Assembly (NCBI RefSeq): GCF_000143085.1
Contig: NC_014315.1
Location: 2,076,001-2,140,000, forward strand
Direction: 5' to 3'
Length of the DNA: 64,000 bases
From: Nitrosococcus watsonii C-113
GTDB taxonomy: Bacteria > Pseudomonadota > Gammaproteobacteria > Nitrosococcales > Nitrosococcaceae
Every line of letters starts with the position of its first letter. Position 1 is the stretch's first letter. The notes under the pieces are model-generated. The model did no database searches. It was given only the letters and a program-made list of their open reading frames with translations, and was not told the DNA's origin. Below, one piece after another: positions 1 through 64,000 of the stretch. Position numbers and translations under genes: made by a program.

Positions 1-714
1 TATGCCAAGTATTTGATGACCCAAAAGATGCCGCTCGTCGTACCGGGAGTTATAAACTGGCCGCTTTTGCATCTCATCCAGCAACGGGTGATCCTGATTG
101 GGCTCAAGCTTGCGCAGTACGTCCAGATAATAAATATTCTTCGCAACCGTCATAAATCGACCCGAGCGAAAACGATCAAGCCCAACGCGCCCCACCTGCT
201 CATCAAAGTCCACGCCTTGCCGGCGGGCATCTTCCGCCAACCACTTTGGGCCATTACCACCTAGAATCGCTGAAACCTCTTCGCTCAGTCTTCCCCTTCT
301 TCCCTTAGCAACACGCAACCAGCTTTCTACAGCTACCCTGTCTGGAAGGGCGTCGTAATCAGTCAAATAGTGAGCATAAATGGCATCGACCAATAAAGCC
401 GTAGGCTTTTGACGGATTTGGTTGATTTTTTGTAGCACGGGCTCTGTTAACCTGATTTTGGACACCCACCCTGTATTAAAAGACACTGCAAAAGCCCGCA
501 AATCAGTCGGCGTCCGCAAAACCTCGTTCAAGTCTCGATCTTCGCTTAACGCTTTCAGCACACGTTCATACGCTTGCTTAAACGCAGCGCTTCCTGTTCC
601 CGACCCACGTGCTAGCTGCTTAATCTCCTGCGCCGCGGCGTCGATACGCTCCTTGTATGACAAAAGAGACTCGTCAGATAAACTGAAATGGAGCTTGTTA
701 AGAGGTAATCTCAT
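1..714 (-). CDS. zorC: Zorya component ZorC (EH-signature protein), partial
   Basis: The frame is open from an ATG at 714 to the window edge, giving 238 residues without a stop, so the C-terminus lies outside. The start overlaps the zorB stop by four bases (ATGA), showing translational coupling. The sequence begins MRLPLNKLHFSLSDES and is alpha-helical and basic. It carries a YDERHLLGHQIL stretch near residue 230, of the kind I associate with EH-signature-domain proteins. In type I Zorya, ZorC is a cytosolic DNA-binding effector acting with the helicase-nuclease ZorD after the ZorAB motor senses phage. The assignment rests on gene order after zorA-zorB plus this motif. A type II system would have ZorE here, which is a short HNH protein and does not fit. 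zorD would be expected just left of the window. Confidence 0.75.
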   Translation of the reverse strand, partial: MRLPLNKLHFSLSDESLLSYKERIDAAAQEIKQLARGSGTGSAAFKQAYERVLKALSEDRDLNEVLRTPTDLRAFAVSFNTGWVSKIRLTEPVLQKINQIRQKPTALLVDAIYAHYLTDYDALPDRVAVESWLRVAKGRRGRLSEEVSAILGGNGPKWLAEDARRQGVDFDEQVGRVGLDRFRSGRFMTVAKNIYYLDVLRKLEPNQDHPLLDEMQKRPVYNSRYDERHLLGHQILGI

Positions 715-1463
715 TGCTCGACGATATCCTCCAGTTCAGAAATACGGGGCCGCTTAACGGTAAAGCGAATATCGATCCTTCGATTCTCTCTCCTGTCCTC
801 ACGGGTTATTTCTGCCTCATTCACTCTTCTGGTAGCGGCATAGCCACTCACCGAAAATAGCTTATCGCCAAAAGCATTTGACATATCCGTGAGCACTGGA
901 GAAACATCGAGCACATCGTCCCAGTACTCCCAGAGCGAAATAGCCCTGAACGTCGAAAGTCCCCAGTTCCCTTTAATACGCTTCGTAGGTCTACTATCAG
1001 TATGGCCTTCAATAAACACCGTATCTAGGTAGTCAAACCGCCTCTTTTCAGAGACACCAGGCTTGAAAGATCGGTTAATCGCCGCATGCAAGACTTGGCC
1101 GATAGCTACCACGGATGAACGTACCTTTTCGTCAGCAGGCAACGCATAGCTATTAGAAGCAAACGCCAATGTACTCTCTGGAATGCGCAACACGGTGTCG
1201 TTGTCAGCAATTAAGATTTTGATATTTCGCTTCGCCAACTCATCTCGTATTTCGTGGAGGATATCCCTCCTTGCCTGCTCCGCATTCTTGAGCTGGTCAA
1301 TGTCTTGTTCAATTTTTTTCTGTGTTTGAGTTAACTCAATGATCAGCGCCACCGCAGCTAGAATGAAGATCACCAGCAACGCCGACATTAAATCCGAGAA
1401 AGAAATCCAGTAAGGATTCTCCTCGTCCACTCTTCTTGGTTTTGGTCGAATAAGCGCATGCAT
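711..1463 (-). CDS. zorB: Zorya component ZorB, MotB-like membrane protein with OmpA domain
   Basis: The product has 250 residues. A single N-terminal membrane helix (about residues 20-45) follows YWISFSDLMSALLVIFILA, where Asp24 is the likely proton-carrying residue of MotB/ZorB proteins. A short coiled coil (45-75) leads to a C-terminal OmpA/MotB peptidoglycan-binding domain with FIEGHTDSRP and RRENRRIDIRF. ZorB pairs with ZorA to form a proton-driven inner-membrane complex anchored in the cell wall. Its ATG overlaps the zorA stop by one base (TAATG) and its own stop overlaps the zorC start, so the three genes form one translationally coupled operon. Flagellar MotB and TolR are less likely, because there is no flagellar or Tol neighbour and the OmpA domain is complete. 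Confidence 0.88.
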   Translation of the reverse strand: MHALIRPKPRRVDEENPYWISFSDLMSALLVIFILAAVALIIELTQTQKKIEQDIDQLKNAEQARRDILHEIRDELAKRNIKILIADNDTVLRIPESTLAFASNSYALPADEKVRSSVVAIGQVLHAAINRSFKPGVSEKRRFDYLDTVFIEGHTDSRPTKRIKGNWGLSTFRAISLWEYWDDVLDVSPVLTDMSNAFGDKLFSVSGYAATRRVNEAEITREDRRENRRIDIRFTVKRPRISELEDIVEQ

Positions 1464-3565
1464 TAGTGACTCAACTTATCTTCGATTTCATCAACTACGG
1501 ACGACAATGCTCTCGCCGCGCCATTCATCTGTTCTGCATAATTAGTCGTATGCCCCGCCCATATATTCAGATGTTCTTTTGTTTGCGCATTAGCTTGCCC
1601 GGCGTAATCGCTCAACAGTTTAGCGCCCTGTTCCGACAATTCCTGCACATTCCGTTTCAGTGAATCCAAATAGCTCTTCTGGTGCACTTCCATATACTTA
1701 AATGTCGAATCAGCCGCCTGGACAACAGATTCCAGTTGCGCGGCCACCGCTTGTAATTTTTCAATACTGTGCGACATCTCCTGATGTACCTGGCCGACGG
1801 TAACTGAAGACTTCTTGTTCTCGTCCGCCAGTTTCGCTGTTGACCTAGCCGCCTCGTTGAGCGCGCCACTAAGTTGTATAGACGACTGTTTAACCCCTTC
1901 ACCGTAATCCTTGAGCTGACTCGCCGCCGAGCGCAATTCGGCTGCCCCCGCGTTAATACCGTGGGCCACCCTCTCGAAGTTCGACTGACTAGCTGCCACC
2001 TGCTGTTGAAGCTGTTTACCCTGCTCCATTAAAGCGTTGGAGGCAGTCGTGTACTGCGCTATGGTCTGGTCCATATCCGCAACAACCCTGCTGAACTTCT
2101 TCCCGAGCTGTATTTCCCTCTCTTCCTGCGCTTGCTGGGAATGCTGCAGGGTTTCGGCGATTTTCCCGATCTGCTGCTCAGCGGCAGTAGCAAGCCGCTG
2201 TCCATGCTCAGCATTCTTTTCGACCAGTTCATCTACGCGCTCAGAAATATGCTTAATCAACTGCGCTATGGTTTGGTCCATACCGGCAGCAACTTCGCTG
2301 AGCTTCTCCCCGAGCCGTATCTCCCTCTCTTCCTGCGCTTGCTGGGAATGCTGCAGGGTTTCGGCGATTTTCCCGATCTGCTGCTCAGCGGCAGTAGCAA
2401 GCCGCTGTCCATGCTCAGTATTCTTTTCAACCAGTTCGTCTACTTGATCAGAAATATGTTTAATAAGCCGCTGCTCGCGATCTGCCGCGGCCACTTGGTT
2501 CTGATCGAGTCCTCGAATAAACCCTTCTAACGTCTGGTTCATGGCGGCCAACGCATCCTCCACCCCTTTTGACGCGGTATCCATCGCTTGTCGCTGTATC
2601 TCTCCCTGCTCGCCAAACCTGTCCAAGAATCCTTCGACGAGTTTCTCCAGCGCCTTCTGGCTTCCATCGGTGGTTTCGTTGACCAGCTTATTGATAGCCG
2701 GAGCCATGATCTTCTCAAGGCTTGCTTCTAGCCCTTGTTGTATCCCCGAAGTCGCCTCAAGCAACGATTCCTGCATTTTGTCGCCGATCCGCTCCGCCAT
2801 TCCCTGCAACGACTCTCGCGCCTGAGAGCCATCATCCGCAATCTTCTGAAGCTGAACTTCAGCGCTGAAGCGAGGAAATAATTGATCAATACGGACTTGA
2901 AGCCGATGAATACCTGATAGAGCCCAGCACTCGAGCAATTTTTCTACAAAATTGAAAAAGACACTTAGCATCACCCCCCAAACCGAGGTCAAGAAGGCAA
3001 TCTTTGCTCCACTAATTACGTGAGCTAAGCCCGCCTTCATATCTTTTACGGCTGCTTCGTTGCCGATATTTAGTTCCGACAGCCCCAATTGAAGTCCCAT
3101 AAACGTTCCAATAACGCCGAGCGCCGTCAAAAACCCTGGAACGGCTGCAAGCATGCGGCTCTCGGTGATACCCCGCGCCAATGTCGAGCCGTTGAAGAAA
3201 TGACTGGCTTCGTAAATGCTGTGGAGATGAACGTCATCTCCTACTCTCGTCTCGACGAGAGTTTCATCAAACTCCTTCCATAGATGCTCAACTTCATCAT
3301 TTACCCTGCTGGCTTTCTCCCTCAAATCCTGCCTATTCATTAGGACGGACTTTGACGTTTCGTTCTTCAGAAACTTGCTAATGCGGCTGGTTCGGTACCA
3401 CGCTTTGAATAGCCTGTACCCTGAAAAGCAGAGAAATAAAAATACTACCGCGAACAGAACTGCCACGAATAGCGCGCTCAGTTTCTCCGGGGTATCAGGA
3501 TAACCTAGCGTTCTAAAGTCCGGTAAGAGTCCCGCCCAATTGAACTTTTCTTCTTCTGGATTCAT
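1463..3565 (-). CDS. zorA: Zorya component ZorA, MotA/ExbB-like channel with long coiled-coil tail
   Basis: The product has 700 residues. An N-terminal membrane helix lies at about 30-52. A MotA/TolQ/ExbB channel domain follows at about 130-215, with AAVPGFLTALGVIGTFMGLQ and a second hydrophobic pair ending in GVMLSVFFNFVEK. Residues from about 230 to 700 form a very long, Gln/Glu/Ala-rich coiled coil. This is the architecture of type I ZorA, whose intracellular tail is required for defence. It acts at the inner membrane with ZorB as a proton-driven rotary complex. The tail contains an in-frame duplication of 69 residues (367-435 and 436-504), listed separately. The gene is first in the operon; its upstream side meets a region of decayed mobile DNA. 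Confidence 0.88.
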   Translation of the reverse strand: MNPEEEKFNWAGLLPDFRTLGYPDTPEKLSALFVAVLFAVVFLFLCFSGYRLFKAWYRTSRISKFLKNETSKSVLMNRQDLREKASRVNDEVEHLWKEFDETLVETRVGDDVHLHSIYEASHFFNGSTLARGITESRMLAAVPGFLTALGVIGTFMGLQLGLSELNIGNEAAVKDMKAGLAHVISGAKIAFLTSVWGVMLSVFFNFVEKLLECWALSGIHRLQVRIDQLFPRFSAEVQLQKIADDGSQARESLQGMAERIGDKMQESLLEATSGIQQGLEASLEKIMAPAINKLVNETTDGSQKALEKLVEGFLDRFGEQGEIQRQAMDTASKGVEDALAAMNQTLEGFIRGLDQNQVAAADREQRLIKHISDQVDELVEKNTEHGQRLATAAEQQIGKIAETLQHSQQAQEEREIRLGEKLSEVAAGMDQTIAQLIKHISERVDELVEKNAEHGQRLATAAEQQIGKIAETLQHSQQAQEEREIQLGKKFSRVVADMDQTIAQYTTASNALMEQGKQLQQQVAASQSNFERVAHGINAGAAELRSAASQLKDYGEGVKQSSIQLSGALNEAARSTAKLADENKKSSVTVGQVHQEMSHSIEKLQAVAAQLESVVQAADSTFKYMEVHQKSYLDSLKRNVQELSEQGAKLLSDYAGQANAQTKEHLNIWAGHTTNYAEQMNGAARALSSVVDEIEDKLSH
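2054..2467 (-). repeat. Tandem 207-bp in-frame duplication inside zorA
   Basis: Two adjacent 207-bp units (2261-2467 and 2054-2260 on the minus strand) encode consecutive 69-residue blocks of the ZorA tail. A central stretch of about 90 bases is identical between the units, and differences cluster at the unit ends. The unit length is a multiple of three, so the frame is kept and the tail is lengthened by 69 residues. The high DNA identity suggests a recent unequal exchange. Confidence 0.93.
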
Positions 3566-3690
3566 ACTTTTATCTCAAGGGTGTGCAGTAGGGGTTAAAT
3601 CAGACACACTTATTATTCAGCACAATGACAGCGAATCTATCGGTAGGTAGGTCGCAAACTTGATGAGGCTCCGGGCAATAACACGGGTAG

Positions 3691-3900
3691 TTAGATATCA
3701 TTTTGGATATGCACGCAGAACCAAGCAACGCTGAGTAGCGTTTTATCGATGAATGCGTCCATTGCATGGGTGTAGCCTTTAGCCTGCCAGTTCATTAACG
3801 CCGTATTCTGGATCATGCGCACTGGCGCACCCTGTGGCGTGAGCTGCCACCGGATCACGGTGACAGAAGCCACACGCACTGCTGGTTCATCCGTTAGCGC
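3691..3900 (-). pseudogene. Unrecognised C-terminal gene fragment cut by IS remnant
   Basis: An open minus-strand frame reads from the edge of the IS5 remnant to a TAA at 3691. It ends in about 70 residues including SVTVIRWQLTPQGAPVRMIQ and LSVAWFCVHIQNDI. It has no good ribosome-binding site near its internal Met codons. It looks like the 3' end of a gene whose 5' part was displaced by the IS insertion. I do not recognise the family, and chance openness remains possible. Confidence 0.25.
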
Positions 3901-4400
3901 GATTAAAGGTGTCTGGGAGAGATTGCTAAGTTTTGACTGGCGAACCGGACTATGAATGGCTGATGCTCGAGGCCAGCTATTGTAAAGTCTATCCTCATGC
4001 GGCAGGGGTCATAAGCGGCTATCAGAGTATAAGCCCTACAAAAGAGAGCTTAATACCCAAATACTCTGGCTGCTGATGGCATGATATGCCGCACAGAGTC
4101 TTTAAATTACGCAAAGTACAAAAGCGGATTGCACGCAGGCTAGCCGCCCGATTGAAGGACTTGATGCGCTCTATAGCGATGCCATCATTGAATAAGCAAA
4201 AAATCAGGGTATGGAAATGCTAATCCCACCAAGGAAAAACCGCATTGTTCAAAGGCCATGGGATTAAGAGCTCTATAAGCTAGGCCATCTTGTCGAATAT
4301 GCCTTCCTTCATCTCAAAGGGATTGTGCTACAGACTAGACTACTCATCCGGACATGGGTTTCGAGAAGCTAGCATAAGCAGTCTGCCTCTGTCCCCCTCA
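3900..4400 (+). pseudogene. IS5/IS1031-family transposase remnant
   Basis: Translated fragments in plus-strand frames match the conserved core of IS5-family transposases in order. GVWERLL comes first, then DYEWLMLEASYCKVYPHAAG around 3950-4005 (the usual catalytic Asp of LMIDASY is Glu here). Next come NQGMEMLIPPRKNR near 4205-4245 and ELYKLGHLVEYAFLHLKG near 4270-4325. Several stops (TGA, TAG, TAA) and frame changes interrupt it, so it is inactive. No terminal repeats could be identified. It lies between the Zorya operon and unrelated genes and probably marks an old island boundary. Confidence 0.75.
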
Positions 4401-4591
4401 GTGGAAGAATGCAAGGTCAGACAGTATCGCCGCGCTCTCAGATTGCCTCGAAAACCGCCCGGCCACCTGATAGTAGCGCATGGATACTTCTATAATAGGG
4501 TACTCATGAATTAAAGACTTACGTAACTCCCTTTGCAGAATCCCAATAAGTTTTTCCTAAGAAAGCAGAACGAGAAGCGACCAAAGAAACG

Positions 4592-4810
4592 TTAATCCGG
4601 AGAGTTCAAAGACATCTCTCTACTTCTTTCTATCATCTCGCCAGTTTTTTCTCCAATAGAGCGGCTTAGTGTTTTTTCTAACTTTGCCGCGTAATTAGCC
4701 AGATAAAATATAAAAAAGATATTCATTGTTTGCTCAGGAATCTCTTTTCTAAACGCTTCTTCCCTGGCTTCACGCACTAATTCAAAAGATCTTTCATTGA
4801 CAGTAATCAT
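4592..4810 (-). CDS. Small hypothetical protein
   Basis: The product has 72 residues. The ATG is preceded by GAGGTG about eight bases upstream, a good ribosome-binding site. The sequence is charged and helical (NERSFELVREAREEAFRKE), with a hydrophobic central segment (MNIFFIFYLANYAAKL) and a charged tail. No family is recognised. It stands alone in a region of decayed DNA. The good start signal favours a real small gene over chance, but there is no neighbour to suggest a role. Confidence 0.45.
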   Translation of the reverse strand: MITVNERSFELVREAREEAFRKEIPEQTMNIFFIFYLANYAAKLEKTLSRSIGEKTGEMIERSREMSLNSPD

Positions 4811-5363
4811 TATGCTTCACCTCAAAAGTGTTTGATATTATGAGTATAGATCGGAATATTTATATATCCTGTTCCTAGTATTTAACCCGTGCTTGGCTTT
4901 TTCCGATAACTATTTCTCATAATCACCAAGATTTGAACCTCCATCTCGAGGCCATAACCATCCCACGGCTGACCGAGTTATCGTCACCTAATGCAGTAAG
5001 TAAAGGGTTAAGCAGGATCGGTGGGTATAACGCACCGGCTAAATGACTTAGGAAGAATAACTCTAGGGTGACAAGCAGCTGATAAACTTATCAAGTATTA
5101 ATGCCATACCCCGGATGCCCATTAGGTACAACCTTCCTTAAAGGTCGCTTCAACGGAGTATTGGGCGATCTAGATCTACTATAGTAGACAAATTCGCTGA
5201 GCCGAAAATCCACTAAAAAATGTACGAATCAAGCTTAGAGACTATTTCAAAATACCCTTTGGCACCGGCAAATTAGCTATCTACCATGCATTCTACAATG
5301 CCCCCCGTGTATTATGGTGCCATCTACACCAACCTCGATCATCACGTTTTTTAAAACAATGGA
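4811..5363. other. Intergenic stretch without recognisable gene
   Basis: I found no frame with family resemblance and no tRNA-like fold. The stretch is AT-rich and many short frames end in stops. Given the neighbouring IS5 remnant it may be further decayed mobile DNA, but nothing specific can be read. Confidence 0.4.
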
Positions 5364-5978
5364 TTATGAACGAGTATATTCTTTAGCATAATCCTCCATG
5401 GATGCAGCCACCACTTGGAAAGCATGTTCACGGCCATAGATCTCGCCTAGGGAAACGAGCGGAGCTTCACCTGGTATCAGTTTGTATGTAGAAAAATAGT
5501 GGCGCAGCCGTTCAATTAAGATAACGGGAAGATCGGAAATATCTTTAGCGGTATTCAAAAAATCGTCTTTCTCTAGTACAGCGATAATCTTGTCATCAAT
5601 CTGTCCTTGATCGATGGTTTGTAGCCCCCCTACCACTCTAGCGCTCAAAATTACTTCTGAACGATTAATGGGCCTTTCACTGAGCACACAAATATCCAAG
5701 GGATCTTCATCTCCTTCCTCTGCTCCCTCACAAAGACTTGCCACCAGATCTCCGCAATAGGTTCTTGGAATAAAACCATACAGGGAGGGAGGAAGAGAAG
5801 AACTACGCTGAGGACGATCAACCCGTAGATAACCCGTATTTTTATCGATCTCGTATTTCATCAAATCAAAGGGAGTAATTTCAATATAAGCATAGACGCG
5901 TTCTGGTGGATGCAAGCCCGTTTCTAACCCATGCCAAGGATGAGGACGCCAACGGGAAAAATTTTGGGGGGCACTCAT
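5364..5978 (-). CDS. ppa: Inorganic pyrophosphatase (family I)
   Basis: This is a soluble enzyme hydrolysing pyrophosphate to phosphate with Mg2+, which drives biosynthetic reactions forward. The 204 residues contain the family I core: [19 protein letters not shown], an [12 protein letters not shown] segment, and the metal-binding signature [14 protein letters not shown] with its Asp cluster. A longer frame starts at 6002. However, AAGGAG lies eight bases before the second ATG (MSAPQNF), so I place the start at 5978. The N-terminal [20 protein letters not shown] is longer than in E. coli Ppa and resembles the 200-residue eukaryote-like or cyanobacterial-type variants. It is a single gene without operon partners. 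Confidence 0.9.
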
Positions 5979-6428
5979 ATAATCAACTCCTTCTTTACTC
6001 AATGCCTCGGATAGTTTTTTAACCTATTGATATGAAGAGATCTGGTATTAGGTAAGGATACCTACCGCAACGTCATTGTCTAGCGATCACCACACATCTC
6101 CAGGCTAACAATAAAAACCGTTCGTTTTATAGTAAATGTCCAGTACCTCAACTGGCGCAATAGGAATGGCCATACTTTATATTATTGAGTATATAGTTTT
6201 TACGGAAAATTGCGTGATATTGGGACAAGAAAGCTTTCTAGCTTATTTATATAATAGCTAAAGGGTTCTACGTCCGCGCGATAGAACTGAACTAACTATC
6301 GGCATTTAGACTATTATAATTATAGTAAGCTCAATGAGCTGGGCAATTGGGAAGCCTTGGAAAACGACCGAGATATGTGTTCCTCCTTGAAACAATGAAA
6401 AGCTTACTGTTATTGGATATCTGTAGGC
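5979..6428. other. AT-rich intergenic stretch, nothing recognised
   Basis: About 450 bases upstream of ppa hold no frame with protein-family features. The ppa promoter must lie at its left side, but no convincing -35/-10 pair stood out. Confidence 0.4.
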
Positions 6429-6629
6429 TCAATATCCCGGCAAGCTGCCAGACAGCAGCCACCTACCCAACACAGCATCACGTTTGCTGCAGACGGTAAC
6501 CCCTCCGGCCTCAATTCCACCACATCTACCGGCTGATAGTTCCCAAGTTTGGTCCAGCAATCTGGACCTAATGATGAGCGTCTTTCTTGAACGCTTAAAT
6601 TCGGTATCGTTCTTCTTGGGCATGCTCAT
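6429..6629 (-). CDS. Doubtful small hypothetical protein
   Basis: The frame has 66 residues from an ATG at 6629 with AGGGGA six bases upstream; the longest frame would start at 6686. The N-terminus is basic (MSMPKKNDTEFKRSRKTLII) and the rest has no recognised motif. It is included because of the ribosome-binding site. It could equally be non-coding. Confidence 0.22.
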   Translation of the reverse strand: MSMPKKNDTEFKRSRKTLIIRSRLLDQTWELSAGRCGGIEAGGVTVCSKRDAVLGRWLLSGSLPGY

Positions 6630-6806
6630 CGGTGTTCCCCTTACCTTGATTTGATACGATAAAGTATCAATGCTACTGCGGCTCACCCTTTTATCGGCAC
6701 CATAGAGTTGCCTTTACACATTAAAGTTAAGTGATAAATAGACAACAATCCTATAAAATGACTATGCTTTATTTTGATTGCATACTAATAATGAGGTAGT
6801 TCTGGT

Positions 6807-7175
6807 ATGAAAGCTTATTACATAATTCCTGTCATAATACTTGCCATAACGCCTGCTTATGGTGCCGAACCACAGATAAATATGGAGCATATGCAGCAAC
6901 GTCTTCAAAAAATGGAAACCATAATGGATCAGGCACACACGGCAAAGGGGAAAGATGAGCGCAATAGACTCATGAGAGAACACATGCAATTGATGCTTGA
7001 GCAAATGCAGGAAATGCATCACATACTGGGTCACGAAAACAGACCTCAAGATACCCAGCAGTGGAGGCAAAATGTAGAACAGCGGTTGGATGTAATGCAA
7101 CAAATGATAGAACAAATTCTGGAACAAGAGAAAATGCACTCTGATTCCATTATGGGATTACCTGTACCAGGGTGA
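6807..7175 (+). CDS. Exported Met/Gln/His-rich small protein
   Basis: The product has 122 residues. Residues 1-20 form a clear signal peptide (MKAYYIIPVIILAITPAYGA), with cleavage expected after AYG-A. The mature part is one long helix rich in Met, Gln and His (EHMQQRLQKMETIMDQAH, LMREHMQLMLEQMQEMHH). Such Met/His spacing is seen in periplasmic proteins that bind copper or act as small helical chaperones. No domain is recognised, so a metal role is inference only. GAGGTAG upstream provides a ribosome-binding site. It is monocistronic. Confidence 0.7.
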   Translation: MKAYYIIPVIILAITPAYGAEPQINMEHMQQRLQKMETIMDQAHTAKGKDERNRLMREHMQLMLEQMQEMHHILGHENRPQDTQQWRQNVEQRLDVMQQMIEQILEQEKMHSDSIMGLPVPG

Positions 7176-7535
7176 AGAATTGCCATGAATTCTCGCTAGC
7201 ACTTTTGTAAGACACAGGAAAACGTACCCTATATTATGCGGCAGGCAAGGACGCCGCCGTCTCTTGCCAAAATTTATTTAGCCTAACAGCGCCACTTTTG
7301 ATGCAACAGAAAAATTAGCTTTGGTCTTAATAACCAAAATAAAATCGCCTGGCTGTTAATCCAACGCTAGCCCTAGCCAAGCAAACAGTTGAAATCCCCT
7401 ATAAATAGGTGGTGAAAGTCCACTGATTTCCCCCATCCCATCATGCCATCAAATTACTTTTATCCCTTCTTTTTAATTGAAATTATATAATTATCTAACT
7501 CTGCTAGAAATAGAGCTTGGTGGCATTCAAGGTAG
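7176..7535. other. Intergenic stretch without recognisable gene
   Basis: About 360 bases before the carbonic anhydrase frame hold no recognisable gene. The missing signal-peptide-coding part of that enzyme would be expected at the right end, but no frame here encodes one. Confidence 0.4.
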
Positions 7536-7577
7536 GTATGTCGGCTAAATCCTAGTTTTCAGCTTTGCTCCAGTGGC

Positions 7578-8219
7578 ATGGAGCAATCTCCCATCGACAT
7601 TGATCCAATGGAAGTTACTCTTACAGATTTGCCTGACGTCCAGTATTTTTATCAGCCAACATCTATTCATATGGTTAATAATGGCCACAGCACACTTCAA
7701 GGAACCTACGATCCAGGCAGTTTTATTATAATCGACGATATAGAATATGATCTTCAACAATTCCATTTCCATAGCATTAGCGAGCATACCTTAGCTTTAG
7801 GCGCCCATTTCAAAATGGAAATGCACTTAGTGCATACCAGCGCGGATGGAAAAGCTGCCGTCGTCACCCTGCTAATTCGCGAAGGGGAGGAAAATCAAAC
7901 CTTAAAGGAAATATGGGATAATATGCCAAAACATATAGAGCAAGAAATTTTCTTCCCAGCTGAAAATTCTTTCAACATTATGGATACGTTTCCTTCTGAT
8001 CGGCGCTCTTACCGTTATGAAGGCTCATTGACTACTCCCCCTTGCACAGAAGGAGTCCGCTGGATAATACTCAGAGAACCGATTGAGATGTCAGCAGAGC
8101 AAATAGAAAAATATAGGAACATTACCCAGCATGTCTGCTGCTCTAATAACAACCGTCCTATCCAGCCATTAAATGGGCGTCGGGTTTTCTTTGATATCAT
8201 TGATACCAGCGCTTTTTAA
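7578..8219 (+). CDS. Alpha-class carbonic anhydrase, apparently 5'-truncated
   Basis: The family hydrates CO2 to bicarbonate with Zn2+, normally in the periplasm. The 213 residues hold the full catalytic set. QFHFHSISEHT gives two Zn His and the gatekeeper Glu, MEMHLVH gives the third Zn His, and GSLTTPPCTEGVRWI gives the Thr that orients the zinc-bound hydroxide. The first ATG starts directly at the QSPIDI motif and has no ribosome-binding site. The same frame continues upstream to a TAG at 7533, encoding VCRLNPSFQLCSSG. That is the conserved family segment just before QSPIDI, including the first disulfide Cys, but it has no start codon and no signal peptide. The gene therefore seems to have lost its 5' end. 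It is either a pseudogene or an unexported remnant. Confidence 0.85.
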   Translation: MEQSPIDIDPMEVTLTDLPDVQYFYQPTSIHMVNNGHSTLQGTYDPGSFIIIDDIEYDLQQFHFHSISEHTLALGAHFKMEMHLVHTSADGKAAVVTLLIREGEENQTLKEIWDNMPKHIEQEIFFPAENSFNIMDTFPSDRRSYRYEGSLTTPPCTEGVRWIILREPIEMSAEQIEKYRNITQHVCCSNNNRPIQPLNGRRVFFDIIDTSAF

Positions 8220-8339
8220 TACTTACCAAAAATTTTGCTAGATTAACGCGCTTCCAATAACCTCTTCCTCTACAAAATAGTTTGTGCCTACGGTAAAAAC
8301 TTATATTTATATATTCCCTCCTTAGGGTAAGGGAGTACT

Positions 8340-9062
8340 TTATTCCCAATACTGGTTGCGGCCATAGTGGCTATAAAGGCTGATTTCGTAATCGCGGCCA
8401 ATAAGCTGACCCTCTTCGTATTCTGGTGCTGAACGGATAACTTCACGCAAAAGCTCGACCCGCACCTTGCGATCCTCCCAATCAACTTGTTCAATCCAGG
8501 TAGGCGCCAAAAGAATTTTTTTCCCAAACCAACCGCGATGAGTGCTGATTTCTAAATACCGAACGACCCAATCTTTTTCATCAATGACAAAATCCTCGAC
8601 ATATCCAACCTCGCCATCACGGGCTTCAATACGATACCCTGTGACCTCAGCACTACTACGTAAATGGGGATCTTCGGCTTTTTCTCTCTGATTTTCAGAG
8701 TCCCAACCCAGATAACCCAATAAACTACTTCTCCAGTAAGGCAGCCAGCTATAGTGCCGATGATATTCCTCTTCCTGTTGCCTTGATAGCGGCTGTTTCA
8801 CACTCAGAGGCGGACTCGCTTCTATCTGTTCTCGGGTTAGTTCAACTTGCAGAGTCCATTTTTCCTCATGGATAGCGCCTAACGCCTCGGGAGTAATCAG
8901 CACCTGGCGCCCTACGAGCCAGTGGCCCGTTTCCACAACCAGATAGCGTATTTTCCATGAGGAATCGTCGAAATAAACTTCTCGGAGTCTACCCACATCT
9001 CCATCTTTAGCATGTAATGTGAAACTTTTCAGATCTTGGATTCTTCTCATAATATGCAGCAT
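8340..9062 (-). CDS. Two-domain PRC-barrel protein
   Basis: The product has 240 residues with two PRC-barrel halves. The first (about 3-65) has LHAKDGDVGRLREVYFDDSS and RYLVVETGHWLVGRQVLI. The second (about 140-210) has IEARDGEVGYVEDFVIDEKD and RYLEISTHRGWFGKKILLAP. A Trp/Tyr-rich linker joins them. PRC barrels occur in photosynthetic reaction-centre H subunits and RimM, and as stand-alone stress or envelope proteins of unknown activity. Soluble double-barrel proteins like this are common in proteobacteria. The ATG at 9062 follows GAGGTG closely; a GTG two codons upstream is an alternative. The function here is unknown. Confidence 0.8.
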   Translation of the reverse strand: MLHIMRRIQDLKSFTLHAKDGDVGRLREVYFDDSSWKIRYLVVETGHWLVGRQVLITPEALGAIHEEKWTLQVELTREQIEASPPLSVKQPLSRQQEEEYHRHYSWLPYWRSSLLGYLGWDSENQREKAEDPHLRSSAEVTGYRIEARDGEVGYVEDFVIDEKDWVVRYLEISTHRGWFGKKILLAPTWIEQVDWEDRKVRVELLREVIRSAPEYEEGQLIGRDYEISLYSHYGRNQYWE

Positions 9063-9369
9063 AGGCACCTCGATAAATGCAGTAGAACAAAGAATAGTTC
9101 CCTTACCCTATAGTCTTTCCCTCCTAAATGAAGTCTTAAAATACCGATAATCATCTACCCACCCACCGAAACAAAAAGGTAACTTGTCACACCGATCCAA
9201 TCCGAACCGATGTCTATAGACCTCAGTTTAGTCTAAAAATTTGTAAATTTTATTTTTGCCAAGGAGTCTAAAGGGGCGCAGCGACCGCCTAATAGAGAAT
9301 AGAAATACAGTTTTACTTTAAAACGACAGGCCCCATTAAATGCCGTGCCGTAGAGCTTCGGGCTACCTT
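9063..9369. other. Intergenic stretch, nothing recognised
   Basis: About 300 AT-rich bases lie between the PRC-barrel gene start and the RND pump stop. No gene or strong terminator hairpin was seen. Confidence 0.4.
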
Positions 9370-12300
9370 TTAACCCTGTTCATCATTGGATTGCTCAGTC
9401 TCTTTTGGCACCAGCTTTGCCAGGCTCAGGGTAGACCTCTGCCAAACACGGGGAACGGATAGGCGTATGTCCTGATATAACACGTATAGCACCGGAATAA
9501 AGAAAATGCCGATCACCGTTGCGGCAAGCATACCGCCAAACACCACAAAGCCCACTGAAGTTCGGCTAGCAGCACCGGCGCCACTAGCGAACAACAACGG
9601 ACTGACACCGAGAATGAACGACAAGGCCGTCATCAATACCGCTCGAAATCGCAGACGCGCTGCCGCCAGCGCCGCCTCATGGGTACTCAGCCCCTGCTCG
9701 CGCCGCTCCTTGGCAAATTCGACGATCAGAATGGCACTCTTGCCGGCCAATCCGATCAGCATCACGATACCGATTTGCGCATACAAATTATTGTTCAAAA
9801 ACGGTAACACTACCACCGGTAACAGAGCGCCAAACAAGGCGAATACCACCGAGCTTATCACCCCCAGGGGCAGAGTCCAGGATTCATACTGCGCCACCAA
9901 AAATAAATAGGCGAAAATGATAGCAAGCGCGAAAATGTAAATGACCAGCGCGCCGGCGGCTAGCTCTTCCTTGGAGGTGCCGGTCCACTCGATGCGGTAG
10001 CCTTCGGGCAGAGCCTCGGCGGCGACCTGCTCCAGCGCGGCGATGGCCTCGCCGGAGCTGTAACCCGGAGCCGGATTACCAGTAATGGCGGCCGACTTGA
10101 ATTGATTGTAACGGGTAATCGACAATGGCCCCAAAACGGGCTCAACATCAATCAACGCCCGCAACGGCACCATTTCACCAGAGCCGCTGCGTACATACAG
10201 ATTGCCAATGTCCTTAATAGCATTGCGGTATTCGGCCTCGGCTTGCACCATAACCCGGTAACTTTTGCCAAACAGATTAAAGTCATTCACATAGAGCGAG
10301 CTTAAATTGGCGCTCAGGGTGGTAAATACATCAGCGAGGGAAACCCCGAGCACTTTTGCCCGCTCACGGTCGATATCCAAATAGAGCTGTGGCGCACTAG
10401 CCGAGTAGGTGCTGAACACCCCCATCAAAGCCGGATGCTGGTTAGCTGCGAATACTAGGCTACCCATGGCGGCGGCTAACTTTTGCGGGCTGCCACCACC
10501 GAGATCCTGCAGCTGCGCCTCGATACCACCGCCGGTCCCTAGCCCCGTGATCGGCGGTGGCGGAAAAGCGAAGGCTTCAGCGGTAGCGATGCTAGCCAAG
10601 GAGGCATTAAGTTGGCCGAGAATAGGCTCCCATTGCAATTGAGGACTGCTACGCTCATCCCAAGGAGCAAGAATGGGGATAACCAGGCCAGCATTAGAGG
10701 CCGCACCACCAAGAATACTGAAACCCGTTACCGAGATCACATCGGTGATACCTGCCGTATCCCGCGTCATCTGGGTTATCTCGTCTATCACGGTTTCTGT
10801 GCGCGCCAGGGAAGCGCCGTCTGGTAGCTGTACATTGACCATCAGTACGCCCTTGTCCTCGGTCGGCAAAAAACCGCTGGGCGCGCGCAGGAATAAGTAT
10901 ACTGTCGCCACCAGGAAAATCAGCGCCAGCAACAGTGCGGGCCATAAATAGCGCAACATCAAAGCACAAACCCGAACATAGCCGTTGCGTGATCTGTTCA
11001 CCAACCACGCGAAAGCGCGCAACAGCCCATACGCCTGGCCGGAATCGGGCTTAAGCAATAACCGGCATAGGGCGGGTGACAAGGTTAAAGCGTTGAGAGA
11101 GGAGATCGCAACTGCCACCGAAATAGTTACCGCGAATTGCTGATAAAGCCGACCGGTGATACCAGGCATAAACGATACCGGCACGAAAACAGCAAGCAAC
11201 ACCAGCGTGGTGGCAATGACCGGCCCGGTGATCTCGGCCATGGCACGACGAGTGGCCTCACGTGCCTCTAGGGCACTCTCCCGCATAATACGCTGGACGT
11301 TTTCCACCACGACGATGGAATCGTCAACAACGATACCAATCGCCAGAATCATAGCGAACAAGGTAATCGTATTGGCGGAAAACCCCAACACGTACATAAC
11401 GGCGAAAGTGCCCACCAGGGAAACCGGAATCGCACAAACCGGTATCAGGGTCGAACGCCAGTCGGCGAGAAACAGGAAGGTTACCGCCACAACCAAAATA
11501 AAAGTTACAAACAAAGTGTTGATGACTTCCTGTACCGAAGCCCGCACCGCCTGAGTGGTGTCGTACAGAATGTGGTATTCCATGTCTGGGGGGAAGCTTG
11601 TCGCCAGGCGCTCCAATTCAGCGTAGATTTGATCGGCTACTTGCAATGCATTGGCGCCTGGCGATTGATAGACCACCACGGAGGCTGCCGGTTGGCTATT
11701 AAGTTTAGAAATAGCATTATAGCTTTGCGAACCCAACTCAAGGCGAGCAATATCCTTAAGCCGCACAAGGGAACCATCGGCCCTGGCCCGGACAATGATA
11801 CTTTCAAATTCCTCAACCGTTGCTAGCCGCCCCTTGGCCTGCAAGGTATATTGGAATTGCGGCGCTTTGGTGAATGGTGGCGCCCCGAGGCTGCCAGCGG
11901 ACGCTTGAATATTTTGCTCCTCAATAGCCTTGACAACATCGCTTGCGGTTAAACCCAACGCGGTCAACCGATCAGGGTCGAGCCACACCCGCATACCGTA
12001 ATCCTGGACCCCAAATTGGGAAACATCGCCCACGCCAGCAATGCGCGCCAAGGAATCCTGTAGATAAATCGAGGCATAGTTACTGAGAAACAGGCTATCC
12101 CGCGAACTCTCGGGTGAGATCAGATTGACGATCAACAACATATTGGGGGACTGCTTGCGGGTGGTCAGACCCTGACGGATGACTTCCTGGGGCAACTGGG
12201 TATTGGCCACAGCCACCCGATTCTGCACGTTGACCGCGGCGATATCCGCATCGGTACCGACTTCAAAAGTGATGTTCAACTTATAGGTGCCATCACTGGA

Positions 12301-12549
12301 ACTGGTTGAGGACATATAGCTCATGCCTTCGACACCGTTGACCTGCTCCTCGATAGGGACAGCCACCGACTGCTCCACACCCTCAGCATTAGCGCCAGGA
12401 TAACTGGCCGATACCGTCACCTGGGGCGGGGTAATTTCTGGAAATTCCGCCACAGGAATCAGGCTGAGGGCAATACCGCCGACCAGCAGAATGACCAGCG
12501 ATATGACCAGGGCAAACTTGGGCCGATCAATAAAAAACGCTGAAAACAT
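9370..12549 (-). CDS. RND efflux pump inner-membrane transporter (HAE1/AcrB type)
   Basis: The product has 1059 residues, the normal length for AcrB/MexB-type proton antiporters. The N-terminus [20 protein letters not shown] is the first membrane helix. [17 protein letters not shown] belongs to the porter domain. [16 protein letters not shown] in helix TM4 carries the paired Asp residues of the proton relay. Late transmembrane helices include [16 protein letters not shown]. It exports hydrophobic or amphiphilic compounds from the periplasm and inner membrane with the adaptor encoded upstream. It starts four bases after the adaptor gene, so the two are one operon. No TolC-type outer-membrane gene lies next to it, so a partner encoded elsewhere is needed. 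The substrate cannot be inferred. Confidence 0.93.
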
Positions 12550-12552
12550 GGC

Positions 12553-13662
12553 TCAGCGTTCGTCCGTAGTGACCGGATTAACAGACATATTAGGCCGTAC
12601 TTTCTGCACCCCCTGGACGATGACCCGCTCACCGGCGGCCAAACCGGACTCGATCACCCAGTCGTTATCCACCTGGCGGTCAGTAACGATACGGCGTACC
12701 TCAACCTGGTTGGCACGATTGACCACGAGGACAAAAAATCCCTGCTTATCTTGCTGCACCGCCGTCTGGGGCACTACCAACGCGGTGATCGGCTGTTTCC
12801 GGCGAATCAACACGTTGACGAACTGGCCTGGCAGCAAAATTTCTTTGGAATTAGGGAACAACGCCCACACCTGAACGGTATCAGTGCCGCGATCAACTTC
12901 CGGGGCAAGATAATCAAACCGCCCTCGCTCGGGATACAGACTGCCGTCGGCAAGCACCAGGGATGGTGCGACGGGGGGATTACCGGAGGCAATAATTCCT
13001 TGCTGGCGGGCATTGAGCAGCACCTTATCGCTGACCGCCAGGCTGACGTGGATGGGATCAAAGCTAAACACGGTCGCCAATGGCTCACTACCTGGACCGA
13101 CCAGGTTACCCACGCTGTAAGTCGCGCCACTGATACGTCCACGGATCGGACTGCGAATTTCAGTATAACTTAAACTTAGCTCAGCGCTCTCCAGCGCCGC
13201 TTGCGCCTTGAGTACATTGGCTTTGGCGATACTGGCTTCGGCCTGAGCGGTATCCAGATCCGCGGCCGATACCAGTTTGCGGTCATGCAACTCCTGCAAC
13301 CGTCTCAAGTTAGCCTGGGCATTTTTCAAACTAGCCTGGGCGGAGGCAAACTCGGCTTTTACCTGTTGAACCTGAACTTCAAAGGGCCGCTTCTCAATGA
13401 CAAATAATAATTGATCCTGCTCCACCAAGCCGCCTTCTTCAAAATTACGCTGCTCCAGAATACCCTCGATACGCGCCCGCAAGGCTACCTCATCCCGTGC
13501 TTCAACCCGGCCTAGTAACTCGAGGGTGGGAGTGATATCGCGTTTATGCACTTTACTGACCATGACGCTAGGCGGCGGTGTTTGAGATTGTGCGATCGCG
13601 GTAGTAGACATAATGACTAGATTGCCCAGCAGGCAAATCATCGGCAGGATAAGTCTAGCCAT
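12553..13662 (-). CDS. RND efflux periplasmic adaptor (membrane fusion protein)
   Basis: The product has 369 residues with a signal peptide (residues 1-24, MARLILPMICLLGNLVIMST...AIAQ) lacking a lipobox Cys. A lipoyl/barrel-sandwich half (LRARIEGILEQRNFEEGGLV), an alpha hairpin (100-155, Ala/Gln/Leu-rich) and the returning half (LSYTEIRSPIRGRIS) follow. A beta-barrel domain and a membrane-proximal domain complete it (VPQTAVQQDKQGFFVLVV). This is the AcrA/MexA order. It bridges the RND transporter, encoded four bases downstream, to an outer-membrane channel. No regulator gene is adjacent. Confidence 0.92.
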   Translation of the reverse strand: MARLILPMICLLGNLVIMSTTAIAQSQTPPPSVMVSKVHKRDITPTLELLGRVEARDEVALRARIEGILEQRNFEEGGLVEQDQLLFVIEKRPFEVQVQQVKAEFASAQASLKNAQANLRRLQELHDRKLVSAADLDTAQAEASIAKANVLKAQAALESAELSLSYTEIRSPIRGRISGATYSVGNLVGPGSEPLATVFSFDPIHVSLAVSDKVLLNARQQGIIASGNPPVAPSLVLADGSLYPERGRFDYLAPEVDRGTDTVQVWALFPNSKEILLPGQFVNVLIRRKQPITALVVPQTAVQQDKQGFFVLVVNRANQVEVRRIVTDRQVDNDWVIESGLAAGERVIVQGVQKVRPNMSVNPVTTDER

Positions 13663-13713
13663 GGAAAATTTCCCTAATAAAACACTAAATAAGACAAAGT
13701 ATGGAGGGATATT

Positions 13714-14468
13714 TCAAGTTACCTCAAGTCCGATATCGAATATTCCGACGTAGCCTGCTGCCTCCCTAGCTAATGGGAGTATCAATACATTGCCACCCCG
13801 TTGGAAGATACGATCGTCTTCGTTGCTCAAATTACGCTGCCCTTTCTTGGCGTAGGGTGCCTGCGCATGTACTCGGTCAGTGATGGAGTCATCAAAGCTG
13901 CGAGGTGAACTCATGGCCCTGGGGCGAGACGGAATCGGTGCGAATCTTGAAATGAATTATGAACAGTCCTGCCCGGATACCACCCTGGATAAATAGTCAC
14001 AAACTCGGCTTTCCCCATGGCATCCGTTAATTGGTATCCTCGCAAAAACTTCTTCCCCCGGGTATCGAATAACCCGTTGATGTCCTGAAAATCCGAGTAA
14101 ACGCCAAGCGCGTCACATTGCCAAACATCCACCATGGCGCCATTTAAGGGTGTGCATACCTTCCCCTCTAGCTGGGAGACGCGAAACACTAAGCGCAGCG
14201 GAACCCCTTTTCTCATCGAATGGTCCGAGGGCTCGAACCGGATGTCGGAACGGTTGAGCTTTTCATCCACGAAATAGGGTCCTTCCGTTTGCTGGGGTCT
14301 CACCACGCAGGAAGGCGTTGCCGCCATTGCCCCCTTGAGCGGCGTCTGCGTTGGTGTTCTAGGCATGGGTTGTCCACTTACACGCCCTCCCATCACCAGT
14401 GATGCCGCCGTTACTCCGGTTAGAAGGAGCATCCGTCGTCGGCTAAGATTACACCCTATTATCTTCAT
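13714..14468 (-). pseudogene. Intradiol ring-cleavage dioxygenase, broken by two frameshifts
   Basis: The 5' part encodes a twin-arginine-type signal (SRRRMLLLTG) and the start of a protocatechuate/catechol dioxygenase-like domain: QQTEGPYFVDEKLNRSDIR, NGAMVDVWQCDALGVYSD and IYPGWYPGRTVH. An extra base near 13957-13959 then shifts the frame. The correct continuation (IHFKIRTDSVSPQGHEFTSQ) lies in the next frame. A second shift near 13893-13897, where bases are missing, leads to FDDSITDRVHAQAPYAKKGQ and the normal end at 13714. Family members use non-haem Fe(III) held by two Tyr and two His. Parts of the ligand set survive but no single frame joins them. Only sequencing error could rescue this reading. 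Confidence 0.88.
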
Positions 14469-14699
14469 GGTAACTTACCTCCCATTAATTAGGTATCTTT
14501 GCTACCCAGCATTGGGATAATGCCCAAGATTTTACCCATGGATCTTACGTACTTCATTGATGCGGGTTTCCTATCTCTTAAACGCCTATCTCGAACAGGC
14601 GCAATAGACATAGCTTAAGCAAATCCAGCACGATAACAGCTAACATCCCTATAACGATACGGAAATACTTAGTGAATAATATTTAGTTTAGCTTTAGAG

Positions 14700-14876
14700 A
14701 GGTTGATGGGGATCGTTGTTGTTGTCTTTAATACTGACTGGTGCGCAACACACCGGCCCCAACCCATCTCTCAGCATGAAAAAGCTTGGAGTTTCGCCAT
14801 GACTAGCTGCGGTTCGGTCCATCCTCACCTGGCTAGCCTAGAGAATTCGCGTTTCCTCGCGGTCCTCGGGCGGTGG
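14700..14876 (-). ncRNA. Possible right end and guide-RNA region of the tnpB element
   Basis: This is the segment just 3' of tnpB, where IS605-type elements keep their right end and the scaffold of the omega RNA that guides TnpB. It contains a near-inverted repeat (GGTGTG..CGCACC around 14740-14755) and other short palindromes. No reading frame is evident on the minus strand. The call rests on position and possible folding only; the boundary is unknown. Confidence 0.3.
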
Positions 14877-16031
14877 CTAGGCCACGGCCCTTGGGGTTTT
14901 TACCGCTCCACGCGCTTTAGAGGTTCCGGCGCTCCCCGCCGTACCGAAAAACAACACATTTTGGGCCGCGTTGATATCCCTATCGTGGACAGCCCCGCAT
15001 TCACAGACCCAGTCCCTTACTTTCAACGGCATGGACTCTTGAAGAGCACCGCACGCCGAGCAGGTTTTGCTGGTGGGCGCCCATCTATCCACGATAAGCA
15101 CATCACGCCCATACCATGCGGCTTTGTACTCGATTTGCCGCCTGAGTTCATACAAGCCACAGTCCGCTATAGCTTTACTCAGGCGTTGGTTTCTCAACAT
15201 CCCTTTGATGTTCAAATCCTCCAGGCCAATCACTTGGTTCTCGTTGATCAACCTGTTGGATTGTTGGTGCAAAAAATCACGGCGGCTATCCTTGATCCGG
15301 GCATGAATTCTGGCGACGTGGACTTGTTGCCTGCGCCTGCGCTGAGAGCCTTTCTTCTTGCTAGAGAGTCTGCGCTGGGCCATTTTCAGTTGCCGGGCAT
15401 AGCGGTAAGTGTATTTAGGCGCACCGGATTTATACCCCTCGGAGGTGATGACCACATCCTTAATTCCCACATCCACGCCCACCGCATTCCTTTTGGCAGG
15501 CAAGGGGAGGATTTCTACCTCGCAGGCCATGCTGGCGAAATAGCGCCCGCATGGGTCTTTGCTCACCGTCACCATCTTCGGAATGCCGTTTATCTTACGG
15601 GACCACTTGAGTTTAAGCGCCCCAAGCTTGGGCAACTTCAGCCACTTACTTTCGGCGTTGAAGTTCTTCGCCACATGGCGTTGGTCCAACTGATAGCGTA
15701 CCGATTGGGTGTGGTGGCGGCTTTTAAAACGCGGATAGCGAGCACGGCCCGCAAAGAAGTTCCTGAAGGCCGTATCCTGGTCTCTGAGCTTTTGGGTATG
15801 GCAACCGGCGGTAGCCTCACTCAGCCAGGGATACTCGGCCTTTTTCATTGCCGTCAGCTTGCGACTGAGACGGATAGTGTTCAGCGACTCTCCATGCTCT
15901 TGATACGCCTCCGTTCGGGTTTCCAAGGCCCAATTCCACACAAAGCGGGCATGACCGAATTCAATAGCCAATTGCCGCTTCTGCGTAGGCGTTGGGTAGA
16001 ACCTGAATCGATAGGCGCGTTGTGTTACCAT
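14877..16031 (-). CDS. tnpB: TnpB, RNA-guided nuclease of an IS605/IS1341-type element
   Basis: The product has 384 residues from MVTQRAYRFRFYPTPTQ. The longer frame start at 16109 lacks support, and residues before MVTQ do not match the family. The N-terminal helix-turn-helix OrfB region is followed by the RuvC-like nuclease: GVDVGIKDVV (first Asp) and IGLEDLNIKGM (Glu). A four-Cys zinc finger follows (CSACG...CECG), then HDRDINAAQN (last Asp). All catalytic positions are present, so it may be active. No tnpA lies nearby, so this is a TnpB-only element. A ribbon-helix-helix gene diverges 22 bp away. TnpB proteins cut DNA next to the element's target motif using an RNA from the element's right end. 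Confidence 0.92.
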   Translation of the reverse strand: MVTQRAYRFRFYPTPTQKRQLAIEFGHARFVWNWALETRTEAYQEHGESLNTIRLSRKLTAMKKAEYPWLSEATAGCHTQKLRDQDTAFRNFFAGRARYPRFKSRHHTQSVRYQLDQRHVAKNFNAESKWLKLPKLGALKLKWSRKINGIPKMVTVSKDPCGRYFASMACEVEILPLPAKRNAVGVDVGIKDVVITSEGYKSGAPKYTYRYARQLKMAQRRLSSKKKGSQRRRRQQVHVARIHARIKDSRRDFLHQQSNRLINENQVIGLEDLNIKGMLRNQRLSKAIADCGLYELRRQIEYKAAWYGRDVLIVDRWAPTSKTCSACGALQESMPLKVRDWVCECGAVHDRDINAAQNVLFFGTAGSAGTSKARGAVKTPRAVA

Positions 16032-16062
16032 ACAACAATTGTACAACAACCGTATGGTAACA
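16023..16062. promoter_or_regulatory. 11-bp inverted repeat spanning both divergent starts of tnpB and the RHH gene
   Basis: TGTTACCATAC (16023-16033) and GTATGGTAACA (16052-16062) are perfect inverted copies separated by 18 bp. Each arm includes a start codon, so both proteins begin Met-Val-Thr. Neither gene has room for a normal leader between its ATG and the other gene. The symmetry and the adjacent ribbon-helix-helix gene suggest an operator or a mirrored leaderless promoter; this is inference. Confidence 0.55.
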
Positions 16063-16218
16063 ACAATGGCAAGAGAGTTATTGAATGTTCGAATCGAGTC
16101 CGAACTCAAGGAACAGCTTCAAGCGTTAGCAAAAAGAGAAAACCGCACGCTATCAAACTTGGTCGAGACGGTGCTGGCCAATTACGCAAAACGCGAATTC
16201 ATGGCGAAACGAAAGTAA
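16054..16218 (+). CDS. Ribbon-helix-helix (CopG/Arc-like) small protein divergent from tnpB
   Basis: The product has 54 residues, from ATG at 16054 (an in-frame ATG lies at 16066). ARELLNVRIESELKEQLQAL forms the beta strand and first helix of a ribbon-helix-helix DNA-binding fold. KRENRTLSNLVETVLANYAK forms the second helix, where TLSNLVE is the usual turn region. Small RHH proteins act as dimeric repressors or antitoxins. No toxin gene is adjacent, so it probably regulates the divergent tnpB and itself through the inverted repeat at their shared start. It may be an accessory gene of the element. Confidence 0.72.
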   Translation: MVTTMARELLNVRIESELKEQLQALAKRENRTLSNLVETVLANYAKREFMAKRK

Positions 16219-16336
16219 TGCGCCCCTCGCGCTCGCAGCAAAGTTTCACTTCGCACTCTCGCTGGGGGGTCGTCGTACATCCTTGTACTCCTTCAATGTC
16301 TATATTCCCATTTGACTGGCGCTTCGAGGAAAAATA

Positions 16337-16579
16337 ATGCAGCCACCTAACTCCGAAAAGGGAAGAATCAATTTACTCCTGCAACGTGACGGATTAGAAG
16401 CGGCCCGAAACTGGGTGGAAAGAACGCTCAATAACTATCGTAAAGCAATCGCTAGCCCGGCTAATCATGCTTCCCAAAAAAACTATAAACCCCTTTTTGA
16501 ACAATCGATCGAAGAATTTGAACAATGGCTATCCACTCACCCGGAGACAATCTCCAAGGAGAAAAAACCTAATTCCTAG
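16337..16579 (+). CDS. Small hypothetical protein upstream of nuoA
   Basis: The product has 80 residues, with GAGGAAAAATA directly before the ATG as a ribosome-binding site. Helical, hydrophilic segments (LLQRDGLEAARNWVERTLNN, FEQSIEEFEQWLS) and a charged tail are visible; there are no membrane segments or Cys. I do not recognise a named domain. It sits about 100 bp before nuoA in the same direction and may be co-transcribed. A role in complex I is unproven. Confidence 0.6.
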   Translation: MQPPNSEKGRINLLLQRDGLEAARNWVERTLNNYRKAIASPANHASQKNYKPLFEQSIEEFEQWLSTHPETISKEKKPNS

Positions 16580-16683
16580 GTTAAAAAACACCCCTTGGCT
16601 TTCTCGGATACTTATCTATACCTTGCACTTGGCGCTTTTCTCAACTACGTTTTGGTAAAAGATTGTTAATCTCCATAAACATA

Positions 16684-17082
16684 ATGCAATTTACTGAATT
16701 TTGGCCTTTTATTCTCTACGTAGCCATAGTCTTCAGCCTGGTTGCGCTGATACTTGGGCTCTCCTATATTTCAGGCCAGCGCCATCAGGAAAGGGCGACG
16801 GGTGAACCCTTCGAATCGGGCGTGGTGACGGTAGGCTTTGCCCGTCTGCGTTTTCCCGTTAAATTTTATTTAGTGGCCGTTTTATTCGTCATTTTCGATA
16901 TGGAAGCGGTATTTCTTTTTGCCTGGGCAGTGGCTTTCCGGAAAACAGGCTGGATAGGCTACGGGGGGGCGTTGGCTTTTATTATCATATTGGTAGTGGC
17001 GCTTATTTATGAGTGGCGGGTGGGCGCCCTGGATTGGCAACCCAAGAGAAGAAAACACAAAGAACATAGGCGATTAACCTAA
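16684..17082 (+). CDS. nuoA: NADH dehydrogenase subunit A
   Basis: The product has 132 residues. The ATG at 16684 starts [13 protein letters not shown]; an in-frame TTG seven codons upstream has no support. Three membrane helices are visible (about 10-30, 60-82, 90-112). The conserved loop [11 protein letters not shown] contains the family Cys position replaced by Ser. [20 protein letters not shown] follows in the second helix, with the conserved acidic pair. It is a membrane subunit at the quinone-site junction of complex I. Its stop overlaps the nuoB start by one base. It is the first gene of the contiguous nuoA-N operon. Confidence 0.93.
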
Positions 17083-17720
17083 TGCGATGGAGATTAAGTA
17101 AACCACAAACAGCGGCTTCAGTTGAACAAAGCAAAGGTTCCTTCGAGGATGCAATCCGGCGTAATTTACTCTTTGCCCGGTTACAAGATCTGGTTGCCTG
17201 GGGCCGGAAAAATTCTCTCTGGCCTTATAACTTTGGTCTTTCCTGCTGCTATGTGGAAATGGCCACTAGTTTTACCAGTAAATACGACATTGCCCGCTTT
17301 GGCGCGGAGGTTATTCGCGCTACCCCCCGGGAAGCGGATCTTATGGTGATTTCAGGGACGGTATTTATCAAGATGGCGCCCGTGATTAAGCGTCTCTATG
17401 AGCAAATGATGGAACCTCGCTGGGTCATTTCTATGGGCTCATGCGCCAATTCTGGCGGGATGTACGATATTTACAGCGTAGTTCAAGGAGTCGATAAGTT
17501 TCTCCCTGTGGATGTCTATGTGCCTGGCTGCCCCCCCCGTCCCGATGCCCTGTTGGAAGGACTGCTATTGCTGCAGGAAGCCATCGGCAGGGAGCAACGT
17601 CCCCTAAGTTGGGCCATTGGCCCCCAGGGAGTCGAAAGAGCACCTAAACCTAGCCTGCGAGATCAAAAGCGAGCCGAACGCCAGCGGACGACGGTATTGC
17701 GGAGTCCGGATGAGGTCTAG
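17082..17720 (+). CDS. nuoB: NADH dehydrogenase subunit B (cluster N2)
   Basis: The product has 212 residues. The four Cys that bind the terminal 4Fe-4S cluster N2 are visible in GLSCCYVEM (two adjacent Cys), [10 protein letters not shown] and [10 protein letters not shown]. This peripheral subunit passes electrons to ubiquinone next to NuoD. The C-terminal tail from about 175 is basic and longer than the core fold. Its end overlaps the nuoCD start by 11 bases. Confidence 0.95.
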
Positions 17721-19488
17721 TCCGCAGCCGACTCCGCCAGTGGCCGGGTTGACTCCCATTGGGGAGGTGCTTTATCGCCAGTTTGGCGAAACCAATTTTA
17801 TCCGGCAGGAAACCCACGATGGGATTCCCACTTTCTGGATCACCAAGGCACAGATCCCTAAGATTTTACGGTATCTCAAATCAGAGCTGGCCTCCCCCTA
17901 TGCCATGCTCTACGATCTAACCGCGATTGATGAGCGGGTCCGAACCCATCGGCCAGGGCAACCGGCAAGCGATTTCACCCTGGTCTATCACCTCCTCTCC
18001 TTTACCCGCAATGAAGATCTTCGCCTTAAAGTTCCCTTATGGGGAGAATCCCCTTCCGTACCCACTATCACTCCCATTTGGCCCGCTGCCAACTGGTATG
18101 AACGGGAAATATGGGATCTCTTTGGGATCAACTTTGAAGGCCACCCCCAACTTCGCCGTATTCTTCTGCCACCGACCTGGCAGGGCCACCCATTGCGCAA
18201 GGATCACCACGCCCGGGCAACCGAGGTGGACCCTTTTACCCTATCCGAGGAGAAACAAGCGCGAGAGCAGGAGGCCCTGCATTTTAAACCCGAAGACTGG
18301 GGGATGCAGCGGGCCTCCGGCAGCACTGATTTTATGTTCCTCAACCTTGGCCCCAACCATCCTAGCGTCCATGGAGTTTTTCGGATTGTTCTGCAATTGG
18401 ATGGGGAAGAAATCGTCGATGCCGTGCCCGATATCGGCTATCACCATCGGGGTGCTGAAAAAATGGGGGAGCGCCAATCCTGGCATACCTACATTCCCTA
18501 TACGGATCGGATCGATTATCTAGGGGGGGTCATGAACAACCTTCCCTATGTCCTGGCTGTCGAGCAACTGGCCGACATCCAGGTCCCGGAGCGGGTCAAG
18601 GTCATTCGAATCATGCTGGCGGAACTCTTTCGCATCGCCAGCCATCTGGTGTTCTACGGCACTTTTGCTCAGGATATAGGACAAATGTCCCCGGTTTTCT
18701 ATATGTTTACTGACCGGGAGCGGGTGTTTGACATTATTGAAGCCATCTGTGGGGGCCGGATGCACCCCGAATGGTTCCGTATCGGTGGCGTGGCTCAGGA
18801 TCTGCCCCAGGGGTGGGATGGCTTGATCCGGGATTTTCTGCATTACTTTCCCCCGCGCCTGGACCAGTACGACAAAATTGTCATGAATAACCGGATTCTT
18901 AAAAAGCGCACTCAAGGCGTGGGAAGCTACACGGTGGATGAGGCTATTGAATGGGGAGTCACCGGACCGGGCTTGCGCGCCTGTGGCCTGGAATGGGATT
19001 TTCGCAAACAACGCCCCTACTCGGGATACGAGCAGTTCCAATTTGATATACCTACCGCCCAACACGGAGACTGTTATGACCGGTGCTGGGTACGAGTCGA
19101 GGAGATGCGCCAGAGTCTACGGATCATCCAGCAGTGCCTCGACCATATGCCGGCAGGTGCCTATAAGGCCGATCACCCCCTAGCCACACCGCCCCGGAAA
19201 GAACGCACCATGCACGACATCGAAACTCTGATTTCTCATTTTCTGAGCGTAAGCTGGGGGCCCGTGATTCCGGCCGGGGAAGCTTGCGTGGGCATTGAGG
19301 CCACCAAGGGCAATAATAGTTACTACCTGATTAGCGACGGCCACACCCAACCCTATCGGGTCCGCATCCGCACTCCCTCTTTTCCCCATCTCCAGATGAT
19401 TCCCTTTATTATTCAGGGAGCCATGGTGCCGGATCTGATTGCCCTCATAGCTAGCATTGATTTTGTGATGGCGGATGTAGACCGGTGA
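17710..19488 (+). CDS. nuoCD: NADH dehydrogenase fused subunits C and D
   Basis: The product has 592 residues from the ATG at 17710 ([20 protein letters not shown]). The frame is open further upstream inside nuoB, but this start begins just before the NuoC domain. Residues 15-170 are the NuoC (30-kDa) domain with [18 protein letters not shown] and [17 protein letters not shown]. From about 195 the NuoD (49-kDa) domain runs from [20 protein letters not shown] to DFVMADVDR, with the quinone-pocket His and Tyr regions. The C-D fusion is as in E. coli and is common in gammaproteobacteria. Continuous frame; no disruption seen. Confidence 0.94.
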
Positions 19489-19515
19489 AAAGGCAAACTT
19501 AACGGAGACAACACC

Positions 19516-19980
19516 ATGCTCAGTGCTGAGGAAATCAAAGCAATTGATGCCGAACGGAGTCACTACCCAACCGCCCAGGCCGTCGGGATCGAAGCGATGA
19601 AAATCGTGCAGCATCACCGGGGTTGGATCTCCGATGAAAGCCTCCGGGAGATTGCCGACCACCTCGGCTTGAGCGTGGAATCCTTGGACGGGGCGGCCAC
19701 ATTCTACAACCTTATTTTTCGCCGGCCAGTAGGCAAGCATGTCATTTTAATCTGCGATAGTGTGAGCTGTTGGATTATGGGCTACGAACAACTGCGGGAG
19801 CAATTGCAAAAGGAGCTTAAAATTGGGCTGGGGGAAACCACCCAGGATGGCCGTTTTACCTTGTTACCCAGTTGCTGCTTAGGGGCTTGTGAGCGTGCCC
19901 CCGTGATGATAGTGGATGAGGATCTCCATGGAGATCTGGATTCGGAGAAAATAGGTGAAATTCTGGCAGACTATGAATGA
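19516..19980 (+). CDS. nuoE: NADH dehydrogenase subunit E (2Fe-2S)
   Basis: The product has 154 residues of the 24-kDa thioredoxin-like family. The N-terminal helices (GIEAMKIVQHHRGWISDESL) and GAATFYNLIF are characteristic. Four Cys for the 2Fe-2S cluster N1a lie in ICDSVSCWIMG and SCCLGACERAP. It is part of the NADH-oxidising module with NuoF and NuoG. It starts 28 bp after nuoCD, and its stop overlaps the nuoF start by four bases (ATGA). Confidence 0.94.
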   Translation: MLSAEEIKAIDAERSHYPTAQAVGIEAMKIVQHHRGWISDESLREIADHLGLSVESLDGAATFYNLIFRRPVGKHVILICDSVSCWIMGYEQLREQLQKELKIGLGETTQDGRFTLLPSCCLGACERAPVMIVDEDLHGDLDSEKIGEILADYE

Positions 19981-21266
19981 ACAGAAACTCCATGATCACG
20001 CCCCTTACGCAAAATATTACGCCTAATCGGGAACCACCGGACCTCAAGCAATACGCGCAAGCTGGAGGATATCAAGGTCTCCAACGGGCGATCAAAACCT
20101 TAACCCCCCAAGAAGTATTGCAAGAAGTTAAAGAATCCAACCTGCGGGGCCGGGGTGGCGCTGGCTTTCCCACCGGAAAAAAGTGGAGCTTTGTTCCTAT
20201 GGGAGACGATGCGCCCCGCCCCAAATACCTGGTCGCTAATGCCGATGAAATGGAACCGGGCACCTTCAAGGATCGCCTCCTTATGGAAGGCGATCCCCAC
20301 CAATTACTGGAAGGGATGATCCTGGCCAGTTACGCCATCCAGGCGGAAGTGGCCTACATTTTTTTACGGGCGGAATACCGGCTGGCCGCACAACGCCTTA
20401 AGAAGGCTATAGCCGAGGCTTATGAGATGAACTACCTGGGCAAAAATCTTCTCGGATCGGCGTTTAGTTTAGAACTCCATCTTCATACTAGCGCTGGCCG
20501 TTACATCTGCGGGGAGGAAACCGCCCTGCTCAATGCTCTGGAAGGCAAGCGGGCGATTCCCCGCGCCAAACCCCCCTACCCTCAAGTTAGCGGCTTGTGG
20601 GGCCAGCCTACCGTTGTGAACAATGTGGAAACCCTCTGCAATGTTCCCCATATTATCGCTCGGGGCGCAGCCTGGTACCAAAATCTCAGCCGAAGCGAAG
20701 ATGGCGGCACCAAATTTTATGGGGCCAGTGGCCGGGTCAAGCACCCTGGGGCATGGGAACTGCCCATGGGAACCCCTATTCGTGAAATCCTGGAGGAGCA
20801 TGCTGGTGGCATGAAGGATGGTTTTCAACTCCGGGGTTTGCTACCCGGCGGGGCCTCCACGGATTTTCTCACCGAAGAACACCTGGATGTGCCTATGGAT
20901 TATGACTCGGTACAGTCCGCCGGCAGCCGGCTCGGCACCGGCACCATGATCATTCTCGATGACCGGACCTGTCCCGTGGGGATGCTGTGCAACCTGGAAC
21001 ACTTCTTTGCCCAGGAATCCTGCGGTTGGTGTACTCCCTGTCGGGACGGTCTGCCCTGGGTGGAAAAAATTCTGCTGGGGATTGAACAAGGTCAAGGCCA
21101 ACCCGAGGATTTAGACTACCTGACGATGCACACCCGCTTGCTGGGACCTGGCCATACCTTTTGCGCCCATGCCCCCGGCGCCATGGAACCCCTCCAAAGC
21201 GCCCTGAAATATTTCAGGGCTGACTTTGAGCAGCATATCCATCACCAACGCTGTCCGTTCAAATAA
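19977..21266 (+). CDS. nuoF: NADH dehydrogenase subunit F (NADH/FMN site)
   Basis: The product has 429 residues. The flavin/NADH-binding loops are visible: LRGRGGAGFPTGKKWSF for NADH and YICGEETALLNALEGKR for FMN. The 4Fe-4S cluster N3 motif is ESCGWCTPCRDG, with the fourth Cys in GHTFCAHAPGA. It is the entry point for electrons from NADH. An ATG five codons downstream is an alternative start. Part of the nuo operon. Confidence 0.95.
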   Translation: MNRNSMITPLTQNITPNREPPDLKQYAQAGGYQGLQRAIKTLTPQEVLQEVKESNLRGRGGAGFPTGKKWSFVPMGDDAPRPKYLVANADEMEPGTFKDRLLMEGDPHQLLEGMILASYAIQAEVAYIFLRAEYRLAAQRLKKAIAEAYEMNYLGKNLLGSAFSLELHLHTSAGRYICGEETALLNALEGKRAIPRAKPPYPQVSGLWGQPTVVNNVETLCNVPHIIARGAAWYQNLSRSEDGGTKFYGASGRVKHPGAWELPMGTPIREILEEHAGGMKDGFQLRGLLPGGASTDFLTEEHLDVPMDYDSVQSAGSRLGTGTMIILDDRTCPVGMLCNLEHFFAQESCGWCTPCRDGLPWVEKILLGIEQGQGQPEDLDYLTMHTRLLGPGHTFCAHAPGAMEPLQSALKYFRADFEQHIHHQRCPFK

Positions 21267-21282
21267 GCAGGATTCAGGGACA

Positions 21283-24003
21283 ATGGCCAAAATCTATATC
21301 GACAACCAGGAGTTTGAAGTGGAGGGGCAGAACAGCCTGCTCCAGACCTGCCTGTCTTTGGGCTTCAACCTCCCCTATTTTTGCTGGCATCCCGCCCTGG
21401 GCTCCGTGGGGGCTTGCCGGCAATGCGCCGTCAAGCAATTCAAGGACGAACAAGATACCCAGGGACGCCTGGTTATGTCCTGCATGACACCGGTTAGCGA
21501 TGGCGCCCGTATCTCCATTAAGGACCCTGAAGCCAAAGCCTTTCGCGCTAGCGTCATTGAATGGCTCATGACTAATCATCCCCACGATTGTCCTGTGTGC
21601 GAGGAAGGGGGGGAATGTCATTTACAAGACATGACCGTGCTAACGGGCCACACCTACCGCCGCTTTCGTTTCAAGAAACGGACCTTTACCAATCAATATC
21701 TGGGACCCTTTCTCAACCATGAGATGAACCGCTGTATTGCTTGCTACCGCTGCGTCCGCTTTTATCAGGACTATGCTGGCGGAGAAGATCTCCAGGTATT
21801 CAATACCCACCATCATGTCTATTTTGGCCGCCATGAAGACGGCATATTAGACAACGAGTTTAGTGGTAATTTGGCCGAAGTATGTCCGACCGGTGTTTTC
21901 ACCGACAAACCTTTCAGCCGTCATTACACCCGCAAATGGGACTTGCGGGGCGCTCCCTCCGTGTGTATCCATTGCAGCCTGGGCTGCAATACCACGCCTA
22001 ATGAGCGCTATGGCCGGCTAAAACGAACACTTAATCGCTATAATCATCAGGTCAACGGCTATTTTCTCTGTGATCGGGGCCGTTTTGGCGGTGACTTCGT
22101 GAACAACGAGCAGCGGCTCCGACAACCACGCTTGCATAAAACAGGCAACTTCCAACTGGAATCCGCCACCCAAGAGCAGGCGTTACACCATGTGGCTCGA
22201 CTCATCACGGAAAAAGACGCGCTTGTGGGGATTGGCTCACCGCGAGCGTCCCTGGAAGCTAATTTTGCCCTTCGTACTTTGGTAGGGCCGGAGCGCTTCT
22301 ATTCCGGCCTATCCGAGCCGGAAGAAGCCCTTATTGCTACCGCCGCCCATATTCTACAAAATGGCCCTGCCCGGATACCTTCCTTACAGGAAGTGGAGCA
22401 GGCCGATGCTATTTTGGTCTTAGGCGAGGATCTTCTCAATACCGCGCCGCGGCTGGCCTTGAGCCTACGCCAGGCAGTTCGGCAAGCATCATGGGGAATG
22501 GCGGAGGAACTTCATATTCCCTCTTGGCAGGATTTATCGGTTCGGGAAGCGGCCCAACAACAAAAGAGTCCTTTGTTTATCGCTACCTCCGCGGCTACTG
22601 GCCTAGATGAGCTTGCCACTCAAATCTACAGGGGAACTCCGGCGGATCTGGCTCGCCTTGGTTTCGCCATTGCCTATCAACTAGATCCCAAAGCCCCGGC
22701 AGCACCCACACTTACCTCGACCCAGCAAGCCCTGGCAGATTCTATCGCCAAACATCTTAAACAAGCCCAGCGGCCTCTAATTATCTCGGGCACCAGCAGC
22801 CAAAGTCAGGCACTACTCCAAGCAGCCGCGAATGTAGCCTGGGCCTTGAGTAACTACCGGCAACACACTACCGATCTGTACTTAACCCTGCCCGAGTGTA
22901 ATAGCCTTGGACTTCACTTGCTGAACGGCGTTAGCCTAGATAAAGCCTTCAAAACAGCGGCGGAAGGCAAAGTAGAAACGGCTATCATTCTGGAAAATGA
23001 TCTCTACCGGCGGGCCGATCGGGCCACCGTGGAAACTTTCTTGAAACAAGTGCGGCAGGTAGTGGTCATCGATCATCTTTGCCACGACACTATGGCCCAA
23101 GCGGAAATCGCCCTTCCTGCCGGTACCTTTGCCGAATCGGAGGGCACCTTGGTGAGCAGCGAGGGTCGGGCCCAGCGATTCTTTCAGGTTTTTGTTCCAG
23201 AAAATGGTATCCAGGAAAGCTGGCGCTGGCTTAGCAAAGCCATGGCTGCCGCCGGGCGCGAGGAAGGCCGCTGGCAACGCCTGGATGAAATCACCCGGGC
23301 CTGTGCCGAGACCATGGACTCTCTGAAAGGTATTACCCACGCGGCACCCTCGGCGAGATTTCGTATCCAAGGAATGCGAATCCCCCGCGAGCCCCATCGC
23401 TATAGCGGCCGCACGGCCATGACCGCCGATATCAGCGTGCATGAACCTAAACCACCGCAAGATTCGGATTCTCCTTTTTCCTTTTCCATGGAGGGGTATC
23501 CTGGACAGCCGCCTTCAGCCGCGATCCCCTATTTTTGGGCTCCCACCTGGAATTCTATCCAATCAGTTAACAAATTTCAGGAAGAGGTGGGCGGACCTTT
23601 GCGGGGAGGTTCTCCCGGCATTCGCCTGATCGAACCTAAACCGGGGATAAGAATCACCTATTTCGATCAGATTCCTCCCGCCTTCCAACGCCGCGAGGAA
23701 CAATGGCTAATTCTACCCCTTCATCACATTTTTGGCAGTGAGATGCTAAGCGCCCTGGCACCAGCTATCGCCGAGCGCGTCCCGGCCCCTTACCTAGCTC
23801 TTTCCCCCGAAGACGGGGCTCGACTTGAACTGGACTCCGGCGATGAAGTTGCCCTCACCCTAAGGGAAAAAACCTATCGCCTGCCGGTTCGCCACCAAAA
23901 TACTTTGCCCCCAGGAACAGCAGGAATCCCTTGGGGTCTGTCTGCATTGAAGGGCATTATTTCCTTGCCTGCCTGGGGTCAACTCTCCAAGGGGACGCTA
24001 TGA
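21283..24003 (+). CDS. nuoG: NADH dehydrogenase subunit G (iron-sulfur/molybdopterin-like)
   Basis: The product has 906 residues from [18 protein letters not shown] longer frame begins at 21226 but overlaps nuoF and lacks family similarity. The N-terminal ferredoxin domain binds 2Fe-2S ([11 protein letters not shown]). Then come the His-Cys motif ([18 protein letters not shown]), the cluster binder [11 protein letters not shown], and an extra 4Fe-4S motif [12 protein letters not shown] as in the N7-type G subunit. The rest is a molybdopterin-oxidoreductase-like fold that carries no molybdenum in complex I. The stop overlaps the nuoH start. Confidence 0.94.
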
Positions 24004-24959
24004 ACGCCACCCTGGCCTCGCTGCTCAATATTTTCGGAATCCTGGGAGCACTGCTCACGCTAGCGGCCTTGCTGATTTGGATCGAGCGCCGCTTGCTGGG
24101 GTTTTGGCAGGATCGCTATGGTCCCAACCGGGTAGGTCCTTTCGGCATCCTGCAAGTGGTAGCCGATGCCATCAAGCTGCTTACCAAGGAAGATTGGGTA
24201 CCTCCTTTCGCCGACAAACCGGTCTTCATCCTCGCGCCCACCGTGGTCGTCATTGCCTCCTTGTTAGCCTTTGCGGTGATTCCCTTTACGCCCCATATTG
24301 GCATTATTGATCTCAACATCGGGCTACTATTTTTCCTGGCCATGTCGTCCCTTTCCGTCTATAGCGTAGTATTAGGGGGCTGGGCCTCCAATAACAAGTA
24401 TTCCTTAATGGGGGCTCTGCGGGCGGCGGCCCAGATGTTGAGCTATGAGGTTTTCATGGGTTTATCCCTGATGGGGGTGGTCATGCTGGCCGGTACCTTT
24501 AATCTCCGCGAAATCGTAGCAGCCCAGCAAGGTTTGTGGTTTTGCATTCCCCAGTTCCTTGGCTTTGTGGTTTTTCTGATCGCTGGGATCGCGGAAGCCC
24601 ATCGCCTGCCCTTTGATCTCCCAGAAGCCGAAACTGAATTGATAGCAGGCTTTCACACCGAATACTCGGGCATGAAGTTTGGCCTATTTTTTGTTGGCGA
24701 GTACCTCGCTATTCTTTTGATTTCGGCTTTGATCGTGACGCTGTTCTTTGGCGGTTGGCGAGGGCCTTGGCTGCCGCCCTTGCTCTGGTTTTTTATCAAA
24801 TTCTCTTTCTTTGTGCTGTTCTTTATTTTGCTGCGAGCCGCGCTCCCCCGGCCCCGCTACGATCAGCTTATGGCCTACGGCTGGAAGCTGATGTTGCCCC
24901 TGACACTACTCAACCTAGTGGTTACCGGCGCGGTGGTGCTGACCCTTGACGGAGCCTAA
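24000..24959 (+). CDS. nuoH: NADH dehydrogenase subunit H
   Basis: The product has 319 residues with about eight membrane helices. Starting at [13 protein letters not shown] places the first helix correctly; a frame extension upstream lies inside nuoG. Family motifs are [20 protein letters not shown], the loop [19 protein letters not shown] rich in Glu near the quinone channel, and the [14 protein letters not shown] end. It links the quinone site to the proton-pumping arm. Confidence 0.94.
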
Positions 24960-24978
24960 TCCCCAAAGGAGGAATCTT

Positions 24979-25521
24979 ATGTTGAGTCCATTGAAAAACC
25001 TTTCCCTAGGCAGTGAGCTGAAAAGTCTCTGGACCGTGTTTCTCCATCTCTTCCAGCCTAAAGCCACGATCCAATATCCGGAGGAAAGACCCTATATCCC
25101 ACCCCGCTGGCGGGGGCGCATCATCCTCTCCCGGGACCCGGATGGGGAGGAACGCTGCGTTGCTTGCAATTTATGCGCCGTTGCCTGCCCGGTGGACTGC
25201 ATTGCCCTACAAAAAACGGAAGATGAACAGGGCCGCTGGTACCCGGAATTTTTCCGCATTAATTTTTCCCGTTGTATTTTTTGCGGCTTTTGTGAAGAAG
25301 CCTGCCCCACCTATGCAATTCAGCTCACGCCAGATTTCGAAATGGGAGAATACGAGCGGCCAAACTTAGTGTACGAAAAAGAAGATTTACTCATTAGCGG
25401 TACGGGAAAATACCCTGATTATAACTTTTACCGGGTAGCAGGGAAGGCTATCGGCGGCAAGGCTAAAGGAGAAGCGGAAAATGAAGAATCTCCGGTGGAT
25501 ATCCGTAGTTTAATGCCTTAA
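24979..25521 (+). CDS. nuoI: NADH dehydrogenase subunit I (two 4Fe-4S clusters)
   Basis: The product has 180 residues. A strong AAGGAGG lies eight bases before the ATG at 24979 and decides the start over the longer frame from 24946. Two ferredoxin motifs, [15 protein letters not shown] and [15 protein letters not shown], bind clusters N6a and N6b. [20 protein letters not shown] is the conserved arm before them. It carries electrons toward NuoB. Its C-terminus is slightly longer and charged. An 80-base gap separates it from nuoJ. Confidence 0.94.
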
Positions 25522-25600
25522 CGGCAGTAAAAAAACTACTAAAAAGCGGCTCAAATTCGTCTATCCTTAACCCTACCGGCACAGAAAATTAATAATACTG

Positions 25601-26104
25601 ATGGAAATTACTTTCTATATCGCCGCTATTATCGCCGTTGTTTCCACCATCATGGTCATTACCCGTTTAAACGCCGTCCATGCCCTGCTTTATCTAATTG
25701 TTTCCCTCCTTGCAGTAGCCTTAATCTTTTTTCTCTTAGGTGCTCCCTTCGCTGCCGCTCTAGAGGTCATCATCTACGCTGGCGCTATTATGGTGCTGTT
25801 TGTGTTTGTGATCATGATGCTCAACCTCGGAAAGGAGTCGGTAGCCCAGGAAAATCGCTGGTTTACCCCTTATCTGTGGCTAGGTCCTGGAATTTTATCC
25901 TTCGTTTTGCTTATAGAACTGGTTTATCTCCTGGCGACAGACAGCAGCGCCCTTTCCAGCGCCGAGATGATCACGCCCCAACAAGTGGGTGTTGCCCTGT
26001 TTGGCCCTTATTTATTGGCGGTTGAACTTGCTGCCATGCTGCTGCTGACGGGCTTGGTGGGCGCCTATCATCTGGGGCGCGAAGAACCGGAGGAGAAGCC
26101 ATAA
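25601..26104 (+). CDS. nuoJ: NADH dehydrogenase subunit J
   Basis: The product has 167 residues with five hydrophobic helices. The conserved third helix region ALEVIIYAGAIMVLFVFVIM contains the pi-bulge Tyr-Ala-Gly segment of NuoJ. MLNLGKES follows at the loop. It forms part of the antiporter-coupling arm between NuoH and NuoK. Its stop is immediately followed by the nuoK ATG. Confidence 0.93.
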   Translation: MEITFYIAAIIAVVSTIMVITRLNAVHALLYLIVSLLAVALIFFLLGAPFAAALEVIIYAGAIMVLFVFVIMMLNLGKESVAQENRWFTPYLWLGPGILSFVLLIELVYLLATDSSALSSAEMITPQQVGVALFGPYLLAVELAAMLLLTGLVGAYHLGREEPEEKP

Positions 26105-26416
26105 ATGCTAGCCTCGATCCCCACGGAACATGGTCTGTATCTGGCCGCCGCCCTCTTCCTGCTAGGGCTCATAGGTGTCTTGGTGCGCCGCAACCTTATC
26201 TTTATGCTCCTGTCCCTGGAAATCATGTTGAACGCCACGGGACTTGCCTTTATTGTGGCGGGTGCCCGCTGGGGAGAGCCGGAAGGGCAAATTATGTTTA
26301 TGCTTATCCTGGCTGTAGCGGCAGCGGAGGTGGCCGTTGCGCTGGCATTGATTCTGCTGATTTACCGGCGCTTTGGCACCCTGGATGCGGATCGCATTAG
26401 CGGGATGCGGGGTTAA
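26105..26416 (+). CDS. nuoK: NADH dehydrogenase subunit K
   Basis: The product has 103 residues, three membrane helices, and a typical start ([20 protein letters not shown]). The two buried Glu that carry protons lie in [14 protein letters not shown] and [17 protein letters not shown]. It is a MrpC-like subunit of the proton-pumping arm. It starts directly after the nuoJ stop and ends four bases before nuoL. Confidence 0.94.
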
Positions 26417-26420
26417 TACC

Positions 26421-28301
26421 ATGCTGAAACTGTTATGGTTAATCCCCACCCTACCCTTAGCTGGCTCCATACTCTTAATACTCGCTTCCGGACGGCTACC
26501 CAAAAAGCTTAGTGCCTTCATCGGAGTCGGCTCGGTGGGATTATCCGCCCTTCTGGCCTCAGGCGTTAGTATTGCATTTTTGCATGCCCCTCTCGAAGGC
26601 AATGCCTATACACAAACCTTGTGGACCTGGATAGCTATTGGCAATTTTAATCCCAGTATTGGCTTTTATCTGGATTCCCTTTCCCTGGTGATGACCCTGG
26701 TGATTGCCTGGGTAAGCTTTCTGATCCATCTTTATTCCACCGAATTCATGGCCGATGAAACTGGCTACCAGCGCTTCTTTGCCTACATGAATCTCTTTGT
26801 CGCCGCCATGCTGGTGCTGGTATTGGCCGATAATTTGCTGTTCCTGTATCTCGGCTGGGAAGGGGTGGGCTTGTGCAGTTACTTGCTTATTGGTTTTTGG
26901 TACCGGGATGCGGCCAACGGCTATGCGGCCCGGAAGGCGTTTGTCGTCACCCGAACAGGGGATACCGCCATGATCATTGGCCTACTGCTATTGTTCACCC
27001 ACCTGGGCACCTTGGATATCCAGCCGCTCATGGAACGGGCTGCACAAGAATGGGCAGCGGGATCGGGTTTAGCCATTGCGGCGGCGGCCCTGCTGCTAGG
27101 CGGCGCGCTCGGGAAGTCTGCCCAACTGCCACTGCAAACCTGGCTGCCCGATGCCATGGCGGGACCTACCCCGGTCAGCGCCTTGATCCACGCCGCCACC
27201 ATGGTGACTGCCGGTGTTTATCTGATTGCCCGCACCCATGTACTGTTCGAATTGGCTCCCCCCGTTCACACGGCGGTGGCGGTGATTGGAGCATTAACGT
27301 TGCTACTGGCCGCTTGTAGCGCCTTGGTGCAAACCGATATCAAACGCATCCTGGCCTATTCCACCATCAGCCAGATTGGGTATATGTTTTTAGCCTTGGG
27401 AGTTGGCGCCTGGTCGGCGGCTATCTTTCATTTTATGATTCACGCCTTCTTCAAGGCCCTATTGTTCCTGGCCGCTGGCGTGATCATCGCCAGCTTGCAA
27501 CACGAACATAACATTTTCAAGATGGGTGGCCTGCGAAAACAACTTCCCCTTGCTTTTTGGAGTTTTCTCATTGGCGGCGCCTCCCTGGCCGCAGTCCCCT
27601 TAGTTACCGCTGGCTTTTTTAGCAAGGATCTGATCCTCTGGCACGCGTGGTCTTCTCCCCTAGGCGGCCCCTGGCTCTGGGGAGCGGGCCTCCTGGGCGC
27701 CCTATTAACGGCAGTTTACATTTTTCGGGCCTGGTTCATTGCCTTTTTCGGCCCTCCTAAAACAACGGTAGACAAAAAGCCAGGTTACCTCATTGCCATT
27801 CCCTTGCTGGCGCTCTCGCTGCTCTCCCTTATTGGCGGCTGGGTAGAATTACCCGAGCAGCCCTTCTTTACCAATTTTTTACACGCTACCCTGCCTCCGG
27901 CTGAGCAGGTATCCACTGGCGTGGGGAATGAGTTCGATTTTAAAATCATCTCCTCGGCAGCCGCCTTATTCGGTATCTATCTGGCCTATTTACTCTTTCT
28001 GCGCCGGTCCCCCTCGCTAGGACTATTAGCGAAGACCACGCCGGCACCCACGATACGCCCCTTTTGGTATGCCGGATGGGGCTTCGATAAATTATATGAC
28101 ACGCTTCTAGTGCGGCCTTTTTTATGGCTTACCGGTATTAACAAGGACGATATTATCGACAGCTTTTACCGGGGGATCACCCTCCTGACTCAATATGCCC
28201 ATCACCTGCTTAGCTACGCCCAAAACGGGCAAATACGCTGGTATGTCAGTGGGATCGCTACCGGCGTTATCATTCTGCTGGCCATGGCGGTGTTCCCATG
28301 A
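26421..28301 (+). CDS. nuoL: NADH dehydrogenase subunit L (antiporter-like)
   Basis: The product has 626 residues from MLKLLWLIPTLPLAG; the longer frame from 26373 overlaps nuoK and is not used. It has MrpA-like antiporter helices with LYLGWEGVGLCSYLLIGFW (conserved Glu), KSAQLPLQTWLPDAMAGPTP, HAATMVTAGVYLI and the channel His/Lys region HAFFKALLFLAAG. The C-terminus includes the long lateral helix and the last membrane span. It is the distal proton pump of complex I. Its stop overlaps the nuoM start by four bases. Confidence 0.94.
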   Translation: MLKLLWLIPTLPLAGSILLILASGRLPKKLSAFIGVGSVGLSALLASGVSIAFLHAPLEGNAYTQTLWTWIAIGNFNPSIGFYLDSLSLVMTLVIAWVSFLIHLYSTEFMADETGYQRFFAYMNLFVAAMLVLVLADNLLFLYLGWEGVGLCSYLLIGFWYRDAANGYAARKAFVVTRTGDTAMIIGLLLLFTHLGTLDIQPLMERAAQEWAAGSGLAIAAAALLLGGALGKSAQLPLQTWLPDAMAGPTPVSALIHAATMVTAGVYLIARTHVLFELAPPVHTAVAVIGALTLLLAACSALVQTDIKRILAYSTISQIGYMFLALGVGAWSAAIFHFMIHAFFKALLFLAAGVIIASLQHEHNIFKMGGLRKQLPLAFWSFLIGGASLAAVPLVTAGFFSKDLILWHAWSSPLGGPWLWGAGLLGALLTAVYIFRAWFIAFFGPPKTTVDKKPGYLIAIPLLALSLLSLIGGWVELPEQPFFTNFLHATLPPAEQVSTGVGNEFDFKIISSAAALFGIYLAYLLFLRRSPSLGLLAKTTPAPTIRPFWYAGWGFDKLYDTLLVRPFLWLTGINKDDIIDSFYRGITLLTQYAHHLLSYAQNGQIRWYVSGIATGVIILLAMAVFP

Positions 28302-29785
28302 TCTTGCTCGGGTTATTCCTTATACTCGTGGTAGGAGGATTAATTGCTTGGCTTACTGAGCGCTGGCATCCCCTTTGGCCACGAATCATCGCCCTGCTTG
28401 CCCTAGGGTTTGACTTACTATGGATAGTCTTGCTGTGGCTATCCCAACCAGGTCCTTTTAACATCGCCGGACAAGGCGCCTGGCTCGCGCAATTAAACTG
28501 GCCCTGGATCACCCGCTTTGGTATCCGCTTTCATCTAGCCCTGGATGGGCTGAGCTTGCTCCTGGTTTTGCTCACCTGCTTCCTGGGTCTCATCACGGTA
28601 GCGGCTTCCTGGAGCGAGATCAAACACCGAGTTGGTTTTTTTCATTTTAACGTGCTATGGACCTTGGCGGGAGTGCTGGGAGTGTTCATGGCCCTGGATC
28701 TTTTCCTGTTCTTCCTCTTCTGGGAACTGATGCTGGTACCCATGTATTTTCTCATTGCCATTTGGGGCCATGAGCACCGTCTTCCGGCTTCCTTCAAATT
28801 TTTCCTTTTTACCCAAGGCAGCGGCCTGCTGCTGCTGATAGCCATCCTGACGCTGGTCTGGAGCCAATTTCAGCACAGCGGTGTATTGACCTTTAATTAC
28901 TTTGATTTGCTGGGTGCCTCCCTAACGCCAACTGCGGCCTTTTGGAGCATGCTGGGCTTTTTTATTGCCTTTACCGTCAAGTTGCCGGCGGTGCCATTCC
29001 ATCCCTGGCTGCCGGATGCCCACACCCAAGCTTCCGCCGGCGGCAGCATTATCCTGGCCGGGATTTTATTAAAAACAGGCGCCTATGGATTACTGCGTTT
29101 CGTGCTTCCCCTGTTCCCCGAGGCCGCCACTGACTTTACTCCCATAGCGATGCTGCTGGGAGTCATTGGCATTCTCTACGGCGCGGGGCTCGCCTTTGTC
29201 CAGCACGATCTCAAGCGCCTCATCGCCTACACCAGCGTTAGCCACATGGGCTTTGTCCTGCTGGGTATATTCGCGGGAACCCCCTTGGCGCTACAGGGCG
29301 CGGTCATACAGATACTGGCCCATGGCATGTCCACTCCCGCTTTATTTATGGTGGCGGGGGTCTTGCAAGAGCGCCTCCACACTCGGGATATGCGCCAAAT
29401 GAGCGGACTCTGGAGCAAAGCACCCCGCCTGGCGGCCATTGGTCTATTTTTTGCGCTCGCCTCCCTGGGACTCCCTGGCCTGGGAAATTTCGTAGGAGAG
29501 TTTTTGATTTTGCTGGGGACCTACCCGGTCAGCACGCCCTTTACCGCCATCGCGGCGCTGGGGCTTATCCTTGCCGCCGTTTATGCCTTGCTTATCGTCC
29601 AGAAAGTCTTTCATGGCAAAGGCCAGGATACCCAACCGCTGCCAGATTTCTCCATCCGCCACATGACCGCCATGAGCGCCATGATTCTTATTCTTCTTTG
29701 GCTGGGACTTTATCCCCAACCGGTATTCGACATGGCTTATCCCGCCCTGGAAAGCTTGCACGGTTTATCCTGGAGTTCTCAATAA
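28298..29785 (+). CDS. nuoM: NADH dehydrogenase subunit M (antiporter-like)
   Basis: The product has 495 residues and fourteen hydrophobic helices. Conserved motifs are [20 protein letters not shown] (key Glu), [39 protein letters not shown] and [13 protein letters not shown]. It pumps protons in the membrane arm between NuoL and NuoN. It is translationally coupled to nuoL by an ATGA overlap. Confidence 0.94.
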
Positions 29786-29795
29786 AAAGCAGATC

Positions 29796-31247
29796 ATGAC
29801 TTCAACCGATTTCATTGCCTTATCGCCCCTTATCATGATCACCTTGGCGCCCCTGGTGCTGGCTTTGGCAATTGCTATTCATCGCCAGCACCGCTTTACG
29901 ATGATGCTGACTTTGACCCTCTTAACCCTTTGCCTGATTATGCTCCCTCTGGCCGCTTCCGTGGCCCCCCATCGGGTGTCGTCCTTATTTATTCTTGATC
30001 AATATGCCCTGTTCTATATGGGGCTGATATTTGCCGCGGCTTTAGCAGTGACTCTTTTGGCTTATCATTACCTGAAAGAGCTCGCGGATCAGCAAGAAGA
30101 ATTTTATGTGCTCTTGCTCCTGGCAACCCTGGGAGCAGCCGCTCTGACCGCAAGCAATCATTTTGCCTCATTACTGCTGGGCCTTGAAATCTTAAGCGTG
30201 GCCCTGTTCGCTTTACTGGCCTACCCGCGTCGCTGTCAACCCTCCCTTGAGGCAGGGGTAAAATATTTAATTGTCTCCGGCACCTCTTCCGCGGTTTTGC
30301 TGTTTGGCATGGCCCTTATCTACGCTGGGCTGGGAAGCATGGAATTTGAACGCCTCGGCGCGATCTCAAACAGCAGCAAAAGCACTGATGATGTTTTCTT
30401 TCTGGCCGGCCTTGCCCTCATAATCGCGGGTCTTGGCTTTAAGGTATCCTTCGTGCCTTTTCATCTTTGGACTCCCGATGTTTATCAAGGAGCGCCAGCC
30501 CCCATCACCGCTTTCCTCGCCACAGTTTCCAAAGGCGCGGTATTTGCCCTGCTATTGCGTCTTTTCGTTCAGGTAGACGGGCCTCAGCACCATGCTCTTA
30601 TGGTCCTATTCAGCGCTATCTCCGTAGCCACTATCCTGGCCGGTAATTTACTCGCGCTGCTGCAAACTAATATCAAGCGGATTCTGGCCTATTCTTCCAT
30701 CGCCCACCTAGGCTACTTGCTGGTGGCCCTGCTGGCTGGCGGAAACCTGGGCGTGGAAGCAGTCACTTTCTATTGGGTGGCTTATTTTATAATGAACCTG
30801 GGCGCTTTTGGCGTGGTTACCGTTCTCTCCTCAGCAGCCCAGGAAAAGCAACATCTGGAAGATTACCGGGGCTTGTTCTGGCATCGGCCAGGATTGGCTG
30901 GCATATTTACTTTCATGCTCCTGTCCTTGGCGGGTATCCCCTTAACGGTAGGTTTTATCGGTAAATTTTATATCTTCGCCGTCGGCGTCGAGGCTACCCT
31001 GTGGTTTCTACTGTTCACGATGGTCATTGGCAGCATCCTGGGCTTGTTTTATTATCTACGCATCATCATTGCCCTATACCAAACGCCCACCATAGCGAAA
31101 GAAGCTCTTGCTGCTCCTTCCGCCTTGCCCTTACCCCTAATGGGCAATTTAACCCTTATCCTGCTTGTTCTGCTGCTCATCTGGTGGGGAATCTACCCTG
31201 ATCCTCTGATGCGGATGCTGCACGCCGTGGCGATAACGCTGGTTTAG
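29796..31247 (+). CDS. nuoN: NADH dehydrogenase subunit N (antiporter-like)
   Basis: The product has 483 residues with antiporter-type helices. Motifs are [20 protein letters not shown] (Glu), [40 protein letters not shown] and the closing [14 protein letters not shown]. It is the last gene of the nuoA-N operon, ten bases after nuoM. It ends 48 bases before a convergent gene. No clear terminator hairpin was seen in the gap. Confidence 0.94.
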
Positions 31248-31294
31248 CTTTTGGTGCTATTCATCCTAGAGACAATCCCCGGGCTTACAGCAGG

Positions 31295-32587
31295 CTAACC
31301 AGTTAAACCCATACAATTGGCATAGTAGGTCACCGTAGCGGGCCAGTCCGAGAAAATGCCGAGAATACCCACGTCTCTTGCCAAGACATCCAGAACTTCC
31401 AGCATATCGCCATCATTATCAATAACATCGGTAAGAGTCTGATAGTACCAACCACCACCGTTTTTTAGCGGCCCCGAGCGCTCAAGTGTCCAGGTAATAA
31501 TATTCAGACCCGCAGCTCTGGCATTCAGAGCATACGCTGAGGGCACAATTTCATTGTTCTCATTAAGTTCCAGCAGTGCCCATAGAGGAGGCGCTATGAT
31601 TTTTACACCCTGGGCGACCAGATTTTTCATGGCCGCCAAGGAGGGATCAAGATCGCCGACCAAGCTGGCGTCGTCGAGAAATATGGCCTGTTTGCCAAAC
31701 TCAGGCGCCTTGTTAATCCAGTAAAGCACATCATCGAGACGGAAGGATTGGGCGTATACGTTTTTTGCCGGGATACCCGCCCTACGGTACTCATCAATCA
31801 ACTGCCGAGCATAGTCCTCCTGGGTATAATGCCCTTCAAAGGGCATCGCTACAGCAGGTGCTTTAAGCTCAGGAATGAATTTCACGCCCAGCATTTTGAA
31901 GAGTTCAATGCTTTCCGCGTGGCTAAGCAGGGTGCCATTGCTAGAATATAAGTCCGTACGCCAACCCGGGGTGGCATTTAGGTATTCCTTGAGGGTGATC
32001 GCAGCGGGATTGAAGGCATCCATTTTGCCCTTGAGAGTCTTAAACTCATCGAGGGTAATATCGCTAGTACAACACTTAGCTGAGGCCGGCGAGATAATGT
32101 CGCCAGTTATGGAATCGAGAACGGCGGGGATAAAGGCTTCAGAACACTTAGCGGCCAGATCAGTAGCCAGAATATTCGTTGTGATATGCAGATCACATTG
32201 GGAATGGCGGCACACCAGTTCCTTGTCCTGGGTGAAAGTAACATCGCATTCCAGGATACCGGCACCCATGCGGGCAGCTGCTTGATATGATTCCTTGGTG
32301 TGCTCGGGAAACTGAAGAGGCGCGCCCCGATGGCCAATGGAAAAATCGGTCTTATAGAAAGGGCCTTTCGCGCACGCCTGAAGCGTCGCTTTGAGGGCGC
32401 TTTTTTCCATAACCTCGACCAGATAAAAGGGTCGAGGACCAAGTTGCACAGGTTGTTTCCCTTCTTTTTTAGCAAATAGAAAGCCCCAATGATGCGCCTG
32501 GCCATCCTCGGATTCATCTACTAAAACAAGGGCGAGTAGTGCTGCAAAAATAATTATAATCAAAAGCCTAACGCTAGTTAAGCGCAT
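31295..32587 (-). CDS. Glycerophosphodiester phosphodiesterase family protein, membrane-anchored or exported
   Basis: The product has 430 residues. The N-terminus ([22 protein letters not shown]) is a signal anchor or signal peptide, so the enzyme acts in the periplasm. The GDPD barrel starts near residue 83 with the catalytic [20 protein letters not shown] (His-Arg and Glu). It continues with [20 protein letters not shown] (Glu, Asp, second catalytic His) and later [14 protein letters not shown]. It hydrolyses glycerophosphodiesters to glycerol-3-phosphate and an alcohol. It is longer than GlpQ (about 350 residues), with an insertion after the second motif. It is convergent with nuoN and has no operon partner. 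Confidence 0.88.
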
Positions 32588-32791
32588 CAGATCCCCTCAT
32601 CCCTGGGCCAAGGGCAGATTTATCGGGTAAACTTATAACTTGGAGCAGCAAACTCCCTAGGCATTCGCAAACATGAATTCCGCAAATACAATTCTTTAAT
32701 ATAGGAGGTAGAAAACACAAATTAATCCAACAAATATTCATCTCCCATGGAACATAAGGGATAAATGTTTATTTTATAGGTAACCTTACTC

Positions 32792-33172
32792 ATGTGGCTT
32801 TATAGAATTATAGGCTTTTTCTTTATAGGAATTGCTTTTATAGGCGCTATTCTGCCTTTGCTTCCTACAACCCCTTTCCTTCTCTTGGCAGCAGGATGTT
32901 TTGCAAAGTCCTCTCCAAGGTTCCACCAAATGCTCCTGGAAAATGCCCTTTTTGGGCCTATTATTAAAAACTGGCATGAGCATAGGGCTATTTCCTTAAG
33001 AACTAAAATTATCGCTATTTCTTCATTAGTTTTTTTGGGCGGCTATTCGGTAGTCTTTGTTATCGAAAATACCACGCTCAAAGTAATAGGGTTATTAGCC
33101 ATTACCGTCGGCTTATTGTCTATCATCAGAATTAAAACACATTGCATTCAACCTACCTCTGTTGAAGAATAG
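32792..33172 (+). CDS. YbaN/DUF454-family inner-membrane protein
   Basis: The product has 126 residues. Typical DUF454 sequence appears at the start, with FIGAILPLLPTTPFLLLAAG, CFAKSSPRFHQMLL and FGPIIKNWHEHRAIS. Two further hydrophobic helices follow near 70-110. Members such as E. coli YbaN are small inner-membrane proteins of unknown function. It is monocistronic, about 200 bp after the divergent phosphodiesterase gene. Confidence 0.85.
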   Translation: MWLYRIIGFFFIGIAFIGAILPLLPTTPFLLLAAGCFAKSSPRFHQMLLENALFGPIIKNWHEHRAISLRTKIIAISSLVFLGGYSVVFVIENTTLKVIGLLAITVGLLSIIRIKTHCIQPTSVEE

Positions 33173-33282
33173 CGACAATACCAATCTTATAGAAATAAAC
33201 GCTATATCCTCAAAGCTGGAAGTCTCCCCGTTCAGCATGATTTTCTTGACCAAACATCCTCGTTATCTCCTGAAAGGTCATT

Positions 33283-33726
33283 ATGAATACTAAATTAATG
33301 GGCTATTCACTGGTCATATTACAATTCCTAGCCATTATTCTATGCTGTTTACCTCTTGGGTTAGGGGATAAAAACTTAACGGTAAGCCTATCTCTCGTGG
33401 CTATCGGAGCAGCAGGCGGAGTCATCACCCTGTATTTTAATCAATTAGGTAACTTCAACATCCACCCTGAAATCAAGCCAAATGCTTCACTCATCATCCA
33501 TGGTCCTTACAAATATATCCGTCACCCTATGTACACCAGCCTATTGATAATGATGTTGGGTATCACTATTTATAATTCTCATCCCTTAAATTTTCTTGGC
33601 CTAGCCATTTTGATTTTAGTTTTAATAGCTAAATCTCGCATTGAGGAAAATCTTCTTAGGGAACACTTTCCCACCTATACAGATTATATGACAACAACAA
33701 AAAAATTTATTCCTTTCATTTTTTAA
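33283..33726 (+). CDS. Isoprenylcysteine methyltransferase-like membrane protein
   Basis: The product has 147 residues and four hydrophobic helices. The C-terminal half has the PEMT/ICMT signature: HGPYKYIRHPMYTSLLIMM with the Arg-His-Pro-x-Tyr cofactor motif, then RIEENLLREHFPTYTDYMTT. Proteins of this family methylate lipids or prenyl-cysteines with S-adenosylmethionine. The bacterial substrates are mostly unknown. Seventeen bases separate it from the following small lipoprotein gene, so the two may be co-transcribed. Confidence 0.82.
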   Translation: MNTKLMGYSLVILQFLAIILCCLPLGLGDKNLTVSLSLVAIGAAGGVITLYFNQLGNFNIHPEIKPNASLIIHGPYKYIRHPMYTSLLIMMLGITIYNSHPLNFLGLAILILVLIAKSRIEENLLREHFPTYTDYMTTTKKFIPFIF

Positions 33727-33742
33727 ATGTTTAGGACCCTCA

Positions 33743-33895
33743 ATGACATCCATCAACCAATCAAGATTGGTCCTAGGGATAGGGATATTACTAACCTCTG
33801 CTTGTGGGGCTAAAAATATTTATGAGGAAACTAGCCAAAGCAATCTTAACCAATGTAATCAATTACCGGAGTCTGCCCGCCAAGCATGTATTTAA
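33743..33895 (+). CDS. Small lipoprotein
   Basis: The product has 50 residues. RLVLGIGILLTSACGA forms a signal peptide with a lipobox (LTSAC), so Cys21 should be acylated after cleavage. The short mature part NIYEETSQSNLNQCNQLPES has two further Cys that could pair. TTAGGACC upstream is a weak ribosome-binding site. It follows the methyltransferase-like gene by 17 bases and is the last intact gene before the cassette array. The function is unknown. Confidence 0.65.
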   Translation: MTSINQSRLVLGIGILLTSACGAKNIYEETSQSNLNQCNQLPESARQACI

Positions 33896-33905
33896 AGAAT
33901 TGAGG

Positions 33906-34423
33906 TTAACTATGAAATATATAAAAATAAGCGGAAAGAGGCGATCCGTGGGAAGAAATAATGTAGCCTTGAGCAAAGTGCATGAAGTTTGAAATACCGA
34001 TCCCCTCCAGTTGTTTACGTAGGGTTGTCTCCCGATCTTCTCAAAATTTGACGTAAGTTGCGGCTGCTTCGGGCGCGTAGATTTCTGCTCCTTCTCTTTC
34101 TTTTCCTTCATCTACGTAGTCTCTAAATATGACAGGAAGAACCCAGTCTTGGTAATTTTCATCTTTTAGGAACCCATGAATTTCAAACATGCAATGCAGT
34201 TTGTACTATACAAAAAGACATCGCTCACAATAACTAGTGCGTAATCAGTCGTCCTTATCTTCTTCATGTAGGATTCGATATCCTCCGTATATCCTAAAGC
34301 ACGTTCGTCTCGAATAAGTTCTATACTGCTGCACCCTAAGTCTTCCTTGATTTTACGCACCTTACTTGCATCAGCATGGCAATACGAGAGGAAAATCCTT
34401 GGAGCGACGTTTGACACAGCCAA
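33906..34423 (-). pseudogene. TIR-domain protein, broken by a frameshift and a stop
   Basis: The first frame reads APRIFLSYCHADASKVRKIK and DYALVIVSDVFLYSTNC, a bacterial TIR domain (residues about 8-80). A five-base duplication (TGCAT twice, about 34189-34199) shifts the frame. The continuation CMFEIHGFLKDENYQDWVLP and GAEIYAPEAAATYVKF is in the next frame. It stops at a TGA (34041-34043) where the family usually has Trp. Open sequence EDRETTLRKQLEGIGISNFM follows to a TAA at 33906. TIR proteins often act in anti-phage NAD-depleting defence. It is the most distal cassette of the array and is decayed. Confidence 0.8.
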
Positions 34424-34502
34424 CTTCCCGATTCGCGGCGCGGACGGATCGCCAAGGAGGGCAACTCGGTTAACCGCGTCCGCTCAAGCGCCTTGTTAGG
34501 CG
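34406..34502 (-). repeat. Degenerate attC site (distal end of array)
   Basis: The R'' box CCTAACA with AGGCGCTTGAGCGGAC follows the hicA remnant on the minus strand. The complementary arm near 34406-34420 is only partly preserved. A fragment resembling the shared 161-bp block (CCGATTCGCGGCGCGG) lies inside. Confidence 0.45.
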
Positions 34503-34505
34503 GAA

Positions 34506-34699
34506 TTACCCGCCGATTTTCGGGATAGAGAGGCCCCGGCATATCTTCTCCGCGAGCCGATTCGAAAGTTCCGGATGCGTTGGAACAGCTTCCGCAGTGC
34601 CGGTTGAAGGATTACACACCAGAGTGAGTGCCTTGATCCTTCTCGCTTTAGATAACAGCCGTGGCGCCTCAAATGGCGCAGGAATACGCCATGCTTCAC
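34506..34699 (-). pseudogene. hicA toxin remnant (frameshifted)
   Basis: A GTG start overlapping the hicB stop gives VKHGVFLRHLRRHGCYLKRE and GSRHSLW, the HicA dsRBD-like fold with the catalytic His region. After the Trp codon two extra bases shift the frame. The proper continuation NPSTGTAEAVPTHPELSNRL to the stop at 34506 lies in another frame. HicA cleaves mRNA. This copy should be inactive. Confidence 0.75.
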
Positions 34700-34911
34700 C
34701 CAACTTTCACCGTGTCCTGCTCCGCATCGTCAGGCAGTCCACGAAGCATATCCTCTGGGCGGTCCGCGAGAATAAGAGAAATCGCTTCGGCAAGGCTCTC
34801 TCGAGCCTCGTCCTTTGTACGACCCTGGCCATTTGCACCCGGGATTTCAGAGCAATACGCGATATACTAGTCGCCGTCACGCTCGAAAATAGCTGTAAAT
34901 TCGTTGCTCAT
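34696..34911 (-). pseudogene. hicB antitoxin remnant (premature stop)
   Basis: From ATG at 34911 the frame gives MSNEFTAIFERDGD followed by TAG (34867-34869), where HicB proteins have Trp. It then continues YIAYCSEIPGANGQGRTKDE and ARESLAEAISLILADRPED to a TGA at 34696. One nonsense change therefore inactivates an otherwise readable HicB. It overlaps the frameshifted hicA by GTGA, the normal hicBA coupling. Confidence 0.78.
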
Positions 34912-34953
34912 TCGCAAAGTATACCTCGAAATCTACCCTCTAGCTTGCAGCCG

Positions 34954-35071
34954 CCTAACACCGTAAATCAGCCGAGCACGAAGGGCCAAGGAGCGATAGC
35001 GACGCAGTCACTTGGAGCGAAGCCCCGAAGGGGCGTAGCGGAAAGTTGGTCGGCTGCATTTACTTGTTATG
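34954..35071 (-). repeat. attC site
   Basis: The minus strand reads CATAACA-AGTAAATGCAGCCG at one end and CGGCTGATTTACG-GTGTTAGG at the other. The arms pair except for an unpaired base, as in folded attC. It overlaps the stop codon of the preceding cassette gene. Confidence 0.85.
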
Positions 35072-35830
35072 TTTCTGACGTATCAATTGACACCAGGCGT
35101 AATAGTTGAAGATACGCACTAATTGCCTGAACAACAAAGCCCTGTCGCTCACTGTAAGGCTCAATCAGCAAGTAGGCCGCCAAGTAAGAAAACCAAACAA
35201 ACTTTCTGTAAATCAGAAAATCCTCAACGTTTTCTGCGTGTGGGATACCCTGTGGTGCTGCGTATAAAGCTTTGTTTCTCCTATTTGCAAGTTTCTTAAC
35301 GTACTCATATGCAGTCTTCGCATTTTTCTCATTTGCGATGGCTTGGAGTTCATTTGTGAAGCGGTACATTTGGCCATTCAGTTTGACAGTAAAGTTAAGT
35401 GGGGAAGAGGGTATAACCATGTTTCCCTTTGATTGGCATCATAAGCAGAAAACCGTAAACGAAGGCGTTCAGAACCATCTGATTGTAACTTCTCGTTAAA
35501 CTCTAAAACTAGTTTCTCCGTTCCCATGATTTCTTCAAACGACCTCCCTATAGCCAAACAAAACGGATGGAGAGCAAGTTTGTGAATATGATTTTTGGGG
35601 TTGAGCTTCTCTGCCCCTGGATATTTTCTCTTTTTTAATGCATGGAAAATCGCGGTGGCCGCCTCTTCCTCGCTTGTAATTCCCAGAAATATCGACACTT
35701 CTGGCATTGAATTTTTTAGCTCGAAAGATCGCTCTAGATGGCGAATGCTTGAGCGGAATGCATGCTTTCCTGCCCCCCGAGATTTTAGGACCGACTCGAT
35801 AGCATGTTGCTCGAAGTCAGAGAAATTCAT
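35067..35830 (-). pseudogene. Hypothetical cassette protein split by a probable frameshift
   Basis: Two overlapping frames probably belong to one gene. The first (35830-35378) starts MNFSDFEQHAIESVLKSRGA and includes FLGITSEEEAATAIFHALKK. The second (35420-35067) begins within VIPSSPLNFTVKLNGQMYRF and ends at the attC. They join near 35378-35420 by a single shift. If rejoined, a protein of about 250 residues results, largely helical, with no membrane segments. I do not recognise the family. An Ala/Glu-rich segment faintly recalls AbiV-type phage-abortive proteins, but that is not a claim. Confidence 0.5.
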
Positions 35831-35838
35831 CTTAAAAC

Positions 35839-35938
35839 CTAACGCCCAAGCTCAGTTGCCGCCGGAGCGGTCGAAGGCCGCGGAGGGGGCCCGAAGCGCG
35901 CCAGCGCTTTGGGCGGTCAACTGCAGCGCCTCGTTAGG
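35839..35938 (-). repeat. attC site
   Basis: The minus strand has CCTAACG-AGGCGCTGCAGTTGACCGCC at one end and GGCGGCAACTGAGCTTGG-GCGTTAGG at the other. The two arms pair extensively. This is a long attC lying between two cassettes. Confidence 0.88.
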
Positions 35939-35980
35939 TATAGCATGTCATCCTGATAAAAGACTAAGGCCGATAACGCA

Positions 35981-36330
35981 CTATAAGATGAGAAAAATTA
36001 TCGGTAATGGATATGTCATTAAAAATGAAATATCTACACTCCGATTGGCGAATTTATTTTTGTAAACGGAATTTAAAAGATCTTCAATTCGCTCATCTTC
36101 CGATGTTAATCTACAAAATATTTCGCCTTCTTGGAGTTTTGTCAAATAATTCAAATACAATCATATTACGGCGCTAAGAGAGCCGAGAATAAATAAAGCG
36201 AACACAATACTAGTTCTCTTGACGCCCCAACAGTTGTCGCTAAAAGCACCGATTGGAACACCAGCATGAAGCTACTTCAGTTTGCCATCGTGTTTGCGGT
36301 AACCTTCGCTAGGTCGTAGTAAAATTATTT
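35981..36330 (-). pseudogene. Decayed small membrane-protein cassette
   Basis: One minus-strand frame, interrupted by a TAG and a TGA, reads LHAGVPIGAFSDNCWGVKR, then TSIVFALFILGSLSAVI. After the TGA it continues LYLNYLTKLQEGEIFCRLTS and DISFLMTYPLPIIFLIL to a TAG at 35981, just before the attC. Two hydrophobic segments suggest a membrane protein. The family is not recognised. The stops suggest decay, though a short product from an internal TTG cannot be excluded. Confidence 0.35.
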
Positions 36331-36368
36331 ATCCTCCATGCTATGCATCCCGATAACATGAAAATACT

Positions 36369-36529
36369 TAATCGGGGAGTTGACGGCGGGTTCTCCTGCA
36401 TACATAGGCGCACGGCGTCTGATGATGCAGGAGGTTCTGCCCGTCGAACGGTTGTTCGCGATGCGTAGTGGCGCGGGCAGCCGTTTGGCGCAGTTAACTC
36501 CCCGATTCGCGCCGCGCAGCGGCGCGAAC
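36369..36529. repeat. 161-bp repeat block, copy 1 (shared leader plus attC-like half)
   Basis: This block is identical over 161 bp to 40453-40613. Inverted copies of AATCGGGGAGTTGAC / GTTAACTCCCCGATT (one mismatch) bound the inner 138 bp (36370-36507). A perfect 10-bp hairpin (arms TTCGCGCCGC and GCGGCGCGAA) follows. Positions 36369-36449 are the leader shared by four cassettes. The remainder resembles an attC in place of the normal one after the DUF2283 gene. Confidence 0.85.
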
Positions 36530-36535
36530 TATTGA

Positions 36536-36733
36536 TTATGCCGCAATGCCTTCGACAATCAAACGGCTTACATCAGTGCGCTGGCTTGCATGCTCGAACG
36601 TGATAGCGCAGACGTTACCGTTGGCATCTACATCGAGAATAGTGTTCTCATCTAGATCTTTAGACTCAGCTATGTCATTGTCGCGGAACTCGATGTACAG
36701 CGTGTCAGTATCTTCGAAATAGCTGACTTTCAT
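36536..36733 (-). CDS. DUF2283-family protein
   Basis: The product has 65 residues: MKVSYFEDTDTLYIEFRDND, then ILDVDANGNVCAITFEHASQ. This is the compact beta-rich pattern of DUF2283. Such genes are often paired with a small DUF4258-like gene, as here, and the pair is suspected to be toxin-antitoxin-like. Its start overlaps the end of the upstream partner by four bases. It is a cassette gene; its 3' end runs into the 161-bp repeat block instead of a standard attC. Confidence 0.8.
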   Translation of the reverse strand: MKVSYFEDTDTLYIEFRDNDIAESKDLDENTILDVDANGNVCAITFEHASQRTDVSRLIVEGIAA

Positions 36734-36972
36734 GCCTTGTACCCTCTGTCAAAAAATGCGTTGTATACGGTTTCGCCATCCGACAATAAGATTACCCGCA
36801 GGTATCGGTTTTCCATTTCTTCAATTCTAGCCCATCGCCTTATTCGGCCGTCTGCATGTATGTGCTCTCTGTCAGGGAACCGGACTACATGCTGAATCCA
36901 TTCGTCCTTGATTATCGCTCGATCCGGTCTGACCCGAGTTGCCTGGAAGTATTTCGTTGCCTTCACTGTCAT
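36730..36972 (-). CDS. DUF4258-like small protein, partner of DUF2283
   Basis: The product has 80 residues from MTVKATKYFQATRVRPDRA (an upstream ATG at 36987 is possible). HVVRFPDREHIHADGRIRRW and RYLRVILLSDGETVYNAFFD fit the small RelE/BrnT-like proteins grouped near DUF4258. The longer frame to 37080 is only the cassette leader read through. It overlaps the DUF2283 gene by ATGA. Toxin function is inferred from pairing, not shown. Confidence 0.62.
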   Translation of the reverse strand: MTVKATKYFQATRVRPDRAIIKDEWIQHVVRFPDREHIHADGRIRRWARIEEMENRYLRVILLSDGETVYNAFFDRGYKA

Positions 36973-36984
36973 GTTTCTTGTCGG

Positions 36985-37068
36985 CATAATCGGGGAGTTG
37001 ACGGGCGGGTTCTCCTGCATACATAGGCGCACAGCGTCTGATGATGCAGGGGGCTCTGCCAATCGAAC
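36985..37068. repeat. 84-bp shared cassette leader, copy 2
   Basis: This segment is nearly identical to the leader parts at 36369-36449, 38018-38101 and 40451-40533. On the minus strand it starts at the attC core (GTTCGA) and ends at CCCCGATTATG. It contains paired arms CCTGCAT / ATGCAGG that can form a hairpin. It lies just upstream of the DUF4258-like gene. Confidence 0.88.
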
Positions 37069-37133
37069 GACTAAGCTCACTTGCCGTTTTTGAGCGCAGC
37101 GAAAAAACGGTCAAGTGCAGCGCCTTGTTAGCA
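37066..37133 (-). repeat. attC site
   Basis: The minus strand has GCTAACA-AGGCGCTGCACTTG at one end and CAAGTGAGCTTAGTC-GTT at the other. It is a short attC of about 70 bases that runs directly into the shared leader. Confidence 0.85.
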
Positions 37134-37134
37134 G

Positions 37135-37323
37135 CTATTTGATTGGCTCTACACCAAGGTCTTTGCATATCTTCTTTGCTAAAATATCCTTTATCTCGGA
37201 ATGCCTTGGAATCGCAGACCGCTTGTTCAGAGTAGGATTATGCCACCATGAATGTTTACTGCCTTCCCTCAAAAGATTACATCCTTGGCTGCGCAGGTAC
37301 TGGAGAAATTCATTTCTCTTCAT
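37135..37323 (-). CDS. hicA: HicA-type mRNA interferase toxin
   Basis: The product has 62 residues: MKRNEFLQYLRSQGCNLLRE, GSKHSWWHNPTLNKRSAIPR and HSEIKDILAKKICKDLGV. This is the double-stranded-RNA-binding-like HicA fold with the catalytic His after GSKH. It cleaves mRNA and is neutralised by HicB. The gene follows hicB with a four-base overlap; antitoxin-first order is a known variant. It is a complete cassette with attC sites on both sides. Confidence 0.87.
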   Translation of the reverse strand: MKRNEFLQYLRSQGCNLLREGSKHSWWHNPTLNKRSAIPRHSEIKDILAKKICKDLGVEPIK

Positions 37324-37532
37324 ATGGAAATTTTTTCTTCCTTGTAACCATTGCCAGCAGCAGTCAACGCATCCTGGCGGTTAAATTCCAATGCCTCCCT
37401 TAACGTAATCTCCAAAGTCTCTTTCAATTCTTCGTATGTCTTTTCCTGGCAATTGACCCCGGGAACCTCTTCGATCCACCCTACCCACCAATCATCCTCC
37501 TGTTTTACCACAGCGGTATATTCGTTTTTCAT
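37320..37532 (-). CDS. hicB: HicB-type antitoxin
   Basis: The product has 70 residues from MKNEYTAVVKQEDDWWVGWI. AAGGAGG eleven bases upstream decides this start over 37556. EEVPGVNCQEKTYEELKETL matches the RNase-H-like HicB fold, and the C-terminus (GNGYKEEKISI) is short. It lacks the additional DNA-binding domain of longer HicB proteins. It neutralises the downstream HicA. Confidence 0.87.
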   Translation of the reverse strand: MKNEYTAVVKQEDDWWVGWIEEVPGVNCQEKTYEELKETLEITLREALEFNRQDALTAAGNGYKEEKISI

Positions 37533-37564
37533 GGTCATTACCTCCTTACTGTTCATTTGCTGCC

Positions 37565-37640
37565 GCTAACGCCCGCCATAAGCGACCGAGCGAAACGAGG
37601 TCCGGCGCACGAAGTGCGCGAACTTAATGGCTTGGTTATG
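37565..37640 (-). repeat. attC site
   Basis: The minus strand has CATAACC-AAGCCATTAAG at one end and CTTATGGCG-GGCGTTAGC at the other. The arms pair with an extra base, and the ends match the RYYYAAC / GTTRRRY core boxes. Confidence 0.87.
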
Positions 37641-37644
37641 TGTT

Positions 37645-37992
37645 TTATTCACTTGGCACCCAGCGATAGTGCCTAATAAGAGACTCTTTTTTAGTATCAA
37701 AGACCCTCTTATCATTAGCTACAACCTCTTTCAGTAACCAACCTGCATCTTTGCCAGCTTCTTTTACGGGATCGTCATTGGCTCCTTCGTGCTTAATATA
37801 GAGAGGAAGAAGTGGAGTACCTTCCCAATAATAGTTATCCTCTCCCATTAAATCTCTTAAAGAAAACCATTCATCTTTCCGATTTTTACACCAACAATAG
37901 ACTGCGCCCTGCAAAAAGTTAACGATGTTCATTTTTTGCTCTTCCGTAATACCTGTAACACTTCTTAACTGTGATTCTTCAGTTAATGACAT
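37645..37992 (-). CDS. Hypothetical cassette protein
   Basis: The product has 115 residues from MSLTEESQLRSVTGITEEQK. AGGAG sits well before this ATG, which is preferred over 38010. Motifs seen include KMNIVNFLQGAVYCWCKNRK, EWFSLRDLMGEDNYYWEGTP and DAGWLLKEVVANDKRVF. It is probably soluble and Trp-rich. No family is recognised. It stands alone between attC sites, preceded by the shared 84-bp leader. Confidence 0.72.
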   Translation of the reverse strand: MSLTEESQLRSVTGITEEQKMNIVNFLQGAVYCWCKNRKDEWFSLRDLMGEDNYYWEGTPLLPLYIKHEGANDDPVKEAGKDAGWLLKEVVANDKRVFDTKKESLIRHYRWVPSE

Positions 37993-38017
37993 GGCGTTAT
38001 CTCCTGCCAAGATTACA

Positions 38018-38101
38018 CATAATCGGGGAGTTGACGGGCAGGTTCTCCTGCATACATAGGCGCACAGCGTCTGATGATGCAGGGGGCTCTGCCAGTCGAA
38101 C
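38018..38101. repeat. 84-bp shared cassette leader, copy 3
   Basis: This segment matches the other three leader copies with few substitutions. On the minus strand it begins at the attC core site after brnA and ends 26 bases before the ATG of the hypothetical 115-residue gene. Confidence 0.88.
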
Positions 38102-38152
38102 GCTTGAGCTCAGCGGCCGCTGCAGGCGGTCTGCTGTAGCGACTTGTTAGCG
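38099..38152 (-). repeat. attC site (short)
   Basis: The minus strand has GCTAACA-AGTCGCTACAGCAG at one end and CTGAGCTCAAGC-GTT at the other. The R'' box includes the brnA stop codon. The length is about 54 bases. Confidence 0.8.
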
Positions 38153-38383
38153 CCTCTTCTGCTGTGCGACGTACTCATCAAGCAGTTGCCTGATCATTTT
38201 TTGATATTGCATATCATGCTTCTTTGCCTCTTCCTTGAAAAAGGCAACGCTTTCGGAACTCAACGAAATAGTGACCTTTGTTTGCTCGTTCTTCAGTGCC
38301 AGCTCTTCGGGAGACGGAAGAAAATCTGGCACTAGCTTGATCTCACCAATCGGCTCTTCGCTATACCGAATTCGCTTGCTCAT
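38147..38383 (-). CDS. brnA: BrnA-type antitoxin
   Basis: The product has 78 residues from MSKRIRYSEEPIGEIKLVPD. The C-terminal half, KVTISLSSESVAFFKEEAKK followed by YQKMIRQLLDEYVAQQ, is a ribbon-helix-helix DNA-binding domain. It binds and represses its own operon and neutralises BrnT. The start lies inside the end of brnT (overlap about 23 bases), the usual brnTA arrangement. The stop merges with the attC. Confidence 0.87.
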   Translation of the reverse strand: MSKRIRYSEEPIGEIKLVPDFLPSPEELALKNEQTKVTISLSSESVAFFKEEAKKHDMQYQKMIRQLLDEYVAQQKRR

Positions 38384-38651
38384 AGACCTTCTTACCTTTG
38401 CGCCAGTAACCTGCACCAATTATTCGGATGCGGCTAAATCGATACATGAACCGAACCGTGATAATACCGGTGCCTTCCTGATTGGTACCAAAGCAGTAAT
38501 ACCGTTTCTCATTCTGACTGTGGCTCAGATCTTCAGCTATCACACGCTTTGGATCGAGGAAGGCGTACTGAGCTTCGTAGAACGAAACCCCGTGTTTACG
38601 CTGATTGGCGGTGTTCTTCGCCTCATCCCACTCGAAGTTCGATTCGTTCAT
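38361..38651 (-). CDS. brnT: BrnT-type ribonuclease toxin
   Basis: The product has 96 residues: SNFEWDEAKNTANQRKHGVS, FYEAQYAFLDPKRVIAED and YRFSRIRIIGAGYWRKGKKV. These are the BrnT signature segments (WDExKxxxNxxKHGVxF and RxIxA-like C-terminal part) of a RelE-fold RNase. The usual RIISARRA is here RIIGAGYW, a modest deviation near the catalytic C-terminus. It forms an operon with brnA inside one cassette. Confidence 0.87.
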   Translation of the reverse strand: MNESNFEWDEAKNTANQRKHGVSFYEAQYAFLDPKRVIAEDLSHSQNEKRYYCFGTNQEGTGIITVRFMYRFSRIRIIGAGYWRKGKKVYEQANSV

Positions 38652-38708
38652 GGAATAAGGATAGTCTAAATATGGCTATTTAGCCATACGTCAATCTTCT
38701 GGCGCGAA

Positions 38709-38807
38709 GAACGTCTGAGCTCCCCGGCGCCAGCAACTGGCGCGCGGGTTGCTCTCGAAAGCCGCGTGACAGATGCGTCCGGCGTCCGGTGCAGCGACTT
38801 GTTAGGC
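38709..38807 (-). repeat. attC site
   Basis: The minus strand has CCTAACA-AGTCGCTGCACC at one end and GGAGCTCAGAC-GTT at the other, with pairing imperfect. It separates the broken GNAT gene from brnTA. Confidence 0.72.
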
Positions 38808-38865
38808 GGCAAACTACCAACGCCACGCGATGGTCCGGCGATGCGAGCGGCGAAAGCACTACAGC

Positions 38866-39327
38866 TCACAGCGAAATCCAATACTCAGGCAGAAACCTAC
38901 CAGGGATGCTATCTGATTCGCGCTCACCTATCTGTATCGCCCCAGACGACTCGTAAAAGCCAGCAGCATTAGGACCGCCCTGAATAAGGATGGACTGAGC
39001 TCCATGTCCGCGAGCAAAGTGGACTGCGTGCGCCATCCAGCGCCCTTCCGATGCCGCAACCCATCCGCTGTGGCTCGACAAATAGCGCCTCCAGCTCGAA
39101 CTGGGTCAATGAGAGTCTCTCAAGCGCGCAAAAACCAAGCTTTCTCTCGTCTTCCACCGCCACAAATATGACAGCACGTCATTCGCCACGTCTGCGGGCG
39201 TAACCGTCAGTTCCGCGCGACACGACGCCATGAATTCCGCTGAGTATCCCCAATGGCCCTTTGATCGCATAGCTAATTCAGTAAGCTCACTGCTCTCGGA
39301 TGGCTCAGCTGGACGAATGCTGACCAC
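38866..39327 (-). pseudogene. GNAT N-acetyltransferase, broken by two frameshifts
   Basis: The first frame gives MVSIRPAEPSESSELTELAM and HWGYSAEFMASCRAELTVTP. A shift near 39160-39175 leads to FVAVEDERKLGFCALERLSL and LEALFVEPQRMGCGIGRAL, which is the acetyl-CoA-binding loop. A second shift near 39040 leads to MAHAVHFARGHGAQSILIQG and GFYESSGAIQIGERESDS. Joined, this is an ordinary GNAT domain of about 150 residues. It is a mid-array cassette that has decayed while its neighbours remain intact. Confidence 0.82.
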
Positions 39328-39340
39328 TGCGCTCTTGCCG

Positions 39341-39413
39341 CCTAACGCCGCAATAACCGGCGCGAGGTACGAGCGTCCGATGCCGCAGGCGCGTAGTTAA
39401 TTGCCTTGTTATG
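39341..39413 (-). repeat. attC site
   Basis: The minus strand has CATAACA-AGGCAATTAAC at one end and GGTTATTGCG-GCGTTAGG at the other. The arms pair with one unpaired T, the typical extrahelical base. Confidence 0.87.
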
Positions 39414-39436
39414 TGAAGTAGTTGCCGCATGCCACA

Positions 39437-39703
39437 TTACCTGATCTGGCTATCTTTGCTACCGCGCCGATTGATGCCACCGGTACTAACCTCCTGAGCC
39501 TCAATGGCGGACTGACAAGATATACAGTATTGCGCGCCAGGAATTGCCTTACGCCTTGGTTCTGGAATAGGCGAACCACATTCTTCACAGTGTGTTGCGC
39601 TCTCGCCTGATGTGATTCTACTCCGAGCTCGTTTGACTGCATCTTCTACACTAGCTTCAATTTGATCTTGTACCGCTCCATCACGCGCCCAACCACCCGC
39701 CAT
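39437..39703 (-). CDS. DksA/TraR-family C4 zinc-finger protein
   Basis: The product has 88 residues. GAVQDQIEASVEDAVKRARS is the helical arm. CEECGSPIPEPRRKAIPG followed by YCISCQSA is the four-Cys zinc finger of DksA/TraR proteins. Short versions resemble plasmid and phage TraR-like factors that bind the secondary channel of RNA polymerase and alter promoter use without a long coiled coil. It is an integron cassette flanked by attC sites, and the C-terminus is free and basic. Confidence 0.85.
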   Translation of the reverse strand: MAGGWARDGAVQDQIEASVEDAVKRARSRITSGESATHCEECGSPIPEPRRKAIPGAQYCISCQSAIEAQEVSTGGINRRGSKDSQIR

Positions 39704-39744
39704 TGCTAATACCTTTTGCTACGTTTGTTCATTATTGAAGTTTA

Positions 39745-39816
39745 CACATAACGTTGAAGCTGTGCGGCGCAAACGAAGCGCAGCGTAGTTTGCGTCCGAA
39801 CAAGCGTCTTGTTATG
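39745..39816 (-). repeat. attC site
   Basis: The minus strand has CATAACA-AGACGCTTGTTCGG at one end and CAGCTTCAAC-GTTATG at the other. The inner arms are imperfect, but an internal palindrome (GCAAACTACGC..GCGTTTGC-like) is present. Confidence 0.75.
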
Positions 39817-40429
39817 CGCTTTCATTAATTTTCTGCATGAACGCTTTGTTTCTTGCGTTGCGTTCTTTTTGTAATTTCTCAATCTTATCGACCGCTTCCT
39901 TCATGAATTGCATTGGATTCCATTCATCTGGTGCCGGAGCGACTTGAGGAGGTAACTTCCCAATGTTGCGTAATTTTGAAGCCAAGCCATGTGCCTTTAA
40001 TCCCAGCGCAGCGTATTGCAATTGACGCTCTTCAAATCCTTCTTCGTAGTTTGGCGGCGAGGCAGCATATTCAAATGCCCCGGATATTTTATGATTTGCG
40101 GCTTCTATTTGATTGGGGAGGCTAAGCACCTCATACATTAAGCTCGCCGGAAGAGCCTTCCATTCTACTTCAACAGAAAGCGGATCGAAGTTTGGTGTTT
40201 TTGTTTGTATTGACCTACACCCGTCTTGATCTGGTTGGCCATAACAAAGGCCATCATCAGCCACGACATCAGCACATCCATTTATGAAGGTATCGAGGAT
40301 GCAAGAGATGCGAATGGCTAGATATTCAAGATCTTTTTTGTTCTTTCCTTTCTGAAACCACCATTCCTTGATGGCATTAAGCAGAACACCCAGAACCACA
40401 CCAATCAATATATAAGCTGTTTTATCCAT
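39812..40429 (-). CDS. Membrane-anchored hypothetical cassette protein
   Basis: The product has 205 residues. Residues 1-20 (MDKTAYILIGVVLGVLLNAI) form one membrane anchor, followed by a cytoplasmic basic stretch (KEWWFQKGKNKKDLEYL). The rest is helical, with KISGAFEYAASPPNYEEGFE and a coiled C-terminus (AVDKIEKLQKERNARNK). AAGAAGTGAG precedes the ATG. No family is recognised; single-anchor proteins of this kind occur in defence cassettes, but nothing shows a role. The 161-bp repeat block lies directly upstream. Confidence 0.72.
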   Translation of the reverse strand: MDKTAYILIGVVLGVLLNAIKEWWFQKGKNKKDLEYLAIRISCILDTFINGCADVVADDGLCYGQPDQDGCRSIQTKTPNFDPLSVEVEWKALPASLMYEVLSLPNQIEAANHKISGAFEYAASPPNYEEGFEERQLQYAALGLKAHGLASKLRNIGKLPPQVAPAPDEWNPMQFMKEAVDKIEKLQKERNARNKAFMQKINESA

Positions 40430-40450
40430 ACTGACTCACTTCTTGTAACG

Positions 40451-40613
40451 CATAATCGGGGAGTTGACGGCGGGTTCTCCTGCATACATAGGCGCACGGC
40501 GTCTGATGATGCAGGAGGTTCTGCCCGTCGAACGGTTGTTCGCGATGCGTAGTGGCGCGGGCAGCCGTTTGGCGCAGTTAACTCCCCGATTCGCGCCGCG
40601 CAGCGGCGCGAAC
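40451..40613. repeat. 161-bp repeat block, copy 2 (with shared leader)
   Basis: 40453-40613 is identical to 36369-36529, about 4.1 kb away. It sits between the attC of the HIRAN cassette and the next gene. On the minus strand the order is core GTT, a 10-bp hairpin, GTTAACT and an attC-like inverted repeat (CTGCCCG..CGGGCAG), then the shared leader (40451-40533). Confidence 0.88.
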
Positions 40614-40703
40614 GCCGTGGTTCAGCCGCGCCGGAGCGCGAAGCGCGGAGGGAACCCAAAGCGCGCCAGCGGGTTGGGCGTCGGCTGCAACCACTTGTTA
40701 GAT
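40611..40703 (-). repeat. attC site of the first cassette
   Basis: The minus strand has TCTAACA-AGTGGTTGCAGCCG at one end and CGGCTGAACCAC-GGCGTT at the other. The arms (40617-40628 and 40682-40694) pair perfectly apart from one extra G. This is the clearest attC of the array. Confidence 0.92.
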
Positions 40704-41389
40704 TAACCAAGCTTCGCAATCCTTCTCTTCAGGGCCTCATTGTCCGCTTTAGTAAGCCCTATTGGGTCGACTACGGATTTCCAGGCTTCATATTCTTCCT
40801 TTGCTTCAGCTGGCCGCTTTAGTTTGACTAATAACAGTGTCAGCCTGTTTATCGGGGCGTGTTTGTAGCGATGTGCCGCCGCTGTGCGATTTTTTTTATT
40901 TATATCAATCACACAGATCATTGCTTCACGATAGGCTTCGACGACGCTCTCAATTTGGCCGTTTGATTTTTCCTTTTCTAAAGCCGCTTTTACTTTTGCG
41001 TCGACTTTCTCTGCCAGCTCGCGATTAGCACTATGAGCAGCCCAATCAATTTCACTTTTTATTAGCGTGATTAGAAGGCCGTAATTTCTTTTTTGGCCAA
41101 GAAGCCTATGCCACCATTTTGTACCGCCTATCCGTTTCAAAACTTTCGCTTCGATCGGCTCCCCTCTCAGGATGGAAGAGGCATCTCTTGCATCCGACGG
41201 TAGGTAACCAAGTTGCTGCCTAGTACCATTGAACACTGCGACCGCATGGCGGTCATGTGGATTGTCAGGCTCTGCCACTAAACTTAAGCGGTCACCACGA
41301 CGACACTTTACTACAAGATCTTGGCGCTGGATTCCGTCACTATTTGCGTAAGGGCTTCCGCGCAGACGCACTGTAAATGTACTACTCAT
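40703..41389 (-). CDS. HIRAN-domain protein, first cassette
   Basis: The product has 228 residues. The N-terminal HIRAN domain (about 5-100) shows the GDRLSLVAEPDNPHDRHAVA core and QLGYLPSDAR. A helical C-terminal part (120-228) has LTLLLVKLKRPAEAKEEYEA, resembling a helical repeat. HIRAN domains bind DNA 3' ends in the eukaryotic HLTF helicase. In bacteria they occur fused to helicases or alone in mobile regions. This one is nearest to intI and so the most recently integrated or best expressed cassette. The stop merges with the attC. Confidence 0.82.
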   Translation of the reverse strand: MSSTFTVRLRGSPYANSDGIQRQDLVVKCRRGDRLSLVAEPDNPHDRHAVAVFNGTRQQLGYLPSDARDASSILRGEPIEAKVLKRIGGTKWWHRLLGQKRNYGLLITLIKSEIDWAAHSANRELAEKVDAKVKAALEKEKSNGQIESVVEAYREAMICVIDINKKNRTAAAHRYKHAPINRLTLLLVKLKRPAEAKEEYEAWKSVVDPIGLTKADNEALKRRIAKLG

Positions 41390-41423
41390 TGAACCCCCAT
41401 TAATCTAACTATTGATTATCAAG

Positions 41424-41552
41424 CAAATCTGCCTGATAAATTGATATTGCCGGCTTTTTCAGGCACTTTTGCCCTGATAATACCCAAAACATGTATATTT
41501 GCCTTGATAACATGATAATTAGCCATCAATTCAGGCAAATTTGCCTATATAA
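41424..41552. promoter_or_regulatory. Candidate attI/intI control region with repeated GCC(C/T)TGATAA motifs
   Basis: This segment lies between the first cassette and intI, where attI and the divergent cassette and integrase promoters are expected. Four related motifs occur: GCCTGATAA (41431), GCCCTGATAA (41471), GCCTTGATAA (41501) and GCCTATATAA (41543). The last is part of a perfect 14-bp palindrome AGGCAAATTTGCCT (41533-41546), directly before intI. No LexA-type box was seen. The exact attI core could not be fixed. Confidence 0.5.
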
Positions 41553-41587
41553 TGATATGTCGCCTCACTATAGCCACTAACTATTTG

Positions 41588-42670
41588 ATGCCAAGCACCA
41601 AATCGCCAACCTTGCTGGAAGATATTCGCCGCATCATGCGGCTCAAGCATTATTCACTGCACACCGAGCGCTCTTATTGTGAGTGGATTAAGCAGTTTGT
41701 CAAATTTCACCAACTCAACGAAAGATCTGCGCTGTTTGAAAACAGTGAAGCCAAGATAGAAACGTTTTTAAGCTATCTGGCAACAGAACGCAAAGTGGCG
41801 CCTGCCACTCAAAATCAGGCGATGAATGCGTTGCTGTTTTTATACAAGCAGGTTCTGGATATGCCGCTGGCCAAGCATATCGAGGCCATTCGCTCCAAAA
41901 CTAGTCGGCATGTGCCAGTAGTGCTGTCGTTGGACGAGGTCAGGCAGGTATTGCCACGGGTTGAAGGCGTGGCGCAGTTGGCGGTGAAATTGTTATACGG
42001 CAGTGGCTTACGGATTAGCGAGGCCGTTCGGTTGCGGGTGCAGGATCTCGATTACGATTATCAACAGATTACCGTGCGCTCTGGTAAGGGCGATAAGGAT
42101 AGGATAACCCCGCTTTCTGCGGCCATGATACCGTTACTGCAAAATCATTTAGAAAAGGTCAAGGCGATTCACAAGCAGGATTTGGCCGACGGCTTCGGTG
42201 CGGTGTATTTGCCGTATGCGCTGGCAAAAAATATCCTCATGCCGAACGGGAATGGGGCTGGCAATATGTGTTTCCGGCCCGTTCGTTATCGGTAGACCCT
42301 CTGTCGAGTTTGACTCGACGCCATCATATAGATCAATCGCTGATCAATAAGGCGATCAAGGCTGCGGTTCGACAAGCGGGGTATTACCAAGCGGGTTTCT
42401 GCACATACCTTTCGGCACAGTTTTGCCACGCATTTGCTGCAACGCGGCATTGATATTCTTACCATTCAGGTGTTATTGGGACATAGCGATCTGGAAACAA
42501 CAATGATTTATACGCATGTTTTAAATCAAGGTAGGCAAGGCGTTATCAGTCCGCTAGATAATTTGGGTATTGGATGGCTAGGTCGCGGATTTTTGCATAA
42601 TAATTGGGTCAGAGCAAACCTTTCCTTACCCAGCGCCTTGGCTTGTCAAAATTCGAATATCTTTCAATAA
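41588..42670 (+). pseudogene. intI: Integron integrase, interrupted by two single-base indels
   Basis: The reading starts at MPSTKSPTLLEDIRRIMRLK. The SAM-like N-terminal domain (HYSLHTERSYCEWIKQFVKF) is followed by the tyrosine-recombinase domain with YGSGLRISEAVRLRVQDLD (first Arg). At 42226-42231 an A run is one base short of the expected AAAAAAA. The integron-specific segment (NAEREWGWQYVFPA) therefore continues in another frame. One extra G at 42377-42381 restores the original phase, giving [15 protein letters not shown] (His, Arg) and [16 protein letters not shown] (Tyr). All catalytic residues survive. The changes are -1 and +1 in homopolymers, so a recent mutation or sequencing error are both possible. 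Orientation is opposite to the cassettes, as expected for an integron. Confidence 0.88.
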
Positions 42671-42739
42671 TGGCCCTTCAATTTGATATTTAAATAATTC
42701 ACGGTAAATTGCCTGCTTCTTTTCTGATTCATTCGTTAA

Positions 42740-42779
42740 AGCAAGAGGGAAATAGCGATAAACTTATTTCCCTCTTGCT
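42740..42779. terminator. Strong inverted repeat between intI and the DUF2780 lipoprotein gene
   Basis: AGCAAGAGGGAAATA (42740-42754) and TATTTCCCTCTTGCT (42765-42779) are perfect 15-bp inverted copies around a 10-base loop. It lies 28 bases after the stop of the minus-strand lipoprotein gene. A following T run is short, so termination may be only moderate. Confidence 0.65.
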
Positions 42780-42806
42780 ACTTTATTTGAATCGACCTTA
42801 CTAAAA

Positions 42807-43397
42807 TCAAGGTGCGCCCAAGGCTGACCGTAATAAATTAGCTACCGCTTGCCCGCCAGTATTTCTCACGTAATTAGTCACTACAGGTACAAATTGGCTG
42901 ACCATATCAGGAGAAAGGTTCAATTGTTGAAATGAAGAGGCTAAGGAAGTCATGCTCCCTAATGCGTTATTTGCATCACCCATCATTGAGGAAAGGCCGC
43001 TAGTAGCCATACCTGGCGCCGAACCAGACACGTTAGGTGCCGCATTCAGCATATCACTCATTCCTGGCACAGACTGAGACAAGGTTGTAAACTCTTGAGG
43101 CTTCATATTATTTTTAGCTTCTTGGAAAATTGCGCCAGCACCTCCCATGGCCTGCTGCTCAGAAACACCTAATTGGTTAACCAAAATATCCGCTAAATTG
43201 GCTTGATTCTCCATATTTTTAGCAGCAGTTGTTCCCGATTCAATCGCCTGCCTTCCCCCTTGTGCCGCCTGTTCAACTGTTGCTAAGCCACTATCCACAG
43301 AGCTAGCAACATTTTCCTCTCCCCCCTTAGTCGCGCATCCCATACCCAATAAAATTAATATTAAAATACCAATTTTTATACAATCTATTATTCTCAT
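42807..43397 (-). CDS. DUF2780-like lipoprotein
   Basis: The product has 196 residues. The signal peptide ends in a lipobox (LILLGMGCA, Cys21), so this is an outer or inner membrane lipoprotein. The C-terminal half is the DUF2780/VcgC-like region: DILVNQLGVSEQQAMGGAGA, AIFQEAKNNMKPQEFTTLSQ, and PDMVSQFVPVVTNYVRNTGG followed by QAVANLLRSALG. The family's function is unknown; related genes occur in vibrio integrons (VcgC), though this one lies outside the array. A terminator-like hairpin follows the gene. Confidence 0.8.
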   Translation of the reverse strand: MRIIDCIKIGILILILLGMGCATKGGEENVASSVDSGLATVEQAAQGGRQAIESGTTAAKNMENQANLADILVNQLGVSEQQAMGGAGAIFQEAKNNMKPQEFTTLSQSVPGMSDMLNAAPNVSGSAPGMATSGLSSMMGDANNALGSMTSLASSFQQLNLSPDMVSQFVPVVTNYVRNTGGQAVANLLRSALGAP

Positions 43398-43611
43398 TAC
43401 AATTCCTTTCTAAGGTTGATTTACAGCTGTAGCGAGTAGTGCCCTGCTGCCCTCTGCTACTCTAGAGAAATATTTCTTTCTTAATCACTTTAGGGCAAGG
43501 TTGCTCCATCTACCCATGCCAATTCCCTGCTTTCTTCAAATTCCTATGGTTATTGGACATCGGACAATATTACTATTGTATCTATCCTTACTATAAAATC
43601 CATTCTGGAAT

Positions 43612-43893
43612 ATGTCTAATAAAGTAGAAATACAATACTGTACCGGGTGCCGTTGGTTGCTTAGAGCAGCCTGGATAGCGCAAGAATTATTAACAACTTT
43701 CGAGCAGGAAATCTCAGAATTAACACTACGGCCTGGAACGGGTGGCGTTTTCAATATATTGGCTAACGGTAAGCTTGTCTGGTCTCGAAAAGAAGCCGGT
43801 CGATTCCCTGAAATTACCGAGCTAAAGCGGCTTGTCAGAAACCAAATAGCCCCCACCAAGGATCTGGGTCATGCGGATAAAAAACACAAGTAA
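43612..43893 (+). CDS. SelT/SelW/SelH (Rdx) family redox protein
   Basis: The product has 93 residues. VEIQYCTGCRWLLRAAWIAQ carries the redox CxxC of the family (Cys in place of selenocysteine). The thioredoxin-like fold continues with LRPGTGGVFNILANGKLVWS and EAGRFPEITELKRLVRNQI. Small SelW-like proteins are thought to act in thiol redox balance; the substrate is unknown. It starts about 210 bp upstream of valS on the same strand, but spacing argues for separate transcription. Confidence 0.88.
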   Translation: MSNKVEIQYCTGCRWLLRAAWIAQELLTTFEQEISELTLRPGTGGVFNILANGKLVWSRKEAGRFPEITELKRLVRNQIAPTKDLGHADKKHK

Positions 43894-44106
43894 ACTATGT
43901 TTATATATTCTCTGCATACCTGGGAGCTTTCGGTTTACCAGGAAGCCCAAACCACTCATCATCTTTTTAGCCTGTAATCATAATTTTAATCTTAGAGATT
44001 GTACTCCAGAGATTTAAGCCTTATGAAATGTATAATACTTAAACTACGGGCAGAATTTCTGTCCTTTCCGTTTCTCTAATAAATAAACAACGATTTACCG
44101 ACCCCC

Positions 44107-46896
44107 ATGGATAAAAGCTATAACCCGCAAGCGATAGAACAATACTGGTACCAAATCTGGGAGCAGAAAGGCTATTTTACTCCCCAGGGGAAAGACTCCT
44201 CCTACTGCATTATGATCCCACCCCCCAATGTCACCGGCCACCTGCACATGGGACATGCCTTCCAGAACGCCATTATGGATGCTCTAATCCGCTATCATCG
44301 GATGCGAGGGGACAAGACCCTATGGCAAGTAGGTGCTGACCATGCCGGAATCGCAACCCAAATGGTAGTAGAGAATCAGCTGAATGCCGAAGGAAAAACT
44401 CGTCACGATTTAGGCCGGGAGGTTTTTATCCAGCGTGTTTGGGCGTGGAAGGAACACTCAGGTGGCACCATCACCCGCCAACTCCGCCGCATGGGGGCCT
44501 CCGTGGATTGGAGCCGGGAACGCTTTACCATGGACGAGGGATTATCCCAAGCAGTATGCGAAGTCTTTGTACGCCTCTATGATGAAGGACTCCTCTATCG
44601 CGGCCAGCGTTTGGTGAATTGGGATCCAGTGCTTCATACTGCTATTTCAGATTTGGAAGTTACCTCGGAAGAGGAAAATAGTCACCTTTGGCATATGCGC
44701 TATCCCCTGTCGGATGGCAGCGGGCACTTGGTAGTGGCCACTACCCGCCCTGAGACCATGCTGGGAGACACGGCAGTGGCGGTCCATCCGGAAGACCCTC
44801 GCTATCAGCATCTTATCGGCAAAACGGTTGCTTTGCCGCTGGCAGATCGCACCATTCCCGTGGTTGCCGATGACTATGTGGAGCCAGAATTTGGTAGCGG
44901 CTGCGTAAAAATCACTCCAGCCCATGATTTTAACGACTACGAGGTGGGACAACGGCATAAACTGCCCCTCATCAATATTTTTACGGTGGATGCCTCTCTC
45001 AACGAAAACGTCCCTGAAAAATATCAAGGCTTGGACCGCTTCGAGGCTCGTAAACTCGTCGTGGCTGATCTGGAAGCCGCCGGTTTATTAGAAAAAATTG
45101 AAGATCATAAGCTCATGGTACCCCGGGGCGATCGCTCCCGCACCGTCATCGAGCCTTATTTGACCGATCAGTGGTTCGTGAAAACCGCCCCCTTGGCCGA
45201 GCCCGCGATTCAAGCGGTAGAAAATGGCCAAATCCGCTTTATTCCCGAAAACTGGAATAAAATTTATTTTGAGTGGATGCGAAACATTCAAGATTGGTGT
45301 ATCTCCCGCCAAATTTGGTGGGGACACCGGATTCCGGCGTGGTATGATCCAGAAGGCAAAATCTATGTCGCATCCACGGAAACCCAAGCCCGCCAAAAAT
45401 ACAACCTTCCTCCCGATCTCCCGTTAGAACAAGATCCGGATGTACTAGATACCTGGTTTTCGTCGGCTTTGTGGCCTTTTTCTACCTTGGGATGGCCGGA
45501 AAAAACCTCTTCGCTGCAGGCTTTCTACCCCACCAGTGTCCTGGTCACCGGATTTGATATTATCTTTTTCTGGGTGGCCCGGATGATCATGATGGGCCTG
45601 AAATTCACGGGAGAGGTTCCCTTCCACGAAGTCTATATTCACGGTCTGGTTCGTGACGCCGAGGGCCAGAAGATGTCTAAATCCAAGGGCAATGTCCTTG
45701 ATCCTCTGGATCTCATTGATGGCATTGATCTGGAAACTCTAGTCACCAAGCGAATCGGTGGTTTGATGCAGCCAGCCATGGCCAAGCGTATAGAAAAAGC
45801 GACACGTAAGGAATTTCCCCAGGGAATTCCCTCTTTCGGCTGCGATGCCCTGCGTTTCACCTTCGCTATTCTGGCCACCCGGGGCCGGGATATCCGCTTC
45901 GATTTAGGCCGGATTGAGGGCTACCGCAATTTCTGCAATAAACTTTGGAATGCGGCACGCTATGTTCTCATGAATGCGTCCTCGGAAATAGTGGCTGAGA
46001 AACAAAGCAAGCCGGAGCAAACCGAAGCAAATTTCATGCTAGGTGCCCCGGAACGCTGGATTATCTCCCGCTTCCAATCAACGACACAGGAAGTTATCGA
46101 GGGTATCGAAAATTACCGTTTTGATAGAGCTGCCCAGGCAATCTATGATTTTACCTGGAATGAGTATTGCGATTGGTATCTGGAGCTTTCCAAACCGGTA
46201 CTCAATAACCCGGCTAGCCCAGAAGCCGCTAAGCGGGGCACCCGTCACACACTGCTCCATGTGCTAGAAGCCCTGTTACGTCTTGCCCACCCCATCATTC
46301 CTTTTATTACCGAGGAGATCTGGCAGCAAGTGGGGCCCTTGGCTGGCTGCCCAGGGAAAACCATTATGCTGCAACCCTATCCCCGCCCAGAAACCGATAA
46401 AATCGATGAAAAAGCCGTTGCGGAAATAGAATGGGTCATCGCCTTTGTTACTGGGGTACGCTCCATCCGCTCCCAAATGAATATCGCCCCTGGCAAACCC
46501 ATTCCTTTGCTGTTACAAGCTGGAACGGCCCGTGACCAGGATTGGTTAAAATCTAACCAGAATTTTCTCTCGGCCTTGGCTAAACTGGACTCTATTCAAT
46601 GGTTAAAAGATGAAACTCCACCGCCTGCGGCGACTGCCCTGGTAGACGAGCTCAAGCTTCTAATTCCTCTGGCTGGACTTATCGACAAGGAAGCAGAACT
46701 TAAACGACTGGATCGGGAGATGCAGAAAATGCGCAAGGATCTAGCACGAGTCCAAGAAAAGCTGGCCAATTCTAACTATGTGGAACGGGCTCCAGCTGAG
46801 ATCGTCGCAAAAGAACGCCAGCGGGCCCAGGAAGTAGCCGCTGCCTTAAATACACTAGCACAACAACAGGCCGAGATAGCAGATTTAAACCCTTAA
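44107..46896 (+). CDS. valS: Valyl-tRNA synthetase
   Basis: The product has 929 residues, the normal length. It charges tRNA-Val with valine. The class I motifs are [18 protein letters not shown] (HIGH) and [14 protein letters not shown] (KMSKS). The editing domain between them contains [19 protein letters not shown]. An anticodon-binding helical domain and the C-terminal coiled coil (residues about 860-929, [20 protein letters not shown]) complete it. No good ribosome-binding site precedes the ATG (ACCCCC). A bidirectional terminator follows directly. Confidence 0.96.
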
Positions 46897-46902
46897 AAAG
46901 AA

Positions 46903-46936
46903 TTGGGCCGAATGGAAGAATATCCATCCGGCCCAA
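46903..46936. terminator. Bidirectional terminator between valS and nitrosocyanin gene
   Basis: TTGGGCCGAATGGA (46903-46916) and TCCATCCGGCCCAA (46923-46936) are inverted copies with one mismatch around a six-base loop. It lies seven bases after the valS stop, in the convergent gap with ncyA. A-runs flank the left side, which suits the minus-strand transcript. Confidence 0.75.
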
Positions 46937-47000
46937 CGATAAGCTGCAAATTAAGATATTGAATATTTTATCTGCGGCTTATTTTCATAGGCTTTATGTC

Positions 47001-47423
47001 TTAGTGTTCGACGACATTCAAGGAGCCAGGCAGATGGATATTCATAGGATGGAGCTGACACCAAATAGTGAAAGCACCAGCCTTGTCGGCCTTGAATTTA
47101 ATGGTTTTGGTCTCTCCCGCTTTAATAACTTCCGAGATTTTATAAGCGTCGATGGAAAATCCCTCGCTAATGGGGGACTTGTTTTCTATGGTAATCTCTA
47201 CCGGAGTTCCTTTCCGAACAACCAGCGCCCCAGGCTCATTAAGCACATTAAAAGCGCGAATATCCTTAACGGTTACTCCTTCCACCTCAAGCTTCGGAAT
47301 ATTCGTATCATAAGCATTGATAACAACTGTAAAACTTTGTGCTTTCACATCCTTTGCTTGCGCTGTGCCCATCAGCAACAGCCCAAGAGCAAGACTCATC
47401 AATATAGCGTTAGTTATTTTCAT
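47001..47423 (-). CDS. ncyA: Nitrosocyanin (red copper protein)
   Basis: The product has 140 residues with GAGGAAGG upstream of the ATG. The signal peptide ends TAQA, giving a periplasmic cupredoxin. The mature part has [20 protein letters not shown] (Glu copper ligand), [20 protein letters not shown] and [19 protein letters not shown] (Cys, His, His ligands). This arrangement with Glu is specific to nitrosocyanin of Nitrosomonas and other ammonia oxidisers. Its physiological role is unresolved; it is abundant in ammonia-oxidising cells and proposed in electron transfer or catalysis. It is monocistronic with a strong terminator downstream. Confidence 0.93.
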
Positions 47424-47704
47424 CAATTACCTTCCTCTGTCCATTTTAGTACACATGAAACAGCCCTCTTTAAAAACTTAAGGGCGCTTACAACTCCCTA
47501 ACAAACAAAATGGCTTTTTCCTGCATTTTTAGTTTAAAATACAGGAGCGCCCATTGCTGTCAGGATTGTATTTGGTTTATATTTTATTTGGTGGCCTACC
47601 CCTTTAGTTTCATCTCGATACCTTAAAGGGAGGAAATACCTCCGCCGCCAATATTACGCCAAAAACCTAAATCAGCTGCTGCCGATTGGCAAATACTTCA
47701 ACCA

Positions 47705-48295
47705 TCAGTAGTCTTCCTGACGCAGGTAGGGATTGGTCCATAAAGTCACCTGGAGCACCAACGATTTAAACCAAGCCTGGTGCATTTTTTCAACTTCCTC
47801 CGCACTATGGCCTTTTTTCTCCAAAAACGGTTTCATGGTAGCCGTAATGGGATAAATAAAGGCAATCAAATAGCGATAACTAATGATAGGCACGGACTGC
47901 ACATTATCCGTCTTATTTTTCTTGGTATGATAGTGCCTCAGGCCAATTTCATGCTGGTAATTAAGCCAATCCTGATCATAAGCGCGGTTACAAGTATCCA
48001 AAATCCACTGAGCAAAGCGCTTGCGTACGGCAGCTAAATAGCTGCTATCAGGTTCACCCTGCAAGTCGCTAAAATAACGCAGTAGATGAGGATGAGAGCC
48101 GACAAAGCCATACCATACATCCAGAACGTCCTCAACTTGGTCCACTAATACTTGGCCAGCAAGACGTAGGTATTTTTCATCCTCTTCGGTAAAGAGTACT
48201 GTCTTCTTGAGGAGATCAAAATCCTCCAAGGAAACAGGAGATTTAGCTACTGCCTGCGTTCCATACGTATAACCCGGTATTTCTTTCTCGCCCAT
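47705..48295 (-). CDS. Protoglobin (single-domain haem gas sensor)
   Basis: The product has 196 residues of the protoglobin family: IPGYTYGTQAVAKSPVSLED, LRLAGQVLVDQVEDVLDVWY, and the proximal His region WLNYQHEIGLRHYHTKKNK. FIYPITATMKPFLEKKGH and MHQAWFKSLVLQVTLW complete the fold. Protoglobins bind O2, CO and NO and lie at the base of globin-coupled sensors. Here it stands alone without a signalling domain. A MarR-type gene diverges from it, with palindromic sites in between, so its expression may respond to that regulator. In an ammonia oxidiser, NO or O2 handling is a plausible but unproven role. Confidence 0.9.
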   Translation of the reverse strand: MGEKEIPGYTYGTQAVAKSPVSLEDFDLLKKTVLFTEEDEKYLRLAGQVLVDQVEDVLDVWYGFVGSHPHLLRYFSDLQGEPDSSYLAAVRKRFAQWILDTCNRAYDQDWLNYQHEIGLRHYHTKKNKTDNVQSVPIISYRYLIAFIYPITATMKPFLEKKGHSAEEVEKMHQAWFKSLVLQVTLWTNPYLRQEDY

Positions 48296-48370
48296 TGCTT
48301 ATTACCTGTTTTCTTTTTTTCTTAAATTTATAAGCACCAAAAAGTCAAGGGACCTTTAAACATAGGGTGT

Positions 48371-48423
48371 TATCGAGTCGATACCATAATGAGCCTCCCA
48401 GGCGATGTCAAGTGGGTATCGAT
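48371..48423. promoter_or_regulatory. Palindromic operator candidates between protoglobin and MarR genes
   Basis: TATCGAGTCGATA (48371-48383) is a perfect palindrome around one G. GTATCGAT (48416-48423) repeats the half site. Both lie in the 160-bp divergent gap, where a MarR dimer would be expected to bind. Assignment to this MarR is inference. Confidence 0.5.
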
Positions 48424-48455
48424 CCTGCGGCTGTTTTTAAGTATCATAATCAATT

Positions 48456-49055
48456 ATGGACAAGCAAAAGCTGTTTCAGCTACTAGAGCGTGTTGGCACC
48501 CTGCTTCGGGCCGAAGAACGTAAATCAGCAACGACTCTCAACTTGCACCCGGCTCATCTCCAAGTCTTACGTTATCTTGCCCAATGTAATCGGTACAGCG
48601 ATACCCCAATGGCAGTATCGGAGTATCTTGGCACTACCAAGGGCACAACTTCCCAATCATTGTTGGTATTACAACGGCAAGGATATCTTCGAAAAAAACC
48701 CGATCCGAAAGATCGGCGCATCGTTCATTTGGAACTCACGCCAAAGGGCCGGGCACTTACCAGAAATCTTGCTTTGCTGTCCAATAAGGGAAAAATCCTA
48801 GCCGGGTTAGCCACAGCAGAATTGCAAATCACCCAGCAAGTGCTAGAACGCTTGTTATGTGATCTTCAAAAAGCAAATCGCCACCGCACCTTTGGGCAAT
48901 GCCATACTTGCCGGTATCTGCTAACGACCCATGACAAACAACTTTTCCGCTGTGGCCTAACCCAGGAACTGCTCAGAACGGAAGAGACCCTAAAGATTTG
49001 CCAAGATCATGCTTTCCCTCCTTCTTCCCGCAGTCTGGAATTTACAGCAAGTTAA
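48456..49055 (+). CDS. MarR-family regulator with C-terminal four-Cys motif
   Basis: The product has 199 residues. Residues 1-135 are a MarR winged helix: LNLHPAHLQVLRYLAQCN, GTTKGTTSQSLLVLQRQGYL and KKPDPKDRRIVHLELTPKGR. After the dimer helices a C-terminal extension carries CHTC near 148, then RCGL near 166 and KICQDH near 182 (Cys-x2-Cys-x13-Cys-x15-Cys). It probably binds a metal or Fe-S cluster and could give redox or NO sensing. It diverges from protoglobin, with palindromes in the gap, and probably regulates it. Confidence 0.87.
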   Translation: MDKQKLFQLLERVGTLLRAEERKSATTLNLHPAHLQVLRYLAQCNRYSDTPMAVSEYLGTTKGTTSQSLLVLQRQGYLRKKPDPKDRRIVHLELTPKGRALTRNLALLSNKGKILAGLATAELQITQQVLERLLCDLQKANRHRTFGQCHTCRYLLTTHDKQLFRCGLTQELLRTEETLKICQDHAFPPSSRSLEFTAS

Positions 49056-49073
49056 CAAAGCGAAGCTAATCTT

Positions 49074-50162
49074 TTACTCACTTACCCCAGTCTGGGTGCA
49101 ATAGGCATAAAGTATCTCAATACAATGGACAATGGCGCCTAAATGGGCGATCTCATAACCATGTGTATTTTGGGTAGGAAAACCTAAACAAGCGGCCCGC
49201 GGCACGTGACCATATTTCATGGCAATGGAGCCATCACTGCCAAAACCATTAATCACCGCTAACTGCATGGGGATTTTTAGCCGTGCCGCAACTTGCTTGA
49301 TAAGCCTATTGAGTCCCTCATCGTAAAGTCCATAACCGTCTTGGGAAAGGAGCACAGGAGCAGCGCCTTCTTTGATGGAATATTCAGGCGCCAAAGGACA
49401 TATCTCCAAAGCGATCAAGGCATCGAGAGAATGGCACCGGCTAAAGTAAAGCGCCCCTATTGCTCCCACTTCTTCCTTGGCGGAAGCCACCAAGTAAACA
49501 TCCACTAAGGGTTTATGAAGCTTCTGCGCCAAGGCCAGCAAAATCGCCACTGAAGCCTTGTTATCCAGCGTATAGCTTGCAATGTAATCTTTAAGGCGGA
49601 AGGGGCGCTTGCGGTGTTTTCCTACCACCATGCGCGTGCCTGGACGCACTCCAGCGGCCTCCAGCTCATGTTGCGTACACTTGGTTTCCACCCAGGCATG
49701 CTGCCATTGCAGCGGCGCCTGATCCTGCTGGACTTTCTGCGGGCTCTCATGGGAAACATGGCGGGAGCCAAATGAAAGAATACCACTAATGCAGGCATGG
49801 TCACCTAGTAAATCCACCACCCCTTCTCCGTAGACCCAGGGGAAAGCGCCGCCCAACTTCCTTACCTCCACTTGCCCTTGGCTATTGCTAGCCTTCACGA
49901 TGGCGCCAATTTCATCCTTATGGGCGGTAATCGCGATTGCCCCAGGGTTTTTTCCCGTAACTTTCACAATAATGTTGCCCGCAGCATCTTGCCAGGCAGC
50001 CTGCCCCAGCGCCCTAAAACGTTCTAGCAACCATCCATCTATTTCCTGCTCGGCACCGCTGGGAGAATGGCGTAAGACCAAATCCTCAATCTGTGCAAAT
50101 AGCTGTTCATAGCTCATCGACACCATACTACCTATAAGTATAGGGGATAAACGTTCATTCAT
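49074..50162 (-). CDS. M42-family metallopeptidase (aminopeptidase/endoglucanase-like)
   Basis: The product has 362 residues as the longest frame. Starts at 50126 (MVSMSYEQ) or 50117 (MSYEQLF) fit the family better, but ribosome-binding sites are weak for all. ITAHKDEIGAIVKA gives the first metal His and Asp. YTLDNKASVAILLAL gives the bridging Asp. SAKEEVGAIGALYFS gives the catalytic Glu pair, and NTHGYEIAHLGAI the last His. Cytosolic M42 enzymes form large tetrahedral or dodecameric aminopeptidase complexes. It has no operon partner and is convergent with the MarR gene. Confidence 0.85.
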   Translation of the reverse strand: MNERLSPILIGSMVSMSYEQLFAQIEDLVLRHSPSGAEQEIDGWLLERFRALGQAAWQDAAGNIIVKVTGKNPGAIAITAHKDEIGAIVKASNSQGQVEVRKLGGAFPWVYGEGVVDLLGDHACISGILSFGSRHVSHESPQKVQQDQAPLQWQHAWVETKCTQHELEAAGVRPGTRMVVGKHRKRPFRLKDYIASYTLDNKASVAILLALAQKLHKPLVDVYLVASAKEEVGAIGALYFSRCHSLDALIALEICPLAPEYSIKEGAAPVLLSQDGYGLYDEGLNRLIKQVAARLKIPMQLAVINGFGSDGSIAMKYGHVPRAACLGFPTQNTHGYEIAHLGAIVHCIEILYAYCTQTGVSE

Positions 50163-50373
50163 CCCGTCGTATTTCAGGGCATTATCAAAAGACTAAGGAA
50201 GCGCCATAATTTTTTAAAGTCAATAAGCTTACAAAGAGTTCTCGCTTCCTATACTTTACAAAGGACTATTAATTTTGAATTAATACGTCTAAATTTAACT
50301 AAACACTATAAGTGAATAACGAAGCCAATACTTTATATCAACTTACCGCCGCAATTATAAAGGAGGCGTCATT

Positions 50374-50859
50374 ATGCAGATTGCTGATAAAAAAGTAGTT
50401 TATATCCATTACACCTTAAAGAATCAGGAAGGCACCGTGCTTGATAGTTCTTCCCAGAAAACGCCTTTAGCCTATATACATGGGCTCGGCAACATCATTC
50501 CAGGTCTCGAAAAGGCGCTGGCCGGAAAAGGCGAAGGCGACAAACTCAATGTCAGCATAGGACCGAAAGATGCCTACGGAGAGCGCAATGAAACACTGCT
50601 CCAGACCGTTCCGCGGGACGCTTTTCAAGACGTAGAGGAGCTAGAGAAAGGCATGCAATTTCAGGCCCAGACACCGAATGGCCCCCAATTGATAACGGTG
50701 GCTAAAATCGAGACGGATCGGGTACTCGTGGATGCCAACCATCCCCTCGCAGGCGAAACACTAGACTTTGACGTGGAAGTGGTCGATGTCCGTAATGCCA
50801 CGGAAGAAGAACTGGAGCATGGCCATGCCCATGGCGCGGGCGGCCATGAGCACGCCTAG
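50374..50859 (+). CDS. slyD: SlyD-type FKBP peptidyl-prolyl isomerase
   Basis: The product has 161 residues with AAGGAGG ahead of the ATG. The FKBP domain has YIHYTLKNQEGTVLDSSS, THLGNIIPGLEKAL-like PLAYIHGLGNIIPGLEKAL and GPKDAYGERN. It is interrupted by an insert-in-flap chaperone domain (about 70-120, VPRDAFQDVEELEKGM). The tail is His-rich (EHGHAHGAGGHEHA) and can bind Ni or other metals, as in E. coli SlyD. It acts in the cytosol as a folding helper and metallochaperone. A hairpin follows the gene. Confidence 0.93.
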   Translation: MQIADKKVVYIHYTLKNQEGTVLDSSSQKTPLAYIHGLGNIIPGLEKALAGKGEGDKLNVSIGPKDAYGERNETLLQTVPRDAFQDVEELEKGMQFQAQTPNGPQLITVAKIETDRVLVDANHPLAGETLDFDVEVVDVRNATEEELEHGHAHGAGGHEHA

Positions 50860-50904
50860 CGGTACGGCCATTATTACCGCTACTCTTTGCAATTCACTCT
50901 AACC

Positions 50905-50945
50905 CGACAAAACAAGCTCCGTTAGGGGGAGCGGGGCTTGTCTTC
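50905..50945. terminator. Terminator-like hairpin after slyD
   Basis: Inverted segments ACAAGCTCC and GGAGCGGGGCTTGT pair with a small bulge around 50910-50940, followed by CTTC. It lies about 50 bases after slyD and before the glycosylase gene. Confidence 0.5.
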
Positions 50946-50990
50946 TAACGGGCAACGAGATACCCTGACGTCCAACTCTTCAAGAACCAG

Positions 50991-51581
50991 ATGCAAACTT
51001 CCGCCCTTTCCATGGATGACCTTTTAAAAAAGGCTGCTACGCTGCACGAACTAGCACAATACTGCAATCGCTATTTAGGTCCCAACGTCGTTAAAGGCGA
51101 AAAACTGGTATTCGGAGAAGGCCCATCTTCGGCAAAAATCATGATCATCGGCGAAGCGCCGGGCGTTCAGGAAGCAAAAACCGGTCAGCCCTTTGTGGGA
51201 AGCTCGGGCCAATTGCTCACTAAGTTATTGCATCAAATTGGCTTGAAACGGGAGCAGATCTATATCAGCAATATTCTTAAAACCCATCCCCCTGGCAACC
51301 GTAAGCCTCATCGCAGCGAAATTAAAAGAGAACTCCCTTTTTTGCTGCGGCAAATTGAACTGCTCCAACCCCAACTATTGGTATTGCTAGGGGCAACCGC
51401 CCTCCAGGCCCTGCTCGATCCCAACGCGAAGATTACCAAGCTGCGGGGCCAGTGGCTAGAAATCAAAAATCTACCCACCTTCGTTACCTATCATCCCGCG
51501 GCGGCCCTACGGGACGAAACCAAGAAGGCGGCGCTAGCGCAAGACTTCGCGTCACTTCAAGGATATCTAGAATCTCGCTAA
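50991..51581 (+). CDS. Uracil-DNA glycosylase superfamily protein without Fe-S cysteines
   Basis: The product has 196 residues of the family 4-like fold. Motif A is IMIIGEAPGVQEAKTGQPFV and motif B is TYHPAAALRD. NILKTHPPGNRKPHRSEIKR lies in the position where family 4 enzymes have Lys-Cys-Arg-Pro-Pro. Family 4 enzymes hold a 4Fe-4S cluster with four Cys, but here only one Cys (residue 25) exists in the whole protein, so no cluster can form. It excises uracil from DNA if active. An alternative start is Met8. The gene is followed by a transposon scar. Confidence 0.87.
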   Translation: MQTSALSMDDLLKKAATLHELAQYCNRYLGPNVVKGEKLVFGEGPSSAKIMIIGEAPGVQEAKTGQPFVGSSGQLLTKLLHQIGLKREQIYISNILKTHPPGNRKPHRSEIKRELPFLLRQIELLQPQLLVLLGATALQALLDPNAKITKLRGQWLEIKNLPTFVTYHPAAALRDETKKAALAQDFASLQGYLESR

Positions 51582-51659
51582 TTCCAGATTCCGCTGATTT
51601 CCTGGGATAACCTCGTTCCGCAGCGCCCCGGCTCGCCAATAAACCCCATAATTAGTCTA

Positions 51660-51800
51660 ACTGTTGCACTAGCGGGGCTGGCCTGTGGAGCGACTGGATC
51701 GGGGGCAGCGGTTAACACCGCTGTCTAGGGAAGGCACCTTGAAGCAGGAAGGTTCCTGGGGCGACCCAAGAATCTCCGCCCAATCGGGCGGAGAGGGTCA
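51660..51800 (+). mobile_element. Right-end scar of a TnpB (IS605-type) element
   Basis: One frame reads ALAGLACGATGSGAAVNTAV and stops. Other frames read TLKQEGSW and PRISAQSG. These are the characteristic terminal sequences seen at the ends of TnpB genes and their omega-RNA region. The DNA forms stacked hairpins: CAGCGGT..ACCGCTG near 51705-51725, and CTCCGCCC / GGGCGGAG (51774-51793) nested in GACCC..GGGTC. The rest of the element is absent. It lies just downstream of the uracil-DNA glycosylase gene. Confidence 0.62.
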
Positions 51801-51814
51801 GATAGGCATTAAAC

Positions 51815-52750
51815 TTATAGCAAGGCTTTTCCTAATGCCACCCGTTCAGCGGCGGAGGAGGGAATTTCACTCAACCTTTGAATACGCTGGAGGCGCGGTT
51901 GCAGCCCTACCTTATTGGCTAGCTGAATACTAAGACCAGGGCGGGCATTAAGTTCCAGGACCATGGGACCCAAATCCCGATCTAACACAATATCAACTCC
52001 AATATAACCCAAATTCACTAAATCAAAGCAGCGGGCGGCTAACTCAAGAATACTCTCCCAATGGGGTATTCTTAAATTGCGTATCTCCCCCTCCGTATCA
52101 GGATGACGATCAATGGCATGTTCTTGCCATACACCAGCACTAGTCAGGCCAGTCACCAGATCAATACCCACGCCAATAGCCCCTTGGTGTAAATTAGCCC
52201 TGCCATCCGAAAGGCGCGTGGGTAACCGTATCATTGCCAAGGCGGGTATCCCCCGATAAACCAGGGTACGGATATCCGGAACGCCTAAATAGCTAACAGC
52301 CTCAAACAGCGGATCAAACTTGACCCGATATTCAATAAGCGCGGTATCAGGCAATCCTCCCAGGCTATACATGCCACTCAGGATATTGGCAATATGGTGG
52401 CCGATTTCTTCCGCGGACAAGATAACCCCGCTCGCCTTACGATAACGCCCTTGATAGCGCCCGTTAACCACCAAAATACCTTCTCCACCACTGCCATGGG
52501 CGGGCTTGATAACAAAATCCTCATGGGGGCCGAGTAACTTATCCAAGTGTTTAATCTGGTGAACCATTTCCACGACGCCATAAAGCTTGGGCACGGCAAT
52601 CCCCGCCGCTAAAGCCAATTGTTTAGTGCGTCTTTTATCGTCTACTAAAGGATAATGATGCCGCGGATTAAAGGGCAAAATATAATCAGCATTGCGTTGA
52701 TTTATGCCTAGAACCCCCTGCTGCCGTAAACGCCGCCAAGGAAAGATCAT
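51815..52750 (-). CDS. ATP-grasp protein (alpha-L-glutamate ligase-like, RimK type)
   Basis: The product has 311 residues from MIFPWRRLRQQGVLGINQR, with ATG overlapping the upstream stop (ATGA). ATP-grasp features are DFVIKPAHGSGGEGILVV (nucleotide-binding Lys and Gly loop), IEYRVKFDPLFE and the acidic metal site MVLELNARPGLSIQLANK. RimK-like enzymes ligate amino acids to a carboxylate. The substrate here is unknown. It is the last gene of a three-gene set with a 7TM inactive transglutaminase and a retropepsin-like protein, a set that is conserved in many gammaproteobacteria. Confidence 0.9.
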   Translation of the reverse strand: MIFPWRRLRQQGVLGINQRNADYILPFNPRHHYPLVDDKRRTKQLALAAGIAVPKLYGVVEMVHQIKHLDKLLGPHEDFVIKPAHGSGGEGILVVNGRYQGRYRKASGVILSAEEIGHHIANILSGMYSLGGLPDTALIEYRVKFDPLFEAVSYLGVPDIRTLVYRGIPALAMIRLPTRLSDGRANLHQGAIGVGIDLVTGLTSAGVWQEHAIDRHPDTEGEIRNLRIPHWESILELAARCFDLVNLGYIGVDIVLDRDLGPMVLELNARPGLSIQLANKVGLQPRLQRIQRLSEIPSSAAERVALGKALL

Positions 52751-54285
52751 GGCATTTCCATTTTCCGCAAGAATTCCTTGAAACGCCAAATCTCCGTTAA
52801 CCGATAGCCCGTATAACGGCCCAACAATAAGGTCATGGCTAACACCACCAACAGCAATTCAGGAAAAACAAAAACCAGATGTTCCAATAGCTTATTGGCC
52901 ATTAATAAATAACCCAAGATAGCCACCAACAAGCTTCCAAGCCCTTGTTGCAGCGCTTCTCCAGGGCCATGCTCCTCCCAAACCAGCGACATGCGCTCAA
53001 TGGTCATGGTCAAAATCACCATCGGGAAGAGAGCCACGGACAGGCCCCGTTCTAGCCCCATTTTATGAGTCAGCACGCTAATAACCGCCATTAAAAGAAT
53101 CACCATCACCAGTACCGAAGCCAGGCGCGGCACTAGCAGTAATTTAAGATATTCCAAATAAAAGCGCAGTATCAAACCAATAGCCACGATCCCGGCAAAC
53201 ATCGCGACTCCCCACAGAAGATCGGTTTCTCGGAATGCCAGAGCTATCAAAATAGGCATAAACGTACCAAACGTTTTAATGCCAACAATATTCCGCAGCA
53301 CGACAATCAAAAAAGTCCCAATAGGGATTAACAGTAGAACCCGGTAGACATTCTGGGTCTGCACGGGGAGGCTAAATAGGGAAAAATCCATTATCAGAGA
53401 GTTAATTTGCCGCGCTCGCTGCTCCGCGACCAAAACCAACTCTTGAAAACGACTCGAAACAGAGTATTCCACCTTGGGTGATCCGCCGCCCTCTAACTCG
53501 AGCAAGGGCTCATCCCCCACATGCCAAATCAATGCGTTCGCTGGGAATCCCCGGCTTCCTGTTTTAGGATTAAAAGCTAACCATTCCCGTCCATTATTGA
53601 CTTCTAGCCAAGGAATGAGCTTACTACGGCTAATATCGCCTTTTAATGGCAAGATGTAAACCATACGGGCAGGAATCCGGGCGCCGGCTAAAATATAAAT
53701 AACTTGCTTTACCCACGCGCCCTCGCTTTCAATGCCTTTGCGCAAAATTTGAACATTTTCAGTAGGATTAGAGGCATTGAGACGGGCCAGAAGTTCTCCG
53801 GAAAAGGAAGCCACATCAGCGGATTTACGGCGCACCTCTTCTAATAACGCCTGCACTACTGAGCCCATGGGCTCAGGATAATCGGGCGCGGCCGGAAAGG
53901 AGGGGACTTTTTCCTTCGGTGGTTTTATAGGGGCAATCTCAGGTGCTAATTCAATCCGGTAGTACAACACCTGCTTCCCCTCGGCCCGGCGCACCGCCCA
54001 TTGGGCAGTGCGATTAATACCCCCGTCATCCGTGGTTAAACCATATTTACTGGAGATGAAGTCTTCTCCCACGACAGTAAAGCCGGGGGGAGCACTTGGA
54101 ATATAGAAGCGCACTTTCACCGGACCACCTTTGGCTTCAAAGGCGAGGCGGGCCTCTACCATCCAAACTTCGGTTTGCTCGGCTGGCAATACCGGCAAAC
54201 CAAGCCGGGTTACCTTATAATAAGCCAAGCCTAACCCAATCATCACCAGGAGAAGAGCAAGGACCTTGATATGGAGATTCTTCAA
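52747..54285 (-). CDS. Inactive transglutaminase fused to seven-helix membrane domain
   Basis: The product has 512 residues. One N-terminal helix (about 7-25) is followed by a periplasmic domain. The transglutaminase-like region lies at about 185-265 (GAWVKQVIYILAGARIPARM). It lacks the Cys of active enzymes at that site, so it is probably an inactive binding domain. Seven membrane helices occupy about 320-510, with FGTFMPILIALAFRETDLLW and FPMVILTMTIERMSLVWEEH. This is the 7TM_transglut arrangement. It is coupled to the ATP-grasp gene by ATGA and lies about 50 bp after the retropepsin-like gene. The three products probably act together at the inner membrane. Confidence 0.87.
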   Translation of the reverse strand: MKNLHIKVLALLLVMIGLGLAYYKVTRLGLPVLPAEQTEVWMVEARLAFEAKGGPVKVRFYIPSAPPGFTVVGEDFISSKYGLTTDDGGINRTAQWAVRRAEGKQVLYYRIELAPEIAPIKPPKEKVPSFPAAPDYPEPMGSVVQALLEEVRRKSADVASFSGELLARLNASNPTENVQILRKGIESEGAWVKQVIYILAGARIPARMVYILPLKGDISRSKLIPWLEVNNGREWLAFNPKTGSRGFPANALIWHVGDEPLLELEGGGSPKVEYSVSSRFQELVLVAEQRARQINSLIMDFSLFSLPVQTQNVYRVLLLIPIGTFLIVVLRNIVGIKTFGTFMPILIALAFRETDLLWGVAMFAGIVAIGLILRFYLEYLKLLLVPRLASVLVMVILLMAVISVLTHKMGLERGLSVALFPMVILTMTIERMSLVWEEHGPGEALQQGLGSLLVAILGYLLMANKLLEHLVFVFPELLLVVLAMTLLLGRYTGYRLTEIWRFKEFLRKMEMP

Positions 54286-54332
54286 ATTTTATTTTCCAAC
54301 AAGCTGCTGACTGCTGAACCTAGCGCAAGCAC

Positions 54333-54902
54333 TTAGTCTTTAGGAACTTCGCTGGCAGTATATTCTATCAAACAAGTCTTCCATCCTTCGCTTGTAAGAA
54401 AAGTTTTACCGGGATCAATGAGGGCCACCTTTCTCAGAAAACGACGGCCCAAAAGAACCGGATAATTTAACTGGCTACGGTCAACTAAACTAAACTGGAC
54501 TCTATGGTGTTTACCGTTTAAACAAAGCTTCAAGTTAACCACGGGCCGCCTTTTAGCGCTGCCCCGATGCCGCTTTATAAGCACATCACGGACTAATGGC
54601 TGCTCCATCTGAAACTGCTTTATCTCTTTTCCCTTTATTTCCACAGCAAGCGCAAAACGTACCCATTCTTCATCACCCTTCTTAAACCGAACAATATGTT
54701 CAGCATGCAATGATGAGGTTTTAGCGCCAGAGTCCAGCTTCGCCTTAAGCTCGACACCCCAAGGAATGAAAACCACTGGCTCTACCCACCCCATGATAGC
54801 CCGTTCCTTCGTACTCTTTTTTTCACTGCCAGCATCCGTAGCTTTGGCAACCCCCCCCAGGAGCAACCAAAATACCATCACCGTTCCAACAAAACGTAAC
54901 AT
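54333..54902 (-). CDS. Exported retropepsin-like protein (RimK-associated DUF785)
   Basis: The product has 189 residues from MLRFVGTVMVFWLLLGGVAK, a signal peptide; the longer frame to 54986 is not preferred because GGAAA precedes this ATG. The aspartic-peptidase core is AKLDSGAKTSSLHAE, with the flap RFALAVEIKGKEIKQFQ, and LLGRRFLRKVALIDPGKTF near the end. These proteins were annotated as ATP-dependent zinc proteases but have a retropepsin fold with a single Asp. They are found with RimK-like and 7TM transglutaminase genes, as here. It probably acts in the periplasm. Confidence 0.87.
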   Translation of the reverse strand: MLRFVGTVMVFWLLLGGVAKATDAGSEKKSTKERAIMGWVEPVVFIPWGVELKAKLDSGAKTSSLHAEHIVRFKKGDEEWVRFALAVEIKGKEIKQFQMEQPLVRDVLIKRHRGSAKRRPVVNLKLCLNGKHHRVQFSLVDRSQLNYPVLLGRRFLRKVALIDPGKTFLTSEGWKTCLIEYTASEVPKD

Positions 54903-55020
54903 AAAATTTTCCAATTTTTTTATTCTGGTAAGAACAAGTGCCCATCTTAACAAAAACCACTTCAGCCCGCCCATGGATTTACCCAATCACAAAAAGCCTT
55001 ATCAATCATTTAATTACCGT

Positions 55021-55683
55021 TTAGTCCCTAAGCTGGAGAAAACCTAAATAGCGGGGCACACGGCGCTGATAAGCACGGTAAGCCTCACCAAACCGAATCT
55101 CTAGCTGGCTTTCCTCTAGCAAAATACGATAGTGCATACTCAAAAGATAAATCCCCATGCCCAAAGCCATCACTAGGCTAGGAAAATAACAGAATAGCCC
55201 AAGCAATAGCCCATAATTCCCTACTAAGCCTGGATTGCGGGACCATCGAAATAGTCCTTGAAGCTGTAACTCCGATCCCATTTTTCTGAAAGGGTTTTTG
55301 GTCATTCCCCTACGCATCTCCAGCACACTTATCAAAGTAAAAACCGATCCCGAAATGATCAAGCCTATCGCCACCCATCGAAGCAAAAGGGTTTCAAAAA
55401 TGGGGATAGGCCATAAATAATCCTTGAGTTGGGGAAAAAATATTTGTCCCAAAGGGAGTAAAAAAGCAATTAAAATCAGCCCTGTAGGTAACAAAAAAAC
55501 TAACAATTTACGCCCTAGCGAAGCCTGGTGGGCCTGACGCAACCCCCCAGAAAGGCATGACCCCGGGGGCTGCTTGGAGGCCAGCAGCTGGTAAGTGGAA
55601 GCTTCGCTGGGCACTGGCAAAAAAACCAATTCAACCACCATTAACCCATAAGCACCTAATATAATGAGTTCGAAAGCAGACAT
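55021..55683 (-). CDS. Membrane-bound PEMT/ICMT-like methyltransferase
   Basis: The product has 220 residues with about five hydrophobic helices. The C-terminal methyltransferase signature is GLFRWSRNPGLVGNYGLLLG (Arg-Asn-Pro variant of RHP), with YRILLEESQLEIRFGEAYRA and RVPRYLGFL. Such enzymes methylate lipids or prenyl groups with S-adenosylmethionine. It starts 21 bp after the CDP-alcohol phosphatidyltransferase gene on the same strand, so the two probably form an operon and may act on the same lipid. The substrate is unknown. Confidence 0.8.
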   Translation of the reverse strand: MSAFELIILGAYGLMVVELVFLPVPSEASTYQLLASKQPPGSCLSGGLRQAHQASLGRKLLVFLLPTGLILIAFLLPLGQIFFPQLKDYLWPIPIFETLLLRWVAIGLIISGSVFTLISVLEMRRGMTKNPFRKMGSELQLQGLFRWSRNPGLVGNYGLLLGLFCYFPSLVMALGMGIYLLSMHYRILLEESQLEIRFGEAYRAYQRRVPRYLGFLQLRD

Positions 55684-55704
55684 GTGACCCTGAAATCAAA
55701 CCTT

Positions 55705-56445
55705 CTAGGAACGAAGAAAAGGGGCGAAGCGCGTCTTGAACTGATAAAAAAGATCGTCAGCGAAAGAATAGGTTAGAAAACCAAGCGCCAAAGTACTGAA
55801 TAGAGTTTTTACCGGCAAAGCCAAAGAGGGCAACAGATTAGCCAACAAAGCCACCTGGATGGTTGCACAGACAACCCGGCCCCGAAAATTACCTCCGGCT
55901 TTAGGCTTCGGATCATCCGCGGGAATCGCAAACATTTCCAATAATAAGATATACCCATAGCGATAAGCAGGAAATAAGAGCACCCACAGGGCCAAACCTC
56001 CCACACTAGCCCCTAATACCGCAAGCATAAAAACCAGCGTTTGATCGGTTTCAGCATCCAGGATTGCCCCCTGAGGAGTTCCGCCGTAGCGGTCAGCCAG
56101 CCAACCATCCAGCCAATCGCCCAGGGAAGCCAGACTCAGCATGATGAAAATCCATAGTAGCGCCTCCTCAAAAGTGGCTACCAACAAGCCTGCGATTGAT
56201 AAAAAAAACCGCAGTAGCGTTGCCCAATCCGCGGGCGTTCGCCAAACACGGAGGCAACAGATCAGGAAACCGTGGTTGCCCAGAAGCCAAAAAGCGATCA
56301 CGAGAATGACATAAGCATAGCCAGCGGGAACCTTTTGTAGATAAAATGCACTAGCCGCTAGCAATAAAACAGAAATTAATGATTGAAAAATCAGGAATCT
56401 GCGGTATTTTTGCCGGGAAATGTGGTTGTGGTAACCTTCAGCCAT
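55705..56445 (-). CDS. CDP-alcohol phosphatidyltransferase family membrane enzyme
   Basis: The product has 246 residues and five to six membrane helices. The catalytic CDP-OH motif is SLGDWLDGWLADRYGGTPQG followed by ILDAETDQ, supplying the Asp residues that bind metal and CDP. The family joins a CDP-activated lipid to an alcohol such as inositol, glycerol phosphate or serine. The alcohol here is unknown. It is divergent from the RibD-like gene with a 44-bp shared promoter gap, and co-directional with the methyltransferase. Together they suggest a glycolipid pathway. Confidence 0.86.
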   Translation of the reverse strand: MAEGYHNHISRQKYRRFLIFQSLISVLLLAASAFYLQKVPAGYAYVILVIAFWLLGNHGFLICCLRVWRTPADWATLLRFFLSIAGLLVATFEEALLWIFIMLSLASLGDWLDGWLADRYGGTPQGAILDAETDQTLVFMLAVLGASVGGLALWVLLFPAYRYGYILLLEMFAIPADDPKPKAGGNFRGRVVCATIQVALLANLLPSLALPVKTLFSTLALGFLTYSFADDLFYQFKTRFAPFLRS

Positions 56446-56489
56446 AGAAACCCGCGTTCATCGTTTAAAAATAGAGCAATTTAGCGCTT

Positions 56490-57584
56490 ATGGAATGTGC
56501 CATACTTGACTCCTCAGTTAATCGAATCTGGGAGAGCCTGCTTGATTTTAAACGTTGGCGCCGAAACAAGAGCACCGCGCCAGAGGTTCCCTATGTTTTC
56601 TTCTATCCCATCGAAACGGAGCAGCAACCGTCTCAATGGCACTTTACGGCTGGTCTGGAAATAATAGCAAAAACCGCGCCCAAGGCGCTTATCATCGTTT
56701 ATCTCTCCACGCCTAAGCCACCTTATCCTCATTTAGACGAAGCGGCCATCGCCTCTATTCCCACACTGCTAGCTTTTGACTCTGCAGCGTTATCTCTCGG
56801 CGCCTCACCTTGGATTCATGCCTGCGGTCCCAAACTACCCAGCCACTTGCTCACCGCTTTTCGTCTTTATTTACCCTGCCTCGCCGGCCATCATATCGCA
56901 TCCCAAAAACGCTTGCCATGGATTAGTACTCACCTGGCACAAACCTTGGACGGTAAAATCGCCGCTGCAAGTGGACACTCCCAGTGGATCAGCAATTACG
57001 CCGATCGCAAGCACGCCCATCGTCTCCGGGCACTGCATGATGCCGTGCTGGTGGGTCGGGGCACCGTAGAAAAAGATAATCCCCGCCTCACGGTACGCGA
57101 GGTTCCAGGGGAAAATCCTAAACGGGTAATTCTTGACCGTCAATGCCATTTACTGGCCGGAGAAAAGCCCTACCGAATTTTTCAGGAACCGGGCCATAAT
57201 TGGTTGCTCCATTCAGATAGCCTACATAAAATAGAAACACACTATGCCATTCCCAGAAAAGTCATCCCCCTGGGAGTAAGAGATCAAGCGGGAGAGAAAA
57301 ACGGCAAGTTAATGGATTTAAAAGCCATATTAGAGACGATTTGGTCTCTGGGAATACGCTCCGTCTTCGTGGAAGGTGGAAGCAAAACCCTCTCTTTTTT
57401 TCTGGCGGGAGGACAAACAAATTTGCTGCACCTCCATATTGCACCGCTTCTGCTAGGTTCTGGCTTGCCTTCCTTCCAGCTCCCTCCGGTTGCCCGTATC
57501 CAGGAGGGAACCTATTTTCATATGACTCACTTCTGCCTTGATAAGGAAATATTGCTGGAATGTCTACCCCGCCATCACGCTTAG
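56490..57584 (+). CDS. RibD C-terminal-like reductase with extended N-terminus
   Basis: The product has 364 residues. The C-terminal half (about 150-360) is the dihydrofolate reductase-like RibD reductase: WISTHLAQTLDGKIAAASG, SQWISNYADRKHAHRLRALH, DAVLVGRGTVEKDNPRLTVR and the NADPH part SVFVEGGSKTLSFFLAGGQT. The first 145 residues are not the RibD deaminase (no CDA zinc motif) and are not recognised. RibD reduces a pyrimidine ribose to ribitol in riboflavin synthesis. A cluster with a PTPS-like gene suggests reduction of a pterin or pyrimidine precursor. It overlaps the next gene by 25 bases. Confidence 0.82.
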   Translation: MECAILDSSVNRIWESLLDFKRWRRNKSTAPEVPYVFFYPIETEQQPSQWHFTAGLEIIAKTAPKALIIVYLSTPKPPYPHLDEAAIASIPTLLAFDSAALSLGASPWIHACGPKLPSHLLTAFRLYLPCLAGHHIASQKRLPWISTHLAQTLDGKIAAASGHSQWISNYADRKHAHRLRALHDAVLVGRGTVEKDNPRLTVREVPGENPKRVILDRQCHLLAGEKPYRIFQEPGHNWLLHSDSLHKIETHYAIPRKVIPLGVRDQAGEKNGKLMDLKAILETIWSLGIRSVFVEGGSKTLSFFLAGGQTNLLHLHIAPLLLGSGLPSFQLPPVARIQEGTYFHMTHFCLDKEILLECLPRHHA

Positions 57585-58591
57585 TTCCATCTATCGCCCG
57601 GGCTTATTGGGTGGAAACGCCTGGGAAAGGCGTCATTCGCCAGGAAACGCTTTCTGTGCCGGTGCCGGTAGGTTACAGTCTCCTTGAAACCTGGCTAACT
57701 GGTATCAGCCCTGGGACAGAGCGATTAGTCGGCTTAGGGAAGGTGCCTGCGGAATGCTGGCAAGCCATGGCTTGCCCTGCTATGGGGGGATCATTCAAGC
57801 TGCCAGTCAAATACGGATATTGCCTCCTAGGCCAGGCTATTAATGGCCCCTACGCTGACCAGCTCGTCTTTGCCATGCACCCCCACCAAGATTACGCAAT
57901 CGTCCCCAATAAGCAACTATTACCCCTCCCCCAGAATATCCCCCCTCTACGGGCTGCTCTGCTTCCTAACCTGGAAACTGCCCTGAACGCCATTTGGGAC
58001 AGCGAATACCAGGCGCCAGCGCCGGTAGCCATCGTCGGTGGCGGCATGGTGGGTTTGCTTATCGCCTTTTTGCTCAAAGCTGCCTGGGACGCCTTCCCTA
58101 TTATTATTGAGCGCGATCCACAGCGCCGGCAACTCATTGAAAAACTGGGATGGGGACTCACTATCCTTGACGTTCGGGATGTCCCCCAAGGGGTATTTTC
58201 CGTCTGTTTTCATGCCTCGGGACAAGGACCGGGGCTGCAAACTGCCTTGGATAGCGTGGGGTTTGAAGGAAAAGTCATTGAGGTGAGCTGGTTGGCTCAT
58301 CAGCCGGTCACCCTTAACCTGGGCGGATCTTTTCACTTCCAAAGAAAACAAATTCTCTCTTCCCAAGTCAGCACGATTGCCAAACCCAAGCGTGAACATA
58401 CCAACCACCAACAGCGTTTAGAGCAGGTTCTGAATTATTTGCAAAACCCCTTACTTGATGCTCTCATTGCTCCCGCAATTACTTTTGATAATCTGCCTTT
58501 TTTTATGCAAGAACTCTATCATGAAAATCCGGTTGGCTTTTTCTTTGCCGTGACCTATCCACCCTTTCACCCTCGACTCCACAAAGGCTAA
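57560..58591 (+). CDS. Zinc-less medium-chain dehydrogenase-like protein
   Basis: The product has 343 residues. A GroES-like N-terminal half (PVGYSLLETWLTGISPGTER) is followed by a Rossmann fold with PVAIVGGGMVGLLIAFLL (nucleotide-binding glycines) and FPIIIERDPQRRQL. Typical Zn ligands of alcohol dehydrogenases (the Cys/His/Glu set) are not seen, so it probably lacks catalytic Zn. The cofactor is NAD(P)H. The substrate is unknown. It sits between the RibD-like and PTPS-like genes in a tight operon. Confidence 0.78.
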   Translation: MSTPPSRLVPSIARAYWVETPGKGVIRQETLSVPVPVGYSLLETWLTGISPGTERLVGLGKVPAECWQAMACPAMGGSFKLPVKYGYCLLGQAINGPYADQLVFAMHPHQDYAIVPNKQLLPLPQNIPPLRAALLPNLETALNAIWDSEYQAPAPVAIVGGGMVGLLIAFLLKAAWDAFPIIIERDPQRRQLIEKLGWGLTILDVRDVPQGVFSVCFHASGQGPGLQTALDSVGFEGKVIEVSWLAHQPVTLNLGGSFHFQRKQILSSQVSTIAKPKREHTNHQQRLEQVLNYLQNPLLDALIAPAITFDNLPFFMQELYHENPVGFFFAVTYPPFHPRLHKG

Positions 58592-58596
58592 ATTTT

Positions 58597-58977
58597 ATGT
58601 ATACCCTTGCTGTCAAAGACCATTTTATGATTGCCCATAGCCTGCAAGGAGAGATTTTTGGCCCTGCCCAGGGACTTCATGGGGCCACCTATAATGTGAC
58701 CGCCGAGTTTCATACTGAGCAGCTAAACCAGGATGGCATAGTGATTGACATTGGCCTAGCCCTTAAGGCCCTGCAAGCAGTCCTCGCCTTGCTTAATTAC
58801 AAAAATCTAGATGAAGAAGAGTCATTCCGTGGCATCAATACCACCACTGAATATTTGGCCCACTATATTCATGGTCAACTCGCCAAACGAGTCCGCGCTA
58901 CCTTCCAGGGAAAGCTCAAAATCACCTTGGAAGAAAGCCACGTGGCTTGGGGCGCCTATGAAGGGCCGGTCTCTTGA
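58597..58977 (+). CDS. 6-pyruvoyl-tetrahydropterin synthase/QueD-like protein with altered active site
   Basis: The product has 126 residues with the T-fold pattern: LAVKDHFMIAHSLQGEIFGP, GLHGATYNVTAEFH, GIVIDIGLALKALQAVLALL and ITLEESHVAWGAYEG. The usual metal triad (His-x-His in LHGHxY) is reduced: LHGATY has only the first His. The Cys expected four residues before LHG is Ala, and the DHxxLN His is missing (LNYKNLDE). The Glu near the end is kept. Classic PTPS or QueD chemistry is unlikely unchanged. It starts five bases after the dehydrogenase gene. Confidence 0.82.
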   Translation: MYTLAVKDHFMIAHSLQGEIFGPAQGLHGATYNVTAEFHTEQLNQDGIVIDIGLALKALQAVLALLNYKNLDEEESFRGINTTTEYLAHYIHGQLAKRVRATFQGKLKITLEESHVAWGAYEGPVS

Positions 58978-58980
58978 GCC

Positions 58981-60042
58981 ATGATTTACCTGCTGGCGCC
59001 CGCGCCCAAGGGCCAAGTTTCAGGCGGATTCCGGGTCAACGAAATGCTGCGGAGACGCCTTGCCACGACTGGAACTGGCGCTGGCATTTATGTTCCATCC
59101 CAACAAGTACCTGAAAAAATTCTAACCCTACCCTCTGCATCGCCAACGCATATTGTCCTGGACAGCCTTTACCTGACCACCCTCAATCCTGCTCATCTAA
59201 GCTGCGCCCTCAGCAGCCGCAATCACCCGACTTATCTCTATTTCTTGCTCCACTTTCTGCCTTGCATGGACCTCTTCCTTTCCTCTGCGGAACGAAAAGC
59301 CTTGCAAAAAAAAGAGCATGCGTTACTCGCTTTAGCGGATGCAGTCATCGTCCCTGGTCCCACCTTGGCAAGTTATTTAAAAAGCGAATCGTTATACGCG
59401 GGGCCTATCCGTCATTGCCCGCCAGGGATTGAGTTTACCGAATCCGATACGCCTCAAGCCGATCCCTGGAAAAAAGATTCCAGGCCCCGATTAATAACGT
59501 TAGGAACCTTAAGCCGCGGTAAAGGACAATTAGAAATTTTATCCTACTTACAGCAAATGAACCCTGCCTTTAAAGGCACGTGGCGACTGTTTGGCGATTT
59601 ACATAGAGAGCCTGAAATTCATCGCCTCTTTAAAAGAAAACTAAGGAATAGCGAGTTAAAAAGATCAATACATGCAGGCCATAACATCCCCCACTCACTC
59701 ATCAGCCCCACCTTACGGGGGGCTGATTTGCTGGTTTCAGCTTCCTATTTTGAGTCCTACGGCATGGCTATCGCTGAAGCAGCGGCTATGGGCATCCCTG
59801 TTTTAGCCTACCAGGTAGGGGAAACCCGGCAGTGGATTAAAGAGGGAGAAAATGGGTTTTTAATTCCAAGCGGGGATAGAAAAAAATTTGCGGCAACCTT
59901 GGCAAAATTACTTTATCATCCTAAAAAACTCTTGCTTTTAAAGCAACAAGCACAAAAAAAATTGGCGGAAACTCTCTTTCCGACCTGGGAATTAACATTT
60001 CAGTCTTTTTTAAAAACCTTTGAAAAAACAGGGATTTCCTAA
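58981..60042 (+). CDS. GT4-type glycosyltransferase
   Basis: The product has 353 residues of the GT-B fold. The N-terminal half has LLAPAPKGQVSGGFRVNEML. The donor-binding half has RPRLITLGTLSRGKGQLEIL, ADLLVSASYFESYGMAIAEA, and AAAMGIPVLAYQVGETRQW with the EX7E-type Glu pair. It probably adds a sugar from a nucleotide-sugar donor to an unknown acceptor. It starts three bases after the PTPS-like gene. Its place in this operon suggests glycosylation of a pterin- or pyrimidine-related compound, with the CDP-alcohol enzyme linking it to lipid; that is inference. Confidence 0.85.
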   Translation: MIYLLAPAPKGQVSGGFRVNEMLRRRLATTGTGAGIYVPSQQVPEKILTLPSASPTHIVLDSLYLTTLNPAHLSCALSSRNHPTYLYFLLHFLPCMDLFLSSAERKALQKKEHALLALADAVIVPGPTLASYLKSESLYAGPIRHCPPGIEFTESDTPQADPWKKDSRPRLITLGTLSRGKGQLEILSYLQQMNPAFKGTWRLFGDLHREPEIHRLFKRKLRNSELKRSIHAGHNIPHSLISPTLRGADLLVSASYFESYGMAIAEAAAMGIPVLAYQVGETRQWIKEGENGFLIPSGDRKKFAATLAKLLYHPKKLLLLKQQAQKKLAETLFPTWELTFQSFLKTFEKTGIS

Positions 60043-60050
60043 GATATAAT

Positions 60051-60395
60051 ATGGATAAAATATTTTACCTCACGATAGCGATAGCGGTTATAGGGCTCAC
60101 CTATCTTGCCTACCAACGCCCTGAAAAATACGAGCGGCTATTTAATTCACTCCAGGTTATTACATTCATAGTCTACGCTTGCCTAAGCATCTGGAATACC
60201 GCCTTGACTAAAGCTTTTGTCACGCTGACCCCATTTATAAAAGAAGGCCAACTGAAAAACGCGAACGCCACGTTAGAAATGCTACAGATTCCCTGGCTTC
60301 CGCTGCATATCATTATGGGCTCTCTCTTCGTTTATTTTTTGTTTCTAAGCTTCCTACCAAGAATCCGACAAGAAAAAAAGAAAAGAAAAGCCTGA
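60051..60395 (+). CDS. Small membrane protein at end of the pterin/glycosyltransferase operon
   Basis: The product has 114 residues with three hydrophobic segments (IFYLTIAIAVIGLTYLAYQ, QVITFIVYACLSIWNTALT, LHIIMGSLFVYFLFLSFLP). The C-terminus is strongly basic (RIRQEKKKRKA), which favours a cytoplasmic location. No family is recognised. It starts eight bases after the glycosyltransferase gene, so it belongs to the same operon. It might help membrane assembly of the product, but there is no direct evidence. Confidence 0.6.
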   Translation: MDKIFYLTIAIAVIGLTYLAYQRPEKYERLFNSLQVITFIVYACLSIWNTALTKAFVTLTPFIKEGQLKNANATLEMLQIPWLPLHIIMGSLFVYFLFLSFLPRIRQEKKKRKA

Positions 60396-60444
60396 ACATC
60401 CCGGCGCGCGGAAACCCTTGAAGAATTGGATACGTTAAAATGCT

Positions 60445-60738
60445 TTAACCTTCTTCTACTGGATCGTCCCTAACCACCACCGTCTGGGCGATAGGGATGA
60501 TTTCATCCGCTTGCAGACCGGCGCGCTCGGCATGTTCCCGAATCGCGCCGATATCAACAGCTTGGTAGATACATACCGTGCCAAGTTGGCCGTCCTCCTC
60601 TTCAACGACATAGGACCGAATCCAACGTACCCGGTCGAGCATCTCTTCGTTACCAACCCGGTTTGAACGGTCAGCCGCCAGCTCCAATTCTGAAGCTGTT
60701 TTCCATGCACTGCGGCGACGAATCATATAGGTATTCAT
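60445..60738 (-). CDS. DUF4242-family protein
   Basis: The product has 97 residues: MNTYMIRRRSAWKTASELEL, VGNEEMLDRVRWIRSYVVEE, GQLGTVCIYQAVDIGAIREH and AERAGLQADEIIPIAQTVVV. This pattern (YxxR, WI.SYV, CIYQA, EHA...A) is the DUF4242 family, small proteins with a ferredoxin-like fold of unknown function, sometimes annotated as nickel-binding. It is monocistronic, convergent with the small membrane protein. Confidence 0.8.
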   Translation of the reverse strand: MNTYMIRRRSAWKTASELELAADRSNRVGNEEMLDRVRWIRSYVVEEEDGQLGTVCIYQAVDIGAIREHAERAGLQADEIIPIAQTVVVRDDPVEEG

Positions 60739-60820
60739 GGGTCTATTCCGTATGCTAGAGAGATTTTTACCGGCCAGCAGCTTATTATCAACAGTAGCCG
60801 GTTATTTGCCAAAAACCACT

Positions 60821-61807
60821 TCAAGGGGCGCCGGTTTCATCGCCGTAAGGCTTACCCACGGTATCGGCCACGTAAGCGCCGCGTTCTCCCATCGGTTGAG
60901 GCTTCCCTCTAGTCGTATCAGTCTTTGTTTGGTGCTCCATTTCGGCATTGAATTCAGCGGCAAGCAAAATAATGTAGGCCGTTACAAAAAACCACATGAG
61001 CAAAATAATGAGGGCGCCGACTGAACCGTAGGTTTTGTTATATTGAGCGAAATTGGCGACATAAAACGAAAATAGGGCGGAGCCAGCTATCCAAAGTACA
61101 GTTGCGGCAACTGCCCCCCAGCTTACCCACCGCCATCGAGCCTCACTCCGACTAGGCCCGTAACGGTAAAGCACCGCCAGACCTAATATAAAGGTGAACG
61201 CTAATAGCAACCAGGGCAAAAGAGAAGCTAAGACCTGGAAAATTTCGGGCAAATCAAGATAACTAAGTAAAATCGGCAAAACCACGATCATGCCCAGGGC
61301 TAAAATAGCTAATACGATGGCACCCAGAGTCAGTATCAGGGCAATCGCGTTTAATTTTAAAAAACCGCGCTTCTCCTTTTCGCCATACACAATATTCAAA
61401 GCAATCATAAACGCCTTCGTGCCCCGGGTGGCACTCCAAAGAGCCAAAATTACCCCTGCCCCCACACCTACGCTCAAAGCCGTTGAAGCTTGGGAAGTAA
61501 TCCGGCGCAATTGCTCGCTCAATAACACTTGCGCTTCTGTCGGCAGGATACCGCTAAGGGCATCGAATTGACGCTGGACATCAGCAGGATCAGCTATTAT
61601 TCCATAGATGGAAACCATCGCCACCAAAGCGGGAAAAATGGCTAACAAAGCATAGAAAGCAACCCCCGCTGCAACGATAGAAATATTATCATCATTCAAG
61701 GAATCTTTAATCCGGTAGGCAATATCACGCCATCCCTTAGTGGGAATTTCCCCCGGATGGCGGGCCTTTCGGCCCCTGTGGTCCACAATCCGTTTTGAAG
61801 TCGTCAT
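60821..61807 (-). CDS. YihY/BrkB-family inner-membrane protein
   Basis: The product has 328 residues from MTTSKRIVDHRGRKARHPGE, with AAAGGATAG upstream. The longer frame to 61948 adds residues without support. The YihY core has ISIVAAGVAFYALLAIFPAL, LSVGVGAGVILALWSATRGT, GFLKLNAIALILTLGAIVLA and YNKTYGSVGALIILLMWFFV. It has six membrane helices. The family was once annotated as ribonuclease BN; the function is unknown. The C-terminal tail is long and polar. Confidence 0.87.
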   Translation of the reverse strand: MTTSKRIVDHRGRKARHPGEIPTKGWRDIAYRIKDSLNDDNISIVAAGVAFYALLAIFPALVAMVSIYGIIADPADVQRQFDALSGILPTEAQVLLSEQLRRITSQASTALSVGVGAGVILALWSATRGTKAFMIALNIVYGEKEKRGFLKLNAIALILTLGAIVLAILALGMIVVLPILLSYLDLPEIFQVLASLLPWLLLAFTFILGLAVLYRYGPSRSEARWRWVSWGAVAATVLWIAGSALFSFYVANFAQYNKTYGSVGALIILLMWFFVTAYIILLAAEFNAEMEHQTKTDTTRGKPQPMGERGAYVADTVGKPYGDETGAP

Positions 61808-62298
61808 TTTTTCTATCCTTTCCCAAAAATATTCTGAACTATTAAGCATAGTCAATTTTTGTCGTATGTAACGATGGTATATCAGCCTCCACTGCAAAAA
61901 AAGGAATCCGCCATGTTTATCCAGCTCTATAGCAAAGAGCAGTAGCATTAGCTACTTGAACAATAAATATCCTCTAGGAGACAGATCCATGCCTCCATCC
62001 TTTTTGTTTAGCCGCCACTGCCCTCACCCCGGACGGCAGCTCTCTGGCTAGGCTCCGATGAACTGCTGTCCATCATTGAGCGCTTGCCTCCACTTGGCAC
62101 CTGCCCCCTATAGCAAACATTGCTCCTTTCCAGTCGGATTTTCAAAAATGACGGGAACCCGGATTTTTAATTCAAGCGCTTCTAAGGAATTGGTGTAAGG
62201 ATAAGCGCAAACCTAATAAGGCCTGGTGCTGCCCGAATAGTTGCTGAACGGTAAACTCCACCAAGGAAATATAAAGCCGCAATAACAGGACTTTAAAC
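61808..62298. other. Intergenic stretch without recognisable gene
   Basis: About 490 bases between the YihY start and the cytochrome stop show no frame with family features and no clear tRNA or terminator. Short frames on both strands are interrupted by stops. Confidence 0.4.
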
Positions 62299-62781
62299 TT
62301 AATGATTATGATCTTCCTTGCTGGCGTCAAGCTGAAGCTTTGGAAACCGATAGTTTGCAAAATTACTGTGGCAGGCAACACATAATTCCGTTAGTTTATA
62401 ATAATAAAACCCAACTGATTCTATATGTTTCTCTTTTGCTACGTGCTGAAGCATTCCAGCATATTCATGAAATTTTTTATCAAGGCGAAAGAAGGATTTT
62501 GATATTTTATTCACCAGCTCATGTTTTTGTTCCTTGGTGATCGCTTGCTTTAAAATAAAGCTGTTTTTCATTTTTTCTGCGATATCCGAGACCTTTTCCA
62601 AGTTACCTGAAACGTACGCGGTAATTATTGATTGCATACCTTCTTCTAGAGCCCGCATTTCTTTTCCAAGTAAAGCACGAAGCTCTGGTGATAAACTTTT
62701 AACTGATGAATCCGCATATCCAATTGATAAAGCAAAAACCAAACTGAAAGATATCAATATTATTTTTACGGTATTTAACAT
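62299..62781 (-). CDS. Small c-type cytochrome (CxxCH, helical)
   Basis: The product has 160 residues. A signal peptide at 1-23 (MLNTVKIILISFSLVFALSI...) directs export. The mature part is helical and charged (RALLGKEMRALEEGMQSIIT), with a single C-terminal haem motif LCVACHSNF near residues 136-144. A helical fold with C-terminal CxxCH matches cytochrome c' or the related c-type electron carriers and gas-binding proteins. In an ammonia oxidiser, such proteins often handle NO or feed electron transport; the partner here is not known. The tail is His/Asp-rich. Confidence 0.85.
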   Translation of the reverse strand: MLNTVKIILISFSLVFALSIGYADSSVKSLSPELRALLGKEMRALEEGMQSIITAYVSGNLEKVSDIAEKMKNSFILKQAITKEQKHELVNKISKSFFRLDKKFHEYAGMLQHVAKEKHIESVGFYYYKLTELCVACHSNFANYRFPKLQLDASKEDHNH

Positions 62782-63048
62782 ATTTGGACCTCGTATTTCT
62801 TACATAATGCTAACAATAATAAGCGCTAACGAAGGATAGGGCAGTTGGCGCCCCGCTGACCATTTTATTGAATATATGTCTTATTAATACTCATTAAGGA
62901 AACGCTTTTAATACCTACTAGCATTAGACTGGATGGTATGGTATATACTAAAAATACAATTAAAGATAATATGTATCTCAATTTAATCAAGGGTATGCGC
63001 CTCCTCTCCCTGATTGAACCAAGAGGTTTCCAGCGCACGGAGAAATTT

Positions 63049-63414
63049 ATGAAGTTTTTACTGATCTGTATCGTTGTTTTAACTACAATAACACTATCTA
63101 CAGCATCGATGGCACGAGTTGGACCTTGGGGTTGGCTCGATAAATCTGTCTACTCGGAATTGAACGACCAAGACTGGAAACTACTCCGTTCCACCGGACG
63201 GGATATCCTGAATAATCATCCCAATGGCACTATCAAAAGCTGGAGGAATGAAAATACCGGGGCTTCTGGAAAAATCGAGGTATTAACAACAGAGCATAAG
63301 AACGGTATGTTATGCCGTCGGACCTCATTCGAAACTAACACTGCTAATTTCGACGACAGATCGGCGTTTCTGCTTTGCAAAACCGAAGATGGAACCTGGA
63401 AAGTTGCAGATTAA
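63049..63414 (+). CDS. Small exported protein of surface-antigen-like type
   Basis: The product has 121 residues from MKFLLICIVVLTTITLSTAS, a signal peptide; GGAGAAATTT precedes this ATG, which is chosen over the longer frame from 62938. The mature part has YSELNDQDWKLLRSTGRDIL, GTIKSWRNENTGASGKIEVL and CRRTSFETNTANFDDRSAFL. Two Cys near the C-terminus probably pair. The W/SWRNENTGxSGxI pattern resembles RT0821/17-kDa surface-antigen proteins of unknown function. Confidence 0.75.
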   Translation: MKFLLICIVVLTTITLSTASMARVGPWGWLDKSVYSELNDQDWKLLRSTGRDILNNHPNGTIKSWRNENTGASGKIEVLTTEHKNGMLCRRTSFETNTANFDDRSAFLLCKTEDGTWKVAD

Positions 63415-63816
63415 ACTATCATATCAGGGTTAAACGCATGCAGGGATGCACTGCATAGTCCCCCTAGCCGAGGCATGAGCGCATCAAGCGCGAGGACCAA
63501 AGAAATCCAATAGAGCAGGGATTGAAGCCCTAACGAGAGTATTTGCTTCTGCTCGCCGGCATTTCTCTTTATCCAATGCGCGTTCCACCGCCTCAAGATA
63601 AGGGTAGAAAGCACCGCCAAAGCCGCGCTAATCGGCCCGGCAGACTGTGAATAATATCAAGCGATAATATTCGGTACTCGAGCCTCATCGAGCATTGCCA
63701 GTTCGCGTGAAAGGCGGGCAAGATATCCGATCACCTTTCAATGTCTATGCAACTAGGAAACCAGGCTCTTAGGAGTAGCCATCAGGCTGAATTACTTTTA
63801 TGCTGGTATATAGAGA
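63415..63816. other. Intergenic stretch, nothing firmly recognised
   Basis: A minus-strand frame at 63411-63620 is open for 69 residues (SLGLQSLLYWISLVLALDAL), and open sequence continues to its right with one stop. It has no ribosome-binding site and no recognised family. It may be a decayed gene. Confidence 0.35.
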
Positions 63817-63999
63817 TTATACTCGTAGCAACTCAATCACAACATTAGTTGACCATAGGTTACCATTCACAACTTGGACTCTTTCAGAAACTTCTGAAAA
63901 ACTTGCAAGCTGATAGTCCACGCTATCCTGGAAATCAAAATAATTTTCTGACGGCTTCTCACATCGTACTTGCCAATAGCCAACCCCTTGATCAAACCT
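63817..63999 (-). CDS. Partial hypothetical protein cut by the right edge
   Basis: A minus-strand frame enters from the window edge and ends at TAA 63817, giving 60 residues. It reads RFDQGVGYWQVRCEKPSENY, then FDFQDSVDYQLASFSEVSER and NGNLWSTNVVIELLRV. It is unlikely to be random because it lacks stops and has a balanced composition. The family is not recognised; the N-terminus is outside the window. Confidence 0.45.
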   Translation of the reverse strand, partial: RFDQGVGYWQVRCEKPSENYFDFQDSVDYQLASFSEVSERVQVVNGNLWSTNVVIELLRV

Positions 64000-64000
64000 G

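Follow-up and report, generated by a model that had tools for sequence, protein, structure and literature searches.

The window is the whole stretch of DNA that was analysed, 64,000 nucleotides from the marine ammonia oxidiser Nitrosococcus watsonii (C1:2076001-2140000 of a 3.37 Mb genome in 3 contigs). At positions 55021-60395 it holds seven open reading frames, two on the minus strand and five on the plus strand, which were named through Pfam and NCBIfam profile searches. An earlier, sequence-only reading had placed and spaced the same seven genes; its positions are confirmed and Pfam backs its names. The genes are as follows:

55021..55683, minus strand: PEMT/ICMT-type membrane methyltransferase, accessory (PF04191 PEMT, E 1.7e-06)
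55705..56445, minus strand: CDP-alcohol phosphotransferase (PF01066 CDP-OH_P_transf, E 2.1e-12)
56490..57584, plus strand: RibD_C-type reductase, no deaminase (PF01872 RibD_C, E 1.7e-35, residues 143-334)
57560..58591, plus strand: zinc-less medium-chain dehydrogenase (MDR), distantly BchC-like (TIGR01202, 41 bits)
58597..58977, plus strand: PTPS-IV T-fold protein (PTPS Pfam, E 1.6e-24; FGPAQ motif)
58981..60042, plus strand: retaining GT4 glycosyltransferase (PF00534 Glycos_transf_1, E 1.1e-18)
60051..60395, plus strand: small membrane protein (by adjacency; no Pfam or NCBIfam family)

The CDP-alcohol phosphotransferase and RibD-like genes are divergent, with 44 bp from start to start, and a promoter scan around this gap gave no match lying wholly inside it. 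The RibD-like and MDR genes overlap by 25 bp, followed by gaps of 5 bp between MDR and the PTPS-like gene, 3 bp between the latter and GT4, and 8 bp before the small membrane protein. The minus-strand pair lies 21 bp apart.

The PTPS-like protein, of the COG0720 family, carries the FGPAQ signature, the defining motif of the PTPS-IV subfamily (PMC5445326). Among 19 aligned PTPS-IV sequences, FGPA is invariant and Q nearly so. In the window protein the active site is altered: the zinc ligand His30 is replaced by Ala, LHGA stands in place of HGH, no Cys is present, and the Asp-His dyad is gone, LNYKNLD (N67/Y68) aligning to LDHKNLD of 3i2b. The alignment nonetheless holds H14, H28, D51, E85 and E113 invariant, and with E113 the Glu that would anchor a pterin or pyrimidine ring, judged from the alignment, is retained. 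The closest solved structure is 3d7j (SCO6650; E 2e-38), which reportedly has no zinc and no PTPS activity, and keeps a pterin-like site. Two better known identities were tried and rejected: 6-pyruvoyltetrahydropterin synthase (PTPS-II), as both the CxxxxxHGH motif and the LDHKNLD dyad are missing, and QueD (PTPS-I, CxxxHGH motif), for which the protein scores 39 bits, the cut-off being 89. A second PTPS copy of the window genome (138 bits, with a Pfam PTPS match) is taken as QueD. Since PTPS-IV lacks the full zinc site and catalytic triad, it probably serves in condensation or ring closure rather than in PTPS side-chain chemistry.

The RibD-like protein consists of a RibD_C domain at residues 143-334 behind an N-terminal extension, with the DG, LR, D.P.L..R and EGG motifs conserved. 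Its structure model (pLDDT 82.8) places the C-terminal domain close to archaeal reductases, including 2azn (TMt 0.84, rmsd 2.7) and 6p8c (TMt 0.84), and also resembles Rv2671, solved with dihydropteridine ligands; fold comparison of the N-terminal part gave no separate identification. Fold, motifs and the absence of a deaminase are those of a stand-alone RibD_C reductase, and the modelled fold has it as a predicted 2,5-diamino-6-ribosylaminopyrimidinone 5'-phosphate reductase.

The dehydrogenase is more distant from any named family. It reaches ADH_zinc_N of Pfam only below the cut-off and gives no ADH_N match, and its best named family is TIGR01202 (BchC). Membership in BchC is rejected at 41 bits, far under the cut-off of 291, and the enzyme of these clusters is not chlorophyll-linked. 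Zinc-dependent alcohol dehydrogenases usually hold their catalytic zinc through Cys and GHE motifs. Here these are replaced by SGIS.GTE and YGY, so that a zinc-dependent MDR was likewise rejected; the invariant residues E54, H109, E139, Q269 and R286 form no zinc-ligand pattern.

The glycosyltransferase has conserved E258/E266 and a GT-B fold (model pLDDT 91). Its match to the tetrahydrobiopterin glucosyltransferase 9v0l is weak by phmmer (E 6e-7), and by structure 9v0l stands at rank 39 (Z 25.8, rmsd 3.2 over 307 residues) in a list with many other GT4 structures. The family-profile search is headed by sucrose-phosphate synthase and MshA-type enzymes, and the top structural matches are generic GT4 enzymes (BshA, SPS, MshA), which assign no acceptor. 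The protein also passes the Pfam "GT4-conflict" model, and a role in anti-phage defence was considered and dropped after PADLOC gave no match.

The sequence-only reading had proposed a pathway to a pterin- or pyrimidine-type glycolipid and had made its standing depend on whether the genes co-occur in other genomes; they do, across seven phyla. A protein search with MDR in 370 genomes of the class found 26 with a match, surrounded by the same companions. PTPS-IV itself was found in 32 of the 397 Pseudomonadota genomes sampled, and when 84,980 species genomes were scanned for the PTPS family, at least 586 relatives came up, of which the best 80 belong, going by their record titles, to Cyanobacteriota, Planctomycetota, Pseudomonadota, Gemmatimonadota, Bacteroidota, Acidobacteriota and Actinomycetota. 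No relatives were found among viral contigs. Profile maps were drawn for 108 loci, with the 64 PTPS-seeded ones that span 14 kb or more treated as a long class. The order and direction MDR>PTPS>GT4 are identical in 100/100 loci holding all three genes. In the long class, MDR is present in all 64, GT4 and a SAM methyltransferase in 62 each, the CDP-alcohol gene in 46, a GTP cyclohydrolase II (GCH II) in 42, PF03706 in 41, creatininase in 38 and the RibD-like gene in 31. As a control, 14 QueD loci from the same genomes showed no MDR, GT4, CDP-alcohol, SAM or creatininase neighbour. The conserved order and these bare QueD loci together put the gene set far beyond chance. The MDR-PTPS-GT4 cluster is thus real, with the CDP-alcohol phosphotransferase and the RibD-like reductase as frequent partners. 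The earlier interpretation is supported in part: the data favour a dedicated, conserved heterocycle pathway that includes a glycosyltransferase and is apparently uncharacterised.

By Pfam and NCBIfam, the relatives add a creatininase, a class-I SAM methyltransferase, YceI, FkbM methyltransferases, the PF03706 protein (LPG_synthase_TM, flippase-like) and a GCH II paralog, which is of PRK08815 type in gammaproteobacteria. Gene fusions occur between GCH II and RibD in four relatives (L080, L081, L087, L088), RibD and creatininase in L136, GT4 and the SAM methyltransferase in five (L060, L136, L139, L146, L150), and GT4 and GCH II in L089. Two genomes carry the cluster in two parts, one with MDR and the CDP-alcohol gene, the other with PTPS, GT4 and SAM.

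The cyclohydrolase and creatininase speak to the early chemistry. We aligned 53 cluster GCH II proteins to an E. coli RibA sequence and called a protein altered when Y105 is changed to M/H/L or E53 to A/S, the E53 part being chosen post hoc. Creatininase accompanies 37 of 41 altered enzymes and none of the 12 with intact E53/Y105 (Fisher 7e-9, or 5e-6 with Streptomyces collapsed, for loci that are related by descent and so not independent). In S. coelicolor SCO6655, Met in place of Tyr105 (E. coli numbering) is reported to make the enzyme release the formylaminopyrimidine. The creatininase-family protein BrbF of Sinorhizobium deformylates this formylaminopyrimidine intermediate (PMC9478397). 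The restriction of creatininase to clusters with an altered cyclohydrolase suggests an archaeal-type route to a ribityl-diaminopyrimidine phosphate. Taken with the BrbF precedent and the RibD-like reductase, it points to 2,5-diamino-6-ribitylamino-4(3H)-pyrimidinone 5'-phosphate as an early intermediate.

The CDP-alcohol phosphotransferase most closely resembles PgsA. Of its motif DG..AR..G...D...D, all four Asp and the Gly are kept; in the window species the Arg has become Asp118 and the spacer is one residue shorter. In 69 of 77 loci the gene and MDR are on opposite strands. Among 10 genomes without a linked copy, two carry a cluster-type copy elsewhere and eight have none anywhere, from which it follows that lipid attachment, as claimed in the sequence-only reading, is not a universal step. 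It is plausible in the lineages that have the gene, linked as it is in 46 of the 64 long loci, and is likely either lineage-specific or done otherwise where a cluster-type copy is absent. The membrane methyltransferase is genus-wide, truncated in N. wardiae, and 39% identical to a gene beside the CDP-alcohol gene in the planctomycete PTPS-IV cluster L089; it is an accessory, not conserved across phyla. The small membrane protein, previously counted in the set, is not supported as part of the pathway: present only in the window species and the nearest one, it is an adjacent gene and not a conserved pathway member.

On balance, we favour reading the Nitrosococcus genes as one version of a widespread PTPS-IV pathway, in which a riboflavin-type pyrimidine is oxidised, glycosylated, methylated and, where the CDP-alcohol gene is present, joined to lipid. 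The observed basis is the genes, their conservation, order and fusions, the loss of PTPS catalytic residues and the cyclohydrolase/creatininase correlation; substrates, products, step order and lipid attachment are what we infer from it. In the fuller versions, the GCH II paralog would open GTP, stopping in many lineages at the formylaminopyrimidine, and the creatininase-family formamidase would take off the formyl group. The RibD-like reductase would then turn the ribosyl into a ribityl chain, giving 2,5-diamino-6-ribitylamino-4(3H)-pyrimidinone 5'-phosphate as in archaeal riboflavin and F420 synthesis, and the zinc-less dehydrogenase would oxidise an alcohol of the side chain. PTPS-IV may bind the 2-amino-4-oxo ring via its conserved Glu and probably assists condensation or ring closure to a pterin. 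Speculatively, oxidation of the ribityl 2'-OH would let the 5-amino group close to a dihydropterin, which suits a zinc-free T-fold protein. GT4 would add a sugar and the SAM methyltransferases would methylate. Where a lineage has the CDP-alcohol phosphotransferase, as that of the window does, the alcohol or glycoside would be joined to a lipid phosphate. The product is probably a sugar-decorated molecule from a riboflavin-type precursor, possibly lipid-attached in many species. A bolder version, which we hold to be doubtful, proposes a new class of bacterial metabolites spread over seven or more phyla. Here the zinc-less dehydrogenase would oxidise a ribityl-pyrimidine, and the zinc-free T-fold protein would close it to a pterin (in the manner of GTP cyclohydrolase I, without that enzyme). 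The compound would also be glycosylated and methylated, and in many lineages a dedicated CDP-alcohol phosphotransferase would tie it to a phospholipid.

Several findings count against the favoured pathway. Eight of the 10 genomes examined that have no linked CDP-alcohol gene hold none of cluster type, as given above. The RibD-like gene is present in only 3 of 30 long linked actinobacterial loci. Additionally, in the genus Nitrosococcus, compared as N. watsonii and three congeners (N. oceani, N. halophilus and N. wardiae), neither creatininase nor an intact GCH II was found; the sole PF00925 copy is degenerate, fused to RibB, and lacks the zinc Cys motif.

The strongest competitor, which we regard as quite possible though short of even, shares the early steps and differs in the last one only. 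It ends in a soluble glycosylated pyrimidine or pterin, a cofactor or secondary metabolite without lipid, and the CDP-alcohol, PF03706 and YceI genes are travelling transport or envelope genes. Nostoc, Roseomonas and several Burkholderiales fit it, as they hold the MDR-PTPS-GT4-SAM core without the CDP-alcohol gene, and no cluster-type copy was found elsewhere in their genomes. However, in most loci of several phyla that gene stands divergent beside MDR, and it stays with MDR in the split clusters. A true pterin pathway is unlikely, in which PTPS-IV and MDR act on a pterin of GTP cyclohydrolase I (dihydroneopterin or its triphosphate), as in biopterin glycoside synthesis, GT4 glycosylates it and the RibD-like protein is a pterin reductase. 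The T-fold with its retained pterin-anchoring Glu, the likeness of the RibD-like model to Rv2671 and the weak match to 9v0l agree with it, but the PTPS catalytic residues are gone, the linked cyclohydrolase is of type II, not I, and creatininase goes along with the alteration of its active site, and the GT4 match is generic, led by sucrose-phosphate synthase and MshA-type enzymes. The sequence-only reading had left the heterocycle as pterin- or pyrimidine-type; the gene company and the altered cyclohydrolase with its creatininase argue for a pyrimidine start of the GCH II, riboflavin type, and the pterin start from GCH I loses ground. Finally, it is highly improbable that these genes are a backup route to riboflavin, or one specific to a compartment, whose neighbours are unrelated. 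GCH II, creatininase and RibD_C are indeed enzymes of riboflavin type, yet neither lumazine nor riboflavin synthase was recognised among the recurrent neighbours, the MDR-PTPS-GT4 core does not vary, and RibD, a riboflavin synthase-like gene and the RibB-fused gene sit in an operon of their own in the window genome.

The favoured PTPS-IV pathway overlaps in part with several known systems. With the PTPS-IV subfamily of COG0720, including SCO6650 (3d7j), the window shares FGPAQ, overall sequence and the RibD_C neighbour. The available part of the published account reports 561 PTPS-IV sequences with PF00925 and PF01872 as neighbours, and in that part MDR, GT4, SAM, CDP-alcohol, creatininase and PF03706 genes are not mentioned (PMC5445326). 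PF01872 adjoins the window PTPS-IV gene; PF00925 is absent from the window cluster and present in the 42 long loci of relatives counted above for GCH II. The archaeal riboflavin/F420 route (ArfA/ArfB/ArfC), together with BrbF of Rhizobiales, has the same three implied steps of GTP opening, deformylation and reduction, although it opens with GCH III and uses lumazine synthase, whereas PTPS-IV clusters have a GCH II paralog, then MDR, the T-fold protein and GT4. Bacterial tetrahydrobiopterin and cyanopterin glycoside synthesis shares a T-fold protein, a glycosyltransferase and the GT4 fold of 9v0l, and differs in that PTPS-IV clusters lack the PTPS catalytic residues, link GCH II instead of GCH I, and contain CDP-alcohol and PF03706 genes. 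Toxoflavin-type synthesis has GCH II-like and RibD-like enzymes and a methyltransferase in common; we know of no PTPS-IV, MDR, GT4 or CDP-alcohol gene in it.

In the literature searched, nothing on the gene combination, SCO6650/SCO6655 or PTPS-IV gave a characterised product. The earlier remark that no characterised pathway with this gene set was known to its author stands for the product and full pathway, which appear to be undescribed in the literature searched; it is too broad for PTPS-IV, named in print, and its RibD/GCH II neighbourhood, which the published account already gives (PMC5445326). At least since 2016-2017, PTPS-IV has stood as a family with a name and one solved structure (SCO6650) but no function. 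Its link, in seven phyla, to a dehydrogenase, a glycosyltransferase, a phospholipid-type enzyme and a GCH II/formamidase/reductase module means that bacteria which are easy to grow can be used to test directly what it does. Behind the pathway may stand a cofactor, pigment or membrane lipid that is made widely and has gone unseen, and many proteins annotated as 6-carboxytetrahydropterin synthase or RibD would gain their correct context.

Within Nitrosococcus, two congeners of the window species have the SAM methyltransferase linked to the cluster, and the window genome carries it unlinked, at C1:981515-982363. In the MDR and GT4 trees, which include several long branches, the genus joins Nostoc, Planctomycetota and Bacteroidota, apart from other gammaproteobacteria; the two trees agree, as expected if the genes travel together.

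The set of RibD-like reductase, zinc-less dehydrogenase (MDR) and PTPS genes is also found in three clusters (loci L080, L081 and L082) with PTPS variants in which a His-x-His pair (HSHH or HAHQ) is mostly retained at the position that reads HGA in the PTPS-IV subfamily. These variants apparently represent a sister pathway that has a zinc site.

L080:7467-7970, PTPS variant
L081:9031-9417, PTPS variant
L082:4667-5047, PTPS variant

In the GTP cyclohydrolase II (GCH II) paralogs of fuller clusters, HSAC frequently replaces HSEC beside the zinc cysteine in gammaproteobacterial, acidobacterial and gemmatimonadotal members (L101, L107, L139, L159 and others), and a creatininase-family predicted formamidase is linked in 11 of the 12 HSAC clusters, the exception being L068. 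To our knowledge, no role has been described for this variant. A planctomycete locus encodes a fusion of GT4 and GCH II domains as a single open frame (L089:10393-12048). Besides RibD and a gene resembling riboflavin synthase, the genus Nitrosococcus has a degenerate GCH II domain fused to RibB, and an intact RibA was found in none of four genomes.

G000:C1:1133204-1133683 (L188:7584-8690), riboflavin-type genes of Nitrosococcus

N. wardiae has a truncated membrane methyltransferase (L086:6458-6910), the final residues of which lie in a different frame. FkbM-family methyltransferases occur in 14 cluster loci, ranging from cyanobacteria to Halomonas relatives, for example:

L087:11488-12258, FkbM-family methyltransferase
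L104:14909-15889, FkbM-family methyltransferase
L139:16206-16988, FkbM-family methyltransferase

In the window, the membrane methyltransferase is followed by a triad whose place beside the cluster is conserved in each of the four Nitrosococcus genomes.

51815-54986, minus strand, ATP-grasp_ST, inactive transglutaminase (seven TM helices) and RimB-like zinc protease
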